Source: Gallionellaceae bacterium (GTDB lineage Bacteria; Pseudomonadota; Gammaproteobacteria; Burkholderiales; Thiobacillaceae). From it: DNA of 64,000 nt. Both the position numbers and the translations under genes were made by a program. Within the stretch, counting starts at the first letter, position 1; each line of letters starts with the position of its first letter. The notes beneath the pieces are model-generated. The model had not been told where the DNA came from, made no database searches, and saw only the letters and a program-made list of their open reading frames with translations. The DNA is taken from positions 1-64,000 of the forward strand of contig JAQTLN010000010.1 of assembly GCA_028714875.1 (NCBI GenBank), written 5' to 3'. Below are positions 1 through 64,000 of this stretch, one piece after another.

Positions 1-1
1 T

Positions 2-67
2 TCCGGCGTCAACACCAACGCCGCCCGCTTGGATTTCCTTGCCATGATCACCGCCTTCAGAAGTTGA
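2..67 (+). CDS. C-terminal fragment of an unidentified protein
   Basis: An open frame enters from the left edge and gives 21 residues ending in LDFLAMITAFRS before a TGA at 65-67. It converges with the nucleotidyltransferase gene on the other strand, leaving about 55 bases between the two stops. The length is too short for recognition. It may be the tail of a gene of the same cluster, or a chance frame. Confidence 0.3.
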   Translation, partial: SGVNTNAARLDFLAMITAFRS

Positions 68-122
68 AGAGGAAACATGGCAATTATCACCCAGTTAGTA
101 ACTGTATTGATGGAACGAACTA

Positions 123-1190
123 CTAGTTGTCTTCCGATTTGTGCGCCTTGCGCAGCAAGTGGGGGATCAGCAGGTGTAGAGGCATGCGCAGCCAGTGACT
201 GCGCACATAGAGGGCGAAGGCGGCCGGGCCGGAAAGCGGTGTTTTGCATTCCGCGTGGGCACTGGCGAAGGCGGGCAGGAACAAGGCATCGAGTAGCGCG
301 GCCGCGAGGTGGCCGGGCTGTTCCGGGCACACTAATTCCAGGCCTTGCGGCATGGGCGTGTGCAGCAGGTGGCGCGCATAGCGCAGGGCGTAATAGAGCG
401 GCCGTCCGAGATTGAGAGTTTTTGCGCGTGCCAGCAGTTGCGGCCAGAAGGCGGGATCGGCGCCGTAGGCGCGTAGCAGGGCATCCAGATCGACCAGGTC
501 GCGCAGGCCGTGTTGCCACTCGCCTTCGTGGAACAAGTGGGTGGCGGAGTGCAGCACCTGATCGGCTGGTTGCGGGATGGAGAAACGGGGAAAGCCCGGC
601 AGCGGCAGCGAGGCCGCGAGGAACAGGGCTGGCTGGGTCTTGCGCCGCGCGGTTTCCGGCAGGATGTTGTGATGCACATCGAGCCAGGTCTGACGGCGGA
701 TGTGCCGCATCGGTGGCAATTCGTGCATCCATTCGCGGTAGTAGCGAATGTCGTAGGCGTCGTGCGGGCTGGTGATCCAGCCGTCGAGCATCAGCGCCCC
801 CTCGGTCGCGCCCAGTTGCGCGCGTGGCACCAGCAGGTCGATATCGGTAAAGATGCGGCCGGCGGCTGGCGCCAGGTCGGCCGCCGCGTAGGCCGCGCCC
901 TTGAGCAGAACCACGGGACCTTCGGTGCGTTCCAGCGCGCGCCCGAGTTGCCGCAATTCCCAGTGGACCGCGCGGCGCTGCTGTTCCGCCAGCGTCAGCG
1001 CCGCTTCCAGGTGTTGCCACACGGCTTCCGGCAACCGCTCGGAGAACCCGGAAGCCAGCGCGCCCAGGCGGCCGAGCAAACCTGATGTGCGCGCCTGGCG
1101 CACCACGCGATCCCAGGTTTCCGCGTCGAAGCCGGCCATGACGGTGGGCTCGCGCAGGGCATGCAGAAAGGCATCGCAGGCCGGCTTCAT
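123..1190 (-). CDS. Nucleotidyltransferase family protein (NTP_transf_5 type), HPr-rel-A cluster
   Basis: The 355-residue protein has the hallmarks of the NTP_transf_5 family: VVLLKGAA around residues 93-100 and RIFTDIDLLVP around 112-122, whose paired acidic residues are the likely metal ligands of a nucleotidyltransferase fold. The C-terminal half is helical and contains HSATHLFHE and LRDLVDLDALL, also usual in this family. The ATG overlaps the stop of the upstream kinase gene by four bases (ATGA), so the two are translationally coupled. Family members occur beside HprK-related kinases and PqqD-like proteins, often in surface-polysaccharide or exosortase neighbourhoods. The substrate is unknown. 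Confidence 0.8.
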   Translation of the reverse strand: MKPACDAFLHALREPTVMAGFDAETWDRVVRQARTSGLLGRLGALASGFSERLPEAVWQHLEAALTLAEQQRRAVHWELRQLGRALERTEGPVVLLKGAAYAAADLAPAAGRIFTDIDLLVPRAQLGATEGALMLDGWITSPHDAYDIRYYREWMHELPPMRHIRRQTWLDVHHNILPETARRKTQPALFLAASLPLPGFPRFSIPQPADQVLHSATHLFHEGEWQHGLRDLVDLDALLRAYGADPAFWPQLLARAKTLNLGRPLYYALRYARHLLHTPMPQGLELVCPEQPGHLAAALLDALFLPAFASAHAECKTPLSGPAAFALYVRSHWLRMPLHLLIPHLLRKAHKSEDN

Positions 1191-2092
1191 GAGACGAGTT
1201 CCTCGAAGACCGCCAGGGCCTCATCCAGACGCGAATATTCGAAGTCCCAGCATTCGCAGGTGTCGATCAGCGCGGCGTTGAGTTCATAACCCAGGCGACC
1301 GAGCAGGCTGTAGTTGAAGCCGTGCGTGGCGGCATGGATGAAAGCGTCGGCTTTCGAATGGTGCGTGAGCCTGGCCACCGTGTCGGCGCGCCAGCGCGGG
1401 AAAACGATGTGGGCGGCGCGCGCCTTTTCGTCCATGCGCTCCACGCTATTCGTGGGCGGTTTCAGGTGCGCCACCGTGCCCTTGTGGGTGTCCAGGGCGA
1501 TGTCGCCGATCACGGCCTGGGGAAACGCCGCGCGAATGATTTCTATCGACTGGTTCTTCAGGCTGACCGGACGCGCCAGCGGGACGATGAGGCCATCCTT
1601 ACGGTCTATCAGGGTGATTTCATCCGAGAGCAGGCGCCAGCCGGAGAGGGTAAGGGCGGCGGTCAGCGTGCTTTTGCCGGCGCCGGGATCGCCCGGCAGG
1701 ATCACCGCGCGGCCATGCCGCTCCAGCACGGCGGCATGCAGCATCAGGTAATGCTGGGCGTGGCCGGCGATGCACCAGTTCATGCCCCATTCCAAGAGCG
1801 GGAAGGCGTGATTGGCGGGCAGGGGCTTGAATGGCGTCAGGCCATCGAACCAGAAGTTGCATTGCGGCCGGTACCAGCGGCGCGGCCCGGATACCTTGTC
1901 GGCCCGGATATGGAAATCGCGGAAACCGTCCAGAGGCAAGGGGAAGTCGGGATAGAGCGTGGCCAGACCGCGCGCGACTTCGGGGCTGTGGCTCCGGATC
2001 AGGAAGCGGAACGGCCCGGTGCGCAGGTCCAGCCCCCGCGCCAGTTGCCGGCGCAACGCTGTCGGGGAAAGTTTACCCAGCTTCACCGCCAT
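1187..2092 (-). CDS. HprK-related kinase A
   Basis: This 301-residue protein carries a Walker A motif (GDPGAGKS, about residues 134-141) followed by LLSDEITLI, the arrangement of HPr kinase/phosphorylase and of its relative, HprK-related kinase A. It lacks the N-terminal domain of true HprK, and no HPr gene is near. It overlaps the PqqD-like gene upstream by about 10 bases and the nucleotidyltransferase downstream by four, so all three are probably made together. By family context it acts in the undefined HPr-rel-A system. Phosphorylation of a protein or peptide substrate is inference. Confidence 0.82.
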   Translation of the reverse strand: MAVKLGKLSPTALRRQLARGLDLRTGPFRFLIRSHSPEVARGLATLYPDFPLPLDGFRDFHIRADKVSGPRRWYRPQCNFWFDGLTPFKPLPANHAFPLLEWGMNWCIAGHAQHYLMLHAAVLERHGRAVILPGDPGAGKSTLTAALTLSGWRLLSDEITLIDRKDGLIVPLARPVSLKNQSIEIIRAAFPQAVIGDIALDTHKGTVAHLKPPTNSVERMDEKARAAHIVFPRWRADTVARLTHHSKADAFIHAATHGFNYSLLGRLGYELNAALIDTCECWDFEYSRLDEALAVFEELVS

Positions 2093-2436
2093 GCCACGAA
2101 GTCGATTTTCACCAGCGCGGAGAGGATGACATCGATGTCTTCGCTATCCAGTTCGCACGCCTCGGCCAAAGCGCCCTGCTCCGTTTCGCCGCCTTCGAGC
2201 AGTTGCAACAACACCACGCCGGCGGTTTGCGAAAGGCGATGGGTGTCGTTGGACAGGGCGTGGTGGAACACGTATTCGCCATCCCAGTGGCGCCAGGCGA
2301 GGCCGGCCTGGTCGGCGATGCGCCAGAAGCGGAGCGGCGCGGACAGGGCGGGGGTCAACGTGAACGTCGCGCGGCGACGCTTGAAGCTCCCCTCTCCCGC
2401 AAGCGGGAGAGGGGTTGGGGGTGAGGGAAAGAGCAT
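2083..2436 (-). CDS. PqqD-like peptide-binding protein, HPr-rel-A system
   Basis: The segment from about residue 36 (WRIADQAGL to the end) resembles PqqD-family winged-helix proteins of the HPr-rel-A system, with WRHWDGEYVFHH, an S-N-D-T-H turn and LLQLLEGG. PqqD proteins bind precursor peptides for a partner enzyme. The first 20 or so residues (SPPTPLPLAGEG) are encoded by a palindromic repeat, so the annotated ATG may not be native; a TTG at 2358 would remove the repeat-coded part. The gene overlaps the start of the kinase gene by 10 bases. Confidence 0.65.
   Translation of the reverse strand: MLFPSPPTPLPLAGEGSFKRRRATFTLTPALSAPLRFWRIADQAGLAWRHWDGEYVFHHALSNDTHRLSQTAGVVLLQLLEGGETEQGALAEACELDSEDIDVILSALVKIDFVAWR
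2388..2427. repeat. Palindromic repeat family A, copy 1 (single hairpin)
   Basis: A hairpin of the type CCCTCTCCC-gcaa-GGGAGAGGG is followed by a G-rich tail. It is the same unit found at six other places in the window, and here it overlaps the start of the PqqD-like frame. Confidence 0.8.
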
Positions 2437-2482
2437 GGCGGGAGGCGTTCATCCTCCGTGGCGGCGCGAATCGCCATGCCCG

Positions 2483-3019
2483 TTACGCCAGTGTCTCGAT
2501 GAGGATGTTGCGATTGGTGTAGATGCACAGGTCGGCGGCGATGCCCAGTGATTCGCGCACGATGGCTTCGGGGGCGAGGTCGCTATGTTCCAGCAGGGCG
2601 CGCGCCGCCGATTGGGCGTAGGCGCCGCCGCTGCCGATGGCGGCAATGCCGAATTCCGGTTCCAGCACGTCGCCAGACCCGGTGATGATCAGCGAACTGC
2701 CGCGATCCGCCACCACCAACATGGCTTCCAGGCGCCGCAACATGCGGTCGGTGCGCCAATCCTTGGCCAGTTCCACGGCGCTGCGCACCAGATGGCCCTG
2801 ATGTTTTTCCAGCTTGGCCTCGAACCGTTCGAACAGGGTGAACGCATCCGCCGTGCCGCCGGCGAACCCGGCCAGGATGCGATCCTGATAGAGCTTGCGC
2901 ACCTTGCGCGCGCTGGACTTGATGACGATGTTGCCGAGGGTGACCTGGCCATCGCCGCCGATGACCACATCCTCGCCGCGACGCACTGAGATGATGGTGG
3001 TGCCGTGAAACTGTTCCAT
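2483..3019 (-). CDS. hslV: ATP-dependent protease subunit HslV (ClpQ)
   Basis: HslV is the proteolytic core of the HslUV protease. The protein is 178 residues, the normal size. The catalytic N-terminal threonine is Thr7 in the segment [12 protein letters not shown], which aligns with the TTIVSVRR start of other HslV proteins; this implies removal of six residues on maturation. [10 protein letters not shown] and the end NILIETL also fit. It starts 6 bases after the STAS gene stop, so the two are probably cotranscribed. The usual partner hslU does not follow: the next gene on this strand belongs to the HPr-rel-A cluster. Confidence 0.95.
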
Positions 3020-3025
3020 GGGCTT

Positions 3026-4156
3026 TCAGACTCGCGTGCGCCCGCGCACAGCGGCGAACTGGCTGGCGCCGACGATGTTCAGCAGGGTGTTCACCATCTC
3101 GTTGCCTTCGATGAACTGGATGACGCGGTCGCCCTGCGCCAGATTGATCAATGTTTCCAGGAGCAAGCCGACGGCGGCGAAGTCGATGCGGGTGACCTGG
3201 GCGAGGTCGATGTCGATTTGCTTGCGCTCCTCGGCGAAGCGCGCCAACTGGCTTAATTGGATCTCGGAGCCGGGCCCGATGATGCCGGCCAGGCTGAATA
3301 CCTGTTCCGATCCACTCGACCGCGCATCACCCGGCGCCTCACCGCCGCGCATGGGCAGGGCAAGGGGCGGCACATAGGACGGCGGGGAAACTTCGAAGGC
3401 GACGGCGTAACCCACGGCCGCTTCCTCGAAATCCGCCTCCTTGCCGATCAGGCGCAGGGTGGACAGCCACAGCAGCCAGCCGGTTTCGCTCAGGCGGTCG
3501 CCTTGTTGCGCCGCGCCCAGGCGCACCGCGAAGCCGCCGCCACCGATCAATTCCACCGGTTTACGCAGCTTGTCGAGTTGGGCGAGACAATCGAACATGA
3601 TCTTGGCCGTTTCTTCATCCGGCGCCGGGCACTTGCTGACTTCCATGCGGGCAAATGGCGCTTCCCGCGCTTCCTGCATGAAGCGTTGCAGCTTGACTCG
3701 TTCGATGTTGCCGAATTTTTCGCCGAAACTCATCAGGGGCACCGGCAGCGAGGCCGCCTTGAGTTGGCCTCGTGGCGCCCAGGTGGGCGGCGAATGTTCG
3801 AACTTCACCGCGAAATCGACCGCCGCGTCCTCGAACGGCTCGGGCTGGTTGCTCGCCTCATAGAGGTCGAACAACATGTACCAGGGCAAGGGGTCGCGAT
3901 TATCCGGATGGTCGAGCAGATAGCGATTGAGCAGCGCGGCGGCTTCGCCGACTTTGCCGTTGGCGTAGAGCACCGCCGCTTCCTCGAATTCCGGCACCAG
4001 GCCACCGCCGCTCTCCTGAACCTCGATTCCCCCCTCGTTGGACTCGCTCGCCGCGTTGGCCAGGGTATAGGAAGGCCCGGAGGCGAATTCCGGCTGTCCT
4101 TCCTTGAGAAAGGCCATCAGGTCTTCAGGCTTGTCCTTGCGAAAGAAAGAGAACAC
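3026..4156 (-). CDS. STAS-domain protein with TPR-like N-terminal part
   Basis: The 376-residue protein has an acidic, low-complexity N-terminus (about 1-55), a helical segment with TPR character (FEEAAVLYANGKVGEAAALLNRYLLDHPDNR, given here in part, about 57-85), and a C-terminal STAS-like domain from about 285, with ITRIDFAAVGLLLE matching the core of anti-sigma-factor antagonists. Genes of this kind lie upstream of hslV in several Betaproteobacteria. There is no signal peptide, so it should be cytoplasmic. Its role is unknown. Confidence 0.7.
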   Translation of the reverse strand: MFSFFRKDKPEDLMAFLKEGQPEFASGPSYTLANAASESNEGGIEVQESGGGLVPEFEEAAVLYANGKVGEAAALLNRYLLDHPDNRDPLPWYMLFDLYEASNQPEPFEDAAVDFAVKFEHSPPTWAPRGQLKAASLPVPLMSFGEKFGNIERVKLQRFMQEAREAPFARMEVSKCPAPDEETAKIMFDCLAQLDKLRKPVELIGGGGFAVRLGAAQQGDRLSETGWLLWLSTLRLIGKEADFEEAAVGYAVAFEVSPPSYVPPLALPMRGGEAPGDARSSGSEQVFSLAGIIGPGSEIQLSQLARFAEERKQIDIDLAQVTRIDFAAVGLLLETLINLAQGDRVIQFIEGNEMVNTLLNIVGASQFAAVRGRTRV

Positions 4157-4242
4157 GGGCGGGGATTACCAGGGTGGGGCGGAGAGCCGCGATAGTAGAA
4201 CCTGCATGAAAGGGCGGCAAGCCGCGTGTATTGGGCGAAGCG

Positions 4243-4461
4243 TCACGGCACGGGATCGTGCCCACCGGGATGCCAGGGATGGCAGCGGGAAACCCGTCGC
4301 ATGGCCATCCAGCTCCCTTTGAGCGCGCCATGTCTTTCCACCGCCTCGCGCGCGTAGTGCGAGCATGTGGGCGTGAAGCGGCATTGATTGCCGATGAACG
4401 GGGAAAGCAGTATCTGATAACCGCGTATCAGCCCGATGAGCAGATGTTGCGCCAGGTTCAT
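4243..4461 (-). CDS. yidD: Membrane protein insertion efficiency factor YidD
   Basis: This 72-residue protein has the complete YidD signature: an amphipathic start ([18 protein letters not shown]), then [15 protein letters not shown], and a C-terminal CHPWHPGG. YidD assists YidC-dependent insertion of membrane proteins at the inner membrane. It normally sits between rnpA and yidC. Here it follows mobA by 25 bases and is likely in one transcript with the GT39 and mobA genes, which is a displaced location. Confidence 0.92.
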
Positions 4462-4486
4462 GAGGGTGCTCCGCGATTGGAATGGG

Positions 4487-5098
4487 TCAACGTTGATAGC
4501 GACGAGCCAGGCGTTCCGCCGTGCGCAGATCGTCGGGCGTATTCACATTGAGAAAAGCATAGGGATCGCCGCTGAATTCGACGGTTTCCACCGGATGCCT
4601 CTCCTGCCAGGCACGCACCTGGCGCCCACCACCCTGAACGTAGAGATCGAGGTCCGTAAGCAGGGAACGGTGCATCAGCATGACCGCGTAGTGGATGCCG
4701 GTTTCATCGGCCGCCCGCACCATGGGCACGTCATTGGCCAGCGCCTGCGCATGCAGGTGAATGGCGAGGTCAAGCGGCAGAAAGGGGGCGTCGCAGGGCA
4801 CCGTAAGCAACCATTCCTGTTGCGCGGTGCGCGCCGCCGCCAGAAGCCCGGAGAGCGGGCCCAGATTGCCGGGCAGATGGTCGGCCACCACGGGGTAGCC
4901 GAGGGCCGCGTAGCCGGCGAGATTGCGGTTGGCATTCAGCAGCACCTCGGCCACATGGGCGCGCAGCCGTTCCGCCACCCAGGCCGCCAGTGGGCGGCGG
5001 GCAAGCTCGATCAGCCCCTTGTCCTCACCTTTGAAACGACGCGCCAGGCCACCCGCGAGGATGATGGCGGAGACGGGGACGGGGGGCGCTGGTTTCAT
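4487..5098 (-). CDS. mobA: Molybdenum cofactor guanylyltransferase MobA
   Basis: MobA transfers GMP from GTP to molybdopterin to give the guanine dinucleotide cofactor. The N-terminal signature [20 protein letters not shown] holds the LAGG nucleotide-binding loop, and [12 protein letters not shown] provides the metal-binding Asp region. I start the gene at the ATG at 5098, since it overlaps the stop of the upstream GT39 gene by four bases (ATGA). The longer frame adds 20 residues that overlap that gene. The product is about 203 residues, normal for MobA. Confidence 0.93.
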
Positions 5099-6633
5099 CG
5101 CGCGGTGTGGTAGAGGCGATAGCGTTGATCTTTCTGGCGCGGGCGGGCGCCTTCCCACAGCGGAGCGTTGTCCGTGTCCACCTTGCGATCAGCCGATACC
5201 AGTACCCAGGAGCAATCCGCGTCGCGCTTCGGGTGCAGGTGATAGCGCAGCATGGTGCGCATGGCCGGATCGGTCTCGATTTTCAGACAGGCGCCCGCCG
5301 GTAGATGCCGATTCAGATCAGCGATCAATGGCTGATAGCCCCAGCCGGCTTCCAACCAGGGACGAAACAAGGCAATCAGCAAGGTCCAGACCAGCACCAT
5401 CCCGCTCGCCCAGACCAGCACGGGGCGTATTTTCGCGCGCGGAAACAAGGGAATGGCCAACAACCACAGCACGGTGGCAATCAAGGCCAGCAGCAAATTC
5501 GCCCCCGACACCGAGCCAGGTCGATAGGCCGGCGTAAGTTCGGCCACATGCGCCGCCAATTTGCTCGGCATCCCCCATTCCAGCGCGGCGAAATAAGTCC
5601 AGAAGGCAAAGATGAAGAACACGAAGCAGACCACGCCAAACCAGTAGAAAGCCTGAGCCGCGCCACGCTTCATGCTGTCCACACCATAGGCGGCCAGCAG
5701 GGCCAGCGGCGGCAGTATCGGCAATAAGCCGCCATCGCGTGACCAGGATGGCCCCAGGGTGGCGAGCAGCGCGGCCAGCAAGGCGATCAAGGGCAAATGC
5801 AATTCCTTGGCGCGACCGAGACGGCGATGCTCATGCCAGAGCGCGGCCAGCGCCAACGGCCAGACCGGCCAGGACAGCCAGGGCATTTCGGAAATCGCGC
5901 GGAAAGTCGGCGCGCCCGAAGCCAGCCGCTGGACGCCATGCCAGCGTAGCCACTCCGCGAGCATGCCATCGAGATGGAGATACAGCAGCAGCGCGACGCT
6001 CAGCGCGCCGGCCAGCCCGAGTCCCAGCGCCAGGGCGCGGCGATAGGTCGGGCGGCGCCAATCCGATGACAGTAACGGCAGCAACAGCAGCACCAGGCCG
6101 GCGGCAAGATCGGACAAGCCGCGCAGGCCCAGGAACAACGCGCTCAACGACAAGCCGATCAGGACGCCGCCGAGGCGGGCCGAATCACGCCCGCAAGCGA
6201 CCCCGGCCAGCAACGCGGACCAGGCCGCGAGCAGCGTGGTTTCCGGGGCCAGAGAGTGCATGCGCAACATCAGGCCGAGGCAGCCGATCAAAGCCAGCAC
6301 CGCCGTCGCGCCGAAACCGGGGCCGAACAGGCGGCGCGCGGCCAGCGCGGTAAACAACAGGGAAACCAGCGTGAACACGCCGCTGGCCAAACGCGCGCCA
6401 TCCTGAAGCGCCAACCAGGGGGCGCCGAGCTTCGCCATCGTGGCCGCCGCCATGACATGCAAGGGCGCGGGCGCCTGCCAGGCGCGGGCAAGATCGGTCG
6501 TCGCCTCCAGAATCGGCGCCAGCGCCCGCGCCTCGTCCGGCTTCCAGGCATCGCGTCCGGTCAGGCCATAGAACGCCCAGAACGCGGCCAGCAGAATCAG
6601 CCAGAACAGCTTGCTCGACTGGGTAGGATTCAT
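5095..6633 (-). CDS. GT39 (ArnT/PMT-like) membrane glycosyltransferase
   Basis: A polytopic membrane protein of about 512 residues with some 11-12 hydrophobic segments. The first periplasmic loop contains GRDAWKPDEAR, where the acidic pair matches the catalytic DE of GT39/ArnT enzymes that use lipid-linked sugar donors. The C-terminal part (about 430-512) is soluble and probably periplasmic. I prefer the ATG at 6633 to the TTG two codons earlier. Acceptor could be lipid A or a protein, which the sequence does not show. The gene is followed by mobA and yidD. Confidence 0.8.
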   Translation of the reverse strand: MNPTQSSKLFWLILLAAFWAFYGLTGRDAWKPDEARALAPILEATTDLARAWQAPAPLHVMAAATMAKLGAPWLALQDGARLASGVFTLVSLLFTALAARRLFGPGFGATAVLALIGCLGLMLRMHSLAPETTLLAAWSALLAGVACGRDSARLGGVLIGLSLSALFLGLRGLSDLAAGLVLLLLPLLSSDWRRPTYRRALALGLGLAGALSVALLLYLHLDGMLAEWLRWHGVQRLASGAPTFRAISEMPWLSWPVWPLALAALWHEHRRLGRAKELHLPLIALLAALLATLGPSWSRDGGLLPILPPLALLAAYGVDSMKRGAAQAFYWFGVVCFVFFIFAFWTYFAALEWGMPSKLAAHVAELTPAYRPGSVSGANLLLALIATVLWLLAIPLFPRAKIRPVLVWASGMVLVWTLLIALFRPWLEAGWGYQPLIADLNRHLPAGACLKIETDPAMRTMLRYHLHPKRDADCSWVLVSADRKVDTDNAPLWEGARPRQKDQRYRLYHTAR

Positions 6634-6654
6634 TGACAACGTGGTGTCGGAATG

Positions 6655-6676
6655 AAAAAAGGCAGCCTAAGCTGCC
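6655..6676 (-). terminator. Intrinsic terminator of rpmE
   Basis: On the minus strand the stem GGCAGC-ttag-GCTGCC is followed by six T residues, 25 bases after the rpmE stop. Confidence 0.85.
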
Positions 6677-6700
6677 TTTGTCCAACCAGACCGCCTTCGT

Positions 6701-6907
6701 TCACTTCTTGAGAGCGTACTTCTGACGGAATTTCTCGACCCGGCCAGCGGTGTCGACAATTTTCTGCTTGCCGGTATAGAACGGGTGGCATGCGGAACAG
6801 ACTTCCACATGCAGCGCCTTCTTCATGGTGGAACGGGTGGTGAAAACGTTACCGCAACTGCAAGTCACGGAAATTTCGTTGTATTCGGGATGTACGCCGG
6901 CTTTCAT
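6701..6907 (-). CDS. rpmE: 50S ribosomal protein L31 (zinc-binding form)
   Basis: Starting at the ATG at 6907 ([12 protein letters not shown]) the product has 68 residues, the usual L31 size. The cysteines CSC near residue 14 and CSAC near residue 36 make it the zinc-binding, C-plus type. An upstream in-frame start would add 15 residues without family support. The gene stands alone and has its own terminator. Confidence 0.95.
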
Positions 6908-7004
6908 GATGAGTACCTGGGCTAGAAACCTGGAAAGCGCGCGATTATCCACAAAAACCTGTTGCCAGGCAAATACTTGCTCGCGCCGCGCGTTCTAAAC
7001 CGGG

Positions 7005-7889
7005 CTATCCCGCCTCGGCCAGCAAGCGGCCGATCATGCCTTCGGCCTGGGCCGCATAGCCGCCGCCGAACAGGTTGAAGTGGTTGAGCACGTGATAAAG
7101 GTTATAGAGATGCCTGCGCACCCGGTAGCCCGCGTCGAGTGGCCAGGCTTCCCGGTAAGCGGCGCCAAACGCCGTCGGATAACCACCGAACAATTCGCTC
7201 ATGGCCAAGTCCACCTCACGGTCGCCATAGTAGACGGCCGGATCGAACAACACCGGTACGCCGTCGGCGTAGCCGTGATTGCCACCCCAGAGATCACCAT
7301 GCAGCAACGAGGGGAGAGGCTGGTAACCGGGAAAAAACGCCTCCAACCGCTCCAGCAGACGCTCCCCCAGTCGCGGCAGAGCGCCCGGCGCCCCGTTACC
7401 CCGGGCGCGCTCGAGTTGCGGGCGCAGGCGTTGCGCGCGAAAGAATTCAACCCAGTCCGGCATCGGGGCGTTGTGCTGTGGGGTGCTGCCGATAGCGTTG
7501 TCGCGCCACCACCCGAACGCGGTCTGACTGTGGCGATGCAATTGCGCGAGTTGCCGGCCAAGCTCGGCGGGCCGCTCTTGCCCGCCAAGATTCAACCATT
7601 CCAGGATCAGAAACGCTTCGCCGCCGCTGCCGCCGCAGGCCACCGGGCGCGGCACGCGGATCGCCCCGGCCGCTTCGAGTTCACGCAAGCCATCGGCCTC
7701 GGCCGCGAACATGTCGAGATTGTCGGCATCGTTCAATTTCGCGAAATAACGCCGGCCATCAGTACCGGCCAGCGCAAACCCGCGATTGATGCAACCGCCG
7801 CCCTGCGCCGTCATGCGCTCGCAGGTGAACGGCTGACTGTCGGCCGCGCTGATGGCGGCCGCGAGATCGGCGAGCAGCGAGGGCGTCAC
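7005..7889 (-). CDS. Fructosamine kinase family protein
   Basis: The 294-residue protein matches the fructosamine/ketosamine-3-kinase family. HGDLWGGN at 197-204 carries the catalytic Asp199, and DPAVYYGDREVDLAM at 216-230 carries the metal-binding Asp216. Bacterial members phosphorylate ribulosamine or other ketosamine adducts and take part in protein deglycation. The start overlaps the stop of the upstream DUF971 gene by four bases, so the two are coupled. The true substrate cannot be read from sequence. Confidence 0.9.
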   Translation of the reverse strand: MTPSLLADLAAAISAADSQPFTCERMTAQGGGCINRGFALAGTDGRRYFAKLNDADNLDMFAAEADGLRELEAAGAIRVPRPVACGGSGGEAFLILEWLNLGGQERPAELGRQLAQLHRHSQTAFGWWRDNAIGSTPQHNAPMPDWVEFFRAQRLRPQLERARGNGAPGALPRLGERLLERLEAFFPGYQPLPSLLHGDLWGGNHGYADGVPVLFDPAVYYGDREVDLAMSELFGGYPTAFGAAYREAWPLDAGYRVRRHLYNLYHVLNHFNLFGGGYAAQAEGMIGRLLAEAG

Positions 7890-8272
7890 ACCAGCGTTTT
7901 CGGCTCGCGCGAAGCGCCGGCCTCCTCCATGCGCATCAGATAAGCCTTCCAGTAAGCCTCCTGATAGCGCCCCAGGTCATACAGGTAATCCCAGGAGTAG
8001 ATGCCGGAATCATGACCGTCGGAGAACACCAGCGAGACGGCATAGTGACCCACCGGCTCAATGTTCTTGATCTCGACATTCTTCTTGCCGACCTGCAACG
8101 TCTCCTGGCCGGGGCCATGGCCGCGCACCTCGGCGGAGGGGGAATACACCCGCAGGTACTCGTAGGGAAACTCGTAACGGTCGCCATTGCTGAAGGCGAC
8201 TTCCATGACCCGTGACTGCTGGTGCAGCTTGATCTCGGTGGGGATAGGGGTATCGGCGGAAAGGCCACCCAT
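7886..8272 (-). CDS. DUF971 (gamma-butyrobetaine hydroxylase-like N-terminal domain) protein
   Basis: The 128-residue protein contains one DUF971 domain: TEIKLHQQSRVMEVAFSNG, then FPYEYLRVYSPSAEV, then VSLVFSDGHDSGIYSWDYLYDLG. Single-domain members occur throughout Proteobacteria beside ubiE or scaffold genes and have been linked to iron-sulfur protein assembly. Here it is coupled to the fructosamine kinase by an ATGA overlap. Its function is not established. Confidence 0.88.
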   Translation of the reverse strand: MGGLSADTPIPTEIKLHQQSRVMEVAFSNGDRYEFPYEYLRVYSPSAEVRGHGPGQETLQVGKKNVEIKNIEPVGHYAVSLVFSDGHDSGIYSWDYLYDLGRYQEAYWKAYLMRMEEAGASREPKTLV

Positions 8273-8462
8273 GATGCTTCCTTTATATAAGTGATTGGTA
8301 ATGGAGCCGTAGTGTGCCAGCCGACATGAGGGGCGACAAGCCCGAGTTTATTTGTCGGGTATTTGCGACCCACTATACAGAACACGCGCCAGCCTTGACG
8401 CTGGCGGGGCGATACGGTTAAATGCGCGCCTCTTTTAGCCGGGGTTCCCCGGTTGAAGCAGC

Positions 8463-8538
8463 GGCCAGGTAGCTCAGTTGGTAGAGCAGCGGATTGAAAA
8501 TCCGCGTGTCGACGGTTCGATTCCGCCCCTGGCCACCA
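8463..8538 (+). tRNA. tRNA-Phe (GAA)
   Basis: A full 76-base cloverleaf: acceptor arms GGCCAGG and CCTGGCC, D-arm AGCTCAGTTGGTAGAGC, anticodon arm GGATT-GAA-AATCC with the anticodon GAA at 8496-8498, T-loop TTCGATT, and an encoded CCA end. Confidence 0.98.
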
Positions 8539-8544
8539 AATAAA

Positions 8545-8576
8545 ATCTCATTGAAATCAACGCAATACAATGAGAT
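8545..8576. repeat. Inverted repeat just downstream of tRNA-Phe
   Basis: ATCTCATTG (8545-8553) and CAATGAGAT (8568-8576) are perfect 9-base arms around a 14-base loop. No T-run follows, so it is a weak terminator candidate at best. It may be a processing or recombination site. Confidence 0.5.
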
Positions 8577-8700
8577 CAGGCCAACAGTTCCGCGCCGAAA
8601 ACCCCGGTTTACCAATCTGTCTGACGCTTTTTGTCGCGAAGACCCGCGATTGCTTGCGCTCGACTGCGTCCAAGAGCCGTTGAACGGGTATTTGTGGCCC

Positions 8701-8869
8701 CTAGCAGCCTGTCGGACTTTGGATCGTCGGCTGCGAAACGGCCGCGCCGGCCCGTTTTTCGCCGGCTTCTTGGGCAATAGTCCCGGCTATTCCCCGGCGA
8801 AGCCATCAAAAACCGACCTCGGCGGGGTCATTTCTCGCTATCGACGCACAAAGTCCAACAGGCTGCTAG
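8701..8869. mobile_element. MITE-like element with 21-bp terminal inverted repeats
   Basis: The ends CTAGCAGCCTGTCGGACTTTG (8701-8721, written here in two parts: CTAGCAGCCTG and TCGGACTTTG) and its complement at 8849-8869 match at 20 of 21 positions. The 169-bp interior has no plausible gene. Another copy of the end motif (CTAGCAGCCTGT) starts at 8866, overlapping the right end in the palindromic CTAG. The rest of 8539-9086 holds no gene that I can see. Confidence 0.7.
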
Positions 8870-9086
8870 CAGCCTGTGGCTATGCACGCTAACGACACGC
8901 AAGGTGTCACTTTGGCTTAGTGGGGGTGATGGCCTGGTGGCCTACCAAGCTACCTGGCTCAAGCGGCGCGAAGCGCCACACCGTATCTCTTTCGCGCACA
9001 CGTTCCCTCCTTTGATTTGCCTGACTTCGTTCCTTCGGGCGACCGCATGAAATAAGCTACACGCTTCGCCAAACCCGCCGACAGCC

Positions 9087-10979
9087 ATGGCCGCGCCCAA
9101 CACCCTGATCCTCGCCACCGTCGACCATCTCGCCCGCTTCGCGCCGTTCGACAGCATGGAGCGGGAACACCTGATCTGGCTGGCGGAGCGGCTCAAGCTG
9201 ACCTACTACGCCAAGGGGGAGACGGTCCTGGGGCCGGATTCGGGGCCGGTCAAGACCTTCTACATCATCAAACAGGGCGTGATACACGGCGAACAGGATG
9301 TGGTGCGCGCGCAGGAAGATGCTTCCTGGCTGGAGCTGCATGAGGGCGAATGCTTCCCCCTGGGCGCCCTGCTTTCCAAGCGCGGCGTCGCCAGCACCTA
9401 TCGGGCGGGACATGACACCTTCTGCTTCGAACTGGCGGCGGCGGATTTTCGCGAGTTGCTCAAGGCCAGCGATGCCTTCAACGATTTTTGCACGCGGCGC
9501 ATCGCCAATTTGCTGGAGCAGTCTAAGCAGGTACTCCAGGCCCAGTACGCTAAATCCAGCAGCGACCAGCAATCCATGTCGAGCACGCTGGAGACGCTGA
9601 TCCGGCGCGAGCCGGTGACCTGCGCGCCGGAGACCTCGCTACGCGAGGTGCTGGAAACCATGCACAAGCTGGGCATCGGTTCCATGGTCGCGGTGGATGA
9701 AAACAGAAAGCCGGTGGGCATCTTCACCCTGCACGACGTTCTCAACCGGGTCGCCCTGGCCGAAGTCGGCCTGGACGTGCCGTTTGCATCGGTCATGAGC
9801 CCGAATCCGCGCACCCTGCCGCCCCACGCCCTGGCCCACGACGCCGCGCTGGTCATGGCCAAACAGGGTTTCCGCCACATCCTGGTGGAGGAGGACGGCC
9901 AGCTCAAGGGCCTGATTTCGGAGAAGGATCTGTTTTCGCTGCAACGGGTCGGCCTGCGCCAGATCAGCGGTGCCATCCGCAACGCGGAACAACTGGACAC
10001 CCTCATCCACTCGGCCAAGGACATCCGGCAACTGGCCCACAACATGCTGGCCCAGGGCGTGGCGGCCGAGCAGCTCACGCAGATCATTTCCACCCTCAAT
10101 GACCTGCTCACCACCCGCATTCTCGAACTGGAGTTGCGTAATGACCCGGCCGCCAAAGCCCTGGAATTCTGCTGGCTGGCGCTGGGTTCAGAGGGGCGCC
10201 TGGAGCAGACCCTGAATACCGACCAGGACAACGGCATCATCTTCGCCGCGCAAGAGGGTGGCGACCCCGAGGCCATGCGCGCCGTGCTCCTGCCCTTCGC
10301 CAAGCGCGTCAACCTGGCCCTCGCGGAATGCGGCTTCCCCTTGTGCAACGGCGAGGTGATGGCCTCCAACCCGAAATGGTGTCTGTCGCTGCGGGAATGG
10401 AAGCGCACTTTCGCCGACTGGATCGATCACGGCGACCCGATGGCATTGCTGTATTCCACCATCTTCTTCGATTTCCGGCCGCTCCACGGCGCCGACCACC
10501 TAGCCTTCGATCTGCGTGAATGGTTGCGCGGCGCGGCCAAGGAGAACAGTCGATTCCTGCACCAGATGGCGGCCAATGCCTTGCGCAATCACCCGCCCAC
10601 CGGCTCGGTGTGGGATTTCTTCACTGGCAAGGGCAACATCCTGGACCTCAAGCTCAGCGGCATCACCCCCTTCGTCGATGCCGCCCGCATCTTCAGCCTG
10701 GCCGTCGGCGGCAAACAGACCAATACTCTGCAACGCCTGCGCGAGATCACCGGACCCTTGCGCATCGACCCGCAAGACGCGGAGGCCTGGGCCGATGCCT
10801 TCCTCTTCATCCAGTTGCTCCGCATGCAACTGCATCATGACCAGTGCGAGCGCGACGAACCGTTGACCAATCAGGTCGACCCGGACAGCTTCAACAACCT
10901 TGACAAGCGCATCCTCAAGGAAGCCTTCCGCCAGGCGCGCAAGCTGCAAACCAAGCTGACCCTGGATTACCAGCTATGA
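9087..10979 (+). CDS. cNMP-binding/CBS/DUF294 nucleotidyltransferase regulator
   Basis: A 630-residue modular signalling protein. The order is a cyclic-nucleotide-binding-like domain (about 8-135, with YIIKQGVIHGE and PLGALL), a CBS pair (about 165-290), a DUF294 GlnD-like nucleotidyltransferase domain with LGSEGRLEQTLNTDQDNG (about 365-385), and the DUF294 C-terminal helical domain. The G-S and D-x-D residues of the nucleotidyltransferase site are present. The stop overlaps the downstream exonuclease start by four bases. A paralogue without the cNMP domain lies at 51163-52692. Ligand and target are unknown. Confidence 0.88.
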   Translation: MAAPNTLILATVDHLARFAPFDSMEREHLIWLAERLKLTYYAKGETVLGPDSGPVKTFYIIKQGVIHGEQDVVRAQEDASWLELHEGECFPLGALLSKRGVASTYRAGHDTFCFELAAADFRELLKASDAFNDFCTRRIANLLEQSKQVLQAQYAKSSSDQQSMSSTLETLIRREPVTCAPETSLREVLETMHKLGIGSMVAVDENRKPVGIFTLHDVLNRVALAEVGLDVPFASVMSPNPRTLPPHALAHDAALVMAKQGFRHILVEEDGQLKGLISEKDLFSLQRVGLRQISGAIRNAEQLDTLIHSAKDIRQLAHNMLAQGVAAEQLTQIISTLNDLLTTRILELELRNDPAAKALEFCWLALGSEGRLEQTLNTDQDNGIIFAAQEGGDPEAMRAVLLPFAKRVNLALAECGFPLCNGEVMASNPKWCLSLREWKRTFADWIDHGDPMALLYSTIFFDFRPLHGADHLAFDLREWLRGAAKENSRFLHQMAANALRNHPPTGSVWDFFTGKGNILDLKLSGITPFVDAARIFSLAVGGKQTNTLQRLREITGPLRIDPQDAEAWADAFLFIQLLRMQLHHDQCERDEPLTNQVDPDSFNNLDKRILKEAFRQARKLQTKLTLDYQL

Positions 10980-11680
10980 ACTGGCTCGCGCGCCTGTTCG
11001 GCGCAAAACCCGAGCTGACGCCGGAGCAGGCCGCGCGGCTGGCTGCCTGGCAGGCACTGCCCGCGCCCGACTTGAACGACCCGCATACGGCGAGCCGCTA
11101 TGTGGTCGTGGACGTGGAGACCAGCGGCCTGAATCTGGTCAAGGATCGTCTCATCGCCATCGGCGCGGTTGCCGTCAGCGCGGGGAGCATCCACCTGATC
11201 GACAGCATGGAAATCATCCTGCAACAGGATCGCATCAGTACCCGTGACAACATCCTGATCCACGGTATCGGCGGCACGGCGCAGGCGGAAGGCGTGCCGC
11301 CGGTGGAGGCCCTGCTCACCTTTCTCGAATATCTCGGCAAGTCGCCCCTGGTGGCCTTCCACGTCGCCTTCGACAAGACCATGATCGACCGTGCCCTGAA
11401 GACCTTCCTGGGCCTCAAGGTCAACCATCCCTGGGTCGACCTGGCCTACCTCGCCCCCGCCCTCTACCCCGATCTCGCGCGCTCGCACCGTTCCCTCGAT
11501 CAATGGATGGGGCATTTCGGCATCAGCAACTATGCCCGCCACAGCGCCCTCGCCGATGCCCTGTCCACCGCCGAGTTGATGCTCTCGCTGCGCGACCGCA
11601 TGAGCGCCAAACACATCGAAAACTTCAAGATGATGCGCGACCTGGAGAAGGCCCAGCGCATGGTCAACTGGACCGGCTGA
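10976..11680 (+). CDS. DEDDh 3'-5' exonuclease (DnaQ-like)
   Basis: The 234-residue protein has the three exonuclease motifs: VVVDVETSGLN (Exo I, D-x-E), AFHVAFDKTMI (Exo II) and HSALADALSTAEL (Exo III, H and D). It is shorter than DNA polymerase III epsilon and lacks the polymerase-binding tail. Such genes commonly follow cNMP/CBS/DUF294 genes in Beta- and Gammaproteobacteria, and here the starts and stops overlap (ATGA). The link between the exonuclease and the regulator is not understood. Confidence 0.88.
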   Translation: MNWLARLFGAKPELTPEQAARLAAWQALPAPDLNDPHTASRYVVVDVETSGLNLVKDRLIAIGAVAVSAGSIHLIDSMEIILQQDRISTRDNILIHGIGGTAQAEGVPPVEALLTFLEYLGKSPLVAFHVAFDKTMIDRALKTFLGLKVNHPWVDLAYLAPALYPDLARSHRSLDQWMGHFGISNYARHSALADALSTAELMLSLRDRMSAKHIENFKMMRDLEKAQRMVNWTG

Positions 11681-11817
11681 GGCGGACGAGGCGCCACACG
11701 CGGTACATCGGCACGATTCGCGGCTGCGAACCGATATTCCCTTACCCCCGCTTACGCATTGCTTCCGATCTAGCCGGAATTGGGGATGTTGCACCGCATG
11801 AAATAATGATAAAAAAA

Positions 11818-11853
11818 GCAACTTAATCGGACGCTCATGTCCGGTTAAGTTGC
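11818..11853. repeat. 15-bp inverted repeat upstream of the GH5 gene
   Basis: The arms GCAACTTAATCGGAC (11818-11832) and GTCCGGTTAAGTTGC (11839-11853) pair at 14 of 15 positions around a 6-base loop. Seven A residues precede the left arm, so on the minus strand it has terminator form, but no minus-strand gene ends here. It could be a small mobile repeat or an operator. Otherwise 11681-11938 contains no gene. Confidence 0.6.
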
Positions 11854-11938
11854 GCGACGTGTGGCGGCCACGCGGGTTCGGGAACGCGGCGTTCACACAT
11901 AAAAAATATTTCATCATCAACCAATCAAGGGGAATGCC

Positions 11939-14545
11939 GTGTTCAAGAAGCATTTGTTGTACCTGAGCCTGTGCGCAGCGCTGCCCGCGTGGTCGGCCAA
12001 CGTATTGGTTAATCCGGGCTTCGAGGCACCGGATAACAGCAATGGCTGGATCGCCTACGGGGCCAGCTATCCGATCAACACGAGCAACGAAGCCGCCCAC
12101 GGCGGCAGCCAGTCGGCCCTGGTTTCCGGGCGCGCCGCAACCTACATGGGCATCGCCACGAACATCCTGGACAAGTTGCAGGTGGGTCGGGGGCACGATC
12201 TGCGCGTCTGGGTGCGCACCCGGCAGAACGTCAGCGCGACCTATTCCCTGGGCGTGAAGCTGGTCGATGGCGCCGGCACCAAATACATCAACCTGGATGG
12301 CCGCACCGTGGCGCCGGGTAAGTGGGTGAAACTGGGCGGCTACTACGCTCACAACCCCAGCGGCACGGCCACCCTGGCGCAACTTTATGTGAATGGCCCG
12401 GCGGTGGGTGTGGAGTTCTTCGTCGATGACGCCCGCCTGGAACCGCCCGTGGCCTACGTTCCGACCGGTGGCCCGGCGAGCGATTTCATCCGCGCCTCCG
12501 GGCGTAACCTGGTGGTGGGCGCCAACAACGCGCCGATCCGCCTGATCGGCAGCAACTTCTTCGCTTATGGCGACGAGAGCGATACAGCGGAATCGGTGCT
12601 GGGTAGCAAGAAGTTCGACCAGGAAGACTATGCCGCCGTGAAGGCGGCCGGCATGAACGTGGCGCGCCTGAATACCTGGTATCGCTTGTTCGAGGACAAC
12701 GCCGCGCCTTACGTCTACAAGCAGGAAGGCTGGGACTGGCTGAACAAGCAGATCGTCTGGGCGCGCAATGCCGGGGTGCGCGTCATTCTGGACATGCACG
12801 CGCCGCAATGCGGTTTCCAGGGGCCGGATTATTCCGGCAATTTCTGGAGCGCGGGCAATGGCGCCGGCTCCTGCCAGGATCGTCTGAAAGCGTTGTGGAC
12901 GGAAATCGCCCGCCGCTACAAGGACGAGCCGGTCATCGCCAGCTACGACCTGCTCAACGAGCCGAAGCCGGCCAATCAGGCGCAATGGGCCGCCCTGGCG
13001 CAAACCCTGGTCACCGCCATCCGCACCCAGGACACACGTCATGTGGTGCAGGTGGAAAGCTGCTTCGCCGACGATTGCGCGGTACCGCCGCTGATCGGAG
13101 ACAGCAACGCGCTGTACGACTTCCACAACTACGACTTCTGGTCGCACGCCTCGCAGTTGAGCTACGGCGGCGACCTGGGCGATTCCAACATGCGTTACGG
13201 CGACCACAGCTCGATGGTTCTGCCCTGGTCGCCCGACTACACCGCCGGTACTTTGCTGGAGAACGCGCCGATCCCCGCCGGCAACAGCGATTGGGCCTGG
13301 TACGAGGGCACCCGCTTCACGGTCAACGACAGCAATGTGATCGCCGCCATCCCGGTATTCATTTCCACGAGCAACACCGGCAAGGTGACGTTCGACGATT
13401 TCCAGATCAGGGAATACGACCCGGCCGGCAACCTGGTGCGCGTGGTGCAGAACATCGACATGGAAAAGGCGCCGTCCAATCCCTATCTGCTGGAAAGCTA
13501 CGACCCCTTCCTGTCCTTCACCAACAAGACCACCACGCAGCGCCTTTCCGGCACCACCGGCAGCCGGGTGATCGAGTCCACCGGGCATGGCGGCGCCGCC
13601 TCGGTGAGCATCTCCAACGCCAATGGCAAGTATCTGGTCAAGATGCCCAACCTCACCTTCTCGGTACGGCAGGGCTACCAGTACCAGATCTCCGGCTGGA
13701 TCAAGGGCGCCAACGCAACCGGCGGCACCGGCGCGCTGGGTATCCAGCTCCAGAACAACAAGTCTTATGTGACGCCGACCGCCTACGACAAGGCCTACCT
13801 GGAGCAAAGCCTGCTGGAATATGGGTTCCAGTTTTCCCTGGACCACAACGTGCCGATCAACATCGGCGAGTTCGGCCAATCGCCCCGCAATTACACCCCG
13901 GAACGCGGCGGCCTGGCCTGGATGACGGACACCCTCGACCTGATGGCCAAGTACGGCGCCTCCGGGCAGAACTGGGACTGGCACAGCACGAGCTGGGGGG
14001 TGTACGGCAACCTCTACGGCTACCCCGACGCGGATGCCGTCAACCAGCCCCTGGTCGATTTGTTCCGCGCCCAGAACCTGGGCAACACGGGATCGACAGG
14101 CGGTGGCACCCCCCAGCCGCCATCTCCCCCAATACCCGCGCCGGTGGGGATTGAAGTCATCGTCGACAACCTCGACGCCGGCTTCAGCAAGGTCGGCACC
14201 TGGAGCGAATCCAGCGTCAGCGGCGAATACCTGGCCAGTTCTCTGGTGAACGGCACCCTGGGAAACACCGCCACCTGGAACGGCACACTCACCGCCGCCG
14301 GCAACTATCAGGTCCATGCCTGGTGGGGCGCCTCCAGCAACCGGGTGGCCAACGCGCCTTATACCGTGTCCACCGCCGCTGGCCCGGTCACGGTAACCGC
14401 CAACCAACAGACCAACGGCGGCAAGTGGAACCTGCTCGGCACCTGGGCCTTTAACGCCGGCACCAATACCGTGACGCTCACGCATCCGGGGGGGGGCGGT
14501 TTATGGAGTTCCGCCGACGCGGTGCGCTTCGTGCCGGTGCCGTAA
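11939..14545 (+). CDS. Secreted GH5-type glycoside hydrolase with inserted and flanking carbohydrate-binding-like domains
   Basis: This 868-residue protein begins with a signal peptide (LYLSLCAALPAWSA). A jelly-roll, CBM4/9-like domain spans about 20-170. The TIM barrel starts near 185; its acid/base glutamate is Glu341 in DLLNEPKP and its nucleophile is Glu644 in NIGEFGQS. The 303 residues between them far exceed the GH5 norm, because a second jelly-roll-like segment (about 405-600) interrupts the barrel. A linker rich in Gly and Pro (about 715-735) leads to a golvesin-like C-terminal domain. The GTG start at 11939 follows AAGGGGA. Likely a beta-mannanase or endoglucanase; substrate unproven. 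Confidence 0.85.
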   Translation: MFKKHLLYLSLCAALPAWSANVLVNPGFEAPDNSNGWIAYGASYPINTSNEAAHGGSQSALVSGRAATYMGIATNILDKLQVGRGHDLRVWVRTRQNVSATYSLGVKLVDGAGTKYINLDGRTVAPGKWVKLGGYYAHNPSGTATLAQLYVNGPAVGVEFFVDDARLEPPVAYVPTGGPASDFIRASGRNLVVGANNAPIRLIGSNFFAYGDESDTAESVLGSKKFDQEDYAAVKAAGMNVARLNTWYRLFEDNAAPYVYKQEGWDWLNKQIVWARNAGVRVILDMHAPQCGFQGPDYSGNFWSAGNGAGSCQDRLKALWTEIARRYKDEPVIASYDLLNEPKPANQAQWAALAQTLVTAIRTQDTRHVVQVESCFADDCAVPPLIGDSNALYDFHNYDFWSHASQLSYGGDLGDSNMRYGDHSSMVLPWSPDYTAGTLLENAPIPAGNSDWAWYEGTRFTVNDSNVIAAIPVFISTSNTGKVTFDDFQIREYDPAGNLVRVVQNIDMEKAPSNPYLLESYDPFLSFTNKTTTQRLSGTTGSRVIESTGHGGAASVSISNANGKYLVKMPNLTFSVRQGYQYQISGWIKGANATGGTGALGIQLQNNKSYVTPTAYDKAYLEQSLLEYGFQFSLDHNVPINIGEFGQSPRNYTPERGGLAWMTDTLDLMAKYGASGQNWDWHSTSWGVYGNLYGYPDADAVNQPLVDLFRAQNLGNTGSTGGGTPQPPSPPIPAPVGIEVIVDNLDAGFSKVGTWSESSVSGEYLASSLVNGTLGNTATWNGTLTAAGNYQVHAWWGASSNRVANAPYTVSTAAGPVTVTANQQTNGGKWNLLGTWAFNAGTNTVTLTHPGGGGLWSSADAVRFVPVP

Positions 14546-14573
14546 GCCGGGTCGGTAGCGGAACATGCCCCCT

Positions 14574-14634
14574 TGTGGCGCCGGCTTCCAGCCGGCGTTT
14601 TTTTCGACATCCGGCTTCCAGCCAGCGCTACAAA
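14574..14634. repeat. Palindromic repeat family C, copy 1, supplying the GH5 terminator
   Basis: Two units of the GCCGGCTTCCAGCCGGC type end in GCGCTACA. In this copy they are in direct rather than inverted order. Confidence 0.7.
14579..14604 (+). terminator. Intrinsic terminator of the GH5 gene
   Basis: CGCCGGCT-tcc-AGCCGGCG is followed by seven T residues, 34 bases after the GH5 stop. The stem is built from a family C repeat. Confidence 0.85.
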
Positions 14635-14660
14635 AGCAGCTTGGGTGTTCCTCGCGTGCT

Positions 14661-16145
14661 TCAGCCGCGCCGGTACTGGATCGCTTCCGCGAGATGGGCG
14701 GCGCTGATCTGTTCCGCGCCGGCCAGATCGGCCACCGTGCGCGCCAACTTCAATACCCGGTGGTAGGCGCGGGCCGAAAGGTTGAGGCGGGTGATGGCCT
14801 GCTTGAGCAAGGTTTCGCCGGGTGCGTCGAGTGGGCAGTGGCGGTCGATCTCGCGGCCGGAGAGGCGGGCGTTGGGTTTGTCCTGGCGCGCCAGTTGCCG
14901 TTCCCGCGCGGCCGTCACCCGCGCCCGCACCTCGGTGGAAGGCTCGCCCGCCTGGACGCTGGTCAACTCGTCTTGCGGCAGCGCGGGCACTTCGATATGC
15001 AGGTCGATGCGGTCGAGCAGGGGGCCGGAGAGCTTGCCGCGATAGCGTGCCACTTGTTCCGGGCTGCAATGGCATTTGCCCGAAGGGTGGCCGAGATAGC
15101 CGCAGGGACAAGGGTTCATCGCCGCCACCAGTTGGAAGCGGGCGGGGAAATCGGCCTGGTGCGCGGCGCGCGAGATGGTGATGTGGCCGGCTTCCAGGGG
15201 TTCACGCAGGGCTTCCAGGGCGGGCCGGGAAAACTCGGGCAGTTCATCGAGAAACAAAATTCCATGCGAGGCCTGACTGACTTCGCCGGGGCGTGGTGGA
15301 TTGCCGCCGCCGACCAGGGCGACGCCGGAGGCGGAGTGATGGGGCGCGCGATAGGGTCGCACCTTCCAGGCCTCGGGGCGGAAGCCGCCGGTGAGCGACA
15401 GCACGGCGGCGGATTCCAGCGCCTCCGCCTGCGTCATCGGCGGCAGGATGCCGGGTAGGCGGGCCGCGAGCATGGATTTTCCGGTGCCGGGTGGGCCGCT
15501 CATGAGTAGCGAGTGGCCGCCGGCCGCCGCCACTTCCAGCGCCCGGCGGGCGGCCCGCTGGCCTTTCACGTCGGCCAGGTCGGGGTAGGGCGGTGGCGTG
15601 CCGGCGGCGGGCGCGCTGGCGCGCGGCAGCAGGGTACGGCCGCTGAGGTGGGCACAAACAGCCAGGAGGCTGTCGGCGCCGTAGACCTCGGCGTCTTCCA
15701 CCAGGGCCGCTTCCAGGGCGCTGCTTTGCGGCAGGAGAAAAGCGCGACCGGAGCGCGCGGCGGAAAGCATCATCGCCAGGGCGCCGCGAATCGGCCGCAA
15801 TTGCCCGGTCAACGCCAGTTCACCGGCGAACTCGAACTCATGCAGGCGGTTGCCCGGCAGTTGCCCGGAGGCGGCCAGCAGGCCGATGGCGATGGGCAGG
15901 TCGAAGCGCCCGGATTCCTTGGGTAGATCGGCCGGCGCCAGGTTGATGGTGATGCGCCGTTGCGGAATCTCGAAGCCGGATTGCAGCAGGGCCGCGCGCA
16001 CGCGGTCGCGCGCTTCCTTGACTTCCGCTTCCGGCAATCCCACCAAAGTCATGCTGGGCAGGCCATTGGCGAGATGCACTTCCACCGCCACTTCCGGCGC
16101 ATCCATGCCGGCCAGGGCGCGGCTGGTGACTACGGCCAGGGACAT
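14661..16145 (-). CDS. comM: YifB/ComM family Mg-chelatase-like AAA+ ATPase
   Basis: The 494-residue protein has the ComM plan: a Lon-protease-like N-terminal domain (1-170), an AAA+ module with Walker A GPPGTGKSML (about 219-228) and LFLDELPEF as Walker B, and the Mg-chelatase C-terminal domain ending in LARTVADLAGAEQI. ComM is a hexameric helicase that promotes branch migration during integration of DNA in natural transformation. Length and motifs are complete. No competence genes are beside it. Confidence 0.9.
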   Translation of the reverse strand: MSLAVVTSRALAGMDAPEVAVEVHLANGLPSMTLVGLPEAEVKEARDRVRAALLQSGFEIPQRRITINLAPADLPKESGRFDLPIAIGLLAASGQLPGNRLHEFEFAGELALTGQLRPIRGALAMMLSAARSGRAFLLPQSSALEAALVEDAEVYGADSLLAVCAHLSGRTLLPRASAPAAGTPPPYPDLADVKGQRAARRALEVAAAGGHSLLMSGPPGTGKSMLAARLPGILPPMTQAEALESAAVLSLTGGFRPEAWKVRPYRAPHHSASGVALVGGGNPPRPGEVSQASHGILFLDELPEFSRPALEALREPLEAGHITISRAAHQADFPARFQLVAAMNPCPCGYLGHPSGKCHCSPEQVARYRGKLSGPLLDRIDLHIEVPALPQDELTSVQAGEPSTEVRARVTAARERQLARQDKPNARLSGREIDRHCPLDAPGETLLKQAITRLNLSARAYHRVLKLARTVADLAGAEQISAAHLAEAIQYRRG

Positions 16146-16261
16146 GCGGAACTCCCTTGTTTTTCGATGGGGCGGATATTCGGCTGGCCGGCGCGTATCG
16201 GCAAGCCCGCTCCCACGAATGGGTGCGCGGCGTGAGTCAGCGACGTCTGATCAGGCCTACA

Positions 16262-16285
16262 AAGCCGGCTGGAAGCCGGCGCTAC
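16262..16285. repeat. Palindromic repeat family C, copy 2 (half element)
   Basis: AAGCCGGCTGGAAGCCGGCGCTACA-type half element, placed just beyond the dksA terminator. Confidence 0.7.
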
Positions 16286-16311
16286 AAAAAAATGGCCGCT
16301 CACGGCGGCCA
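16286..16311 (-). terminator. Intrinsic terminator of dksA
   Basis: On the minus strand GTGGCCGC-cgtga-GCGGCCA is followed by seven T residues, about 25 bases after the dksA stop. Confidence 0.85.
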
Positions 16312-16333
16312 CTTTCAGGGGAGCGGGCTCTGC

Positions 16334-16864
16334 TCAGTCGGCGTAGAGCTTTTCCAGGCGCTCGTGCTTTTCCTGCGCTTCGATCGACAGTTCCGCCGTG
16401 GGGCGGGCGAGCAGGCGGGGGACGCCGATAGGGTCGCCGGTTTCCAGGCAGTAGCCGTAGGAGCCGTCTTCGATGCGGGCCAGCGCGGTGGTGATCTTCT
16501 TGAGCAGCTTGCGTTCGCGGTCGCGCACGCGCTGTTCCAGCATGTTTTCTTCTTCTACCGTGGCGCGGTCGTTGGGGTCGGCGAAGACTTCGTTTTCCTT
16601 GAGGTGCTCGCCGGTTTCGCGGGCGTTATCGAGGATTTCATCGCGCATCATGACCAGCTTGGCCTTGAAGTAGGCCAGTTGCGCCTCGTTCATGTAGTCG
16701 ACTTCGGGCATCTTCAGCAGGTCCGCGTCGCAGATGATGCTGGCGGCGGCCTTTGCGGCGGCCTTGGCCGTGACTTTGGCGGGTGCTTTTGGTTTCGTTG
16801 CCGCCTTGGGTTTTGCGGTGTCCGTCGCGGAAGTGCTGGCCGCTTTTTTGGCTGCTGTTGCCAC
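16334..16864 (-). CDS. dksA: RNA polymerase-binding transcription factor DksA
   Basis: DksA binds the RNA polymerase secondary channel and works with ppGpp in the stringent response. The core (about 60-176) has the coiled-coil tip DPNDRATVEEE and the globular end YGYCLETGDPIGVPRLLARP. Only one of the four zinc-finger cysteines remains (C-x2-T and S-x2-A replace the pairs), a variant known in many Alpha- and Betaproteobacteria. The N-terminus carries a Lys/Ala/Pro-rich tail of about 50 residues. I start at the GTG at 16864, preceded by GAAGGAG; the TTG at 16879 would overlap that ribosome site. Confidence 0.93.
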   Translation of the reverse strand: MATAAKKAASTSATDTAKPKAATKPKAPAKVTAKAAAKAAASIICDADLLKMPEVDYMNEAQLAYFKAKLVMMRDEILDNARETGEHLKENEVFADPNDRATVEEENMLEQRVRDRERKLLKKITTALARIEDGSYGYCLETGDPIGVPRLLARPTAELSIEAQEKHERLEKLYAD

Positions 16865-16973
16865 GCTCGACTCCTTCAAAAATGATGGGGGTAAAAAAAT
16901 AGGCGCGGATTATGCCATGTTCGCGCCGCTGTCTACTGGCTCCCGCGCAATTGCTGTTTACCCGCGGTATTGC

Positions 16974-17555
16974 TTAGCGTCCCGCCCGATACGGAAGGGA
17001 GTGAATCCGGTGTCTGCGCCAATTGGCGGCATAGGCTTCGGCCAGCGCCGGGTGGCCGCGCAACAGGAGCAGATTCTCCGCGTTGCGGTATTGGGCGGCA
17101 TGGGTGAAGTTGAAGGAGCCGGTGATCACGGCGGCGTCCGCCGTGCCGTTGTCTATCACCATCACCTTGTTGTGCGCGGCGGCGTGCTCGCCGTCCAGCC
17201 AGACCGGCACGCCCTGTTCCGCCAGCCACGCCACCAGGCTGGTGGCGCCGCGCTCATCTTGAAGCGGGTCGGCGATGACCTGCACGTCCAGGCCCCGGTG
17301 TTTGGCGTCGACCAGGGCTTGGCCGATGTCCTTGTGGGTAAAACTGTAGGCCTGCACCAGTACCTGGCGCTTGGCCTTGCGTAGGGCCTCGACTACCAGC
17401 GTGGCGGCTTCGTCGCCCGGGGTGAACGCCACTTGGGCGGTGCCACGCGCGGTGAGTTGCAGGGGTTCGCCGGCATGGGCGGGGATCGCGAAGGCGAACT
17501 GGCACGCTACGAGCAGCGCGACAACCGTGGGATGCGGTGAGCTTGCGAACCGCAT
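16974..17555 (-). CDS. Exported phospholipase D-like nuclease, single HKD
   Basis: From the ATG at 17555 the product has 193 residues, with a signal peptide (TVVALLVACQFAFAIPAHA). One HKD motif is present, HNKVMVID, followed by GSFNFT, as in the Nuc/Zuc family of small secreted endonucleases that act as dimers. An in-frame extension upstream would overlap the methyltransferase gene and is low-complexity. The start lies inside a palindromic repeat (17531-17604), which may affect expression. Role in DNA scavenging or defence is inference. Confidence 0.85.
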   Translation of the reverse strand: MRFASSPHPTVVALLVACQFAFAIPAHAGEPLQLTARGTAQVAFTPGDEAATLVVEALRKAKRQVLVQAYSFTHKDIGQALVDAKHRGLDVQVIADPLQDERGATSLVAWLAEQGVPVWLDGEHAAAHNKVMVIDNGTADAAVITGSFNFTHAAQYRNAENLLLLRGHPALAEAYAANWRRHRIHSLPYRAGR

Positions 17556-17604
17556 CACCGTTATCCACGGTAATGATGCGGTTCGTTCCTCACCGCATCC
17601 TACG
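17531..17604. repeat. Palindromic repeat family D
   Basis: GATGCGGTGAGCTTGCGAAC-type arm is mirrored by GTTCGTTCCTCACCGCATC across a short spacer, giving two facing hairpins. It lies over the start of the PLD gene and the end of the methyltransferase gene. Confidence 0.75.
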
Positions 17605-17614
17605 GGTTGGTGGT

Positions 17615-18922
17615 TCACGCCTTGCGTTCCAGCACCGCCGCGAAAAAGCCGTCGGTGTTGTGGATGGCGGGGTCGAGGCGCAAATAGTCGCCCATTTCCA
17701 GTGCGATGTTCTGCGCCGCCAGCACTTCGCCCGCCGGGACCAGGTGGTAGTCCGGATGCGCGGCCAGGAAGGCCTGGACGATGGCTTCGTTTTCTTCTTC
17801 CAGCAGGCTGCATGTGGCGTAGACCAGACGCCCACCCGCTTTTATCAGTCGCGCGGCGGATTCCAGGATGGCGGCCTGTTTGGCGGTGAGTTCCAGCAGC
17901 GATTCCGGGCTTTGCCGCCATTTCAGGTCAGGGTTGCGGCGCAGCGTGCCGAGGCCGGAACAGGGCGCATCCACCAGGACGCGGTCGAACTTGCCGGCCA
18001 GGCGCTTGATCTTGGGGTCGCGTTCGTGGGCGATGAGTTGCGGATGCACGTTGGACAAGCCGGAGCGCGCCAGGCGCGGCTTCATGTTATTGAGCCGTTT
18101 TTCCGAGACGTCGTAGGCATAGAGGCGCCCCGTATTGGCCATCAAGGCGCCCAGTACCAGGGTCTTGCCACCGGCGCCGGCGCAGAAGTCACAGACCATT
18201 TCGCCGCGCTTGGGGGCGAGCAACAGGCCGAGCAATTGGCTGCCCTCGTCCTGCACCTCGACGCCGCCCTCGATGAACAAGGGGTGTTTCTGCAAGGCGG
18301 GTTTGCCTTGTAGACGCAGGCCCAGGGGCGAATAGGGGGTGGCCGCGACGGCGATGCCTTCTGTGGTGAACATGTGCAACACGGCGTCGCGCGCCATCTT
18401 CACCGTGTTCACGCGCAGATCCAGCGGTGCCGGACGATTGAGCGCCTCGGCCAGCGCCGGCAAGTGGTCGCCGAAACGCGCATGCAGGCGCTCATGGAGC
18501 CAATCCGGCAATTCCAGACGCACCGCTTCCGGTTGCGTGGAAAGGTCGGCGGCCTTCATCTCCTTGAGCCAGTCGAGTTCGTCGTCTTTTACCGCGCCAG
18601 TGAACTGGCGCATGTTGATGCCGCCATGCCGCGCCAGCCAGGCCAACAGTAGACGGCGCGGGGTGGCCGGGGCGGCGATGGTTTGCAGGCCGCGCAGACG
18701 GCGCAGGACGCCGTAGACCGCTTCCGCGATGAAGGCGCGGTCGTGGCTGCCTAGTTGCGGGTCGTTGCGGAAGGTGTAGGAGAGCACGGCATCGGCCGGC
18801 CGCTCGAATTCGAGCACTCGCGCCAGGACATCGAGCGTGGTCGCCAGGAGGGGCAGGGTGTTGGCTTCGGGGGCGTGGCGATCTTGCGAACGGCGGGGTT
18901 TGTGGGAAGCCGGTTTGGTCAT
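17615..18922 (-). CDS. RsmB/NOP2 family RNA (cytosine-5) methyltransferase
   Basis: The 435-residue protein has an N-terminal NusB-like helical part and a C-terminal SAM-dependent domain. DEGSQLLGLLLAP, CDFCAGAGGKTLVLG (SAM loop), VDAPCSGLGTLRRNPD (motif IV cysteine) and YATCSLLEEENE (motif VI catalytic cysteine) are all present. These define m5C rRNA methyltransferases such as RsmB. The gene overlaps the stop end of cbbR by four bases, which suggests cotranscription with cbbR. The exact rRNA position is not certain, since it is not next to fmt or def. Confidence 0.85.
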   Translation of the reverse strand: MTKPASHKPRRSQDRHAPEANTLPLLATTLDVLARVLEFERPADAVLSYTFRNDPQLGSHDRAFIAEAVYGVLRRLRGLQTIAAPATPRRLLLAWLARHGGINMRQFTGAVKDDELDWLKEMKAADLSTQPEAVRLELPDWLHERLHARFGDHLPALAEALNRPAPLDLRVNTVKMARDAVLHMFTTEGIAVAATPYSPLGLRLQGKPALQKHPLFIEGGVEVQDEGSQLLGLLLAPKRGEMVCDFCAGAGGKTLVLGALMANTGRLYAYDVSEKRLNNMKPRLARSGLSNVHPQLIAHERDPKIKRLAGKFDRVLVDAPCSGLGTLRRNPDLKWRQSPESLLELTAKQAAILESAARLIKAGGRLVYATCSLLEEENEAIVQAFLAAHPDYHLVPAGEVLAAQNIALEMGDYLRLDPAIHNTDGFFAAVLERKA

Positions 18923-19812
18923 GGCTTGGTTCCATCGGATAAGAGAAAGTCGAGAAAGGTACGCGCCACCACGCTACGCAAGCGGCCGGCGGGGTAGACC
19001 GCATACCACTGGCGCGGGATGGGAAAGCCGACCGCGTCGAGGATGGCGAACTGGCCCGGCGCGTGCAACGTCAGGGTGTGGCGGGATACCACGGAAATGC
19101 CCAGTCCGGCCAGCACCGCCTGCTTGATCGCCTCGTTGCTGCCCAGTTCCATGTGTGGCGTGAGACGCAAGCCGTGGTCGGCGAACAGGCGTTCCACCGC
19201 CTTGCGCGTGCCGGAACCCGGCTCGCGCAGCAGCCAGGGCTCCTTGGCCAGGCGGGCGAGCTGAATGTTCTTGCTGTGGGCCAGGGGGTGATCGGGCGCG
19301 GCCAGCACCACCAGCGGGTTTTCCAGGAAGGGGATGGCGGTGACCGCCAGCCCCTCGGGCGGTTGCCCGAGGATGTAGAGGTCATCCAGCCCCGCCGTGA
19401 GGCTGGACAACACCTGTTCGCGGTTGGTGACGCGCAGGGAGACTTTCACGCCCGGATGGCGCCGGGAAAATTCGCCCAACAGGCGCGGCACGAAGTAGCT
19501 GGCGGTGGTGATGGCGACGATGTGCAGATTGCCGCCAGTGAGGCCCTGTCGCGCCACCAGGGAAAGTTCATAACGTTTGACCGCGCCCAGAATCTCGCGC
19601 GCGGTGGCCACCAGTTCCTGGCCCTGGCCGGTGAGCCGCACCCGCTTTCCGGTCTGTTCCAGCAAGGGATGGCCCACCACTTCGGCGAGTTTCTTCAACT
19701 GCATGGAGACGCCGGGCTGCGACAGATGCAGTTCCTCCGCCGCGCGCGATAAAGACAGATGGCGGGCGGCGGATTCGAAAACCTGGAGTTGCCGGAGGGT
19801 CAGATGAAGCAT
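18919..19812 (-). CDS. cbbR: LysR-family regulator CbbR of the form II RuBisCO operon
   Basis: A 297-residue LysR regulator. The N-terminal helix-turn-helix is typical of CbbR (TLRQLQVFESAARHLS, then AAEELHLSQPGVSMQLKKL) and a co-inducer-binding domain follows. It is transcribed away from cbbM across a 162-base region, the classic arrangement for activators of Calvin-cycle operons. CbbR proteins sense metabolites such as RuBP, NADPH or PEP. It is clearly distinct from the second CbbR at 24912-25859. The stop end overlaps the methyltransferase gene by four bases. Confidence 0.92.
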   Translation of the reverse strand: MLHLTLRQLQVFESAARHLSLSRAAEELHLSQPGVSMQLKKLAEVVGHPLLEQTGKRVRLTGQGQELVATAREILGAVKRYELSLVARQGLTGGNLHIVAITTASYFVPRLLGEFSRRHPGVKVSLRVTNREQVLSSLTAGLDDLYILGQPPEGLAVTAIPFLENPLVVLAAPDHPLAHSKNIQLARLAKEPWLLREPGSGTRKAVERLFADHGLRLTPHMELGSNEAIKQAVLAGLGISVVSRHTLTLHAPGQFAILDAVGFPIPRQWYAVYPAGRLRSVVARTFLDFLLSDGTKP

Positions 19813-19821
19813 GGGTAAATT

Positions 19822-19837
19822 ATAAGCAAATGCTTAT
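19822..19837. promoter_or_regulatory. Candidate CbbR operator between cbbR and cbbM
   Basis: The perfect palindrome ATAAGC-AAAT-GCTTAT lies 9 bases before cbbR, and about 50 bases upstream of a TATAGT (19883-19888) that could be the cbbM -10. It fits the TNA-N7/8-TNA form of CbbR sites. There is no good -35, as expected for an activated promoter. Confidence 0.6.
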
Positions 19838-19974
19838 GGCTACTATCAGAAATCATGATTTTTTCTTATGTGGCGCAGTCGCTATAGTTCGCCCCATTCC
19901 AGGTAGGGGTACACGTAACAGCAAGCCCCGGAATAGTTCAATTCAGTACAAACGCATCTCTAAAGGAGCAAGTA

Positions 19975-21354
19975 ATGGATCAATCCGCGCGTTACGCCGA
20001 CCTCAGCCTGAAAGAAGAAGACCTGATCAAGGGCGACAAGCACATCCTCGTCGCCTATCACATGCAGCCCGCCACCGGTTATGGCTACCTGGAAGTCGCG
20101 GCGCACATCGCCGCCGAGTCCTCCACCGGCACCAACGTGGAAGTCTCCACCACCGACGACTTCACCAAGGGTGTCGACGCGCTGGTGTACTTCATCGACG
20201 AAGCCAAGGGTGTGATGAAGGTTGCCTACCCGAATGACCTGTTCGACCGCAACATCACCGACGGTCGCGCCATGCTGGTGTCGTTCCTGACCCTGGCCAT
20301 CGGCAACAACCAAGGTATGGGCGACGTGAAGCATCTGCAAATGCAGGATTTCTATGTTCCCTGGTCCATGCTGCGCCAGTTCGACGGCCCCTCCAAAGAC
20401 ATCACCGACCTGTGGGACATCCTCGGTCGCCCCCGCGTCAACGGCGGCTACATTGCCGGCACCATCATCAAGCCGAAGCTGGGCCTGCGTCCCGAGCCGT
20501 TCGCGGCCGCCGCTTACCAGTTCTGGCTGGGTGGCGACTTCATCAAGAACGACGAACCCCAGGGCAACCAGGTGTTCTGCCCGGCCAAGAAGGTTTACCC
20601 GCTGGTGTATGACTCGATGAAGCGCGCCATGGACGAGACCGGCCAGGCCAAGATCTTCTCCGCCAACATCACCGCTGACGACCATTACGAAATGCTCGCT
20701 CGCGCCGATTTCATCCTGGAAGCGTTCGGCCCGGACGCCAACAAGGTGGCCTTCCTGGTCGACGGCTACGTCGGCGGCCCCGGCATGATTACCACCGCCC
20801 GTCGTCAGTACCCCAACCAGTACCTGCACTATCACCGCGCCGGTCACGGCGCCGTGACCTCCCCCTCCGCCGTGCGTGGCTACACCGCCTTCGTGCTGTC
20901 CAAGATGTCCCGTCTGCAAGGTGCTTCCGGCATCCACGTCGGCACCATGGGCTTCGGCAAGATGGAAGGCGGCCGCGATGACCGCAACATCGCCTACATG
21001 ATCGAGCGCGATTCCGCCGACGGCCCGTACTACCACCAGGAATGGCACGGCATGAAGCCCACCACCCCGATCATCTCCGGTGGCATGAACGCGCTGCGTC
21101 TGCCCGGCTTCTTCGAGAACCTCGGTCACGGCAACGTGATCAACACTTCCGGTGGCGGCTCCTACGGCCACATCGACAGCCCCGCCGCCGGCGCGATCTC
21201 CCTGCGTCAGTCCTACGAGTGCTGGAAGGCCGGCGCCGACCCGATCGAATTCGCGAAAGAGCACAAAGAGTTTGCTCGCGCCTTCGAGTCCTTCCCGGGT
21301 GATGCCGACAAGCTGTTCCCCGGCTGGCGTGAAAAGCTGGGCGTGCACAAGTAA
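19975..21354 (+). CDS. cbbM: Form II ribulose-1,5-bisphosphate carboxylase/oxygenase
   Basis: CbbM fixes CO2 onto RuBP in the Calvin cycle and favours high CO2, low O2. The 459-residue protein keeps every active-site element with Rhodospirillum numbering: Lys166 in IIKPKLG, the carbamylated Lys191 in [14 protein letters not shown], and loop-6 Lys329 in [11 protein letters not shown]. The start follows AAAGGAG. A strong terminator sits 32 bases after the stop, so the downstream cbbQ and cbbO probably receive only part of the transcripts. Confidence 0.98.
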
Positions 21355-21385
21355 TCAGCAGTTAGTGCACTGAAGCAGCAAGAAG

Positions 21386-21414
21386 CGCCCCCGGTTTACT
21401 GGGGGCGTTTTGTT
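21386..21414 (+). terminator. Terminator or attenuator between cbbM and cbbQ
   Basis: CGCCCCC-ggtttact-GGGGGCG is followed by TTTTGTTT. It would give more cbbM than cbbQO message. Confidence 0.8.
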
Positions 21415-21464
21415 TCCGGGATGGATTTCCCCTTGAGCGACAGGGGGAAGAAATGGAGCACGCA

Positions 21465-22271
21465 ATGAGCACCGACAAAGAGCAATACAAGGTTCACCAG
21501 CAACCCTACTACCAGGCCCAGGGCAAGGAAGTGACGCTGTACGAGGCGGCTTACCGCAACCGCCTGCCGGTCATGGTGAAAGGCCCCACCGGATGCGGCA
21601 AATCCCGCTTCATCGAATACATGGCCTGGAAACTGGACAAGCCGCTGATCACCGTGGCCTGCAACGAAGACATGACCGCCAGCGATCTGGTCGGCCGCTA
21701 CCTGCTGGAAGCCAACGGCACCCGCTGGCTGGACGGCCCGCTCACCACCGCCGCCCGTATCGGCGCCATCTGCTACCTGGATGAAATCGTCGAGGCACGC
21801 CAGGACACCACCGTGGTGATCCACCCGCTCACCGACCACCGCCGCACCCTGCCACTCGACAAGAAGGGCGAGCTGATCCACGCGCACCCCGACTTCCAGT
21901 TGGTGATTTCCTACAACCCCGGCTACCAGTCGTTGATGAAGGATCTGAAGCAGTCCACCAAACAGCGCTTCACCGCCTTCGATTTCGACTACCCGGACAC
22001 CGCGCTGGAAACCACCATCCTGGCCAAGGAAACCGGGCTCGACGAAGCCACTTCGGCCAAGTTGGTGAAGATCGCGCATACCGCCCGCAACCTGAAAGGC
22101 CACGGCCTCGATGAAGGCATCTCTACCCGCCTGCTCGTTTACGCCGCCACCCTGATCAAGGATGGCGTGGACCCGCTGGACGCCTGCCGCATGGCGCTGG
22201 TGCGCCCCATCACCGACGACGCCGACATCCGCGAAACCCTGGACCACGCCATCGACGCGACGTTTGCGTGA
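21465..22271 (+). CDS. cbbQ: RuBisCO activase ATPase CbbQ (form II operon)
   Basis: CbbQ is a MoxR-type AAA+ ATPase that, with CbbO, removes inhibitory sugar phosphates from RuBisCO. The protein has Walker A GPTGCGKS at 40-47 and Walker [11 protein letters not shown], plus the C-terminal CbbQ domain ([12 protein letters not shown]). I start at 21465: with this start the P-loop has the same residue number as in the second CbbQ. An in-frame ATG at 21453 would add four residues. It lies between the cbbM terminator and a long family A repeat that precedes cbbO. Confidence 0.95.
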
Positions 22272-22279
22272 TGCGTTTC

Positions 22280-22398
22280 TCCCTCCCCCTCCGGGGGAGG
22301 GCCGGGGAGAGGGAAATACGCCGGCACATCCAACGCCGGTTGATTGAGCAACCGCCGCTCCCTCTCCCCCGGCCCCTCTCCCGGAGGGGGAGGGGAGG
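22280..22398. repeat. Palindromic repeat family A, copy 2, between cbbQ and cbbO
   Basis: Two facing units: CCCTCCCCCTCCGGGGGAGGG plus a G-rich tail (22280-22312, sequence shown only in part: CCCTCCGGGGGAGGG), about 40 bases of spacer, then the inverted unit up to 22398. It fills the space before cbbO, whose start is 10 bases beyond. Confidence 0.85.
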
Positions 22399-22407
22399 GA
22401 AAAGACC

Positions 22408-24789
22408 ATGACCGAAACTGAATACCAGCACCCCCTGATGAAGGCCTATTGGGCCCAACTCGACACCGGCTTCGAGCCGATCGCGGATGTGTTCGAGGAT
22501 GTCATGGCGGAAGCCCTGGCCATCCTCAGTCGTGAGGGAATCGACGCCTATCTGGAAGCCGCCCGTGTCATCGGCAAGCTGGGGCGCGGCGTCCAGCCCA
22601 TGCTGGCGTTCATGGAGGAATGGCCGACCAGCGCCAAGACCATCGGCGAGAGCGGCTTGCCCGCGATCATGGCCATGATCCAGCGGATGCAAAAGTCGCC
22701 CAACGGCAAAGCCATCACCCCCTTCCTGGAAACGCTGGCGCCGGTGGCGCGCAAGTTGCGCTCTCAGGAGCGGATGGGGCGTTACCTGGATATCGTCCTG
22801 GATTTCATGGAGCGCACCACCGGTTCCATCCACGGCCACCACACCACCTTTCCCAGCCCCGGCCTGCCCGATTTCTTCGCCCAGGCGCCGTTTCTTCTCG
22901 GCCAGCTCACCCTGGCCGGCATGAAGAACTGGGTGGAGTACGGCATCCGCAACTACCGCGGCCACCCGGAACGGCAGAAGGATTACTTCAGTCTGCAATC
23001 CGCCGACAGCCGCGCCGTGCTGCAACGCGAGCGTCACGGCACCCTGTTCATGGACGTGGAGCGCAAGCTCGACCTTTACCTGCACGGCCTATGGCGGGAA
23101 TCGGAACAACTGGTGCCCTACTCCACCGCTTTCGACGAAATGCGCCGCCCGGTGCCGTATTACGACAAGCTGGGCATGCGGATTCCCGATGTGTATGACG
23201 ACGTTATTCTCCCTCTCCCCCTGGGAGAGGGCCGGGGTGAGGGAGCGGCGCTCGATCTGGCGTTATCGGTTGATTCGACGTTGCTCCCTCACCCCCGGCC
23301 CCTCCCCCAGGGGGGGAGGGGAGAAATCCGTATCACCGGCATCGACCGTTACCGCGTCACCCTCGCCCACATGGTCGGCCACCGTCGCTGGACCGAAGCT
23401 CAGATCGCCGACAACTGGAGTCCGTTTCAGCGCATGGCGGTGGAGTTCTTCGAGGACTGCCGCGTCGAAACGTTGCTCTGCCGTGAATACCCCGGCCTCA
23501 AGCGCATCTTCCTGGCCCTGCATCCGAAGCCGGTCGAAGACGCCTGCGATCCGGAGACCACTTCCTGCCTGCGCCACCGCATGGCCATGCTGTCGCGCGC
23601 CCTGCTCGACCCGGATCACGGTTACGGTGATGCCGATCTGCTCGACTATGTGCGGCGCTTCCATGACCTGATGGCTACAGGGATAGCCAGCACCAAGGAA
23701 ATCGCGGTCCTGGCGCTGAGCTACGTCGCCAAAACCCGCCGCCAGAGCGACCAGCTGGCCCGCGTCCACTTCGCCGACACCGTGGTCGACTACCGCGATG
23801 ACAACCGCCAGATGTGGAAATTCATCGAGGATAGCGACGACGAAGAGATGTTCGAGAAGGAGAAGAAACGCACGCCAAGCGAAGAACTCAAGGGCCTGCC
23901 GCCGCGCCATTACCCGGAATGGGATTACCACAGTCAGACCTACCGCCCGGACTGGGTCAGCGTCTATGAGGCCCTGCATCCGAAAGGCAACCCCGCCGAC
24001 ATCGACAAGCTGCTGTTGAAGCACGGCGCCCTGGCCAAACGCCTGAAACGCATCCTCGATTTGCTCAAGCCGCAGGACAAGGTGCGCATCCGTTACCAGG
24101 AAGAGGGCAGCGAACTCGACCTCGACGTCGCCCTGCGCTCCCTGATCGACTTCAAGGGCGGAGCCACCCCCGACCCGCGCATCAACATGAGCCACCGCAC
24201 CAACGGCCGCGACATCTCGGTGATGTTGCTGCTCGACCTGTCGGAATCGCTCAACGAGAAAGCCACCGGCGGCGACCAGACCATCCTCGAACTCAGCCAG
24301 GAAGCCGTCTCGCTGTTGGCCTGGGCGGTCGAACAACTGGGCGACCCCTTCGCCATCGCCGGCTTCCATTCCAATACCCGTCATGACGTGCGTTACCTGC
24401 ATATCAAAGGCTACAGCGAACGCTGGGGCGACGACGCCAAGGCCCGCCTGGCGGCCATGGAAGCGAATTATTCAACCCGCATGGGCGCGGCCATGCGCCA
24501 CGCCGCTCACTACCTGGAAGCGCGCCCGGCCGACAAGAAACTCATGCTCATCCTCACCGATGGTCAGCCCTCGGACATCGACACCAACGATGAACAGTTG
24601 CTGATCGAAGACGCCCGCCAAGCCGTGAAGGAACTCGACCGTAAAGGCATCTTCACCTACTGCATCAGCCTCGACCCGAAGGCCGATGAATACGTCAGCG
24701 GCATCTTCGGCCGGCAGTACACGGTGATCGACAACATCCAGCGACTGCCGGAAAAATTGCCGGAATTGTTCCTGGCTCTGACCAAGTAG
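22408..24789 (+). CDS. cbbO: RuBisCO activase adaptor CbbO (form II operon), with repeat-coded insertion
   Basis: CbbO is the adaptor that links the CbbQ hexamer to RuBisCO. The 793-residue protein has a C-terminal von Willebrand A domain with the MIDAS motif DLSES (about 610) and T/D residues downstream (TDGQPSD). The N-terminal part is helical and CbbO-specific. Residues about 267-305 (LPLGEGRGEG to LPQGGRGE) are encoded by a family A palindromic repeat, in frame, between PDVYDD and GIDRYRVTLAH. The second cbbO carries a similar insertion at the same place. Confidence 0.95.
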   Translation: MTETEYQHPLMKAYWAQLDTGFEPIADVFEDVMAEALAILSREGIDAYLEAARVIGKLGRGVQPMLAFMEEWPTSAKTIGESGLPAIMAMIQRMQKSPNGKAITPFLETLAPVARKLRSQERMGRYLDIVLDFMERTTGSIHGHHTTFPSPGLPDFFAQAPFLLGQLTLAGMKNWVEYGIRNYRGHPERQKDYFSLQSADSRAVLQRERHGTLFMDVERKLDLYLHGLWRESEQLVPYSTAFDEMRRPVPYYDKLGMRIPDVYDDVILPLPLGEGRGEGAALDLALSVDSTLLPHPRPLPQGGRGEIRITGIDRYRVTLAHMVGHRRWTEAQIADNWSPFQRMAVEFFEDCRVETLLCREYPGLKRIFLALHPKPVEDACDPETTSCLRHRMAMLSRALLDPDHGYGDADLLDYVRRFHDLMATGIASTKEIAVLALSYVAKTRRQSDQLARVHFADTVVDYRDDNRQMWKFIEDSDDEEMFEKEKKRTPSEELKGLPPRHYPEWDYHSQTYRPDWVSVYEALHPKGNPADIDKLLLKHGALAKRLKRILDLLKPQDKVRIRYQEEGSELDLDVALRSLIDFKGGATPDPRINMSHRTNGRDISVMLLLDLSESLNEKATGGDQTILELSQEAVSLLAWAVEQLGDPFAIAGFHSNTRHDVRYLHIKGYSERWGDDAKARLAAMEANYSTRMGAAMRHAAHYLEARPADKKLMLILTDGQPSDIDTNDEQLLIEDARQAVKELDRKGIFTYCISLDPKADEYVSGIFGRQYTVIDNIQRLPEKLPELFLALTK
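23209..23322. repeat. Palindromic repeat family A, copy 3, inside cbbO of the form II operon
   Basis: CCCTCTCCCCCTGGGAGAGG-type hairpin, a spacer of about 45 bases, then the inverted unit. The length keeps the cbbO frame open through about 38 codons. Confidence 0.85.
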
Positions 24790-24821
24790 GGGCGGGGTGC
24801 CGTAACCCGACATGGCGGATA

Positions 24822-24893
24822 TGTAGCGCCGGCGTCTCGCCGGCTTCGTAAATCTGATCAGACCCACGAAGCCGGCGAGACGCCGGCGCTACA
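24822..24893. repeat. Palindromic repeat family C, copy 3
   Basis: GTAGCGCCGGCGTCTCGCCGGC-type arms (core GCCGGCGTCTCGCCGGC) face each other across a spacer with TGATCAGA. It separates the ends of convergent cbbO and cbbR and may serve both as terminator. Confidence 0.85.
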
Positions 24894-24911
24894 ACTACGG
24901 CGCGGCGCCCC

Positions 24912-25859
24912 TTACTTTCCACACCCCTCCCCACAACACGCCGCGCCACCGCCTGGCGAGCAGGCCGTCTCGCTGCTCTGGGTGAGGAGGAAGTCGAGGA
25001 AGGCGCGCGCCACCACGGAGATCTGCCGCCCGGCCGGGTAAGCCGCGTACCAGTGGCGCTGGATGGGGAAAGCTTCCGCGTCGAGCACCGCGAACTGGCC
25101 GGGCTGGTGCAGGGTGAGGGCATGGCAGGAGAGCGCGGAGATGCCCAGGCCGGCGAGGATGGCCTGCTTGATGGCTTCGTTGCTGCCCAGTTCCAGCCGC
25201 GGGCGAATTTCCAGCCCCTGTTCCCGAAACAGCCGTTCGATCGCCTTGCGCGTGCCGGAGCCGGCCTCGCGCATGACCCAGGGTTCCTGTGCCAGTCGCG
25301 CCAGTGGGATGTGCTTTTCCTTCGCCAGCGGGTGGCCGGGGGCGGCGAGGACGACGATGGGGTTATCCATGATCGGCGTGGCGACGACTTCGATTTCATC
25401 GGGCGGCTGCCCCAGCAGATAGAGGTCGTCCAGATTGTCGGCCATGCTGGCCAGCACCTGTTCCTTGTTGGTGACGCGCAGGCTGACGTCGATGCCGGGG
25501 TGCAGCTTGGCGAATTCGCCCAGCAGGCGCGGCGCGAAGTAGGAAGCGGTGGTGATCGCCATCAACTTCAACTTGCCCTTCTCCAGGCCGCGCCGCTGCG
25601 CCACCGACATGGTGTAGCGGTCGAGGATGGCGAAGATTTCCCGCGTGGCCTGGGCCAGTTCGCGGCCGTCCTCGGTCAGCAGTACCTTCTTCCCCACTTG
25701 CTCCACCAGCGGTGAGCCGACGATATCCGTGAGTTTTTTCATCTGCATGGAGACGGTCGGCTGGGTCAGATAAAGCTCTTCCGAGGCGCGGGTGAAGCTG
25801 CTCAGGCGGGCGATGGACTCGAAGATTTCCAACTGGCGGAAGGTGGTGTGGTGGCGCAT
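24912..25859 (-). CDS. cbbR: LysR-family regulator CbbR of the form I RuBisCO operon
   Basis: A second CbbR of 315 residues, divergent from cbbL. The helix-turn-helix (FRQLEIFESIARLSSFTRA, then LTQPTVSMQMKKL) is typical. Compared with the first CbbR it has a C-terminal extension of about 18 residues with four cysteines (ETACSPGGGAACCGEGCGK). Whether the tail binds metal, senses redox state or is merely drift is open. It presumably activates cbbLSQO through the palindrome at 25955-25972. Confidence 0.92.
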   Translation of the reverse strand: MRHHTTFRQLEIFESIARLSSFTRASEELYLTQPTVSMQMKKLTDIVGSPLVEQVGKKVLLTEDGRELAQATREIFAILDRYTMSVAQRRGLEKGKLKLMAITTASYFAPRLLGEFAKLHPGIDVSLRVTNKEQVLASMADNLDDLYLLGQPPDEIEVVATPIMDNPIVVLAAPGHPLAKEKHIPLARLAQEPWVMREAGSGTRKAIERLFREQGLEIRPRLELGSNEAIKQAILAGLGISALSCHALTLHQPGQFAVLDAEAFPIQRHWYAAYPAGRQISVVARAFLDFLLTQSSETACSPGGGAACCGEGCGK

Positions 25860-25874
25860 GGGCGGAAGAACTCC

Positions 25875-25947
25875 GTAAGTTGGGCAAAGCGTAGCGTGCC
25901 CAACAAGCAGCGGTGATGTTGGGCACGCTACGCTTTGCCCAACTTAC
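25875..25947. repeat. 31-bp perfect inverted repeat between cbbR and cbbL (family E)
   Basis: Arms 25875-25905 and 25917-25947 are exact complements across an 11-base loop; the core reads TGGGCAAAGCGTAGCGTGCC. This type of element recurs in many proteobacterial genomes. It lies close to the cbbR start and may insulate it from the cbbL promoter. Confidence 0.85.
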
Positions 25948-25954
25948 GTCATTA

Positions 25955-25972
25955 GATAGATAAAAATCTATC
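25955..25972. promoter_or_regulatory. Candidate CbbR operator upstream of cbbL
   Basis: GATAGAT-AAAA-ATCTATC is a perfect palindrome with a four-base centre, about 120 bases before cbbL. It has the same architecture as the palindrome before cbbM but a different half-site, which suggests that the two CbbR proteins recognise different sequences. Confidence 0.6.
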
Positions 25973-26091
25973 GTTTCAATAGAAAAACGTGACTGTTATT
26001 TATGTTTGTAGGCCTTCAAGATGCGCCCACTTCGAATCGGAACACAACAACCGTTTCGTTGGACCGACCAACATCCCGCAAGGAGCGATAC

Positions 26092-27513
26092 ATGGCTGTG
26101 AAGACCTACAACGCTGGTGTGAAGGAATACCGCCAGACCTACTGGACCCCCGAGTACACCCCCCAGGACACCGACATTCTGGCCTGCTTCAAGGTCACCC
26201 CGCAGCCTGGCGTTCCCCGCGAGGAAGTCGCCGCCGCCGTGGCCGCCGAGTCGTCCACCGGCACCTGGACCACCGTCTGGACCGACCTGCTGACCGACCT
26301 GGATTACTACAAGGGCCGCGCCTATCGCATCGAAGACGTGCCCGGCGACGACACCTGCTTCTACGCCTTCGTGGCCTACCCGATCGACCTGTTCGAGGAA
26401 GGCTCCATGGTCAACGTGCTGACCTCGTTGGTCGGCAACGTGTTCGGCTTCAAGGCCCTGCGCGCCCTGCGTCTGGAAGATGTGCGTTTCCCCATCGCCT
26501 ACGTAAAAACCTGTGGCGGCCCGCCCCTGGGCATCCAGGTCGAGCGCGACATCATGAACAAGTACGGCCGTCCTTTGCTGGGCTGCACCATCAAGCCGAA
26601 GCTGGGTCTGTCCGCCAAGAACTACGGCCGCGCCGTTTACGAGTGCCTGCGCGGCGGCCTGGACTTCACCAAGGACGACGAGAACGTCAACAGCCAGCCC
26701 TTCATGCGTTGGAAGCAGCGTTTCGACTTCGTCCAGGAAGCCACCGAGAAAGCCGAGCGTGAAACCGGCGAGCGCAAGGGCCACTACCTGAACGTGACCG
26801 CGCCGACCCCGGAAGAGATGTACAAGCGCGCCGAATACGCCAAGGAAATCGGCGCCCCCATCATCATGCATGACTTCCTGACCGGCGGCCTGACGGCCAA
26901 TACCGGCCTGGCCAACTGGTGTCGCGATAACGGCATGCTGCTGCACATCCACCGCGCCATGCACGCCGTGCTCGACCGCAACCCGCATCACGGCATCCAC
27001 TTCCGGGTGCTGACCAAGGTGCTGCGCCTGTCCGGTGGTGACCACCTGCACTCCGGCACCGTCGTCGGCAAGCTGGAAGGCGACCGCGAAGCGACCCTGG
27101 GCTGGATCGACATCATGCGTGACGAGTTCATCAAGGAAGACCGTTCACGCGGCATCATGTTCGACCAGGACTTCGGTTCCATGCCCGGCGTCATGCCGGT
27201 CGCTTCCGGCGGCATCCACGTCTGGCACATGCCCGCCCTGGTGACCATCTTCGGTGACGACTCTGTGCTGCAATTCGGTGGCGGTACGTTGGGCCACCCC
27301 TGGGGCAACGCGGCCGGCGCCGCCGCTAACCGCGTCGCGCTGGAAGCCTGCGTGGAAGCGCGCAACCGCGGTGTCGCCATCGAGAAGGAAGGCAAGACCA
27401 TCCTGACCGACGCGGCCAAGAACTCGCCCGAACTGAAGATCGCCATGGAAACCTGGAAAGAGATCAAGTTCGAGTTCGACACCGTGGACAAGCTGGACGT
27501 CGCCCACAAGTGA
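26092..27513 (+). CDS. cbbL: Form I RuBisCO large subunit
   Basis: From the ATG at 26092 (after AAGGAG) the product has 473 residues. Active-site lysines are present: Lys168 in CTIKPKLG, carbamylated Lys194 in [13 protein letters not shown] and loop-6 Lys327 in [11 protein letters not shown]. The sequence is of the IA type. The genes that follow are cbbS, cbbQ and cbbO and not carboxysome shell genes, so this is the cytoplasmic IAq kind. A longer frame from 26002 would run through the promoter region and is rejected. A family A repeat separates it from cbbS. Confidence 0.98.
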
Positions 27514-27523
27514 TCAAGCTTTT

Positions 27524-27624
27524 CTCCCTCTCCCCCTGGGAGAGGGGCCGGGGTGAGGGAACAGCGTCGGCTTGACCGACCCGAGATCCCTCTCCCCCGG
27601 CCCCTCCCCAGAGGGGGGAGGGGA
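27524..27624. repeat. Palindromic repeat family A, copy 4, between cbbL and cbbS
   Basis: CCCTCTCCCCCTGGGAGAGG-type unit and its inverted partner around a spacer of about 30 bases. It may stabilise the cbbL message 3' end or uncouple cbbS translation. Confidence 0.85.
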
Positions 27625-27651
27625 GTCAACCCAAATTAAAGGAAATGAAAA

Positions 27652-28008
27652 ATGTCTGACGTGATGGATTACAACTCCCGCCTCTCCGACCCCGCCAGCC
27701 GCAAGTTCGAGACCTTCTCCTACCTGCCCGCGATGGATGCGGCCAACATCAAGAAGCAGGTCGAGTATCTGGTGAAGAAAGGCTGGAACCCGGCGATCGA
27801 GCATATCGAGCCCGAGTACCTGATGGACTCCTACTGGTACATGTGGAAGCTGCCGATGTTCGGCGAGACCGATGTCGATGCCGTGCTGGCCGAAGCCGAA
27901 GCCTGCCACAAGGCCAACCCGAACAACCATGTGCGTCTGATCGGCTACGACAACTTCAAGCAGTCGCAAGGCGCCGCCATGGTCATCTTCCGCGGCAAGA
28001 CCGTCTGA
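27652..28008 (+). CDS. cbbS: Form I RuBisCO small subunit
   Basis: The 118-residue small subunit shows the family landmarks: [31 protein letters not shown], and [14 protein letters not shown]. It caps the L8 core to give L8S8. The gene follows cbbL after 138 bases that contain a repeat, more than the usual spacing for these two genes. Ribosome site AAAGGAAATG lies just before the ATG. Confidence 0.98.
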
Positions 28009-28014
28009 TTGGCC

Positions 28015-28131
28015 CCCCTCCCCCCTCGGGGGAGGGGCTGGGGGAGAGGGGGCAACGGTTACTTCGTGGACGCCGTATCGGCTAGCCACCGCCGTTCCCT
28101 CTCCCCGGCCCTCCCCCGGCGGGGGAGGGAG
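28015..28131. repeat. Palindromic repeat family A, copy 5, between cbbS and cbbQ
   Basis: CTCCCCCCTCGGGGGAGGGG-type unit, spacer, then inverted unit, ending 17 bases before cbbQ. Confidence 0.85.
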
Positions 28132-28148
28132 CAACCCAGGAGCCCGCT

Positions 28149-28952
28149 ATGAGCAACATCGTTGATCAATATCGCATCACCCAGGAACCCTATTACCGCA
28201 GCGTCGCCGACGAAGTGGAGTTGTACGAAGCCGCCTACTCCGTGCGCATGCCGATGATGCTCAAAGGGCCGACCGGCTGCGGCAAGACCCGTTTCGTCGA
28301 ATACATGGCCTGGAAATTGAGCAAGCCGCTGATCACCGTGGCCTGTAACGAAGACATGACCGCCTCCGACCTGGTCGGCCGCTTCCTGCTCTCCGCCCAG
28401 GGCACCGAATGGCAGGATGGCCCGCTGGCCATCGGCGCCCGCCACGGCGCCATCGTCTACCTCGACGAAGTGGTCGAGGCGCGCCAGGACACCACCGTGG
28501 TGATCCACCCACTGACCGACAACCGCCGTGTATTGCCCCTGGAAAAGAAGGGCGAACTGGTCAACGCCCACCCCGATTTCCAGATTGTGATTTCCTACAA
28601 CCCCGGCTATCAGTCGCTGATGAAGGATCTGAAGCAGTCCACCAAACAGCGTTTCGGCGGCCTCGACTTCACCTATCCCGAGCACGACATCGAGACCGAG
28701 ATCGTGGCGCATGAATCCGGTGTCGCCGCCGACATCGCCGGCAAACTGGTGTCGATCGCCGAACGCTCGCGCAACCTCAAGGGCCACGGCCTCGACGAAG
28801 GCCTCTCCACCCGCATGCTGATCTACGCCGGCAGCCTGATCGCCAAGGGCGTGAAACCGGAGGCCGCCTGTCGTGTCGCCCTGGTGCGCCCGATCACCGA
28901 CGATCCGGACATGCGTGATGCGCTGGATGCGGCGGTGACCACGTTCTTCTGA
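28149..28952 (+). CDS. cbbQ: RuBisCO activase ATPase CbbQ (form I operon)
   Basis: This 267-residue AAA+ ATPase is a close paralogue of the first CbbQ. Walker A GPTGCGKT is at 40-47 and Walker B is [10 protein letters not shown]. The sensor region [16 protein letters not shown]-like (here [16 protein letters not shown]) and the CbbQ C-terminal domain are present. Together with the downstream CbbO it should act on the CbbLS enzyme. That each QO pair prefers its own RuBisCO is known for related systems and inferred here. Confidence 0.96.
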
Positions 28953-29025
28953 AAGCGGAATCCGGGCCATCGTTCCCGGATTCCGCCAGCGGCTGCATCC
29001 GGGCTACATGAAAAGGACTTGAACC

Positions 29026-31497
29026 ATGTCGATCAATCTCGCTGACTACGCCGAACTCCTGGAAGACCTGTCGCCGCACAGCCAGGCGGCATTGCAGGCC
29101 AACTGGCACGAGGCGACCAAGGTGTTCTCGCCGCGTGGCCTGGACAATTACCTGAAGGGCGCCTCCGCGATTCGCGGCCTGGGCAAGGGTGACTCGCTGG
29201 TCGAGGCCTGGATCGTGGAAACGCCGCAAGTGGCCAAGGAGGTCGGCGAGGATGTGGTCGGCGATCTCGCCGCCGCTTCGCTGTCGCTGGCCTCGCGGAC
29301 TTCCGGCGCGGTGATCGAACTGCTGCTGAACACCGCGCCCACCGCCGCCAACCGGCTCGGCGACGCGCATCTGTTCCAGAACTATCTCCAGTTCATCAAC
29401 ACCCTGATCGCTCAGGCGCCGCGCGGCGTGCGGCCGATGCTGAACAAGCTGGAAGTCCTGTTCCAGCAACTCACCCTCGGCGGCCTGCGCCGCTGGGCGC
29501 TGTGGGGCGCCCACGCCCACCGCACCAACTACGAAGAGCAGATCAAATACTTCAGCCTCGAATCGAAAGAGTCGCTGGCGATGCTGCAGAAAGAGCGCAA
29601 GGGCACGTTGCTGGTCGACGTGCAGCGGCGCATCAACATGTATCTGCGCGCGTTGTGGGCGCGCGACTTCTTCATGCGCCCGACGGCGGGCGACTTCGAG
29701 ACCCGTGAAGGCTACCGCCCCTACATCGAGGACTACCTGCTGCATCTGCCGGACGCCTTCGACGATTTCGTGCTCCCCTCCCCCCCCGGGGGAGGGGCCG
29801 GGGGAGAGGGAACGACCTCCGCCAAATCGACCGGCGCTCCCTCACACCTAACCCCTCTGATGAAGCCCCTACCCTCCGGTATCCCGGGGGGAGAGGGGGA
29901 CCGGGTTTCCGGCCTGGAGCTCTACCGCGCCACCGCCGCCCATTGCGCCGCCCATGTGGTCGAGACCCGAGTGCCCATTTCCGCCGAGGCGCTCAACCCG
30001 ATGCAGATGGCGGTGATCAGTGTGATCGAGGATGCGCGGGTGGAAACGCTTTCCATCCGCCGCTTTCCCGGCCTGAAACAGCTCTGGAGCAAGTTGCACA
30101 CGGCCACGCCCGAGCTGACCAAGAGCATGGGCGACTACCTCAACCGCCTGGCGCGCGCCCTGCTCGACGACAGTTATCAGGACAACGACCCGTGGATCAT
30201 TGAAGCCCGCGCGCTGTTCGCGCTGGCGCGGGACAAGCTGGACGACAACCACACCTCCTGGGAGATCGGCGTCACCCTCGCGCACAGCTTTAGCCAGAAG
30301 CGGATTCCGTTCAATCCGCGCACCGACCTGCTCACCGCGCCCTACCGCGACGACAACCGCTATTTCTGGGAATTCGAGGAATTCGACTTCAACAAGGCGG
30401 CCAGCGCCGGCTACGACTCCATCAAGCAGGTACGCAAGTACGTCAGCGTGATGGAGATGGCCAACGAGATCGACGTCGAGACCGCCGGCGACGACGCCGA
30501 GGAAATCTGGGTGCTGGGCACTGAATTGTTCCCCTACGAGAACATCGGCGACGAGAGCAACGGCAAGTCCTACAACGAGCTGGAAGGCAAGGAGCCGCTG
30601 TCCGACCCATTCCACTATTCCGAGTGGGATTATCAGATCCAGCTGGAGCGCCCGGCCTGGGCCACGGTGCAGGAAAAGCGCGCCAAGATGGGCGACCTGC
30701 AAATCATCGAAGGCATCACCGCCCAGTACAAGCGTGAAATCCATCGCATGAAATTCCTGCTCGACGCCATGCAGCCGCAGGGCGTGCAGCGCATCCGCAG
30801 GCTGGAGGATGGCGACGAGATCGACATCAACGCCGCCATCGCCAGCTTCACCGACATTCGTCTGGGCAACCAGCCGGACCCGCGCATCATGATGCGTTCG
30901 GTCAGGAAGACCCGCGACTTCTCGATCCTGGTGCTGCTCGACCTGTCGGAATCGACCAACGAGAAAGTGCAGGATCAAGAGTACTCGGTGCGCGAACTCA
31001 CCCAGCAGGCCTGTGTGCTGCTGGCCGACGCCATCAACAAGGTGGGCGATCCGTTCGCCATCCACGGCTTCTGCTCCGACGGCCGCCACGACGTCGAGTA
31101 CTACCGCTTCAAGGACTTCGACCAGCATTGGGACGAGACGCCCAAGGCCAAGCTCGCCGGTATGACCGGCCAGCTTTCCACCCGCATGGGCGCGGCCATC
31201 CGCCACGCCGGCCACCACCTGCAACTGCAACGCTCGGCCAAGAAACTGCTCATCGTCATCACCGACGGCGAGCCGGCCGACGTCGACGTGCGTGATCCGC
31301 AATACCTGCGCTACGACACCAAGAAGGCGGTGGAGGAAGTGGCCAAGCTGGGTGTCACGACTTATTGCATGAGCTTGGACCCGCGCGCGGATAATTACGT
31401 CTCGCGCATCTTCGGCCAGAAGAACTACATGGTCGTCGACCATGTCCAGCGGCTACCGGAGAAGCTCCCGCTTCTCTATGCCGGCTTAACCAGATAG
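29026..31497 (+). CDS. cbbO: RuBisCO activase adaptor CbbO (form I operon), with repeat-coded insertion
   Basis: The 823-residue adaptor has the VWA domain with MIDAS DLSES (about 640) and TDGEPAD. The CbbO N-terminal helical region is complete. Residues about 249-292 (LPSPPGGGAGGEG to IPGGEGD) are coded by a family A repeat between PDAFDDFV and GLELYRATAAH. The sister gene is interrupted at the same point by a repeat of different sequence. The stop is 8 bases before a 98-residue gene. Confidence 0.95.
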   Translation: MSINLADYAELLEDLSPHSQAALQANWHEATKVFSPRGLDNYLKGASAIRGLGKGDSLVEAWIVETPQVAKEVGEDVVGDLAAASLSLASRTSGAVIELLLNTAPTAANRLGDAHLFQNYLQFINTLIAQAPRGVRPMLNKLEVLFQQLTLGGLRRWALWGAHAHRTNYEEQIKYFSLESKESLAMLQKERKGTLLVDVQRRINMYLRALWARDFFMRPTAGDFETREGYRPYIEDYLLHLPDAFDDFVLPSPPGGGAGGEGTTSAKSTGAPSHLTPLMKPLPSGIPGGEGDRVSGLELYRATAAHCAAHVVETRVPISAEALNPMQMAVISVIEDARVETLSIRRFPGLKQLWSKLHTATPELTKSMGDYLNRLARALLDDSYQDNDPWIIEARALFALARDKLDDNHTSWEIGVTLAHSFSQKRIPFNPRTDLLTAPYRDDNRYFWEFEEFDFNKAASAGYDSIKQVRKYVSVMEMANEIDVETAGDDAEEIWVLGTELFPYENIGDESNGKSYNELEGKEPLSDPFHYSEWDYQIQLERPAWATVQEKRAKMGDLQIIEGITAQYKREIHRMKFLLDAMQPQGVQRIRRLEDGDEIDINAAIASFTDIRLGNQPDPRIMMRSVRKTRDFSILVLLDLSESTNEKVQDQEYSVRELTQQACVLLADAINKVGDPFAIHGFCSDGRHDVEYYRFKDFDQHWDETPKAKLAGMTGQLSTRMGAAIRHAGHHLQLQRSAKKLLIVITDGEPADVDVRDPQYLRYDTKKAVEEVAKLGVTTYCMSLDPRADNYVSRIFGQKNYMVVDHVQRLPEKLPLLYAGLTR
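29774..29902. repeat. Palindromic repeat family A, copy 6, inside cbbO of the form I operon
   Basis: CTCCCCCCCCGGGGGAGGGG-type hairpin, spacer, and a degenerate inverted unit (GTATCCCGGGGGGAGAG). The frame stays open through about 43 codons. Confidence 0.8.
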
Positions 31498-31505
31498 AAG
31501 GCACC

Positions 31506-31802
31506 ATGGCAAACACCTACGTCGGCTTCAATCAAGACAAACACGGCATCACCCAGCTGGGCCGCATCGTGCTCGATAGTTGGGTCTTCGGCTTCATCCC
31601 GGAAACGGAGGACTGCGCCGGCTGGGACATTGGCCGTATGCAGAACCTAATGGAACGCGTGCAAGCCGAGTGGGACAACTACGCCGGCCTGCCCAGCCGC
31701 CTGCCACCCGAACTGCACCAGCGCCACAGCGACTTCTACGACCGCGCCATGGCGGATGCCCGCGAGAAGGGTTGGGACCCGGAATTGGGCGAGGACGAGT
31801 AA
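31506..31802 (+). CDS. Small acidic protein of unknown function, end of the form I operon
   Basis: A 98-residue acidic protein that I do not recognise. It begins 8 bases after the cbbO stop with AGAAGGCACC before the ATG, so it is very probably in the operon. It has no membrane segment and no cysteine pair. Landmarks are GITQLGRIVLDSWVFGFIPE, GWDIGRMQNLMERVQAEWD and a terminal KGWDPELGEDE. The codon usage equals that of its neighbours. An accessory role in RuBisCO assembly or activation is a guess from position alone. Confidence 0.75.
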   Translation: MANTYVGFNQDKHGITQLGRIVLDSWVFGFIPETEDCAGWDIGRMQNLMERVQAEWDNYAGLPSRLPPELHQRHSDFYDRAMADAREKGWDPELGEDE

Positions 31803-31941
31803 GCGGAGGCGAGGCGCGGTTCTTCACCGCGCCGCACCCTGAATGAACGCCCTTTTCGCGTGGGCTCGCGACGCGAACCGAGGTTTCCCCCTTTTCAAGG
31901 CTGTTCTCGCGTTAACTTGTGATGCGGTTGGCAGCAGCGGT

Positions 31942-32037
31942 TCCCCCCTTTATCAAAGGGGGGGCTAGGGGGGATTTCTGAGGCGGCTACCCAGGCAAAC
32001 GTCGCTAAATCCCCCTCAACCCCCCTTTGATAAAGGG
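31942..32037. repeat. Palindromic repeat family B, copy 1
   Basis: CCCCCCTTTATCAAAGGGGG and the inverted partner CCCCCCTTTGATAAAGGG flank a spacer reading GGCGGCTACCCAGGCAAACG. The spacer also occurs, inverted, in copy 2. The stretch 31803-32138 holds this repeat and a GC hairpin at 31814-31834, and no gene. Confidence 0.85.
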
Positions 32038-32138
32038 AAAAGTTACATACCACCGGCTTTTGCGCTTATCTCCAGTTGACGCGCAAAACGTCCGAAAGGA
32101 AGGATGGTGGATGACGCATTTCGCGGACTTGTCCCAGG

Positions 32139-32552
32139 CTACGGCTTACCCGGCAAGGTCAGGATGTGCGCCGGTGCGACCGGCCGCCGGCGTTTGCCCA
32201 GCAGCGCCAGCGCCGCGTGGAAATCCGCCTGCAAGCGGCGCTGCGTGGCGCTCCCGTCCGGGGTATAGAACACCGCCTCGTAGGCCACCGGCTCATCCAG
32301 CGCGACACGGGCCTGCGACTGGAAGCGTTGCCAGGCCACCTCCACCCAGCGTTTGTACTGGCTATCCACAAAGATGATTTCTTCCTGGTCGATCACGGCC
32401 AGGTATTGCATGGCGCGAATCGGCACGAACACACATCGGTTTCCGCTGGCGGCGAGCAGGATGCGCGTCAGGTTGTAAGTGGCGGCGGGCAGCGCCGACG
32501 CCACCCGTTGCAGCGACTGCTCGCGCTCGAAAGATTCCTTATCGTGGTCCAT
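32139..32552 (-). CDS. Conserved hypothetical protein
   Basis: I do not recognise this protein. From the ATG at 32552 (MDHDKESFEREQSL) it has 137 residues; the longer frame to 32648 adds 32 residues without a ribosome site. It is soluble, with ILLAASGNRCVFVPIRAMQYLAV (a hydrophobic beta-rich core, shown here for its position about 30-52), EIIFVDSQYKRWVEVAW and RLQADFHAALALLGKRRR. No catalytic motif is visible. It stands alone between two repeats. Confidence 0.6.
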   Translation of the reverse strand: MDHDKESFEREQSLQRVASALPAATYNLTRILLAASGNRCVFVPIRAMQYLAVIDQEEIIFVDSQYKRWVEVAWQRFQSQARVALDEPVAYEAVFYTPDGSATQRRLQADFHAALALLGKRRRPVAPAHILTLPGKP

Positions 32553-32680
32553 GGGGAGACTGCCGTAGGGAGACGCGGCCAGTATAGCGAGCCTGTCGTC
32601 ACGCGCGGAACCACGCGTGACGGGTTGATGACCACGCCCATCCGGCACTTCGATGCCACGGCTGGGGTAAGGAATCCATC

Positions 32681-32704
32681 CCTTGGCTTCCAGCCGGCGC
32701 TACA
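32681..32704. repeat. Palindromic repeat family C, copy 4 (half element)
   Basis: GGCTTCCAGCCGGCGCTACA half unit, directly at the 3' end of the alpha/beta hydrolase gene. Confidence 0.65.
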
Positions 32705-32707
32705 GGG

Positions 32708-33442
32708 TCACAGCGTCTTGTCGAGAAACCCGCGCACGTTTTCCAGCAAAACCTTGTCGCGGCCTTCGAAGAAATGATCGGCCTTGGGCACGACGATCTG
32801 CGCGGACTTCCCGCGCAAGCTTTTGCCGCGTTGGGCGGCCGCCTTCAGCACCTGCGGCAGATCGTTCTCGCCGTACATGTCCAGCACCGGGAATTTCAAT
32901 TTGCTGTAATCCAGCGCCTCCGAGGCGCCGATGGCCACCCAGGTCTGGATCGGCGCGTTCGGATTCTGTTCCAGGTAGCGCGCGGTCATGCGGCACCCCA
33001 TGCTGTGGCTCACCAGCGCGATCTTCTTGTAGCCTTTCGCTTCCATAAACGCCACCGCCTGGGCAAGGCGCGCGGCTGCCTCGTCGAAGGTGGCGGGGTA
33101 ATCCTCACCCTTGGCGTCCGCCTTCAGAACCGGCATCTGCACCGACAGCGTGGCATAGCCCAGATCGGGCAGATTCTGCCGCAGCGGCCCGATCAGCCCC
33201 CAGTCCGGATGCACGCCCATGCCATGCACCACGATCACCCCGGCTTTGGCGTCAGGTACCGCGGTATAGAGCGTGAGAAATTTGTGGCCGCTGTAGGGCC
33301 CTTGCAGCACTTCCAGCCAGACCGGGTCGCCGGTCAGCACGGAGGGCAACACTTCGTCGGCCCATTTTTTCTCGCGCGCATAGTCGGAGGCGGCGGCGGG
33401 CAGGGCGAGCAACAGGGTGAATAGCAGAGCGAACAGGCGCAT
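32708..33442 (-). CDS. Exported alpha/beta hydrolase of the DUF3530-like group
   Basis: From the ATG at 33442, preceded by GGAG, the product has 244 residues and a signal peptide (FALLFTLLLALPAAAS). VIVVHGMGVHPD marks the oxyanion region, LVSHSMGCRMT the nucleophile elbow (S-x-S-x-G), YGENDLPQVL the acid region and KADHFFEG the histidine. It is thus a periplasmic serine hydrolase with a complete triad. A 278-residue upstream extension in the same frame overlaps the TauE/SafE gene and is a shadow. The substrate is unknown. Confidence 0.82.
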   Translation of the reverse strand: MRLFALLFTLLLALPAAASDYAREKKWADEVLPSVLTGDPVWLEVLQGPYSGHKFLTLYTAVPDAKAGVIVVHGMGVHPDWGLIGPLRQNLPDLGYATLSVQMPVLKADAKGEDYPATFDEAAARLAQAVAFMEAKGYKKIALVSHSMGCRMTARYLEQNPNAPIQTWVAIGASEALDYSKLKFPVLDMYGENDLPQVLKAAAQRGKSLRGKSAQIVVPKADHFFEGRDKVLLENVRGFLDKTL

Positions 33443-33480
33443 GGGTATCTCCAGTGGCAAACGAAACGTGGTTCTAGCTT

Positions 33481-34284
33481 TCAGCCGGCCAACAGGCCAT
33501 AGGCCATTCGTACACCCAGCAGATAGAGCAGACCGGCGAAGCCGCGTTTCAGATGGGCGACCGGCCAGACATGGGTCTTGCGCGCGCCGAACGGCGCGGT
33601 CAGCCAACTGCCCGCCGCGATGGTCGCCAGGGCCGGCAGATAGACGAAGCCCAGGGTCCAGGCGGGCAACCCGGCGATGCCGCGACCGGACAACATGTAG
33701 CCGAGCGCGCCCGAAGCCGCGATGGGCAGGCCGATCGCCGCCGAGGTGCCGATGGCGATCTGCATGCGCACATTGCACCAGGACAGGAACGGCACGGTCA
33801 GCGTGCCGCCGCCGATGCCCACCCAACTCGACACCATGCCGATCACCCCGCCCGCCGCCGTCATTCCCGGCCGACCGGGCAAGGTGCGTGTGGCCTTGGG
33901 ACGGAAGCCCAGCAGCATCTGGGTGGCGACATAGAACAGGAAGCAGGTGAAAAAAACCTTCAAGCCCCGATCCGAGAACAGCGCGGCCAGCCAGGCGCCG
34001 GCCAAGGTTCCCAGCACGATGCCGGGCATGATGCCTCTGAATACGCCCCAATCCACCGCGCCATGCGCGTGATGCGCTTTCATGCTGGAAATCGAGGTGA
34101 TGACGATGACCCCCAGCGAGGTACCCAGCGCCAGATGGATGTTGTAGGTCGCGGAAAAACCCTGTTCGAGAAAAGCCCAAGTCAACACCGGCACCATGAT
34201 CAGGCCGCCGCCCACCCCCAGCAATCCGGCCATGAACCCCGCCACAAGGCCCAGAGCCAGGTACAACACAATCCATTCCATCAT
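33481..34284 (-). CDS. Sulfite exporter TauE/SafE family protein
   Basis: A membrane protein of about 267 residues with eight hydrophobic segments and two copies of the TauE/SafE signature (AGLLGVGGGLIMVPVLTW and SSWVGIGGGTLTVPFLSW). Members export sulfite, sulfoacetate or related organosulfur anions; in a sulfur-oxidising autotroph sulfite export is plausible but not shown. The ATG at 34284 directly abuts a family C palindrome, so the ribosome-binding region is repeat sequence and no Shine-Dalgarno is visible. Confidence 0.88.
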   Translation of the reverse strand: MMEWIVLYLALGLVAGFMAGLLGVGGGLIMVPVLTWAFLEQGFSATYNIHLALGTSLGVIVITSISSMKAHHAHGAVDWGVFRGIMPGIVLGTLAGAWLAALFSDRGLKVFFTCFLFYVATQMLLGFRPKATRTLPGRPGMTAAGGVIGMVSSWVGIGGGTLTVPFLSWCNVRMQIAIGTSAAIGLPIAASGALGYMLSGRGIAGLPAWTLGFVYLPALATIAAGSWLTAPFGARKTHVWPVAHLKRGFAGLLYLLGVRMAYGLLAG

Positions 34285-34354
34285 GTAGCGCCGGCGTCTC
34301 GCCGGCCTCCAGTTCCTAATCAGCGCCACGAGCCGGCGAGACGCCGGCGTTACA
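34284..34354. repeat. Palindromic repeat family C, copy 5
   Basis: GTAGCGCCGGCGTCTCGCCGG and its mirror surround a spacer containing CTAATCAG. It occupies the whole space between the TauE/SafE start and the EVE gene stop. Confidence 0.85.
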
Positions 34355-34356
34355 GA

Positions 34357-34809
34357 TCAACCCAGGTGTTTCAGGATGAAATTCCACTCATCCGGGTCCA
34401 CCGGCGTGATCGACAGTCGGTTGCCCTTGGCCAGAATCCGCATCGTCGCCAGCTCCGGATAACCGCGCAGTTCCGAGATCGGCAGCAAGCGGGTGTGCTT
34501 CACATACCTCACTTCCACGTTGAACCAGCGCGGGTTCTCCTGGGTAGCCTTGGAGTCGAAATACTTGCCGCCCGCGTCGAACTGGGTCGCGTCCGGATAA
34601 GCGGGGACGCTCACCTCCGCCAGCCCGGCGATGCCCGGTTCCGCGCAGGTCGAGTGATAGAACAACACCCCATCGCCCACCCGCATCTGATCGCGCATGA
34701 AATTGCGCGCCTGATAGTTGCGCACGCCAAACCACGCCACATGCCCCTCGCGCGCGAGGTCGTCGATGCTGAATTCAGCGGGTTCGGATTTCATCAGCCA
34801 GTAACGCAT
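34357..34809 (-). CDS. EVE-domain protein
   Basis: From the ATG at 34809, six bases after GAGG, the product has 150 residues. It opens with RYWLMKSEPAEFSIDDLA and continues with WFGVRNYQARNFMRD and VLFYHSTCAEPGIAGLAEV, a complete EVE (PUA-like) domain. EVE proteins bind modified bases in DNA or RNA through an aromatic cage. An upstream extension of 58 residues is without family support. The partner is unknown. Confidence 0.9.
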   Translation of the reverse strand: MRYWLMKSEPAEFSIDDLAREGHVAWFGVRNYQARNFMRDQMRVGDGVLFYHSTCAEPGIAGLAEVSVPAYPDATQFDAGGKYFDSKATQENPRWFNVEVRYVKHTRLLPISELRGYPELATMRILAKGNRLSITPVDPDEWNFILKHLG

Positions 34810-34985
34810 AAACATCCTCATTAATCGTCTTGCCGGGGTATGTCGGACAGGGCTTGCTTGTTTCGTCAGGACGGGGCCGCTACAGTCGCGGCGCGTCAAC
34901 CTCGGGAATGGTCGGCAAGATACACGAACAAAACGCTCCCGATTATCCGAGACGCTTTCCCTCAAGGCATTCGAACCTCCCAACC

Positions 34986-35828
34986 ATGTTCCGCTGCGGC
35001 CGCACCCTGTTCACCCTGGATCGCCCTCTGGTCATGGGCATCGTCAATGTCACCCCGGATTCCTTCTCGGATGGCGGGCGTTCGCCGCGACAGGCGATCG
35101 AACATGGCCTGCGCCTGCGCGCGGAAGGCGCGGACATCCTCGACATCGGCGGTGAATCCACCCGGCCGGGCGCGGCGGCGGTCTCGGTTCAGGCCGAGCT
35201 CGACCGGGTGCTGCCGGTGCTGGAAGGATTGCGCGACTGCGGCGCGGCCTTGTCGATCGACACCATGAAGCCGGAAGTGATGCGCGTCGCCCTGGCCGTC
35301 GGCGCCGACATGATCAACGATGTGCGCGCCCTGCAAGCGCCCGGCGCGCTGGAAGCGGTGGCGAACTCGGATTGCGGCGTGTGCCTGATGCACATGCAAG
35401 GCGAGCCGCGCGGCATGCAGAGCGACCCGCGCTATGAGGATGTGGTGGCGGAGGTCGGGCGGTTCCTGCAAGGCCGCGTGGTGGTGGCGCTTGCGGCCGG
35501 AATCAGTCGCGAGCGTCTGCTTATCGACCCCGGTTTCGGCTTCGGCAAGACGCTGGAACACAACATCGCGCTATTCAAGGCGCTTCCCGAATTGGCGCGA
35601 ATCGCCCCGGTGCTGGCCGGCGTGTCGCGCAAATCGATGCTCGGCCTGATCACCGGCCGCCCGATCGAGGAGCGTCTGGCCGCCAGCATCGCGGCGGCCC
35701 TGTTGGCGGCGGGACGCGGCGCGGCGATACTCCGCGTCCACGATGTCGGGGATACCGTGGATGCCCTGAAAATCATGAACGTATTAGGAGACCCACCCGG
35801 CGTAGGTCAGGTTGCGAAGGCTACCTGA
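34986..35828 (+). CDS. folP: Dihydropteroate synthase
   Basis: FolP joins pABA to the pterin pyrophosphate in folate synthesis. The 280-residue protein has both signatures: MGIVNVTPDSFSDGG and ILDIGGESTRPGA, then DPGFGFGKT and GVSRKSMLG. I start at the ATG at 34986 (MFRCGRTLFTLD). The last nine residues (GVGQVAKAT) are coded by a palindromic repeat that has extended the frame. glmM follows, as usual, but ftsH is not upstream. Confidence 0.96.
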   Translation: MFRCGRTLFTLDRPLVMGIVNVTPDSFSDGGRSPRQAIEHGLRLRAEGADILDIGGESTRPGAAAVSVQAELDRVLPVLEGLRDCGAALSIDTMKPEVMRVALAVGADMINDVRALQAPGALEAVANSDCGVCLMHMQGEPRGMQSDPRYEDVVAEVGRFLQGRVVVALAAGISRERLLIDPGFGFGKTLEHNIALFKALPELARIAPVLAGVSRKSMLGLITGRPIEERLAASIAAALLAAGRGAAILRVHDVGDTVDALKIMNVLGDPPGVGQVAKAT

Positions 35829-35898
35829 CGAACCAACTCCAAATTTGAAAGTGGGTGGAATGAACGTCAGGGTGCGATAGAGCCGCAACCTGACCTAC
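35802..35898. repeat. Palindromic repeat family F, at the folP end
   Basis: GTAGGTCAGGTTGCG at the left and CGCAACCTGACCTAC at the right form the outer arms; each has an inner hairpin. The folP stop lies within the left unit. Confidence 0.8.
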
Positions 35899-35958
35899 AG
35901 CGGGTTTCCCCGCGCGGGAGCGTGTGGAAATGAGCTTGAACGTATCAGGAGACAAACA

Positions 35959-37320
35959 ATGAGCAGGAAATATTTCGGCACCGACGGTGTTCGCGGCAAG
36001 GTCGGTGAAGAGCCCATCACCCCCGATTTCGCGATGCGCCTGGGTTATGCCGCCGGCAAGGTACTGGCGGCGGCGGAAGTCGAGGCCATGCATGGCGAGC
36101 GGCCCGGCGTGCTGATCGGCAAGGACACGCGCATTTCCGGCTACATGCTGGAATCCGCCCTGCAAGCCGGCCTTACGGCGGCGGGTGTCGATGTGCGCCT
36201 GACCGGGCCGATGCCCACGCCCGGCATTGCCTACCTCACTCGCGCCCTGCGTTTGCAGGCGGGCGTGGTGATTTCCGCCTCGCACAATCCGTATGAAGAC
36301 AACGGCATCAAGTTCTTCTCCGCGCGCGGCACCAAGCTGCCGGACGACGTGGAGCTGGCGATCGAGGCCGCGCTCGAGCAGCCGATGAAAACCGCTTCCT
36401 CGAAGCAGTTGGGCAAGGTCAAGCGGGTGGACGACGCCGCCGGCCGCTACATCGAGTTCTGCAAGAGCACCTTCCCCACCGATATGAATCTGCGCGGCAT
36501 GCGCATCGTGGTGGATTGCGCCAACGGCGCCGGCTATCACATCGCACCGCATGTGTTCCACGAATTGGGCGCCGATGTCATTCCCATCGCCAACGAGCCC
36601 AACGGCATGAATATCAACAAGGAATGCGGCGCCACCCACACCGATTTCCTGGCGCGCGCGGTGCGCCAGCATCGCGCCGATGTCGGCATTGCCCTCGACG
36701 GCGACGGCGACCGTCTGATGATGAGCGATGCCACCGGCCAGATCATGGACGGCGACAAACTGCTCTACGCCATCGCCCGCTTTCGCCAGGAAAGTGGCTA
36801 TCGCAACGGCGGCGTGGTGGGCACGCTGATGACCAACCTGGGCACCGAGCTGGCCATCAAGGCGCTCGGCTGCGAGTTCAGGCGCGCCAACGTCGGCGAC
36901 CGCTATGTGCTGGAAGTGTTGCAACAGAATGGCTGGCATCTCGGCGGCGAGTCTTCCGGCCACATCCTCTGCCTGGACAAGCACACCACCGGCGACGGTA
37001 TCGTCTCCGCCCTGCAAGTGCTCGCCGCCCTGCGTGGCGCCGGCCGCTCGCTTACCGACTACACGCGCGATTGTCCGACCTATCCGCAGTTGTTGCTCAA
37101 CGTGCGCGTAGCCCGGGGCTTCAAGACCGACGGCGACGCCGGCGTGGCGCAAGCCGTGGCGGAAGTGGAGGCGGAACTGGGCGACAGCGGCCGCGTGGTG
37201 CTGCGCGCCTCCGGCACCGAACCACTGATCCGGGTAATGGTGGAAGGGCGCGACGAAGCCCAGGTGAAGCGCACCGCCCACCATATCGCCGATGCGGTGC
37301 GGACGGCGGCGGGGGTGTAG
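35959..37320 (+). CDS. glmM: Phosphoglucosamine mutase
   Basis: GlmM converts glucosamine-6-phosphate to glucosamine-1-phosphate for UDP-GlcNAc synthesis. The 453-residue protein has the N-terminal FGTDGVRG, the phosphoserine loop [18 protein letters not shown], the metal site [11 protein letters not shown], the sugar loop GGESSGH and the phosphate-binding [12 protein letters not shown]. It is complete. It follows folP after 130 bases containing a repeat. Confidence 0.97.
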
Positions 37321-37383
37321 GGCGGAACGCGAAGCGGTTCCGCCGATTCAAGTGGCGGATCGCCCTTCGGGCATCCGCCCTAC
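37317..37383. repeat. Palindromic repeat family G, after glmM
   Basis: GTAGGGCGGAACGCGAAGCG and its paired GGCGGATCGCCCTTCGGGC unit, ending CCGCCCTAC. Each half forms its own hairpin and the ends mirror each other. It begins at the glmM stop codon. Confidence 0.8.
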
Positions 37384-37433
37384 CCGATGGGTGAGGGTCG
37401 TCGAAAGCTGCGCGATCAACCGAGGTTCCCGCA

Positions 37434-37464
37434 ATTATTACAGCCGTCACAAGGTTGTAATAAT
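37434..37464 (+). promoter_or_regulatory. Candidate Pho box upstream of pstS
   Basis: CCGTCAC (37444-37450), four bases, then TTGTAAT (37455-37461) has the 7-4-7 spacing of a PhoB box, with one and two mismatches to CTGTCAT. It sits within an inverted repeat (ATTATTACA at 37434 and TGTAATAAT at 37456). A CATAAG about ten bases on could be the -10. The distance to pstS is about 60 bases. Confidence 0.5.
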
Positions 37465-37519
37465 CGGCGCATAAGCTGCGCGGGTCCCCAACTGATGACC
37501 TTCCTTCCGGAGTTTGATT

Positions 37520-38530
37520 ATGAAAAGCACGATGCTGAAAATGGCCACCCTGGCCGCCGCCATGTCCCTCTCCCTGTCCGCCCTGGCCACCGACATCACC
37601 GGCGCCGGCGCGACCTTCCCCTACGCCGTCTACACCAAGTGGGCCGAGGCCTATAAAGGCGCCACCAACAACCAGGTGAACTACCAGGGCATCGGTTCTT
37701 CCGGCGGCATCAAGCAGATCAAGGCCAAGACCGTCGACTTCGGCGGCACCGACGCGCCCCTCTCCGAGACTGAACTGGATGCCGCGCATCTGATCCAGGT
37801 GCCGACCGTGATGGGCGGCGTCACCATCGTCTTCAACCTGCCCGGCATCGAATCCGGCAAGCTGAAGCTGGATGGCGTCACCGCCGCCAACATCTTCCGC
37901 GGCGCCATCACCAAGTGGAATGACCCCGCCATCGCCGCGCTGAACCCCGGCCTGAAACTGCCCGCCACCGCGATCACCGTGGCCCACCGTTCCGATGGTT
38001 CCGGCACCACCCATGTGTTCACCCACTACCTGGCCAAGCAGTCCATGGCGTTCAAGCGCGACGTCGGCGCCGACAAGACCGTGAACTGGCCGGTCAATGG
38101 CGTCGGTGGCAAGGGCAACCCCGGTGTCGCCGCCAACGTGCAGAAAATCGCCGGTGCCATCGGCTACGTCGATATTGCCGATGCCATGAAGAACGGCATG
38201 AATTTCGTGGCGCTGAAGAACCGCGCCGGCAACTTCATCGTGCCGAGTCAGGACGCGGTGGCGGATGCCGCCGGCGGCGCCAACTTCAAGGTCAAGGGCA
38301 TGGCCCCCGACCTGCTCGACCAGACCCACAAGAATGCCTGGCCGATCACCTCCGCGACCTACCTCCTGGCCTATGAGAAAGGTTCCGACGCCACCCGCCA
38401 GAAAGGCGTGGTCGATTTCGTTACCTGGTCCCTCAACAACGGCCAGAAGATGGCCGAGGACCTGGGCTTCGTCGCCCTGCCCGCCAACGTGGTGAAGATG
38501 GTCGAAGTGGAAATGAAGAACATCAAATAA
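37520..38530 (+). CDS. pstS: Phosphate ABC transporter periplasmic binding protein PstS
   Basis: PstS captures phosphate in the periplasm for PstCAB. The 336-residue protein has a signal peptide (MATLAAAMSLSLSALA). DITGAGATFPYAVYTKWAE, SSGGIKQIKAKTVDFGGTD and RSDGSGTTHVFTHYL are the phosphate-binding loops. I start at the ATG at 37520, preceded by GGAG; a TTG two codons earlier is possible. A strong hairpin follows the stop. Confidence 0.97.
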   Translation: MKSTMLKMATLAAAMSLSLSALATDITGAGATFPYAVYTKWAEAYKGATNNQVNYQGIGSSGGIKQIKAKTVDFGGTDAPLSETELDAAHLIQVPTVMGGVTIVFNLPGIESGKLKLDGVTAANIFRGAITKWNDPAIAALNPGLKLPATAITVAHRSDGSGTTHVFTHYLAKQSMAFKRDVGADKTVNWPVNGVGGKGNPGVAANVQKIAGAIGYVDIADAMKNGMNFVALKNRAGNFIVPSQDAVADAAGGANFKVKGMAPDLLDQTHKNAWPITSATYLLAYEKGSDATRQKGVVDFVTWSLNNGQKMAEDLGFVALPANVVKMVEVEMKNIK

Positions 38531-38547
38531 TCCCGTCTGTTGTGCCG

Positions 38548-38584
38548 ATTCGGGCGCGGAAGACTCTTCCGCGCCCGAATTTTC
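38548..38584 (+). terminator. Terminator or attenuator between pstS and pstC
   Basis: A 16-base perfect palindrome (ATTCGGGCGCGGAAGA and its mirror, 38548-38580) runs into TTTTC. It would yield excess PstS over the membrane parts, as is common for binding-protein genes. Confidence 0.85.
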
Positions 38585-38651
38585 TCCGCAAGCCTCCTTG
38601 TCTAGTTGAGGGGGCTTCCGGAGAATGCCGGAAAAATCAGGAATCAACGCA

Positions 38652-39623
38652 ATGAGCGAAGTGGCCCCGCCCGTCGACCTGCACGCCAGCCAGGTTCGGA
38701 AATTTAAAATCCAGGACATGTTCTTTCACCAGGTCACTCTGGTGTTCGCGTTCATCGTGCTGGCGGCGCTGGCGGGCATTCTGGTCTCCCTGGCGATCGA
38801 GGCCATGCCGGCGCTGAAGCAGTTTGGACCGGGATTCCTCTGGAGCAACGTCTGGAGCGTGCCGGACGACGAGTTCGGCGCCTTGAGCGCGATCTACGGC
38901 ACCGTGGTGACCTCGGTGATCGCCCTGGTGATCGCCGTTCCGGTCAGCTTCGGCATCGCCCTGTTCCTCACCGAGACCTGCCCGGTCTGGCTGCGCCGCC
39001 CCCTGGGCATGGCCATCGAACTGCTCGCCGGCGTGCCCTCCATCATCTACGGCATCTGGGGCCTGTTCGTGTTCGCGCCGCTGTTCGCCGCGCATGTGCA
39101 ACCCAGCCTGCAAGCCTTCTTCGATGGCGCCCCGATGATCGGTAGCTGGTTCGCCGGCCCGCCCATCGGCATCGGCATTCTCACCGCCGGCATCGTGTTG
39201 TCCCTGATGGTGATTCCCTTCGTCGCCTCGGTGATGCGCGACGTGTTCGAGACCGTGCCGGCGCCGCTCAAGGAATCCGCCTACGGGATCGGTTGCACCA
39301 CCTGGGAAGTGGTGGTCAACGTGGTTCTCCCCTACACCCGCGTCGGCGTGATCGGCGGCATCATGCTCGGCCTCGGCCGCGCCCTGGGCGAGACGATGGC
39401 GGTCACTTTCGTGATCGGCAACGCCAACCGCATCGTCGGCAGCCTGTTCGCGCCGGGCACTTCGATCGCCTCCACCCTGGCCAATGAATTCGGTGAGGCC
39501 GATCCCGGCCTGCACATCTCCTCGTTGTTCGCCCTCGGTCTGGTGCTGTTCGTCATCACCTTTATCGTGCTCGCGATCTCCCGCTGGCTGATCCAGCGCG
39601 GCGTCAACAAACAAGGCAAATAA
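38652..39623 (+). CDS. pstC: Phosphate ABC transporter permease PstC
   Basis: The inner-membrane permease has about 323 residues from the ATG at 38652 (an ATG at 38625 in frame lies too near its GGAG). Six hydrophobic segments are visible. [18 protein letters not shown] is the EAA loop that contacts PstB, and [16 protein letters not shown] is typical of PstC. The order S-C-A-B is kept. Confidence 0.95.
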
Positions 39624-39633
39624 GGGGCTGTCC

Positions 39634-39678
39634 ATGAATAACTCGAACATTCTGGCCGCACTGGAGGACGCGCCATGA
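39634..39678 (+). CDS. 14-codon leader peptide overlapping the pstA start
   Basis: The mini-frame ATG-AAT-AAC ... GCG-CCA-TGA encodes [14 protein letters not shown]. It starts 10 bases after the pstC stop and its TGA overlaps the pstA ATG (ATGA). The peptide may exist only to couple translation of pstA to pstC. Its product function is unknown. Confidence 0.4.
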   Translation: MNNSNILAALEDAP

Positions 39679-40517
39679 GCCTGTACACCCGCCGCATCTG
39701 GACCAACCGCACCGGCATTGCCCTGTCGATGCTGGCGATGGCCTTCGGCCTGGCCGCCCTGATGTGGATACTCTGGACCCTGTTCTCCAACGGCTTCGCC
39801 GCGCTCTCCTGGGACTTCTTCACCCAGGACACGCCGGCGCCCGGCAGCGAGGGCGGCGGCCTGCGCAATGCCATCGTCGGCAGCCTGATGATCATCGGCG
39901 TGACCACGCTGGTCTCCACCCCGATCGGCATCCTGGCCGGCATCTATCTGGCGGAATTCGGCACGACCTCCAAATTCGCCGCGACCACCCGCTTCGTCAC
40001 CGACATCATGTTATCGGCCCCTTCCATCGTCGTTGGCCTGTTCGTCTATGCCCTGGTGGTGGCCACGCTGGGCGGTTTCTCCGGCTGGTCGGGGTCGCTG
40101 GCGCTGTCGCTGATCGCCATTCCCGTGGTGGTGCGGACCACGGAAAACATGCTGCTGCTGGTGCCTTCCAGCCTGCGCGAGGCGGCCTTCGCCATCGGCG
40201 CGCCGCGCTGGCAGGTGTCCTTGAAAGTTACCCTGCGCGCGGTCAAGGCCGGTGTGGTGACTGGCATCCTGCTGGCCATCGCCCGCGTCACCGGAGAAAC
40301 CGCGCCGCTGCTGTTCACCGCGCTGAACAACCAGTTCTACAGCACCGACATGTCGCAGCCGATGGGCAATCTGCCCGTGGTGATCTTCCAGTTCGCCATG
40401 AGCCCTTATGACAACTGGGTCAGCCTGGCCTGGGGCGGCGCCCTGCTGATCGCCCTGCTGGTGCTCGGGATCAACGTGATCGCGCGGGTCCTGTTCCGCA
40501 AAAAATCCTCAGACTGA
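39675..40517 (+). CDS. pstA: Phosphate ABC transporter permease PstA
   Basis: The 280-residue permease has six hydrophobic segments. Motifs typical of PstA are [31 protein letters not shown] and the EAA-like loop [17 protein letters not shown]. It pairs with PstC to form the phosphate channel. Its ATG overlaps the 14-codon leader by four bases, with GGAG seven bases before it. Confidence 0.95.
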
Positions 40518-40531
40518 ATACGGAGTCATTG

Positions 40532-41314
40532 ATGTCCGCCCCCCAACAAACCGCCGACGGCGATGCCATCCTGGAAGTTCGCGACCTGAATTTTTTCTAT
40601 GGCGACTTTCGCGGCCTCACCAATGTTTCCCTGAATATCGCGAAAAGCCGGGTGACCGCCTTCATCGGCCCCTCCGGTTGCGGGAAATCGACCCTGCTGC
40701 GCACCTTCAACCGCATGTATGACCTCTACCCCGGCCAGCGCGCCGAAGGGCAGATCAACTTCCACGGCAACAACCTGCTGGACAAGAAACAGGACGTGAA
40801 CCTGGTGCGCGCCAAGATCGGCATGGTGTTCCAGAAGCCGACGCCGTTTCCGATGACCATCTACGAGAACATCGCCTTCGGCGTGCGCCTGTATGAAAGG
40901 CTGCCCAAGTCGGAAATGGACGACCGCGTCGAATGGGCGCTGCGCAAGGCGGCCATGTGGGACGAGGCCAAGGACAAACTGCAACAAAGCGGCCTGTCGC
41001 TCTCCGGCGGCCAGCAACAGCGTTTGTGCATCGCCCGCACCATCGCGGTGAAGCCGGAAATCGTCCTGCTCGACGAGCCGACCTCCGCGCTCGACCCGAT
41101 TTCCACAGCCAAGATCGAAGAACTGATCAACGAGTTGAAGGCCGACTACACCATCGCCATCGTCACCCACAACATGCAGCAGGCGGCGCGCATCTCCGAC
41201 TTCACCGCCTTCATGTATCTGGGCGAACTGATCGAGTTCGGCAAGACCGATACCCTGTTCATCAAACCCCGGCAGAAGCAGACCGAGGACTACATCACCG
41301 GCCGCTTCGGCTGA
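40532..41314 (+). CDS. pstB: Phosphate ABC transporter ATPase PstB
   Basis: PstB drives phosphate import. The 260-residue protein has Walker [10 protein letters not shown], signature [13 protein letters not shown], Walker [14 protein letters not shown] and the switch THNMQQA. The Pst-specific [11 protein letters not shown] is present. The ATG at 40532 follows GGAG by six bases. phoU and phoBR, which often come next, are absent. Confidence 0.97.
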
Positions 41315-41388
41315 TCTGCCTCCCCCTTTCCCAAAGGCTCTGTATGCGTTTGTTGTTGAAAGCACATGGAGCGCTGACTGGGGCGACT

Positions 41389-41486
41389 TCCCCCTTTTCC
41401 AAAGGGGGATTGAGGGGGATTTAGCGACGTTTGCCTGGGCAGCCGCCTCAAAAATCCCCCCTGGCCCCCCTTTGAAAAGGGGGGGA
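41389..41486. repeat. Palindromic repeat family B, copy 2
   Basis: CCCCCTTTTCCAAAGGGGG and CCCCCCTTTGAAAAGGGG flank a spacer (TAGCGACGTTTGCCTGGGCA) that is copy 1's spacer inverted. The space 41315-41609 contains only this element. Confidence 0.85.
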
Positions 41487-41609
41487 ACCTCCCATGTCAG
41501 CGCCATTCTCCAACGCGGACCGGGCGGCGTCGTTGCCGTCACATTTCCTTCATCATTTCGTCACCTTGCGTGGCTACACTGCCGGCTTCATCGTGGTCCC
41601 GCCTGAGCC

Positions 41610-43448
41610 GTGCAAACCCTTCCAGAAATCCAGAGTGAACTGAACGCGCTGCGCGCGAGGGTGGCCGCCGATCAGCTGGCCTTGCTGGCGGACTGGGATG
41701 CCATCCTGGCCGGCTCCGGTTATGCGCGGGATGCCGCCAACCTGGCGGCTTACATCGCGTTCCGGCGGCAGGATCTGAGCGGCCTGCAGGAACGTCTGAG
41801 CGAACTCGGTCTTTCCTCGCTGGGACGCTGCGAGGGCCATGTCATCGCCACCCTGGACGCTGTCGCTCTGGCGTTGGATGCGCTGGCCGGCGTCTGTCCC
41901 GCCGACGCGGTGCTGCCGCGCGCCGGGCGCGGCAATCGTCAGGGCGACAAACGCCTCAAACAGAACACCCAACACCTGCTGGGCCGCGAACCAAAAAAGC
42001 GGCGTACCCGCATCATGGTCACCCTGCCCAGCGCGGCGGCGGGCGAGGCGCGTTTCGTGCGCGATCTGGTCGAGCGCGGCATGGACATCGCGCGCATCAA
42101 CTGCGCCCATGACGATGCCGCCACCTGGCAGGCGATGATCAACCACATCCGCGCCGCCGCCGCCGCGACAAAACGTACCTGTCTCATCCACATGGACCTG
42201 GCCGGGCCGAAGCTGCGCACCGGCGAGATGGCGGCCACGCCGGGCCGCCTGCGTCTGAGGCCCAAGCGTGATGAACGCGGCGACACCCGCGCGCCGGCCT
42301 ATTTTCTCCTCGACGCCAGTGGCGAGCCCGGTGGCCCCGGCCTGCGCGGCGCCACCGGCCTGGCCGGCTACCCGAGACTGAGCGTGGCGCGCGACTGGCT
42401 AGACCGCCTGCATCCGGGCGATCTGATCGAAGCGACCGACACACGCGGCAAGAAGCGCATCTTCAACGTGCTGGAACGCATGGGCGAGACGCATCTGCTT
42501 GCCTGTACCGCCGATTCGGTCTGGCTGGAACCGGGCTGTGCGCTGAAACACCTGTCCGCCGAGGGCAAGCAGCGCGTCACCAAGCTCGGGGAACTGGAAG
42601 CCAGTTCGGAAGTGCTGCTGGTGCATATCGGCGACCGCATCCTGCTCTCGCGTGACGCCGCCCCCGGCGAGACGGGTAGCGAGGAGGGCTACGCTGGACG
42701 CATTCCCTGCGCGCAGCCGGAAGTGCTGGACAGCTTGCGCGTGGGTGAGCGGGTGTTCATCGACGACGGCCAGATCGGCGCCGAAGTGGAAAGCCTGGAC
42801 GCCGCCGGCGCCTGGTTGCGCATTACCCGCGCGCGCCCGGAGGGCGACAAGATTCGTCCCGGCAAGGGCCTGAATTTCCCCGACAGCGAACTGCTGCTGC
42901 CCGCCCTGAGCGACAAGGATTTGCTCGATCTCGATTTCGTCGCCCGCGAGGCCGACATCGTGGGCTATTCTTTCGTGCAGTCGGCGGCGGATATGGATCG
43001 CCTGGCCGATGAGCTGGAAGCGCGCGGCGCCGGCGGCAAGGGTCGCATCGCCAAGATCGAAACCCGGCGCGCGGTGGCCAACCTGCCGGAAATCATCGTT
43101 CACGGCGCCAGCCGGGCGCCGTTCGGCTTGATGATCGCGCGGGGTGATCTTGCGGTGGAAATCGGCTGGAGCCGGCTCGCCGAGATACAGGAAGAAATGT
43201 TGTGGCTGGCGGAAGCGGCCCATGTACCGGTAGTGTGGGCAACTCAGGTGTTCGAGCAACTGATCAAGGAAAATCTGCCCTCGCGCGCGGAAATGACCGA
43301 TGCCGCCATGTCGGAGCGCGCCGAATGCGTCATGTTGAACAAGGGTCCGTTCGTGCTGGATGCGATTGCCATGCTGGATGACATCGCGCGCCGTATGCGT
43401 TCCCATCAACACAAGAAATCCGCCCGTTTGCGGGCATTACATTGGTAA
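41610..43448 (+). CDS. pyk: Atypical pyruvate kinase
   Basis: A 612-residue relative of pyruvate kinase. The first 125 or so residues form a helical extension. RTRIMVTLPSAA and HMDLAGPKLRTGEM match the PK N-terminal barrel motifs. The B domain is enlarged (about 215-390). AKIETRRAVANLPEI, FGLMIARGDLAVEIGWSRL and VVWATQVFEQLIKENLPSRAE (motif positions about 480-560) contain the catalytic Lys and the metal ligands. The regulatory C domain is missing: the protein ends shortly after the barrel. The start is a GTG. Catalysis is likely, allostery probably different from canonical enzymes. Confidence 0.82.
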   Translation: MQTLPEIQSELNALRARVAADQLALLADWDAILAGSGYARDAANLAAYIAFRRQDLSGLQERLSELGLSSLGRCEGHVIATLDAVALALDALAGVCPADAVLPRAGRGNRQGDKRLKQNTQHLLGREPKKRRTRIMVTLPSAAAGEARFVRDLVERGMDIARINCAHDDAATWQAMINHIRAAAAATKRTCLIHMDLAGPKLRTGEMAATPGRLRLRPKRDERGDTRAPAYFLLDASGEPGGPGLRGATGLAGYPRLSVARDWLDRLHPGDLIEATDTRGKKRIFNVLERMGETHLLACTADSVWLEPGCALKHLSAEGKQRVTKLGELEASSEVLLVHIGDRILLSRDAAPGETGSEEGYAGRIPCAQPEVLDSLRVGERVFIDDGQIGAEVESLDAAGAWLRITRARPEGDKIRPGKGLNFPDSELLLPALSDKDLLDLDFVAREADIVGYSFVQSAADMDRLADELEARGAGGKGRIAKIETRRAVANLPEIIVHGASRAPFGLMIARGDLAVEIGWSRLAEIQEEMLWLAEAAHVPVVWATQVFEQLIKENLPSRAEMTDAAMSERAECVMLNKGPFVLDAIAMLDDIARRMRSHQHKKSARLRALHW

Positions 43449-43461
43449 GGAAACAAACGTC

Positions 43462-43707
43462 ATGGCCAACGCCGTAAAAAATATCGCTCGATTCATCCGC
43501 AAGAATCCGGATGGCAAAGCCGCGTCCGACCTCAGAGATCTCTGCATGGCGCTGGAGTCCTCCGCGTCGTTCGACCTGGGATGCCTCTATCAGCTGGACA
43601 AGAAACCGTTCGAGCTGGCGATCGATTTGCTGGAGGAGTGGCGCTTCGACCGCCACGTATTCGAACGCCGCCTGCAGAAATATCTGGATGAGCCGGCGGA
43701 AGAGTAA
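43462..43707 (+). CDS. Small conserved hypothetical protein downstream of pyk
   Basis: The 81-residue protein starts at the ATG at 43462 after AAGGAAAC, 13 bases beyond the pyruvate kinase stop. I do not recognise it. It is soluble and helical, with IARFIRKNPDGKAASDLRDL and YQLDKKPFELAIDLLEEWRF. Close spacing suggests cotranscription with pyk. Confidence 0.7.
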   Translation: MANAVKNIARFIRKNPDGKAASDLRDLCMALESSASFDLGCLYQLDKKPFELAIDLLEEWRFDRHVFERRLQKYLDEPAEE

Positions 43708-43743
43708 GACCCGCAACGGTGGTCATCGCGGGCAAGCCCACTG

Positions 43744-44961
43744 CTACGACCGCGCCACCTCCCGCAGTACCGCTTCAAACCGCTCCACGATCGCTTCCCA
43801 GCCATGCGCCCGCATGGACTCGCTGGCGCGCTGCCCGAGACGTTGCCGTAACAGCGCATCGCCCGCCAATGCCACGGCCGCGCTGACGAAAGCCGGTGCA
43901 TCACCAACCGGCACCGTGATGCCGTTTTCCCCCTCGCGAATCAAGATTTCCGCCGCCGCGCGTCGATAAGCAACGACGCCCAGGCCGCTGGCCAGGGCTT
44001 CGGTCAGCACATTGCCCCAGGTTTCCGAGAGGCTGCCGAACAGGAACAGGTCGGCGCTGGCGTAATGGGCGGCGAGGTCTTCGCCGCCGCGTGGGCCGGC
44101 GAAGACGTGGTCCGGATGCGCCGCGCGCAGTCGCGCGAGGGAGGGGCCGTCGCCCACCCAGACCATGCGCGCGCGGCGCTTATTCGCATCGATGCCGGCG
44201 GCGATGGCGGCGAACGCCTGTTCCACCACTTGCAGATTTTTTTCCGGGGCGAGGCGGCCGACATAAAGGCAGACCAGGTCGCCGTCCGCCAGCGCCCAAC
44301 GGCGGCGCAGGGCGCGGTCGCGCCGGGCCGGATGAAACAAGCGGGTATCGACGCCACGCCCCACCGCGCGCACGTTGGGAATGCCGCGCGCCGTCAGTTC
44401 TCCCGCCAGTTCCGGCGTCGGCACCAGCGTGGCCTGGCAGCGCCGGTGCAGGGCGTCGAGCCAGCCGGTGACCCAGGGCATCAACCAGTTGAGGCCATAG
44501 TGGCCGCTGTATTGCGCGAAGTGCGTGTGATAGCCGGAAGTGAGCGGCAGCTTGCGGGCGCGCGCGGCATGTACGGCGGCCCAGCCCAGGGGGCCTTCGG
44601 TCACCACATGGACGAGGTCGGGGCGTTGCTGATCCATCAGCCGCCCGAGACGCCGCCAGGCCGGCAACCCCAGGCGCAGGCCGGGGTAGTTCGGAATCGG
44701 CAGGCCGGGCACGGTCCAGGTGTCTGGAGCGGCCGTGTCATGGCGCTGTCCGGGCCGCACCAGCCCGACCCAATGGCCGCGCGCGCGTAAGCCTCGCACC
44801 ATGCGTTCCGTGGTCATGGCGACGCCATTGATTTCCGGGGGGTAGGTTTCAGTCACCAGGAGGATGCGCAGTGGGGTATTTCTCCCCTCTCCCGCCGGGA
44901 GAGGGGCCGGGGGTGAGGGAGCGACGCATCCGCTCGCGGAAACACCGGCTTCCCGCCTCAT
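43744..44961 (-). CDS. GT4-family glycosyltransferase (second of the plcP-like operon)
   Basis: A 405-residue GT-B glycosyltransferase. The catalytic core starts with RILLVTETYPPEINGVAMT; the donor site has FGSLSETWGNVLTEALASG (E-x7-E). The start overlaps the upstream GT4 stop by four bases (ATGA), so I keep the ATG at 44961 although the next 28 residues (with APSPPAPLPAGEGR) are coded by a family A repeat that must have landed just behind the start. It resembles glycolipid-forming enzymes such as Agt, DgdA-like and mannosyltransferases. Donor and acceptor are inference. Confidence 0.82.
   Translation of the reverse strand: MRREAGVSASGCVAPSPPAPLPAGEGRNTPLRILLVTETYPPEINGVAMTTERMVRGLRARGHWVGLVRPGQRHDTAAPDTWTVPGLPIPNYPGLRLGLPAWRRLGRLMDQQRPDLVHVVTEGPLGWAAVHAARARKLPLTSGYHTHFAQYSGHYGLNWLMPWVTGWLDALHRRCQATLVPTPELAGELTARGIPNVRAVGRGVDTRLFHPARRDRALRRRWALADGDLVCLYVGRLAPEKNLQVVEQAFAAIAAGIDANKRRARMVWVGDGPSLARLRAAHPDHVFAGPRGGEDLAAHYASADLFLFGSLSETWGNVLTEALASGLGVVAYRRAAAEILIREGENGITVPVGDAPAFVSAAVALAGDALLRQRLGQRASESMRAHGWEAIVERFEAVLREVARS
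44882..44920. repeat. Palindromic repeat family A, copy 7, inside a glycosyltransferase gene
   Basis: CTCCCCTCTCCCGCCGGGAG with the G-rich tail. It is translated within the first 30 codons of the GT4 gene. Confidence 0.8.
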
Positions 44962-46100
44962 TCAGGCAGACTTTGGTAAAGCTCCGCCAGCCGCCGCGCC
45001 AGCGCCAGATCGGACCATTCCCGCGCGTAGACGCTAGCCTCGTCACCCAGGCGCGCGCGGGTTTCCCGGTCGTTCAGCAAATCCAGCAGCACCCGCGCGA
45101 AGCCGGCCGGCTCGTCCGGCGCGATGCGGCAACCGCGCCGCGCTTCCAGGATGTCGGCCGTGCCCATGATCGACAGCCCCACCACCGGGCAGCCTTGCGC
45201 CATCGCTTCCAGCAGCACCAGACCCTGGGTCTCGGTGCGCGAGGCGAAGATGAAGGCATCGGCGGCGGCGTAGGCGGCGGGCAACTCGCGCTTGCGGTCC
45301 ATGTAACCGAGGAAGCGCGCGCCGTCGCCCAAACCGAGTTGCGCCGCCCGCGCTTCCAGATCGGCGCGCGCCGGGCCTTCGCCTGTGACCAGGAACAACA
45401 ACTCCGGCAAGACATGGCGGGCAAGCGCAACCACTTCCAGGAGAAAGGCGATGTTCTTTTCATGCGCCACCCGCCCGACGAACAGCACCACCGGTTGCGC
45501 CGGGTCAATGCCGTGTCGAGCGCGGAAAGCGGCGCCGTCACCCGGCGTGAAAGCGCCGTCCGGCAGGCCGGTGGGCAATACATGCAGCGGGCGGGTGATG
45601 CCGTAGTCACGCAAGCGCGCGCGCATGGCGGAGGAAGGCACGATCACCGCGTCCAGGGCATTGCATTGGCCACGCGAGAAGCGCCGCGCCAGGCCGCGCA
45701 GCAGCGCCGCCGGCAGCCAGGGGATGTAGTGCTGGAGGTATTCCTCGAACAGGGTGTGATAAGTGGCGATCACCGGCTTGTTCAGCGCGCGGGCGGCATG
45801 CAGGCCGGCGTAATGCGCGGCGAACGGGGTCTGGATGTGGATCACATCGCATGCCTCGGCCGCTTTCAGCGTGGCGCGGCGCAACGCCGCGTAATGCGCC
45901 AGGCGATCTTCCGGATCGCCCAGCACCCGCCGCGCCGGCACCCGCGTGACCCCCGGCGCGCGGACATCGTCGCCATAGCTGGGCGCCACCAGGCTGGTCA
46001 CCACGCCGTGCGCCATGAGCGCGCCACGGAAAGTTTCGATGGAAGTGGAAACGCCGTTGATGCGCGGGAAATACACGTCGGAAACCATCAAGACGCGCAT
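44958..46100 (-). CDS. GT4-family glycosyltransferase (Agt-like)
   Basis: From the ATG at 46100 the product has 380 residues: RVLMVSDVYFPRINGVSTSI at the N-terminus, a GT-B linker near 190 (VVLFVGRVAHEKN) and the E-x7-E motif in SRTETQGLVLLEAMAQG. The start and the stop of the upstream phosphoesterase share one base (TGATG). Such GT4 enzymes next to a PlcP-like gene glycosylate diacylglycerol during phosphate starvation in other Proteobacteria. That function is inferred here from order and promoter. Confidence 0.85.
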   Translation of the reverse strand: MRVLMVSDVYFPRINGVSTSIETFRGALMAHGVVTSLVAPSYGDDVRAPGVTRVPARRVLGDPEDRLAHYAALRRATLKAAEACDVIHIQTPFAAHYAGLHAARALNKPVIATYHTLFEEYLQHYIPWLPAALLRGLARRFSRGQCNALDAVIVPSSAMRARLRDYGITRPLHVLPTGLPDGAFTPGDGAAFRARHGIDPAQPVVLFVGRVAHEKNIAFLLEVVALARHVLPELLFLVTGEGPARADLEARAAQLGLGDGARFLGYMDRKRELPAAYAAADAFIFASRTETQGLVLLEAMAQGCPVVGLSIMGTADILEARRGCRIAPDEPAGFARVLLDLLNDRETRARLGDEASVYAREWSDLALARRLAELYQSLPE

Positions 46101-46933
46101 CAATCCGACCCACTCGCTTGATCGTCGCCGCCCTGTAGCGCCGGCATCCCTGCCGGCGTCTTTCGCCAGCCCGAGCGAGCCGGCAAGGATGCCGGCGCTA
46201 CAGCGCGCCACTCGATCATTTCCAGGCGGCCGTCCTCGTGTTCGACGATGGCGGTGCAGGAATCGACCCAGTCGCCGCAGTTGGCATAGACCAGACCGTC
46301 CACCTCCTTCAGCGCCGCCCAGTGGATGTGGCCGCAGATCACGCCGTCAAGGCCGCGTTCGCGCACATGGTGGATCACCGAATCCTCGAAATCGAAGATG
46401 AATTGCAAGGCGGTCTTGACCCGCCGCTTGGCGTAGCCCGCCAGCGACCAGTAACCGGAGATGCCCATCACACGGCGCAAGCGCGACAGCCAGCCATTGA
46501 GCCGCACGAGCAGGTCGTAGGCCACATCGCCGAGCACCGCCACCCAACGGTGATGCCGGGTCACTTGATCGAAATCATCGCCGTGGATGAGCAGGAGTCG
46601 GCGCCCGTCGGCGGTTTCATGCACGAATTCACGCTCCACCCGGATGTCGCCGAACGCGGTCTCGCAGTAATCGCGCAACGCTTCGTCGTGGTTGCCCGGC
46701 ACGAACACCACCCGTTCACCATGGCGCGCGCGGCGCAGCACTTTCTGGATCACCGTGTTCTGCGCCGGGCTCCAGTGGATGCCGCGGCTCATGCTCCAGA
46801 AGTCGATGATGTCGCCTACCAGATAGAGGTGGCGGGCGGGATATTCACGCAGGAAGGCGAGCAGGCTATCGGCCTGGCAAGCGCGGGTGCCCAAGTGGAC
46901 ATCCGAAATGAAAACGGAGCGGACGGCTGGCAT
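46100..46933 (-). CDS. Metallophosphoesterase, PlcP-like phospholipase C or UDP-diacylglucosamine diphosphatase-like
   Basis: The calcineurin-type phosphoesterase has all metal motifs: FISDVHLGTRACQ (about 8-20), LVGDIIDFWSM, VPGNHDEALRD, LLIHGDDFD and VICGHIHWAAL. It would be called LpxH-like by similarity, but its order with two GT4 genes matches the plcP-agt lipid-remodelling operons, where PlcP cleaves phospholipids to diacylglycerol. The family domain ends at about residue 244 (EMIEWRA); the last 33 residues (APASLPARSGWRK onward) are coded by a family C repeat. A Pho-box-like repeat is directly upstream. LpxH function remains the alternative. Confidence 0.78.
   Translation of the reverse strand: MPAVRSVFISDVHLGTRACQADSLLAFLREYPARHLYLVGDIIDFWSMSRGIHWSPAQNTVIQKVLRRARHGERVVFVPGNHDEALRDYCETAFGDIRVEREFVHETADGRRLLLIHGDDFDQVTRHHRWVAVLGDVAYDLLVRLNGWLSRLRRVMGISGYWSLAGYAKRRVKTALQFIFDFEDSVIHHVRERGLDGVICGHIHWAALKEVDGLVYANCGDWVDSCTAIVEHEDGRLEMIEWRAVAPASLPARSGWRKTPAGMPALQGGDDQASGSD
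46134..46203. repeat. Palindromic repeat family C, copy 6, in the 3' end of the phosphoesterase gene
   Basis: GTAGCGCCGGCATCCCTGCC and the mirror GGCAAGGATGCCGGCGCTAC. The variable part of the stem differs from other copies. It is translated as the C-terminal tail of the phosphoesterase. Confidence 0.85.
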
Positions 46934-46944
46934 GGCCAGCGAAT

Positions 46945-46975
46945 GTGACAGCGGAGTGTGAAAGTCTCATGACAG
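46945..46975 (-). promoter_or_regulatory. Candidate Pho box upstream of the plcP-like operon
   Basis: Read on the minus strand: CTGTCAT-GAGA-CTTTCAC, then six bases, then CTGTCAC. The first two heptads have the exact 7-4-7 PhoB spacing with one mismatch; the third is offset by two bases. The last heptad ends 12 bases before the ATG at 46933, so the message would have a very short leader. Confidence 0.6.
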
Positions 46976-47243
46976 GCGCGCCAGCCGGTGCAATCTCGTG
47001 GAGCCATGTCACCCGGAACATTCCATCTTTCACGGCTCGCGCGCGACGAAGTCATGTAAGCTCTTTGCCAGTGGGGTCATGGCTTGTGAAGCAAATCCAT
47101 GCAACCCCCACCAGCGTCGGCGCTGAGTGAAATTGAGGCAGAATCGCGGGGAAGCGAGCGTGAAGACACATGCGGGTCGAATCACTTTTCGGCACCCGCA
47201 TCCACCGCCTCTCCACATCTTCATCTGAACACGCGCCGATTCA

Positions 47244-47328
47244 GCCCGGGTGGTGAAACTGGTAGACACAAGGGACTTAAAATCCCTCGGCTTAGGCTAT
47301 ACGGGTTCGATTCCCGTCCCGGGCACCA
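47244..47328 (+). tRNA. tRNA-Leu (UAA)
   Basis: An 85-base class II tRNA: acceptor GCCCGGG with CCCGGGC, D-loop GGTGAAACTGGTAGACAC, anticodon arm AGGGA-CTTAAAA-TCCCT with anticodon TAA at 47278-47280, a variable arm (CGGCTTAGGCTATACG), T-loop TTCGATT and encoded CCA. Confidence 0.97.
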
Positions 47329-47362
47329 TGTTTAGTTCCAAAGACTTCCAACAACTTCCAGA

Positions 47363-47396
47363 AAGCCCGCCAGGAATCAGCCTTGCGGGCTTTTTT
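47363..47396 (+). terminator. Intrinsic terminator after tRNA-Leu
   Basis: GCCCGC and GCGGGC pair around a 14-base loop and run into six T residues, 35 bases after the tRNA. Confidence 0.8.
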
Positions 47397-47673
47397 CATT
47401 CCGAGGGCTTCCGATAGCTTCCGCTGGAAACCGGGAATGCATGGGGGCACAAATTCACCAATCGTTGGTGCCTCCGAAAAAAGCGCCAGCTTGATCAGGT
47501 TCGGGAAATCAGAATAGATGGGTGGGTTGGAGGCTTACCGCCCTGTTTCGACTTTGTGCACACGTCCGCACCGTCCCGGCGCCCGGCCGGGCATCGTCGT
47601 TTTCCGCGCGAGAAAATACCTGCCCGCGCCAACCCGCGAGCTATCAACGATCAGCCTTTTTCCCTGGCCATAG

Positions 47674-47793
47674 TCCCACCATGAGAACCAGGCCAGCGCG
47701 GTCTTAGACTTGGCTGAAAAGCGGCTGGCCGATGCGGCACGGCGCGGTAAGTGGTTTGAACCGATACCACAGGCGATATACTCTCAATCATGA
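47674..47793 (+). pseudogene. C-terminal remnant of an unknown gene fused up to hicA
   Basis: After a TAG at 47671 an open frame without ATG gives ENQASAVLDLAEKRLADAAR and then RGKWFEPIPQAIYSQS, a protein-like sequence. Its TGA overlaps the hicA start (ATGA). This looks like the end of a gene whose front was deleted. I cannot name the family. Between 47397 and 47673 I see no gene. Confidence 0.4.
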
Positions 47794-48044
47794 ACCAAGC
47801 CCGGAAACTACTGGCTGCCATCCTCGCCAACCCCAAAGTGGTGCGCTTTGATGACGCCTGCAAGGCAGCGGAAAAGCTGGGGTTCAAGCACAAGGGTGGG
47901 CAGGGGTCACACCGTGCATTTGCCAAGCCGGGTGAGCCTGAATTGCTCAACTTCCAGAATCGGGCCGGCACCATCCCGCCGTATCAGGCCCGGCAGTTGA
48001 TCGCCATGATTGAGAGGTACGGAAATGACACGCTACCCGATTGA
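47790..48044 (+). CDS. hicA: HicA-type mRNA interferase toxin
   Basis: The 84-residue protein has the HicA fold signature GFKHKGGQGSHRAFAKPG, where the His of G-S-H is catalytic in the double-stranded-RNA-binding-like fold. It cleaves mRNA during translation when free of HicB. The gene overlaps hicB by 20 bases, the usual arrangement. No Shine-Dalgarno is visible; the start overlaps the stop of an upstream remnant. Confidence 0.9.
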   Translation: MNQARKLLAAILANPKVVRFDDACKAAEKLGFKHKGGQGSHRAFAKPGEPELLNFQNRAGTIPPYQARQLIAMIERYGNDTLPD

Positions 48045-48438
48045 AGTTTTTTGGAGCGATGAAGATGAAGGCTTCGTCGCCATCGTCCCTGATCTGCCCG
48101 GCTGTTCCGCCTGGGGTGAGGCCGAAGCCGACGCCATCCGGGAAGCCCATGACGCTATCGCCGCTTGGCTGGAAGCTGCCCAGGCAGCCGGCAGGGCGAT
48201 CCCTGAGGCTACGCCGCCCCAGGATGATGCGGGATACAGCGGCCGTTTTCTGGTTCGCCTGCCGCGCCGTCTGCATGCGGATCTGGCACGCAACGCCAAG
48301 CGAGAGGGGGTCAGCCTGAATCAATACCTTCTGTTCCTGCTGGCGGATCGGCAAGCGGGCCGGCGGTTCGGGTATGACATGGGCCGCACGCCCAACTCGC
48401 CCCATCCCCGCAATGGCCCTCCCTGCCCGGCCAAATAG
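48025..48438 (+). CDS. hicB: HicB-type antitoxin
   Basis: The product from 48025 (MTRYPIEVFWSDEDEGFVAI) has 137 residues. The N-terminal partially degraded RNase H fold (FVAIVPDLPGCSAWGE) neutralises HicA, and the C-terminal ribbon-helix-helix (GRFLVRLPRRLHADLARNAK, then GVSLNQYLLFLLA) binds the operator. A short tail rich in Pro and Asn follows. Together with hicA it makes a complete type II module beside tRNA-Leu. Confidence 0.92.
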   Translation: MTRYPIEVFWSDEDEGFVAIVPDLPGCSAWGEAEADAIREAHDAIAAWLEAAQAAGRAIPEATPPQDDAGYSGRFLVRLPRRLHADLARNAKREGVSLNQYLLFLLADRQAGRRFGYDMGRTPNSPHPRNGPPCPAK

Positions 48439-48520
48439 GCGCAACGGTTCAGCCACTCCCTAGCCTGGCCAGGCGAACGGCGGAAACCTTTCGCAAGCCG
48501 CTCCACATTTCCGCTTTTAC

Positions 48521-48550
48521 AAAAACAAACCCCCGGCAAGCCGGGGGTTT
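48521..48550. terminator. Bidirectional terminator between hicB and actP
   Basis: AAACCCCCGGC-aa-GCCGGGGGTTT, a perfect 11-base stem. On the minus strand it is followed by a T-rich run (GTTTTT), which fits termination of actP; it can also stop hicAB transcripts. Confidence 0.8.
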
Positions 48551-48599
48551 GAGTGTCCGCCTCGAACAAAAAAGCGGACGGGGGGAGGCCGGTACGGGT

Positions 48600-50612
48600 T
48601 TAGTGGGCCGTGGCGCCTTCGGCGTGGATGCCGGTGTTCTGGCGCACGTAGAGTTCGTCCCACATTTCCTCGGAACGCTTGTCGCGGTAGAGCAGCGAAC
48701 CCAGGATCACCATCAGGAAACCGAGCGGGATGGAGAGCAGGCCGGGGTTCTTGAGGCGGAAGAAGGGCTTCTCCAGGCCGGCCAGGCTGGTGCTCTGGCC
48801 TGCCATTTTTTCCAGGTCTTCCTGGGCTTTCTTGATGTCCTTCTCCATCTTGGCGGCGTCCTTTTTCGCCTTTTCCAGGGCGACCGGGTCGGTCAGCGTG
48901 GACATGGTCGCTTGCAGCTTGGCCAGTTTCTCGGGCACGGGTGCCTTGGCTTCCGCCGCCGGTTTGGCGGGTTCGGCGTTTTGGCAGGTGGCGAACAGTT
49001 CGCACATGAAGCCTTCGCTCAGCTTGGCCGGCACGGCGTCCTTGGCCGGGGCGCCTTCCAGCACCACTTTGGCGTCGGCGATGACCTTCTTGGGATAGGT
49101 CATGTTCGGGGAGATCATCACCAGGCCGATGGCGGTGAACGAGCCCACCAGCATGCCCAGCACCACGCCCCCTGTGTTGCAGCGCTTCCAGTACAGGGTC
49201 AGGAACACCGCCGGCAGGTTGCCGGAGGCGGCCACCGCGAAGGCCATGCCGACCAGATGGGCGACGTTCTGCCCCTTGGCGGCGATGCCGATGAAGATGG
49301 CGACGATGCCGACGATGACGGAGGAAATACGCGCGGCCTTGACCTGCTCATCCGGCGAGGCCTTGTCGCCGCGGATCACGCCGACATAGATGTCGTGCGC
49401 CATCGCGGAGGCGGAAGCGAGCACCAGGCCGGCGACCACCGCGACGATGGTGGCGAAGGCCACAGCGGCGACGAAGGCGAGGAAGAAGTTGCCGAGCATG
49501 GAGTCGGCGCCGCCGCCCAGGTATTGCGCCAGAATCGGCGCGGCCATGTTGCCGCCCTTGTCGAGCGCGGCGATGTTGGCGGGACCGACCTTGATGGCCG
49601 CGCCCATGCCCAGGAACAGGGTGAGGACGTAGAAGCCGCCGATGATGCCCATGGCCCAGACCACGGATTTGCGGGCTTCCTGCGCGTTCGGCACGGTGAA
49701 GAAACGCATCAGGATGTGCGGCAGGCCGGCCGTGCCCAGCACCAGGGCCATGCCCAGGGAAATCTGGTCGATCGGGTTCTTCAGGAACAGACCGGGCTCC
49801 AGGAAGCGCTGGCCGAGTTCCTCCGGCGTCATGTTGGCGGCGGCGTTGCCGATGACTTTGGCCACCTGCTTTTGCACGCCTTCGTTGTGGATGACGCTGT
49901 CCAGGAAGCCCGGCAGGCTGAAGCCATAGGGCGACCAGACCAGGGCGACCAGAATGATGGAGGCGGTCACCAGCAGGATGGCCTTGACGATCTGCACCCA
50001 GGTGGTGGCGACCATGCCGCCGAACACCACATAGGACAGCATCAGCACGCCCACCACCATGACCGACACTTCGTAGTCGATGCCGATCAGAGTCTTCACC
50101 AGGACGCCGCCGCCGACCATTTGCGCGGTCAGGTAGAAGATGGAGACGGTGATGGTGGAGACGGCGGCGATGGTCTTGGAGGCCTTGGGATGGTTGCGGA
50201 AGGCCAGGATGTCGCCCAGGGTGTACTTGCCGATGTTGCGGCAGGGTTCGGCAATCACCAGCAGCACGGTGATGTAGGCCACCAGGAAGCCCACCGAGTA
50301 CATGAAGCCGTCATAGCCATATAGCGAGATCAGGCCGGCGATGCCGAGGAAGGAAGCGGCGGACAGGTAGTCGCCGGCAATCGCCCAGCCATTCTGCACA
50401 CCCGACACGGAACGGCCGGCGGCGTAGAACTCGGAGGTCGAGTGCACCCGCTTGGCGGCCCAGAAGGTGATGTACATGGTCAGGGCGATGATGCCGCCGA
50501 ACACCGAGAAGGTGAGCCACTTGTATTGGTCGGCGACGGCGCCCTCGCCGGCGAAGGCGGCGGCGCTGCCGAGCGCGAGCGCGGCGCTCGTGAGGATCAG
50601 TTTCAGATTCAT
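48600..50612 (-). CDS. actP: Cation/acetate symporter ActP, VC_2705 subfamily
   Basis: A sodium:solute symporter of 670 residues from the ATG at 50612, preceded by AAAGGA. The N-terminus looks like a signal sequence, then GWAIAGDYLSAASFLGIAGL and VGMAFAVAASGNLPAVFLTL mark the SSS core. Between the last two membrane regions there is a charged, Ala/Lys/Glu-rich insertion of about 110 residues (about 475-585) with predicted coiled coil. ActP takes up acetate and short acids. The DUF485 protein is encoded 10 bases upstream. Confidence 0.9.
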   Translation of the reverse strand: MNLKLILTSAALALGSAAAFAGEGAVADQYKWLTFSVFGGIIALTMYITFWAAKRVHSTSEFYAAGRSVSGVQNGWAIAGDYLSAASFLGIAGLISLYGYDGFMYSVGFLVAYITVLLVIAEPCRNIGKYTLGDILAFRNHPKASKTIAAVSTITVSIFYLTAQMVGGGVLVKTLIGIDYEVSVMVVGVLMLSYVVFGGMVATTWVQIVKAILLVTASIILVALVWSPYGFSLPGFLDSVIHNEGVQKQVAKVIGNAAANMTPEELGQRFLEPGLFLKNPIDQISLGMALVLGTAGLPHILMRFFTVPNAQEARKSVVWAMGIIGGFYVLTLFLGMGAAIKVGPANIAALDKGGNMAAPILAQYLGGGADSMLGNFFLAFVAAVAFATIVAVVAGLVLASASAMAHDIYVGVIRGDKASPDEQVKAARISSVIVGIVAIFIGIAAKGQNVAHLVGMAFAVAASGNLPAVFLTLYWKRCNTGGVVLGMLVGSFTAIGLVMISPNMTYPKKVIADAKVVLEGAPAKDAVPAKLSEGFMCELFATCQNAEPAKPAAEAKAPVPEKLAKLQATMSTLTDPVALEKAKKDAAKMEKDIKKAQEDLEKMAGQSTSLAGLEKPFFRLKNPGLLSIPLGFLMVILGSLLYRDKRSEEMWDELYVRQNTGIHAEGATAH

Positions 50613-50622
50613 GGCGCGTCCT

Positions 50623-50940
50623 TTATTTGATGTTGTGTGCGTCATCGATGATTTCCTGGGCCATGGCGTCGAACTCGGTGTTCGCGCGGCGGGCGTAGAT
50701 CCAGGCGATGCCCCAGGCGACCAGGAACTGGGAGAGCGCGAACACCAGGCCCACGTTCACCGGCCCCCAGACCTTGATCTTGAACAGCTCGGAGAAGTAC
50801 GCGGTGCCGATGGGCAGCAGGAAGTAATACGCCATGGAGACGATCATCAGACTCCACAGGAATTTGGTCTTCTTGCGATGCAGCGCCTGGAAGCGCGGGT
50901 CGGCATCGATTGCCGCCCAATTCATTTCTTGTTTGGACAT
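50623..50940 (-). CDS. DUF485 membrane protein, ActP partner
   Basis: The 105-residue protein has two membrane segments (FLWSLMIVSMAYYFLLPIG and VGLVFALSQFLVAWGIAWIYA) and the DUF485 pattern. It is the usual small partner of ActP and is encoded directly before it. The promoter region carries a CTTACA-N5-CTTAAG element. The remaining space up to 51162 has no gene. Confidence 0.88.
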   Translation of the reverse strand: MSKQEMNWAAIDADPRFQALHRKKTKFLWSLMIVSMAYYFLLPIGTAYFSELFKIKVWGPVNVGLVFALSQFLVAWGIAWIYARRANTEFDAMAQEIIDDAHNIK

Positions 50941-51013
50941 AAGCAGGACTCCTGTTTAGGAAGGACCGCCTCTGTTTCAGCATGGGCGGCGACGCGAATG
51001 CTAGGAGTCGAGG

Positions 51014-51030
51014 CTTACACGAGACTTAAG
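51014..51030 (-). promoter_or_regulatory. PmrA/QseB-like direct-repeat site upstream of the DUF485-actP operon
   Basis: CTTACA (51014-51019), five bases, CTTAAG (51025-51030), followed by AAA. It is 74 bases upstream of the DUF485 start. On the minus strand ten bases after the TAAG of the inner hexamer comes TAGCAT as a -10. The same layout occurs at 58212-58228. Confidence 0.5.
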
Positions 51031-51162
51031 AAATGGGGGTGAACGTAAAAAAATAGTGCGGCGCAACATTCGGGTCTGTCGAGACCGTGGTTTTCCCTAC
51101 GAAATTTGCGTGAACCCGCGTTGGGCATTGGCGCAACCTACGGAAGGCGACTCAGGGTGTCG

Positions 51163-52692
51163 TCAGAACTGAAAAAAACTCTCCAGCCGACTTTGCAGTT
51201 TTCTCGCCTGACGGAAAGCTTCCTTGAGCGCCTGGCGTTCCACGTTGCTGAGATGCTCCGGATTGAAACGGTTGCTCAGTGGCAGGTTCTTTTCGAGTTG
51301 CGACTGGTGCAGTTGCAAACGCAGTTGCTGGATGAACAAAAAGCTTTCCACCCAGGCTTCGACTTCCCGTGGATTCATCTTCCAGACCTCGCCAGCGCCG
51401 CGCAGGCGCCGTACCGTGCCGGTCTCGTCGAGTCCGGCGGCCAGCGCGAAAATGCGCGCCGCGTCGACGAAGGGCGTGGTGCCATGCAATTTGAGGTCGA
51501 TGGTATTGGCTTCCACGCCCGCGCCATCCACCACGAAATCGCGCACCAGGCCCAGCGGGGGGCGATTGCCCAAGGCGTTTTGCACCAGCAGTTTGAGGAA
51601 CAGGCGTTTTTCCTTGATGCGGCCATTGAGCCAACCGCGCAGGGTCTGGGCCAGCCGGGTGTCGCCGGCCAGGGCGCGAAAATCGAAGAAAATGCTGGCG
51701 TTGAGCAGTACCGGCGCGTCGCCGCGAAAGATCCAGTCGCCGAAGGTGTGTTGCCATTCCTCCAGGGACAGGCACCAGTTCGGGTTGCCGGCCATGATTT
51801 CGCCCTTGCACAGCGGAAAACCGCAGGCATCCAACCATTCGTTGACGCGCCGGGCGGCTGCCAGCATGGGCGCGCGCGGCGCCTCGGCACTGTCGCCTTG
51901 CGGCACGCTGAAGATCAGGCCGTTGTCCTGGTCGGTAAACAGGGTCTGTTCGAAGCGGCCCTCCGAGCCCAGCGCCAGCCAGCACCAGCTCACGTCTTCC
52001 AGGCCGCTGTCGGCGAAGGCCAGATAGAGGATGCGCTGGGTGAGCTGGTCGTTGAGCTGGGAAATCAGCCGGGTGAGTTGTTCCGCGCCGACCCCCTGCG
52101 CCATCAGGTTGCGCGCCAGACGACGGATGTCCTCGGCCGCGTGTTGCAGGGTCGCCAGGTCTTCCGCCTGGCACAGGGTGGCGGCGATGCGCGACACGCC
52201 CACCTGTTGCAGGGCGAACAGGTCTTTTTCCGAAATGACCCCGGATACCCGGCCCTCATGTGTCACCACCACGTGGTGGATGGAACGCCGCGCCATTGCC
52301 AGGGCCGCCTCGAAGGCCGGGGCGGTGTCGGCCAGGGAAAACGGGTTGGGCGTCATCACCCGGCGCATCGGTTGGCCGATGTCGCAGGCGCCCAAAGCCA
52401 CGCGGTCGCGCAGATCCTTGAGGGTGAACATGCCGGCCGGCTGGCCTTGCTCATCGGTGAGCAGAATGGAACCGACATTTTCGCGCCGCATGATTTCCAG
52501 CGCCTCGCTGACCGCGCCGTCTTGCGAACAGACCACCGGCCCGCGCCGCACCAGGGCGGATAGCGGCGTGGTCAGCGGGTCCACCAGCACGGAGTCGGCG
52601 GGCGTCGTTGTAGAGACGGGCGTGGAGTGGGTCACGGCGGATCGGCTAATGAAAATTTCAGGCAGATTGCCATGGTTTGTGCGGTGCAACAA
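51163..52692 (-). CDS. CBS/DUF294 nucleotidyltransferase regulator (paralogue)
   Basis: A 509-residue protein with a CBS pair (about 40-165), a DUF294 domain with LGSEGRFEQTLFTDQDNG (about 240-260) and the DUF294 C-terminal domain. It lacks the N-terminal cNMP domain of the paralogue at 9087-10979. Such proteins accompany actP/DUF485 in many Beta- and Gammaproteobacteria. The start is uncertain: a GTG at 52635 (VTHSTPVSTT) would drop 19 poorly conserved residues. The upstream region is filled by tandem repeats. Confidence 0.82.
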   Translation of the reverse strand: MLHRTNHGNLPEIFISRSAVTHSTPVSTTTPADSVLVDPLTTPLSALVRRGPVVCSQDGAVSEALEIMRRENVGSILLTDEQGQPAGMFTLKDLRDRVALGACDIGQPMRRVMTPNPFSLADTAPAFEAALAMARRSIHHVVVTHEGRVSGVISEKDLFALQQVGVSRIAATLCQAEDLATLQHAAEDIRRLARNLMAQGVGAEQLTRLISQLNDQLTQRILYLAFADSGLEDVSWCWLALGSEGRFEQTLFTDQDNGLIFSVPQGDSAEAPRAPMLAAARRVNEWLDACGFPLCKGEIMAGNPNWCLSLEEWQHTFGDWIFRGDAPVLLNASIFFDFRALAGDTRLAQTLRGWLNGRIKEKRLFLKLLVQNALGNRPPLGLVRDFVVDGAGVEANTIDLKLHGTTPFVDAARIFALAAGLDETGTVRRLRGAGEVWKMNPREVEAWVESFLFIQQLRLQLHQSQLEKNLPLSNRFNPEHLSNVERQALKEAFRQARKLQSRLESFFQF

Positions 52693-52706
52693 GGGGTTGC
52701 TGACTC

Positions 52707-52808
52707 CCCCCCCTTTTTCAAAGGGGGGCTGGGGGGGATTTCTCCAGGGGTTGTGCGCGTGCGAGCGTCGCTAAATCCCCCCTAACCCCCCTTTGGGAAA
52801 GGGGGGAC
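52707..52808. repeat. Palindromic repeat family B, copy 3 (tandem with copy 4)
   Basis: CCCCCTTTTTCAAAGGGGGG, spacer with TTGTGCGCGTGCGAGCGTCG, then the inverted unit CCCCCCTTTGGGAAAGGGGG. About 35 bases follow that also flank copy 4. Confidence 0.85.
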
Positions 52809-52848
52809 TCGTGCCGCTCAAGTCGGCGCAAGGTTGCACTAGCCGGCT

Positions 52849-52949
52849 CCCCCCTTTTTCAAAGGGGGGCTGGGGGGGATTTCTCCAGGGGTTGTGCGGG
52901 TGCGAGCGTCGCTAAACCCCCCCTAACCCCCCTTTGGGAAAGGGGGGGC
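52849..52949. repeat. Palindromic repeat family B, copy 4
   Basis: Nearly identical to copy 3, including the spacer. Both copies are followed by CTCGTGCCGCTCAAGTCGGC, which in copy 4 is the end of the GGDEF-EAL gene, so the pair arose by tandem duplication of about 142 bases. Confidence 0.85.
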
Positions 52950-52958
52950 TCGTGCCGC

Positions 52959-55826
52959 TCAAGTCGGCGCGATGCGCGCGCGCAGGAAGTTTTCGAATTC
53001 CGTCGCTGGTAGCGGCCGGCTGTAGAAATAGCCTTGCGCCTGATCGCAGCCTTCGTGTTTCAGGAATTCACGCTGGGCATCGCTTTCCACACCCTCGGCG
53101 ATGACGCTGAAACCGAGGTTGTGGCCCAGGGAGATGACCGCGCGCGTGATGGCGGCATCGTCGTGGTCGCCTGGCAGGTCGCGCACGAAGCTTTGGTCGA
53201 TCTTGAGTTTGTTCACGCGCAGGTACTTCAGGTAGGAGAGCGAGGAATAGCCGGTACCGAAGTCGTCGATGGCGACCTTCACGCCCAGTTCCGACAGCTT
53301 TTCCACCACGGTCATGGCCTGTTCCGCGTTGCGCAACAAGAAGCTTTCGGTGATTTCCAACTCCAGACGTTCGGCCGGCCAGCCGGTTTCTTCCAGCACG
53401 GTTCGCACGATGGTGAAGAAGTCGCCGCGCTCGATCTGCGGGCCGGCCACGTTGACGGAAACGGAACCCGCGCCCAGGCCGCGTGCCTCCCATTCGACCG
53501 CATGGCGGCAGGACTGGCGCAGCACCCATTCGCCCAGCGGCAGAATCAGTCCGGTCTCCTCGGCGATGGGGATGAAGTCGTTGGGCGGTACCAGCCCCCG
53601 TTCCGGAGAGCGCCAGCGCACCAGGGCCTCGGCCCCGAACAGCGCGCCCGTGGCGAGATCGAATTGCGGCTGGAACCAGACTTCCAGTTCTTCGTTATCC
53701 AAGGCGCGGCGCAGGCCCTGTTCGATGACCAGGCGTTGCTGCGCGGCGCGCGTCATGTCGGCATGGTGGAAACGGCTGGTGTTGCGGCCGGCCTGCTTGC
53801 TGGCGTACATCGCCATGTCGGCCGCTTGCAGCAGGCTGGTGGTATCGCCGCCATCGTCGGGGAAGAGGGCGATGCCGACACTGGCGGTGACCAGCGCGCT
53901 ATGGCCATCGAGATCGACTGGCTCGGACACCGCCTGAATGATTTTTTCCGCGATCAGGCTGGGGTTGCCGACTGCCTCGACGATCACCGCGAACTCATCG
54001 CCACCCATGCGCGCCACCGTGTCCTCGCGCCGCAGCAGACGACGCAGACGCTCGGCGATGATCTGCAACAAAAGGTCGCCGGCGGGATGGCCGAGGCTGT
54101 CGTTGACGGTCTTGAATCCATCCAGATCGAGCACCATGACCGCAAGCCTTTCCTTGTGCCGCTCGGCGTGGTCGAGGGCATGGTTGAGTTGGGCATGCAG
54201 AAGGATGCGATTGGGCAGGTCGGTGAGTGGGTCGTAATGCGCCAAGCGCTCCAGTTCCGCCTCGGAACGCTTGATGTGGCTGATGTCGGAAAACACGCCG
54301 ACATAGCTTTGCACCGCGCCATTCGTATCGCGCACCGCGCTGATGGTGAGCCATTCGGGATACACCTCGCCGTTCTTGCGCCGGTCCCAGAGTTCACCCT
54401 GCCAGTGGCCGGTGGCGAGTAGCTCCGCCCACATCGCCTGATAGAACTCGTCGGGGTGGCGGCCGGACTTGAGGAAGCTGGGATTACGGCCAAGCGCTTC
54501 GGCTTCCGAATAGCCCGTCACTGACGTGAAGGCCGGGTTCACCGAAAGAATATTGCCGCCGAGGTCGGTCAGCATGACGCCCTCGGCGGTGCTCTCGAAC
54601 ATGGCCACCACCTGGCGCACATAAGCCTCGTGGGCGCGACGGCTGGAAAGATCGCTGACCAGGGCGAAGGCGCCGGCCTGCGCCCCGGTTTCGTCGGAAA
54701 TCGGCGAGGCGCTGAACTGGCAGGGCGCCAAGCCGCCATCCAGCCGGGTCAGATCGACTTCGTAGACGGATTGTTCGCCGCGCTCTCGCATCACCCCTTG
54801 ATCCAACAGGATTGCGCGGTTGGCGGCATCGACGAAGTCATAGATGGAACGGCCGACAAAGTCCTCCGGCCGGCCCCCCAACAGCTTCGCGAAGGCGGGG
54901 TTGACCTGTGCCACCACATCGTCGAGGTCGGTCATCAGAAAGCCCTCCTGGGTGGTGTCCAGGATGCGCCGGATGCGCTGCTCGCTGATGCGCAGGCGGC
55001 TGGCCAGATCGCGCTGCCGCCAGGCCATGGTCGCGACCAGCACCAGACCGATCAGCAGCGCGGTGAGGATGCCGATCCAGATCGCCAGGAACCCCGCGGA
55101 AAGCCCGGAATCGGCGATGTCCGGACGGCCGTCGCTGATGAAATAGGCGGCCGCCATCGCCGTGTAATGCATGCCGGAAACGGCGCCGCCCATCACCAGG
55201 GCGCTCAACAGGGCCAGCCAGCGCGGTGGTACATGGCCATACAGGCCGAAGCGGATCCACAGCGCCAGAAAGGCCAGCAACACGGCTACCACCAGGGAGA
55301 AGGCGAACAGCGCCGGGTCGTAGCGCACCAGGCCATCCAGGCGATAGGCCGCCATGCCGGTGTAATGCATGGTGCCGATGCCCATCCCCAACAGCACACT
55401 GCCGACCAGCAGGGCGCGCCGGGACAGGCTGCGGCGGCTGATCACGCGCAGCGCCACCGCGCTGGCGAGGATGCCGGGCAAAATGGAAATCAGGGTGATG
55501 TCGGGGTCGTAGCTGACGCGGCAGGGCAGATGGAAGGCGAGCATGCCGATGAAGTGCATGGCCCAGGTGCCGCCGCCCATCGCCATGGCGCCGATGCCGG
55601 TCCACCATGCCGCTTGCGCGCGCGAGGGACTGGAGGCGATGCGTGTGGCGACATCGAGCGCGGCATAGGCGGCAAACGACGCGATCAGGATCGATAGCAG
55701 CACCAACCACGGATCGTAGATGCCGGCGTAAAGCAGGCTGGTATCCGGCGGGCTGCTGACGAATTGCAGATAGGGCGTGAGTTGCGCGGACAAGGATGCG
55801 CCTGCGGCGGCGGGTGGGGCCGCCAT
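52959..55826 (-). CDS. MHYT-PAS-PAS-GGDEF-EAL cyclic-di-GMP enzyme
   Basis: A 955-residue membrane signalling protein. The N-terminal MHYT sensor (about 30-270) shows three repeats (WAMHFIGMLAF, GTMHYTGMAAY, SGMHYTAMAAA), thought to bind copper and sense O2, CO or NO. Two PAS domains follow (about 285-395 and 405-520). GGDEF is intact (RMGGDEFAV), and EAL is intact (FGAEALVRW, ELEITES, AIDDFGTGYSS, KIDQSF, IAEGVES). It could therefore both make and degrade c-di-GMP. The 3' end is part of the duplicated repeat unit. Confidence 0.92.
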   Translation of the reverse strand: MAAPPAAAGASLSAQLTPYLQFVSSPPDTSLLYAGIYDPWLVLLSILIASFAAYAALDVATRIASSPSRAQAAWWTGIGAMAMGGGTWAMHFIGMLAFHLPCRVSYDPDITLISILPGILASAVALRVISRRSLSRRALLVGSVLLGMGIGTMHYTGMAAYRLDGLVRYDPALFAFSLVVAVLLAFLALWIRFGLYGHVPPRWLALLSALVMGGAVSGMHYTAMAAAYFISDGRPDIADSGLSAGFLAIWIGILTALLIGLVLVATMAWRQRDLASRLRISEQRIRRILDTTQEGFLMTDLDDVVAQVNPAFAKLLGGRPEDFVGRSIYDFVDAANRAILLDQGVMRERGEQSVYEVDLTRLDGGLAPCQFSASPISDETGAQAGAFALVSDLSSRRAHEAYVRQVVAMFESTAEGVMLTDLGGNILSVNPAFTSVTGYSEAEALGRNPSFLKSGRHPDEFYQAMWAELLATGHWQGELWDRRKNGEVYPEWLTISAVRDTNGAVQSYVGVFSDISHIKRSEAELERLAHYDPLTDLPNRILLHAQLNHALDHAERHKERLAVMVLDLDGFKTVNDSLGHPAGDLLLQIIAERLRRLLRREDTVARMGGDEFAVIVEAVGNPSLIAEKIIQAVSEPVDLDGHSALVTASVGIALFPDDGGDTTSLLQAADMAMYASKQAGRNTSRFHHADMTRAAQQRLVIEQGLRRALDNEELEVWFQPQFDLATGALFGAEALVRWRSPERGLVPPNDFIPIAEETGLILPLGEWVLRQSCRHAVEWEARGLGAGSVSVNVAGPQIERGDFFTIVRTVLEETGWPAERLELEITESFLLRNAEQAMTVVEKLSELGVKVAIDDFGTGYSSLSYLKYLRVNKLKIDQSFVRDLPGDHDDAAITRAVISLGHNLGFSVIAEGVESDAQREFLKHEGCDQAQGYFYSRPLPATEFENFLRARIAPT

Positions 55827-55846
55827 GTTAACGCGATGCGCTCAGG

Positions 55847-57142
55847 TTATTGCAAGGGCAACAACACGGTGACCTTGAGGCCGCCACCGGGGGCGTCATC
55901 CAGGGTGATCTTGCCGCCATGCAGATCCACCACCTGCTTGACGATGGCCAGGCCGAGGCCGCTGCCGGGAATGTCGGCGCCGGCCAGACGTTGAAAACGC
56001 TCGAACACCCGCCCGCGCTCGGCGGCGGGGATGCCGGGGCCATTGTCGCTGACGCTGAGCCGCGCCATGCCGTCCTGTTCGCGCAGTTCCACATCGACGC
56101 GGCCGCCATTGGGGGTGTAACGCACCGCGTTGTCGAGCAGGTTGCCCAGCATCATGCGCAGGCTCTCGATCTGGCCGGTGAGGGTGATGGCGGCGCATTC
56201 GCCGACACCGAGGTCGATGTCGCGCGCTTCGGCCTGAGTTGAAAAATCCGCCACGGTTTGTTTCGCCAGGGCATCCAGCGCCAGCGGCGCGAACACGGCC
56301 TGGCGCGCGGCCGGCTCCAGGCGCGCCATGCCCAGCAACTGATCGACCAGATGCGCGGCCCGATCCACGCCGCTGCACAGTTGCGTCAGGGCCGCATCGC
56401 GTTCCGCCTCGTTGCTCGCGCGGCGCGCGATCTGGGCTTGCAGTTTGACGGCGGTGAGCGGCGTGCGCAGTTCGTGCGCGGCATCGGCGGTGAAGCGGCG
56501 TTGTGAAACCAGGGCCTGATCCAGGCGCACCAGCAAATCGTTCAGCGTCTCCACCAGCGGCGCCACTTCATCCGGCAGGCTGCGGCTGTCAAGCGCGTGC
56601 AGGCTCTGCACGCCGCGCCGGCCGATCTCGCCGCGCACCTGCTCCAGTGGTGCCAGTGCGCGCGTCACCGCCGCATGTATCAACAGGCCCAGCACCACCA
56701 CCAGCACTACCAGGGGAATGAGCAGCCAGGGCGCGATGGAGGCGAAACGGCGGGCCCGGCTGGCGGCGGTGGTCGCCACCTGGATGGTCAGCCCGCCCTC
56801 CTTGAGCGAAAAAACACGCCATTCCGCGTTTTCCCATTTAAGGATGTGCAAGCCCGACTCCTGGCGTGGCGGCCCGACATCGTCGAGCGAGGAGAAGAAC
56901 AGGCTGCCGTCCGCCGCCCAGATCTGGCTGACGAACTGTCCCCGATCGTTGCGCACCTCCTCGTCGTTGTCGTATTGCACGCCGTGGCGCACCACGGAGT
57001 AGGCGATCTGTTCCAGGCCATAGTCGCGGATGCGGTTGAACCCATCCCAGGCCAGCAGGTAGGTGATGACGCTGACCAGGAGGCCAGTCAGCAGCAGCGC
57101 GCTGATCTGCCAGAGCAGGAGGCGGCCGCGTATCGAACTCAT
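55847..57142 (-). CDS. QseC/PmrB-like sensor histidine kinase
   Basis: A 431-residue kinase with two membrane segments (about 10-30 and 135-158), a periplasmic loop of about 100 residues, a HAMP-like linker, the H-box AAHELRTPLTAVKLQ (His about 237), N-box LGNLLDNAVRYTPNGG and G-boxes DNGPGIP and GSGLGLAIVKQ. It overlaps the response regulator stop by four bases. The periplasmic loop is rich in Asp and Glu near DNDEEVRND, which could bind cations. The stimulus is unknown. Confidence 0.9.
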   Translation of the reverse strand: MSSIRGRLLLWQISALLLTGLLVSVITYLLAWDGFNRIRDYGLEQIAYSVVRHGVQYDNDEEVRNDRGQFVSQIWAADGSLFFSSLDDVGPPRQESGLHILKWENAEWRVFSLKEGGLTIQVATTAASRARRFASIAPWLLIPLVVLVVVLGLLIHAAVTRALAPLEQVRGEIGRRGVQSLHALDSRSLPDEVAPLVETLNDLLVRLDQALVSQRRFTADAAHELRTPLTAVKLQAQIARRASNEAERDAALTQLCSGVDRAAHLVDQLLGMARLEPAARQAVFAPLALDALAKQTVADFSTQAEARDIDLGVGECAAITLTGQIESLRMMLGNLLDNAVRYTPNGGRVDVELREQDGMARLSVSDNGPGIPAAERGRVFERFQRLAGADIPGSGLGLAIVKQVVDLHGGKITLDDAPGGGLKVTVLLPLQ

Positions 57143-57816
57143 GCGGGGGACTCGGGCGCCGGTTCCACCAGCTTGTAGCCGACCCCGCGCACATTGCGTA
57201 TCCAGGCGGTGCCCAGTTTGCGGCGCAGATTATGGAGGTGCACTTCGACCGCATTGCTGGCGACTTCTTCGTCCCAGCCATAGAGGCGGTCTTCCAGTTG
57301 TTCGCGCGAGAACACCGTGCCCGGCTTCTCCATCAGCGCCGCCAGCAGGGAGAATTCGCGCTGCGACAGCGGCAACGGCTTGCCGTCCAGCGTGGCTTCG
57401 CGGCTGAGCGGGTTCACGCACAGCGCGCCCAGGCGCATTTCCGGCTGCTTGCGACCCAGGTGGCGACGTTGCAGGGCATGAACTCGGGCGACGAGTTCAT
57501 CCAGGTCGAAAGGTTTGGTGAGGTAATCGTCGGCGCCCAGATTGAGGCCGGAGATGCGATCCGCCACGGTGTCGCGCGCGGTGACGACCAGCACCGGAAG
57601 ATCGAGGCTGCCGCGGCGCAGTTCCTTGAGCAGCGCCACGCCATCGATCAGCGGCAGGCCGAGGTCGAGCAGCAACAGTCCATAGCCGCCACTATCCAGC
57701 GCCGCGCGCGCGGCGCGTCCATCGCGTACCCAATCCACGACAAAACCGGCGAGCTTGAGCCCGCGCACCATGCTCGCGCCGATCATGGGGTCGTCTTCGG
57801 CCAGAAGGAGTTTCAT
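57139..57816 (-). CDS. OmpR-family response regulator (QseB/PmrA-like)
   Basis: From the ATG at 57816 the product has 225 residues. Receiver residues are present: EDD near 8, the phospho-acceptor Asp in LLLLDLGLPLIDG, T in VVTARDT and K in LTKPFDLDEL. The C-terminal winged helix ends RNVRGVGYKLVEP. The gene precedes and overlaps its kinase gene. The longer frame to 57858 is not supported. Confidence 0.92.
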   Translation of the reverse strand: MKLLLAEDDPMIGASMVRGLKLAGFVVDWVRDGRAARAALDSGGYGLLLLDLGLPLIDGVALLKELRRGSLDLPVLVVTARDTVADRISGLNLGADDYLTKPFDLDELVARVHALQRRHLGRKQPEMRLGALCVNPLSREATLDGKPLPLSQREFSLLAALMEKPGTVFSREQLEDRLYGWDEEVASNAVEVHLHNLRRKLGTAWIRNVRGVGYKLVEPAPESPA

Positions 57817-57856
57817 GGGGGCATTATCCGAGTCGCGTTGGGCAAACGATAGACGC

Positions 57857-57884
57857 AAAAAAGCGGGGCGAACCCCGCTTTTTT
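57857..57884. terminator. Bidirectional terminator between the small exported protein and the response regulator
   Basis: AAAAAAGCGGGG-cgaa-CCCCGCTTTTTT. T-runs on both sides let it stop the Lys/Ala-rich gene transcript on the minus strand. Confidence 0.88.
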
Positions 57885-57903
57885 GTCCAGCCTGAAGCGC
57901 CGA

Positions 57904-58140
57904 TTACTTGGCGGCGTCAGCTTTCTTGTCTTCTTTCTTGGCCTTGGCTTTCTTGGCGGGCTTGGCGGCGTCAGCCTTCATGTCGGCGGCGGGAGCGGCC
58001 TTCATGTCAGCGGCGGGAGCGGCCTTGGCTTCGGCTTTGGCTTCAACCTTGGCGGCGGGCTTGGCGGCGTCGGCAGCTTGGGCGGCGCCGAAAGCGAACA
58101 TGGAAGCGGCGGCGAAGAGGGCGATCAGGGTCTTGTTCAT
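57904..58140 (-). CDS. Small exported Lys/Ala-rich protein
   Basis: From the ATG at 58140 the product is 78 residues with a clear signal peptide (KTLIALFAAASMFAFGAAQA). The mature part is built from Ala, Lys, Asp and Glu with internal repeats (AAPAADMKA twice) and ends in KKAKAKKEDKKADAAK. It is soluble and intrinsically disordered, with a basic end. It has its own terminator and a PmrA-like site 72 bases upstream. Similar short proteins occur in Betaproteobacteria without known role. Confidence 0.72.
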   Translation of the reverse strand: MNKTLIALFAAASMFAFGAAQAADAAKPAAKVEAKAEAKAAPAADMKAAPAADMKADAAKPAKKAKAKKEDKKADAAK

Positions 58141-58211
58141 TGGAAATCTCCTAGGTGGGTGGGTTGCGCCAGGCAGCAGCGCTTGGCTGGTGCGCATTCT
58201 CCAAAACAAGA

Positions 58212-58228
58212 CTTAACGAACACTTAAG
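58212..58228 (-). promoter_or_regulatory. PmrA/QseB-like direct-repeat site between the small exported protein and a two-component system
   Basis: CTTAAC (58212-58217), five bases, CTTAAG (58223-58228), then AAA. It lies 72 bases upstream of the Lys/Ala-rich gene and within the divergent region before the next response regulator. On the minus strand GAGAAT follows ten bases after TTAAG as a possible -10. Confidence 0.55.
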
Positions 58229-58268
58229 AAAGTAGGGTTTTTTGATTTTTCGACCCCGGAAATAGAAA

Positions 58269-58289
58269 CCCCCCGGACGAACCGGGGGG
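58269..58289. repeat. GC-rich hairpin before the second response regulator
   Basis: CCCCCCGG-acgaa-CCGGGGGG, a perfect 8-base stem in the divergent region. There is no T-run. It could shape the leader of the response regulator message. Confidence 0.6.
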
Positions 58290-58394
58290 CGGTGCCCATC
58301 ACCGAAGCAATGGGCGGGGGGAGGACAGGACCGGCGTGGGCGGCTTGTCGGGTTGCGGTATCCTAGCCGCGCCGACTTACAGCCTCCTTACACC

Positions 58395-59057
58395 GTGCGC
58401 GTACTCATCGTCGAAGACGATCCTCTCCTGCAAGACAGTCTCACCCGCGCCATGCGCGCGGCGGGTTATGCCAGCGACCAGGCCGGGGATGGCGAGATGG
58501 CTCTGAGTCTGTTGCGTGACGGTGGTTTCGATCTGGTCATCCTCGACCTTGGCCTGCCGAAGATGGATGGTTTGCAGGTGCTGCGCGAGATGCGCGGGGC
58601 CGGTTGCCTCGCGGCGGTGCTGATTCTGACCGCGCGTGATGGCGTCGAAGACCGGGTGAAAGGGCTTGATCTGGGCGCCGACGACTACCTCACCAAGCCG
58701 TTCTCGGTGGCGGAGCTGGAGGCGCGGGCGCGCGCGCTGTTGCGCCGCGGCCAGGGCGGTACGCCGCAGCTGAGCTGCGGCACCCTGGCCTACGACTCGG
58801 TGGGCCGCCGCGCCACGCTGGACAATGAACCGCTGGAGTTGTCGTTGCGTGAACTGTCGGTGCTGGAAACCCTGCTGTTCCGCCAGGGCAAGGTGGTGAG
58901 CAAGGAGCAACTCATCGAAAGCCTGTGCGGCTATAGCGAGGAAGTCAGCGGCAACGCCATCGAGGTCTACGTGCATCGCCTGCGCAAGAAGCTGGAACCG
59001 GCCGGCGTCAGCATCCGCACCATGCGTGGCCTGGGTTATCTATTGGGCGAGCAATAG
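58395..59057 (+). CDS. OmpR-family response regulator (second system)
   Basis: Starting at the GTG at 58395 (VRVLIVEDDPLLQDS) the product is 220 residues. Receiver residues EDD, the Asp in VILDLGLPKMDG, T in LILTARD and K in LTKPFSVAEL are intact. The winged helix ends TMRGLGYLLGEQ. It belongs to the QseB/PmrA/TctD group. The kinase gene follows 9 bases later. It is divergent from the small exported protein, with a candidate autoregulatory box in between. Confidence 0.9.
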   Translation: MRVLIVEDDPLLQDSLTRAMRAAGYASDQAGDGEMALSLLRDGGFDLVILDLGLPKMDGLQVLREMRGAGCLAAVLILTARDGVEDRVKGLDLGADDYLTKPFSVAELEARARALLRRGQGGTPQLSCGTLAYDSVGRRATLDNEPLELSLRELSVLETLLFRQGKVVSKEQLIESLCGYSEEVSGNAIEVYVHRLRKKLEPAGVSIRTMRGLGYLLGEQ

Positions 59058-59066
59058 TTTTTCAGC

Positions 59067-60443
59067 ATGGAAGAGGACGACATTCCCTCGCTACGTCACC
59101 GTCTGGTGAACTGGCTGTTTACACCGCTGTACCTGTGGTTGCTGTTTTCCACGGTCACCGGCTATCTGGCGGCGGTGAACCTGGCCAACCGGCCTTACGA
59201 CCTGGTCTTGCAGGAACGCGCCAAGCTGCTCGCCAGCCGCTACAACCATGTGCAGGGCACCACGGAATTCGAACTGGCCCAGCTGTTTCCCGAAGCGGAG
59301 GGCGAATTCCTGTTCGCGCTCTATGACAGCCAGGGGCATCGCCTGGCCAGCAACGGCCACCTGCCGGTGCCGCACCCCGCCGATTTCCGCATCACGACGG
59401 CGGCGCTACGCAATGCCCAGATCGCGGATCGCAAGCTGCGTCTGCTTACCATGCGCACGCCCGGTCCCGATGGCGATCTCATGCTGGTGCAGGCGGCCGA
59501 GCCGGTGCAAGCGCGTCTGGCGCTGGGGCGCAGCATCCTGGGCAACATCGTGATCCCCCAGTTCATCTTCATCCTGATCGCCGGTGTGGCGGTCTGGATC
59601 GGCCTTAAGAAAGGCCTCAAGCCGCTGGAGCGCCTGCGCCGGCAAGTGGCCAACCGCCCGCGCGACGACCTTCGCCCGCTCGACGAAACCCTGGCGCCCA
59701 ACGAAGTGCGTCCGCTGATCCGCGAAGTGAACGCATTGATCGAACGCCTGAAATTCCTCATGGAAGGGCAGCGCCGCTTCGTCGCCGACGCCGCGCACCA
59801 ACTGCGCACCCCGTTCGCCGGCCTGCGCGCGCAGGCGGAACTGGCGCGCCGCGAAGAGGCTTCGGCGCCGGTGAAAGAGGCCCTGGAACGCATTTGCGTC
59901 GGCGCGCAGCGCTGTAGCCGTCTGGTCACGCAACTGCTGACTCTGGCGCGCAACGAGCCGGAAGCACGCCTGCAAGCCCCCATGCTGCTGCTCGATCTCG
60001 CCCGCGTCGCCCAGGAAGCCGCCAGCCATTGGGCGCCGGAGGCCCTGAGCCGCGACATCGACCTCGGCTTCGAGGCGGAAGGCCGGCAACTACCGCTGAA
60101 AGGTGACGAGGCCGGCTTGCGCGACCTGATCGACAATCTGATCGACAACGCCATCCACTACACCCCGGCCGGCGGCCATGTCACCGTGCGCGTGGGTTAT
60201 GACCAGGGTGCCTGGCTCAAGGTGGAAGACGATGGTTCGGGCATTCCGCCGGAACAACGCAGCCAGGTGTTCGAGCGTTTCCACCGCATCCCCGGTAGCG
60301 GCCAACCCGGCAGCGGCCTCGGGCTGGCCATCGTGCGTGAAGTGGTGGCGCGGCACGGCGCCGATCTGGAACTGAGCGACGCCAGCGGCGGCAACGGCGC
60401 CCTGTTCACGGTGCGCTTCCCGCATCACGGCAGCGGGCGGTAG
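59067..60443 (+). CDS. Sensor histidine kinase (second system, TctE/QseC-like)
   Basis: A 458-residue kinase. Membrane segments are at about 15-37 and 165-185, and between them is a periplasmic domain of TctE/2CSK-N type with FELAQLFPEAEGEFLFALYD (position about 65-85). The H-box is DAAHQLRTPFAGLRAQ (His about 247), the N-box LIDNLIDNAIHYTPAGG, and the G-boxes DDGSGIPPEQRS and GSGLGLAIV. The TctE-type sensor often detects organic acids, which would fit the acetate genes nearby; that is inference. Confidence 0.88.
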   Translation: MEEDDIPSLRHRLVNWLFTPLYLWLLFSTVTGYLAAVNLANRPYDLVLQERAKLLASRYNHVQGTTEFELAQLFPEAEGEFLFALYDSQGHRLASNGHLPVPHPADFRITTAALRNAQIADRKLRLLTMRTPGPDGDLMLVQAAEPVQARLALGRSILGNIVIPQFIFILIAGVAVWIGLKKGLKPLERLRRQVANRPRDDLRPLDETLAPNEVRPLIREVNALIERLKFLMEGQRRFVADAAHQLRTPFAGLRAQAELARREEASAPVKEALERICVGAQRCSRLVTQLLTLARNEPEARLQAPMLLLDLARVAQEAASHWAPEALSRDIDLGFEAEGRQLPLKGDEAGLRDLIDNLIDNAIHYTPAGGHVTVRVGYDQGAWLKVEDDGSGIPPEQRSQVFERFHRIPGSGQPGSGLGLAIVREVVARHGADLELSDASGGNGALFTVRFPHHGSGR

Positions 60444-60448
60444 GAATC

Positions 60449-60551
60449 TCCCCCCCCCTTTCTTAAAGGGGGGCTGGGGGGGATTTCTCCAAGCGTCGCG
60501 CGACCGCGACCGTTGCCAAATCCCCCTCGGTCCCCCTTTGAAAAAGGGGGA
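60449..60551. repeat. Palindromic repeat family B, copy 5
   Basis: CCCCCCTTTCTTAAAGGGGG and CCCCCTTTGAAAAAGGGGG around a spacer. It follows the histidine kinase stop directly. Confidence 0.85.
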
Positions 60552-60572
60552 AGACACCTCCGCGCAACCAGT

Positions 60573-60669
60573 CCCTCCCTTTCCCAAAGGGGGGTTAGGG
60601 GGGGCTTCGTGCATTACGCGAGCCCGGCCGTTGCCAAATCCCCCTTGATCCCCCTTTGAAAAAGAGGGA
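60573..60669. repeat. Palindromic repeat family B, copy 6
   Basis: CCCTTTCCCAAAGGGGGG and CCCCCTTTGAAAAAGAGGG. It lies 21 bases after copy 5, and both spacers contain GGCCGTTGCCAAATCCCC or a close variant, so they are related copies. Confidence 0.85.
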
Positions 60670-60679
60670 AGACGCCCCG

Positions 60680-62188
60680 TCAGCGCCGCCCGCCCAGTAT
60701 CGAGCCCAGAACGCCACGAATGATGGAGCGGCCGACCTGGCTGCCGATGGCGCGCGCCGCGCTCTTCGCCAGGGTCTCGCCGAGCCCCTGGCGGCGGCTG
60801 CCGCCACCGCCGAACAGATCGCCCAACATGCCGCCGAGGCCGCCGCCCGAACTTTCCGGGGCTGGGGCTTCAGCGCGCGCGCGGGTCGGCAACGGGGTGT
60901 CGGCGGCGGCCTGGGCGGCGCGGCCCTTGAGCAACTCGTAGGCGGATTCGCGATCCACCGCTTTTTCGTAAACACCGGTCACCAGCGAGGTTTCCAGCAA
61001 GCGTTTGCGCGTGGCGCCGTCGATCGGGCCGATCTGGCCACCGGGCGGCACGATGAGGACGCGTTCGACCACGCCGGGGCGGCCCTTTTCATCGAGACAG
61101 GACACCAGCGCTTCGCCCACACCCAACTCGGTGATGACGCGGGCTTCGTCCAGTTCGGGGTTGTCGCGCATGGTTTCGGCGGCGGCTTTCACCGCTTTCT
61201 GGTCGCGTGGCGAGAAAGCGCGCAGCGCGTGCTGCACCCGGTTGCCGAGTTGCCCCAACACCTTGTCCGGCACGTCGGTGGGGTTCTGAGTGACGAAATA
61301 CACACCCACGCCCTTGGAGCGGATCAGGCGCACCACCTGTTCGATCTTGTCCACCAGCGCGGCGGGCGCGTCGTTGAACAACAGATGTGCCTCGTCGAAG
61401 AAAAACACCAGTTTCGGTTTGTCCAGATCGCCGGCTTCCGGCAAGTGTTCATGGAGTTCCGAGAGCAGCCACAGGAGCAGGGTGGCGTACATCTTGGGCG
61501 CTTGCATCAGCCGGTCGGCGGCGAGGATGTTGATGACGCCTTTGCCGCTTACGGTCTGCATCAGGTCTTCGATGTTCAGCATCGGCTCGCCGAACAGTTG
61601 GTCGCCGCCCTGGCTTTCCAGGGCGAGCAGGCCGCGCTGGATGGCGCCGACGCTGGCGGCGGAGATGTTGCCGTATTCGCTGGTGAAGGTTTTCGCGTTC
61701 TCACCGACGAATTGCAGCATCGCGCGCAGGTCCTTCAAGTCCAGCAGCAACAGTCCGTCGTCGTCCGCCACCTTGAACACCAGTTGCAGCACACCGGTCT
61801 GGGTTTCGTTCAATTCCAGCATGCGCGCCAGCAGCAGCGGCCCCATGTCGGAAATCGTGGCGCGGATCGGGTGTCCGCTCTCGCCGTTCACATCCCAGAA
61901 GGTGACCGGATGCGCCTGGTACTGGAAATCGTCCAGTCCCAGCCGCGCCACCCGTTCTTCCACCTTGCTGTTGCCACCGCCGGCCTGGGAAATTCCCGAG
62001 AGATCGCCCTTGATGTCGGACATGAAGCAGGGCACGCCGATGTTGGAAAACTGCTCCGCCAGGGTTTGCAGCGTCACCGTCTTGCCGGTGCCGGTGGCGC
62101 CGGTGATGAGGCCGTGGCGGCTGGCCATCCCCGGCAGCAGGAAAATCTCGGTGTGGTCGTTCTGGGCGATCAGCAAGGGGGCGGTCAT
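60680..62188 (-). CDS. DUF853 HerA-like ATPase
   Basis: The 502-residue protein begins with the ATPase part: [20 protein letters not shown] (Walker A about 27-35) and SDIKGDLSG. Walker B is [12 protein letters not shown], and [12 protein letters not shown] and [13 protein letters not shown] are further HerA/FtsK landmarks. The C-terminal 80 residues are Ala/Gly-rich and basic ([14 protein letters not shown] and [14 protein letters not shown]), as in other members. Cytoplasmic. It acts perhaps in DNA processing; no nuclease partner is near. Confidence 0.9.
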
Positions 62189-62247
62189 GGCGCGCTCACG
62201 GGAATGAAAGACGCCGGATTATCCCGGATTCCGCGAGCACGCTTGTT

Positions 62248-62318
62248 ATAGCGCCGGCTTCCAGCCGGCTCGTTCGTCTGATCAGAAGTACGAAGCCGGC
62301 TGGAAGCCGGCGCTACAG
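62248..62318. repeat. Palindromic repeat family C, copy 7
   Basis: TAGCGCCGGCTTCCAGCCGG and its mirror around a spacer with CTGATCAGAAG, between the divergent DUF853 and pcm genes. Confidence 0.85.
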
Positions 62319-62348
62319 CGCGCGGCTGTGGCCTAAAGTGGAAGTGTC

Positions 62349-63041
62349 ATGAGAGAAGCCGTAATGCCATCACCAGAAATGCAAGTCCTGTTGGATGAAA
62401 TCCGCGCCGAGGTGCGCGAAACCTGGCAATACACCGGCCGCGCGGCGCTCTCCGAGCATGTGTTGCAAGCCTTCGCCGAAGTGCCGCGCCACGCCTTCCT
62501 GCCCGATATTCTCCGCCCCGCCGCCTACGCCAACCGCCCGTTGCCCATCGGCCATGAGCAGACCATTTCGCAGCCCTACATCGTCGCCTTGATGACCGAT
62601 CTGCTCGACCCGCAAGTGGACGACATCGTCCTGGAAATCGGCACCGGCTCCGGCTATCAGGCGGCGCTGCTGGCGAAGCTGGTCAAGCGGGTGTACTCGC
62701 TGGAAATAGTCACCGCGCTGGCCGATACGGCGCGGGAACGCCTGCAACGCCTGGGCTACGGCAACGTCGAAGTACGTCAGGGTGATGGTCATGTCGGCTG
62801 GCCGGAACACGCGCCCTATGACGGCATCATCGTCACCGCCGCCGCGCCCGATATTCCAGCGGCGCTGATCGAGCAACTCAAACCCGGCGGCCGCCTGATC
62901 ATTCCGGTCGGCGACCGTTACAGCGGCCAGGAATTGTTCCTGATCGAAAAAAACCGTCACGGCGGAACGAGCCGTAAAAGTATCCTCCCGGTTATATTCG
63001 TACCGCTGACCGGAGCCGCGCCAACAAAACGGCCGCCATGA
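62349..63041 (+). CDS. pcm: Protein-L-isoaspartate O-methyltransferase
   Basis: Pcm repairs isoaspartyl residues with SAM. The 230-residue protein has HAFLPDILRPAAYANRPLPIG, the substrate loop EQTISQPYIVALM, the SAM loop VLEIGTGSGYQAALLAKL and IIVTAAAPDIPAALIEQL. An ATG at 62364, preceded by GAGAAG, could be the true start and would shorten it by five residues. The tail of about 20 residues after VIFVPLTG is short and low-complexity. Confidence 0.94.
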   Translation: MREAVMPSPEMQVLLDEIRAEVRETWQYTGRAALSEHVLQAFAEVPRHAFLPDILRPAAYANRPLPIGHEQTISQPYIVALMTDLLDPQVDDIVLEIGTGSGYQAALLAKLVKRVYSLEIVTALADTARERLQRLGYGNVEVRQGDGHVGWPEHAPYDGIIVTAAAPDIPAALIEQLKPGGRLIIPVGDRYSGQELFLIEKNRHGGTSRKSILPVIFVPLTGAAPTKRPP

Positions 63042-63110
63042 TTCAAATGGGGAGGCGGCAGAACCGGCCTGGGAGAACGGGCCGGACTCATCAACTTTGG
63101 AGCATTGACC

Positions 63111-63506
63111 ATGCGTATCCCACTCGAAGTCACCTTCCGCCACATGGAGCCCTCGGCCGCCGCCGAAGCGCGTATCGCGGAAAAAGTCGCCAAGCTGGAA
63201 CAGTTCTACAGCGACCTCACTCGTTGCCATGTCACCGTCGAAGCCCCGCATGAGCATCACCGCAAGGGCAAGCTGTTTCACGTCAACATCGACCTGACCC
63301 TGCCCGGCGCCGAATTGCTGGTCACACGCGGCCATAACCATCAGAGCCACGCGCATGAAGATGTCTACGTCGCCATCCGCGACGCTTTCGATGCCGCCAA
63401 GCGGCGCCTGGACGACTACGCGCGGCAGCAGCGCGGTGACGTCAAGCACCACGTTCCCCCGGAAGTGCTGTTGGATGTTCCGCTGGGCGAGGCCATGCCG
63501 GAATGA
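63111..63506 (+). CDS. hpf: HPF/RaiA family ribosome-associated factor
   Basis: From the ATG at 63111, eight bases after GGAG, the product has 131 residues. The fold is the S30AE/YfiA domain: PLEVTFRHMEPSAAAEARI, VEAPHEHHRKGKLFHVNIDL and HEDVYVAIRDAFDAAKRRLDDY. It resembles the variant with the HEHH-type loop found beside redox genes. Such factors bind the 30S decoding region and promote ribosome dormancy. The stop overlaps the next gene by four bases. Confidence 0.87.
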   Translation: MRIPLEVTFRHMEPSAAAEARIAEKVAKLEQFYSDLTRCHVTVEAPHEHHRKGKLFHVNIDLTLPGAELLVTRGHNHQSHAHEDVYVAIRDAFDAAKRRLDDYARQQRGDVKHHVPPEVLLDVPLGEAMPE

Positions 63507-64000
63507 GCGGCATGCCGCGCATCCTGGTCTTCGCCGGCAGTACACGGCGCGAGTCGGTCAACCGACGCCTCGCCCGTGTGGCGGCGGCACAGATCGCCGC
63601 CACCGGCGCCCAGGCCACCCTCCTGGAACTCGCCGATTTCCCTCTGCCGCTCTACAACGGCGACCTCGAAGCCGATTCCGGCTTGCCGGACAACGCTTTG
63701 AAATTGAAGGAAATCTTCATCGCCCACGAGGCCTTCGTCGTGGTTTCACCGGAATACAACAGCTCCATCCCGCCGCTGCTGAAAAACACTATCGACTGGG
63801 TCTCGCGCCCCTTGCCTGAGCAAACCGGCTATGTGCCGTTCAGCGGCAAGCCCGCCGCGCTGCTCAGTGCCTCGCCGGGATTCCTCGGCGGCATGCGTGG
63901 CCTGCGCCACCTGCGCGAAGTGCTCACCGAATTGCAGATGATCGTGCTGCCGAAACAGGTGTCGCTCCCAGGCGCCAACAAAGCCTTCGACAGCGAGGGT
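63503..64000 (+). CDS. NADPH-dependent FMN reductase family flavoprotein (cut by the window end)
   Basis: The ATG at 63503 overlaps the HPF stop (ATGA). The 166 visible residues have the flavodoxin-like fold: RILVFAGSTRRESVNRRLAR (phosphate loop), LPLYNGDLE, VVVSPEYNSSIPPLLKNTID and LLSASPGFLGGMRGLRHLRE. These are the motifs of NADPH-dependent FMN reductases or quinone reductases. The frame is open at 64000, with perhaps 15 residues missing. Confidence 0.9.
   Translation, partial: MSGMPRILVFAGSTRRESVNRRLARVAAAQIAATGAQATLLELADFPLPLYNGDLEADSGLPDNALKLKEIFIAHEAFVVVSPEYNSSIPPLLKNTIDWVSRPLPEQTGYVPFSGKPAALLSASPGFLGGMRGLRHLREVLTELQMIVLPKQVSLPGANKAFDSEG

Follow-up and report, generated by a model that had tools for sequence, protein, structure and literature searches.

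The cbb locus and its palindromic repeats

The window, by which we mean the whole stretch of 64,000 nucleotides that was analysed, carries two rubisco operons on the forward strand. The first large-subunit gene (cbbM, 19975..21354, RuBisCO_large match), which we take to encode a form II rubisco, is followed by the cbbQ gene for the AAA+ partner (21453..22271, CbbQ_C and AAA_5 matches) and by a cbbO gene (22408..24789) that encodes a protein of 793 residues with a VWA domain at its C-terminus. The second large-subunit gene (cbbL, 26092..27513), presumably of form I, precedes a second cbbQ (28149..28952), both assigned by the family scan, and a second cbbO (29026..31497, 823 residues).

Each of the two cbbO genes contains a palindromic repeat of the family that we call family A. 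In the form II operon this is a doublet of two units facing each other ('A> 42-nt spacer <A', 23209..23322, forward strand), which lies in frame and encodes LPLPLGEGRGEG...PHPRPLPQGGRGE. The cbbO of the form I operon carries an in-frame family A element at the homologous position (29774..29902, forward strand), consisting of a first unit, 28 nt (counted by eye) and then a decayed, interrupted second unit. Both reading frames run uninterrupted across the repeat, in agreement with the preliminary description, which had also placed the two repeats at the same codon position. The alignment bears this out: both inserts directly follow DD or DDF and precede [ST]G[IL]xxYR. The gain of about 40 residues per insert that had been estimated was measured as net +40 residues in the form II protein (loop of 62 instead of 22) and net +38 in the form I protein (65 instead of 27). 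A third CbbO of the source genome (L038) is without a repeat.

The inserts belong to a family with further copies in the window. Family A doublets, to which no strand was assigned, are located in the cbbQ/cbbO gap of the form II operon (22276..22397), in the cbbL/cbbS gap (27522..27625) and in the cbbS/cbbQ gap of the form I operon (28013..28134). Two more palindromic repeats were seen in the region of the form I operon, at about 25875-25948 (lysR/cbbL gap) and at 28954-29010 (cbbQ/cbbO gap), the latter resembling by eye the DSAALHPGY-coding insert in PolA of genome G011.

Recurrence of inserts at the CbbO site

For form II CbbO we aligned the window protein with the best 80 of 210 related stretches from named genomes, many of them titled Thiobacillus or Hydrogenophilales and 76 of the 80 being MAGs. 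Among these 81 proteins we looked for a comparable Gly/Pro loop that is not repeat-coded as the common state and did not see it: the loop has 22 residues in 49 of them (e.g. PDVYDDAGEISGLDRYRATLAH), is longer by four or five residues in three, and by 10 to 54 residues in 29. The genes are uninterrupted through the site in all 81 cases. Reading the DNA by eye, we assigned 23 fillings to family A, some of them decayed (L103, L104 and L116), five to family B and one to family C; examples are L048 for A, L054 and L095 for B and L049 for C, with an A-like left end in L095 and L049. The family B insert encodes GTAGGGTGCGCC... and the family C insert GCGGGCTTGCCCGC... at this site. The filled genes vary from doublets through single units to decayed copies, and between species the inserts differ in sequence, length, family and orientation. 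Other internal inserts of at least 10 residues are found in the form II alignment at residue 401 (three rows, family B) and residue 80 (one row) and nowhere else. The loop at about residue 401 is thus a second one with family B-coded inserts, in three distant species (L055, L095 and L111, the last of these being partial).

It is conceivable that the hairpin works at the RNA level, by slowing translation or by processing of the cbbQO message, and that its coding is incidental. The predicted RNA hairpins are very stable (-97.0 kcal/mol over 114 nt for the form II insert and -70.7 kcal/mol over 129 nt for the form I insert), and the extra doublets between genes in both operons would suit such a role. 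However, a strong hairpin is not maintained, single units and decayed copies being found among the filled CbbO, and 52 of the 81 form II CbbO do without the repeat. We therefore consider an RNA-level role to be improbable.

In a quick tree of the form II proteins, from which the loop columns were excluded, the filled and empty states require at least 20 changes, 10 of which are forced by well-supported branches. Shuffled labels gave a mean of about 24 changes, and 17 and 26 of 500 shuffles were equally low. Filled genes thus cluster slightly on the tree, and part of the inserts is therefore shared by descent. The sister pair L050 (filled) and L056 (empty), with about 93-94% DNA identity, differs by net +39 nt at the loop, whose four codons are replaced at the junction rather than merely interrupted. 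All filled form II loci come from MAGs; L067, L079, L089 and L108, the four records without MAG in their titles, are all empty. An assembly artefact would be a hard explanation for one in-frame insert at one site in many separate assemblies, seen so far in MAGs. In the single MAG CAMDHJ the form II cbbO is present twice, as a copy filled with family B (L054) and as an empty one (L086).

The form I alignment has 55 rows, in which L034 and L191 represent one gene, so that 54 distinct genes are covered. Ten of the 54 are filled at the homologous place with family A-like sequence, decayed in one of them (L199), a proportion that is no rate because 5 of the 20 fetched regions were chosen for a suspected insert. 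The unfilled loops have 22-28 residues in 42 genes (mostly 27), and two loops of 32 residues are without repeat sequence.

The preliminary description had offered two options for the origin of the two inserts, an ancient shared insertion or independent hits at one permissive loop. One insertion that predates the split between form I and form II, retained in some lineages and lost in most, would account for the position and outline that both paralogues share, and parsimony change counts by themselves do not distinguish gain from loss. However, the short loop is found in most sampled members of both subfamilies and in the third paralogue, three palindrome families occupy the site, the form II tree holds at least those 20 changes of state, and the form II insert has a 42-nt spacer like other doublets in its genome. 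Because most sampled CbbO are unfilled, and because of the three families and the changes on the tree, we favour independent hits on one permissive loop for the two inserts of the window; the ancient insertion has become scarcely credible. This recurrent insertion site in CbbO may be new, as no report of it was found in the literature searched, the partial coverage of which makes this weak evidence of novelty; REPs in frame as such are already known.

Structure and constraint of the loop

In the AlphaFold model of the form II CbbO, a modest model with a mean pLDDT of 68.8 and a pTM of 0.40, the residues of the insert (270-305) have a pLDDT below 50 and lie between two short strands in the N-terminal part of the protein. 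In the PDB the closest matches extend over the VWA part of NorD, and none of them over the loop-bearing domain. The translated insert is predicted to be a disordered loop, and its position looks permissive, as had been proposed. In comparison with the closest relative (L048), 48 of the 192 changed codons in the flanks are non-synonymous and 144 synonymous, against 7 non-synonymous and 4 synonymous among the 11 in the insert (p = 0.010). For this one pair the pattern fits with the insert being tolerated filler.

The preliminary description went further and regarded the REP-like DNA as adopted as protein. An adopted insert would be retained for a selected function of CbbO, such as contact with CbbQ or rubisco or assembly, and the recurrence at one loop in both paralogues could mean benefit instead of tolerance. 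However, the inserts vary between species in all the respects named above, the repeat is often absent from close relatives, the constraint is weaker in the single pair compared, the insert is predicted to be disordered, and comparable inserts exist in unrelated proteins. The claim of adoption is therefore unsupported, and we regard such a function as unlikely.

Family A in the source genome

The strict pattern of the family A unit has 82 matches in the 4.08 Mb genome and the reversed pattern 21, which is a weak control as the unit is nearly palindromic. The census covered about 1.5 kb on each side of the strict matches and some further loci, L008 among them, and the clusters were classed by codon usage trained on the genes of the window. 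Among 77 family A clusters 32 are in frame and open, as is characteristic of protein-coding palindromic elements, i.e. palindromes in frame in unrelated genes. Another 36 lie between stretches on the same strand in another phase, 7 in the same phase with a stop, and 2 between different strands. Outside cbbO there are 30 in-frame clusters, spread over 28 ORFs, and NCBIfam supports 21 of these. A single NCBIfam match spans the repeat in nine ORFs (PolA, MutS, FlgJ, ThiO, WaaF, MetG, PseB-like, HemF, AceF). Twelve others have at least two stretches of one family (caprolactamase-like, GlcE, ABC-F, HrpA, DnaX, GcvPA, HsdR, NadC, Mfd, MurU, glycerate kinase, LeuS); for these the best stretch alone was given, and the stretch beyond the repeat was deduced from the stretch count. 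Seven in-frame ORFs are without NCBIfam support (L040, L135, L144, L152, L177, L178 and the Lpd ORF of L188), and the ORF of L135 joins two different families. The repeat is also in frame in BioA (L046) and in a dehydrogenase (L041), two cases that the strict count does not include.

A search with LeuS gave a single match in the genome with an E value of 1e-20 or better, so that the repeat-bearing LeuS gene presumably serves the cell. In relatives the sites in PolA, LeuS, HemF, Mfd and GcvPA are filled in some species (12 gene segments were used as queries against 5 genomes, and 20 regions covering 10 genes were retrieved), and the BioA, MetG and MutS sites are empty in genome G006. CbbO as a unique target was rejected, since family A lies in frame in many other core genes of its own genome and of relatives. 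In this lineage much of one repeat family, presumably mobile, resides in frame in core enzymes, with the same loops hit repeatedly.

The bare doublet 'A> <A' makes up 26 of 90 family A clusters of the genome. Among the 26 doublet spacers a length of 42 nt is the commonest (12 cases), and four have 28 nt; both lengths are multiples of 14. Fifteen spacers of 42 nt have a mean identity of 60%, compared to 30% after shuffling, and the insert in the form II cbbO has a 42-nt spacer as well.

DUF559 nuclease genes between palindromes

An HsdR ORF with a DUF559 domain between family A units led us to analyse the flanks of DUF559 genes in general. Overlapping searches over 1, 41, 117 and 274 genomes yielded 77 loci, which had the best scores among the places listed; 13 of them with short flanks were dropped and 64 used. 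Repeat units were found by our own patterns within 450 bp of the gene, with the 450 bp at the outer ends of each locus as control. DUF559 genes are associated with these palindromes: both sides carry a unit of the same family (A/A or E/E) in 42 of 64 loci, compared to 1 of 64 distally (p of about 5e-16, which is a guide only as related loci are not independent). At least one flank has a unit in 52 of the 64, compared to 8 distally. At random places the both-sided pattern has a frequency of 1.0% in the window and 0.13% in the cbb loci of relatives. Of the flanks, 71% have a unit within 150 bp of the DUF559 gene, a share that falls to 1-8% beyond 300 bp. The both-sided pattern is absent from 22 of the 64 loci, 12 of which have no unit on either side.

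The family E palindrome, CCCCCCTTT...AAAGGGGGG, is a second family of the non-GTAG kind. In the window family E copies were seen at 31931-32047, 41377-41492, 52695-52970 and 60440-60676. In a DUF559 tree, built from few columns, nine genes labelled E lie within one well-supported clade of ten, five of these nine labels resting on E on one side or on an excess of E; the tenth member (L271) is flanked by one A and one E side. The lineage of the nuclease matches the flanking repeat family in this respect. Of 51 oriented loci, 22 have their nearest units facing inward ('A> DUF559 <A'). This layout is common to the bare doublet, so that short copies and coding element share their termini, as MITEs do with theirs.

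The motif D...E[LV]DGGQH, which we take to be typical of Vsr/PD-(D/E)XK-like nucleases, is kept in all 11 nuclease domains checked. Among the CbbO examined none contains DUF559. Genomes whose form II cbbO is filled with family A do not possess DUF559 significantly more often than others (7 of 10 compared to 4 of 12, p = 0.10, one-sided), in a tally made by hand over 22 genomes that left out G056, G060 and genomes with partial form II genes. A link between DUF559 and these repeats was not found reported in the literature searched, which was covered in part and gives weak evidence of novelty.

Nuclease domains within conserved proteins

In 13 loci the reading frame continues for long on both sides of DUF559. 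Ten of these and the HsdR ORF were scanned for families; L264 and L302 were left out. The domain resides in frame, with family A adjoining, in TrpC (L300), RecG (L279), CobT (L263), MmeI (L303), YgiQ (L293, L296, L298), BioF (L332) and HsdR (L259), and in YgiQ it occupies the same position in three genera. Matches to the host family lie on both sides of DUF559 in RecG, MmeI, YgiQ and TrpC, and for CobT, BioF and HsdR the second stretch was deduced from the count. We are less sure of a PglX-like protein and an N6/N4 methylase as hosts.

The protein of L300, the only TrpC found in its 92% complete genome, aligns in pieces: TrpC residues 3-151 are followed by an insert of 180 residues with DUF559, then by residues 155-215, by a second insert of 29 residues and by residues 219-264. 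The second insert (residues 434-462) is family A-coded. As with inteins, a nuclease thus lies in frame in a conserved protein. No self-splicing (Hint) domain is listed in the ten DUF559-bearing ORFs (Pfam with E up to 1e-5, NCBIfam up to 1e-10), and the DUF559 insert seems to stay in the host protein.

A candidate mobile element

Each insert in cbbO is probably a mobile palindromic element of about 110 bp, made of two inverted family A hairpins and a spacer, that entered a tolerant loop independently. In our best reading the cbbO inserts would be non-autonomous copies of a nuclease element that sits in frame and does not splice; CbbO would tolerate them without having adopted them. The chances seem evenly balanced that families A and E form an undescribed class of mobile elements, in which a DUF559 gene lies between inward hairpins, in frame and unspliced, and is accompanied by short non-autonomous copies in the same permissive loops, the cbbO inserts included.

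From the association and the layout we infer a mechanism in which the DUF559 protein would cut or join at the hairpins of families A and E and mobilise both families, spreading 'A> DUF559 <A' together with short copies. The bare 'A> <A' doublet would be the non-autonomous form, and homing may be one of the steps. In-frame insertion might be part of the element's way of life, because the host gene would supply expression of the nuclease. Insertions out of frame or at harmful places would be purged and in-frame copies in tolerant loops would persist, the translated loop being filler that CbbO may tolerate. In-frame inserts of this kind amount to a natural insertion scan of tolerance in CbbO, PolA, LeuS, TrpC and others.

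DUF559 might instead be no mobiliser at all, but a passenger between the repeats or a nuclease attracted by them, with family A moving by RAYT or by recombination. Association is no proof of action, Y1_Tnp/RAYT-like genes are present in the genome, and the presence of DUF559 and the filling of cbbO are without a significant link. However, none of the genome's five Y1_Tnp loci has a convincing adjoining family A unit, four of them being surrounded by other repeats, the family of the flanking repeats follows the DUF559 clade, and the units point inward on both sides in the 22 oriented loci mentioned above. A passenger role is possible, and we hold it to be somewhat doubtful. RAYT as the mobiliser of family A was rejected on account of the five Y1_Tnp loci, one of which (L128) has one weak family A pattern match about 1.4 kb off. 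A mobiliser other than DUF559 would be needed for families B and C, whose inserts are found at the cbbO site. Should DUF559 be the mobiliser, a role would be found for a domain that has no function assigned, and non-GTAG REPs would gain their missing enzyme.

Comparison with known systems

The bare doublets resemble MITEs: they are short, lack a gene, and have the ends and the layout of a coding form. They differ in that their ends are hairpins with inward tags. No target-site duplication was recognised when the junctions of one sister pair and of six genes were compared by eye. The DUF559 loci resemble the RAYT-REP pairs (REPtrons), as a nuclease gene is flanked by palindromes and the nuclease lineage matches the repeat family. 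However, DUF559 is not a Y1 HUH transposase and carries the D...E[LV]DGGQH motif. Inteins and homing-endonuclease insertions share with the DUF559 inserts the nuclease domain in frame in conserved proteins, recurring at one position as in YgiQ of three genera, whereas the DUF559 inserts are without a listed splicing domain in ten ORFs and seem to be retained.

Genes for replication, repair and tRNA synthetases can contain GTAG/CGTC REPs (Di Nocera et al. 2013, PMC3733652), and in recB of X. campestris and X. oryzae different REPs are located at about one site (PMC3733652). In the main text of that paper rubisco, cbbO and 'gaggg' have no match. The repeats studied here are likewise found inside genes of these three kinds. 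However, family A copies read by eye have no GTAG tag, its position being taken by GAGGG, and in the own genome no family A unit convincingly adjoins a RAYT gene. As judged by eye, families B and C, where they fill the cbbO site, resemble GTAG REPs: the tag is seen in family B copies as GTAGGGTGC in L055, L076, L095 and L122 and as GTAGTGCGC in L054, and family C (L049) has CTAC, which is GTAG on the opposite strand.

Rickettsia palindromic elements (RPEs) are palindromes in frame in many unrelated genes, as described in two papers (PMC3733652, PMC10969869). Family A is like the RPEs in this respect. Family A differs from them in its GC-rich hairpin doublets, its occurrence in Thiobacillus-like bacteria, its longer nuclease-carrying form and the meeting of several families at one loop.
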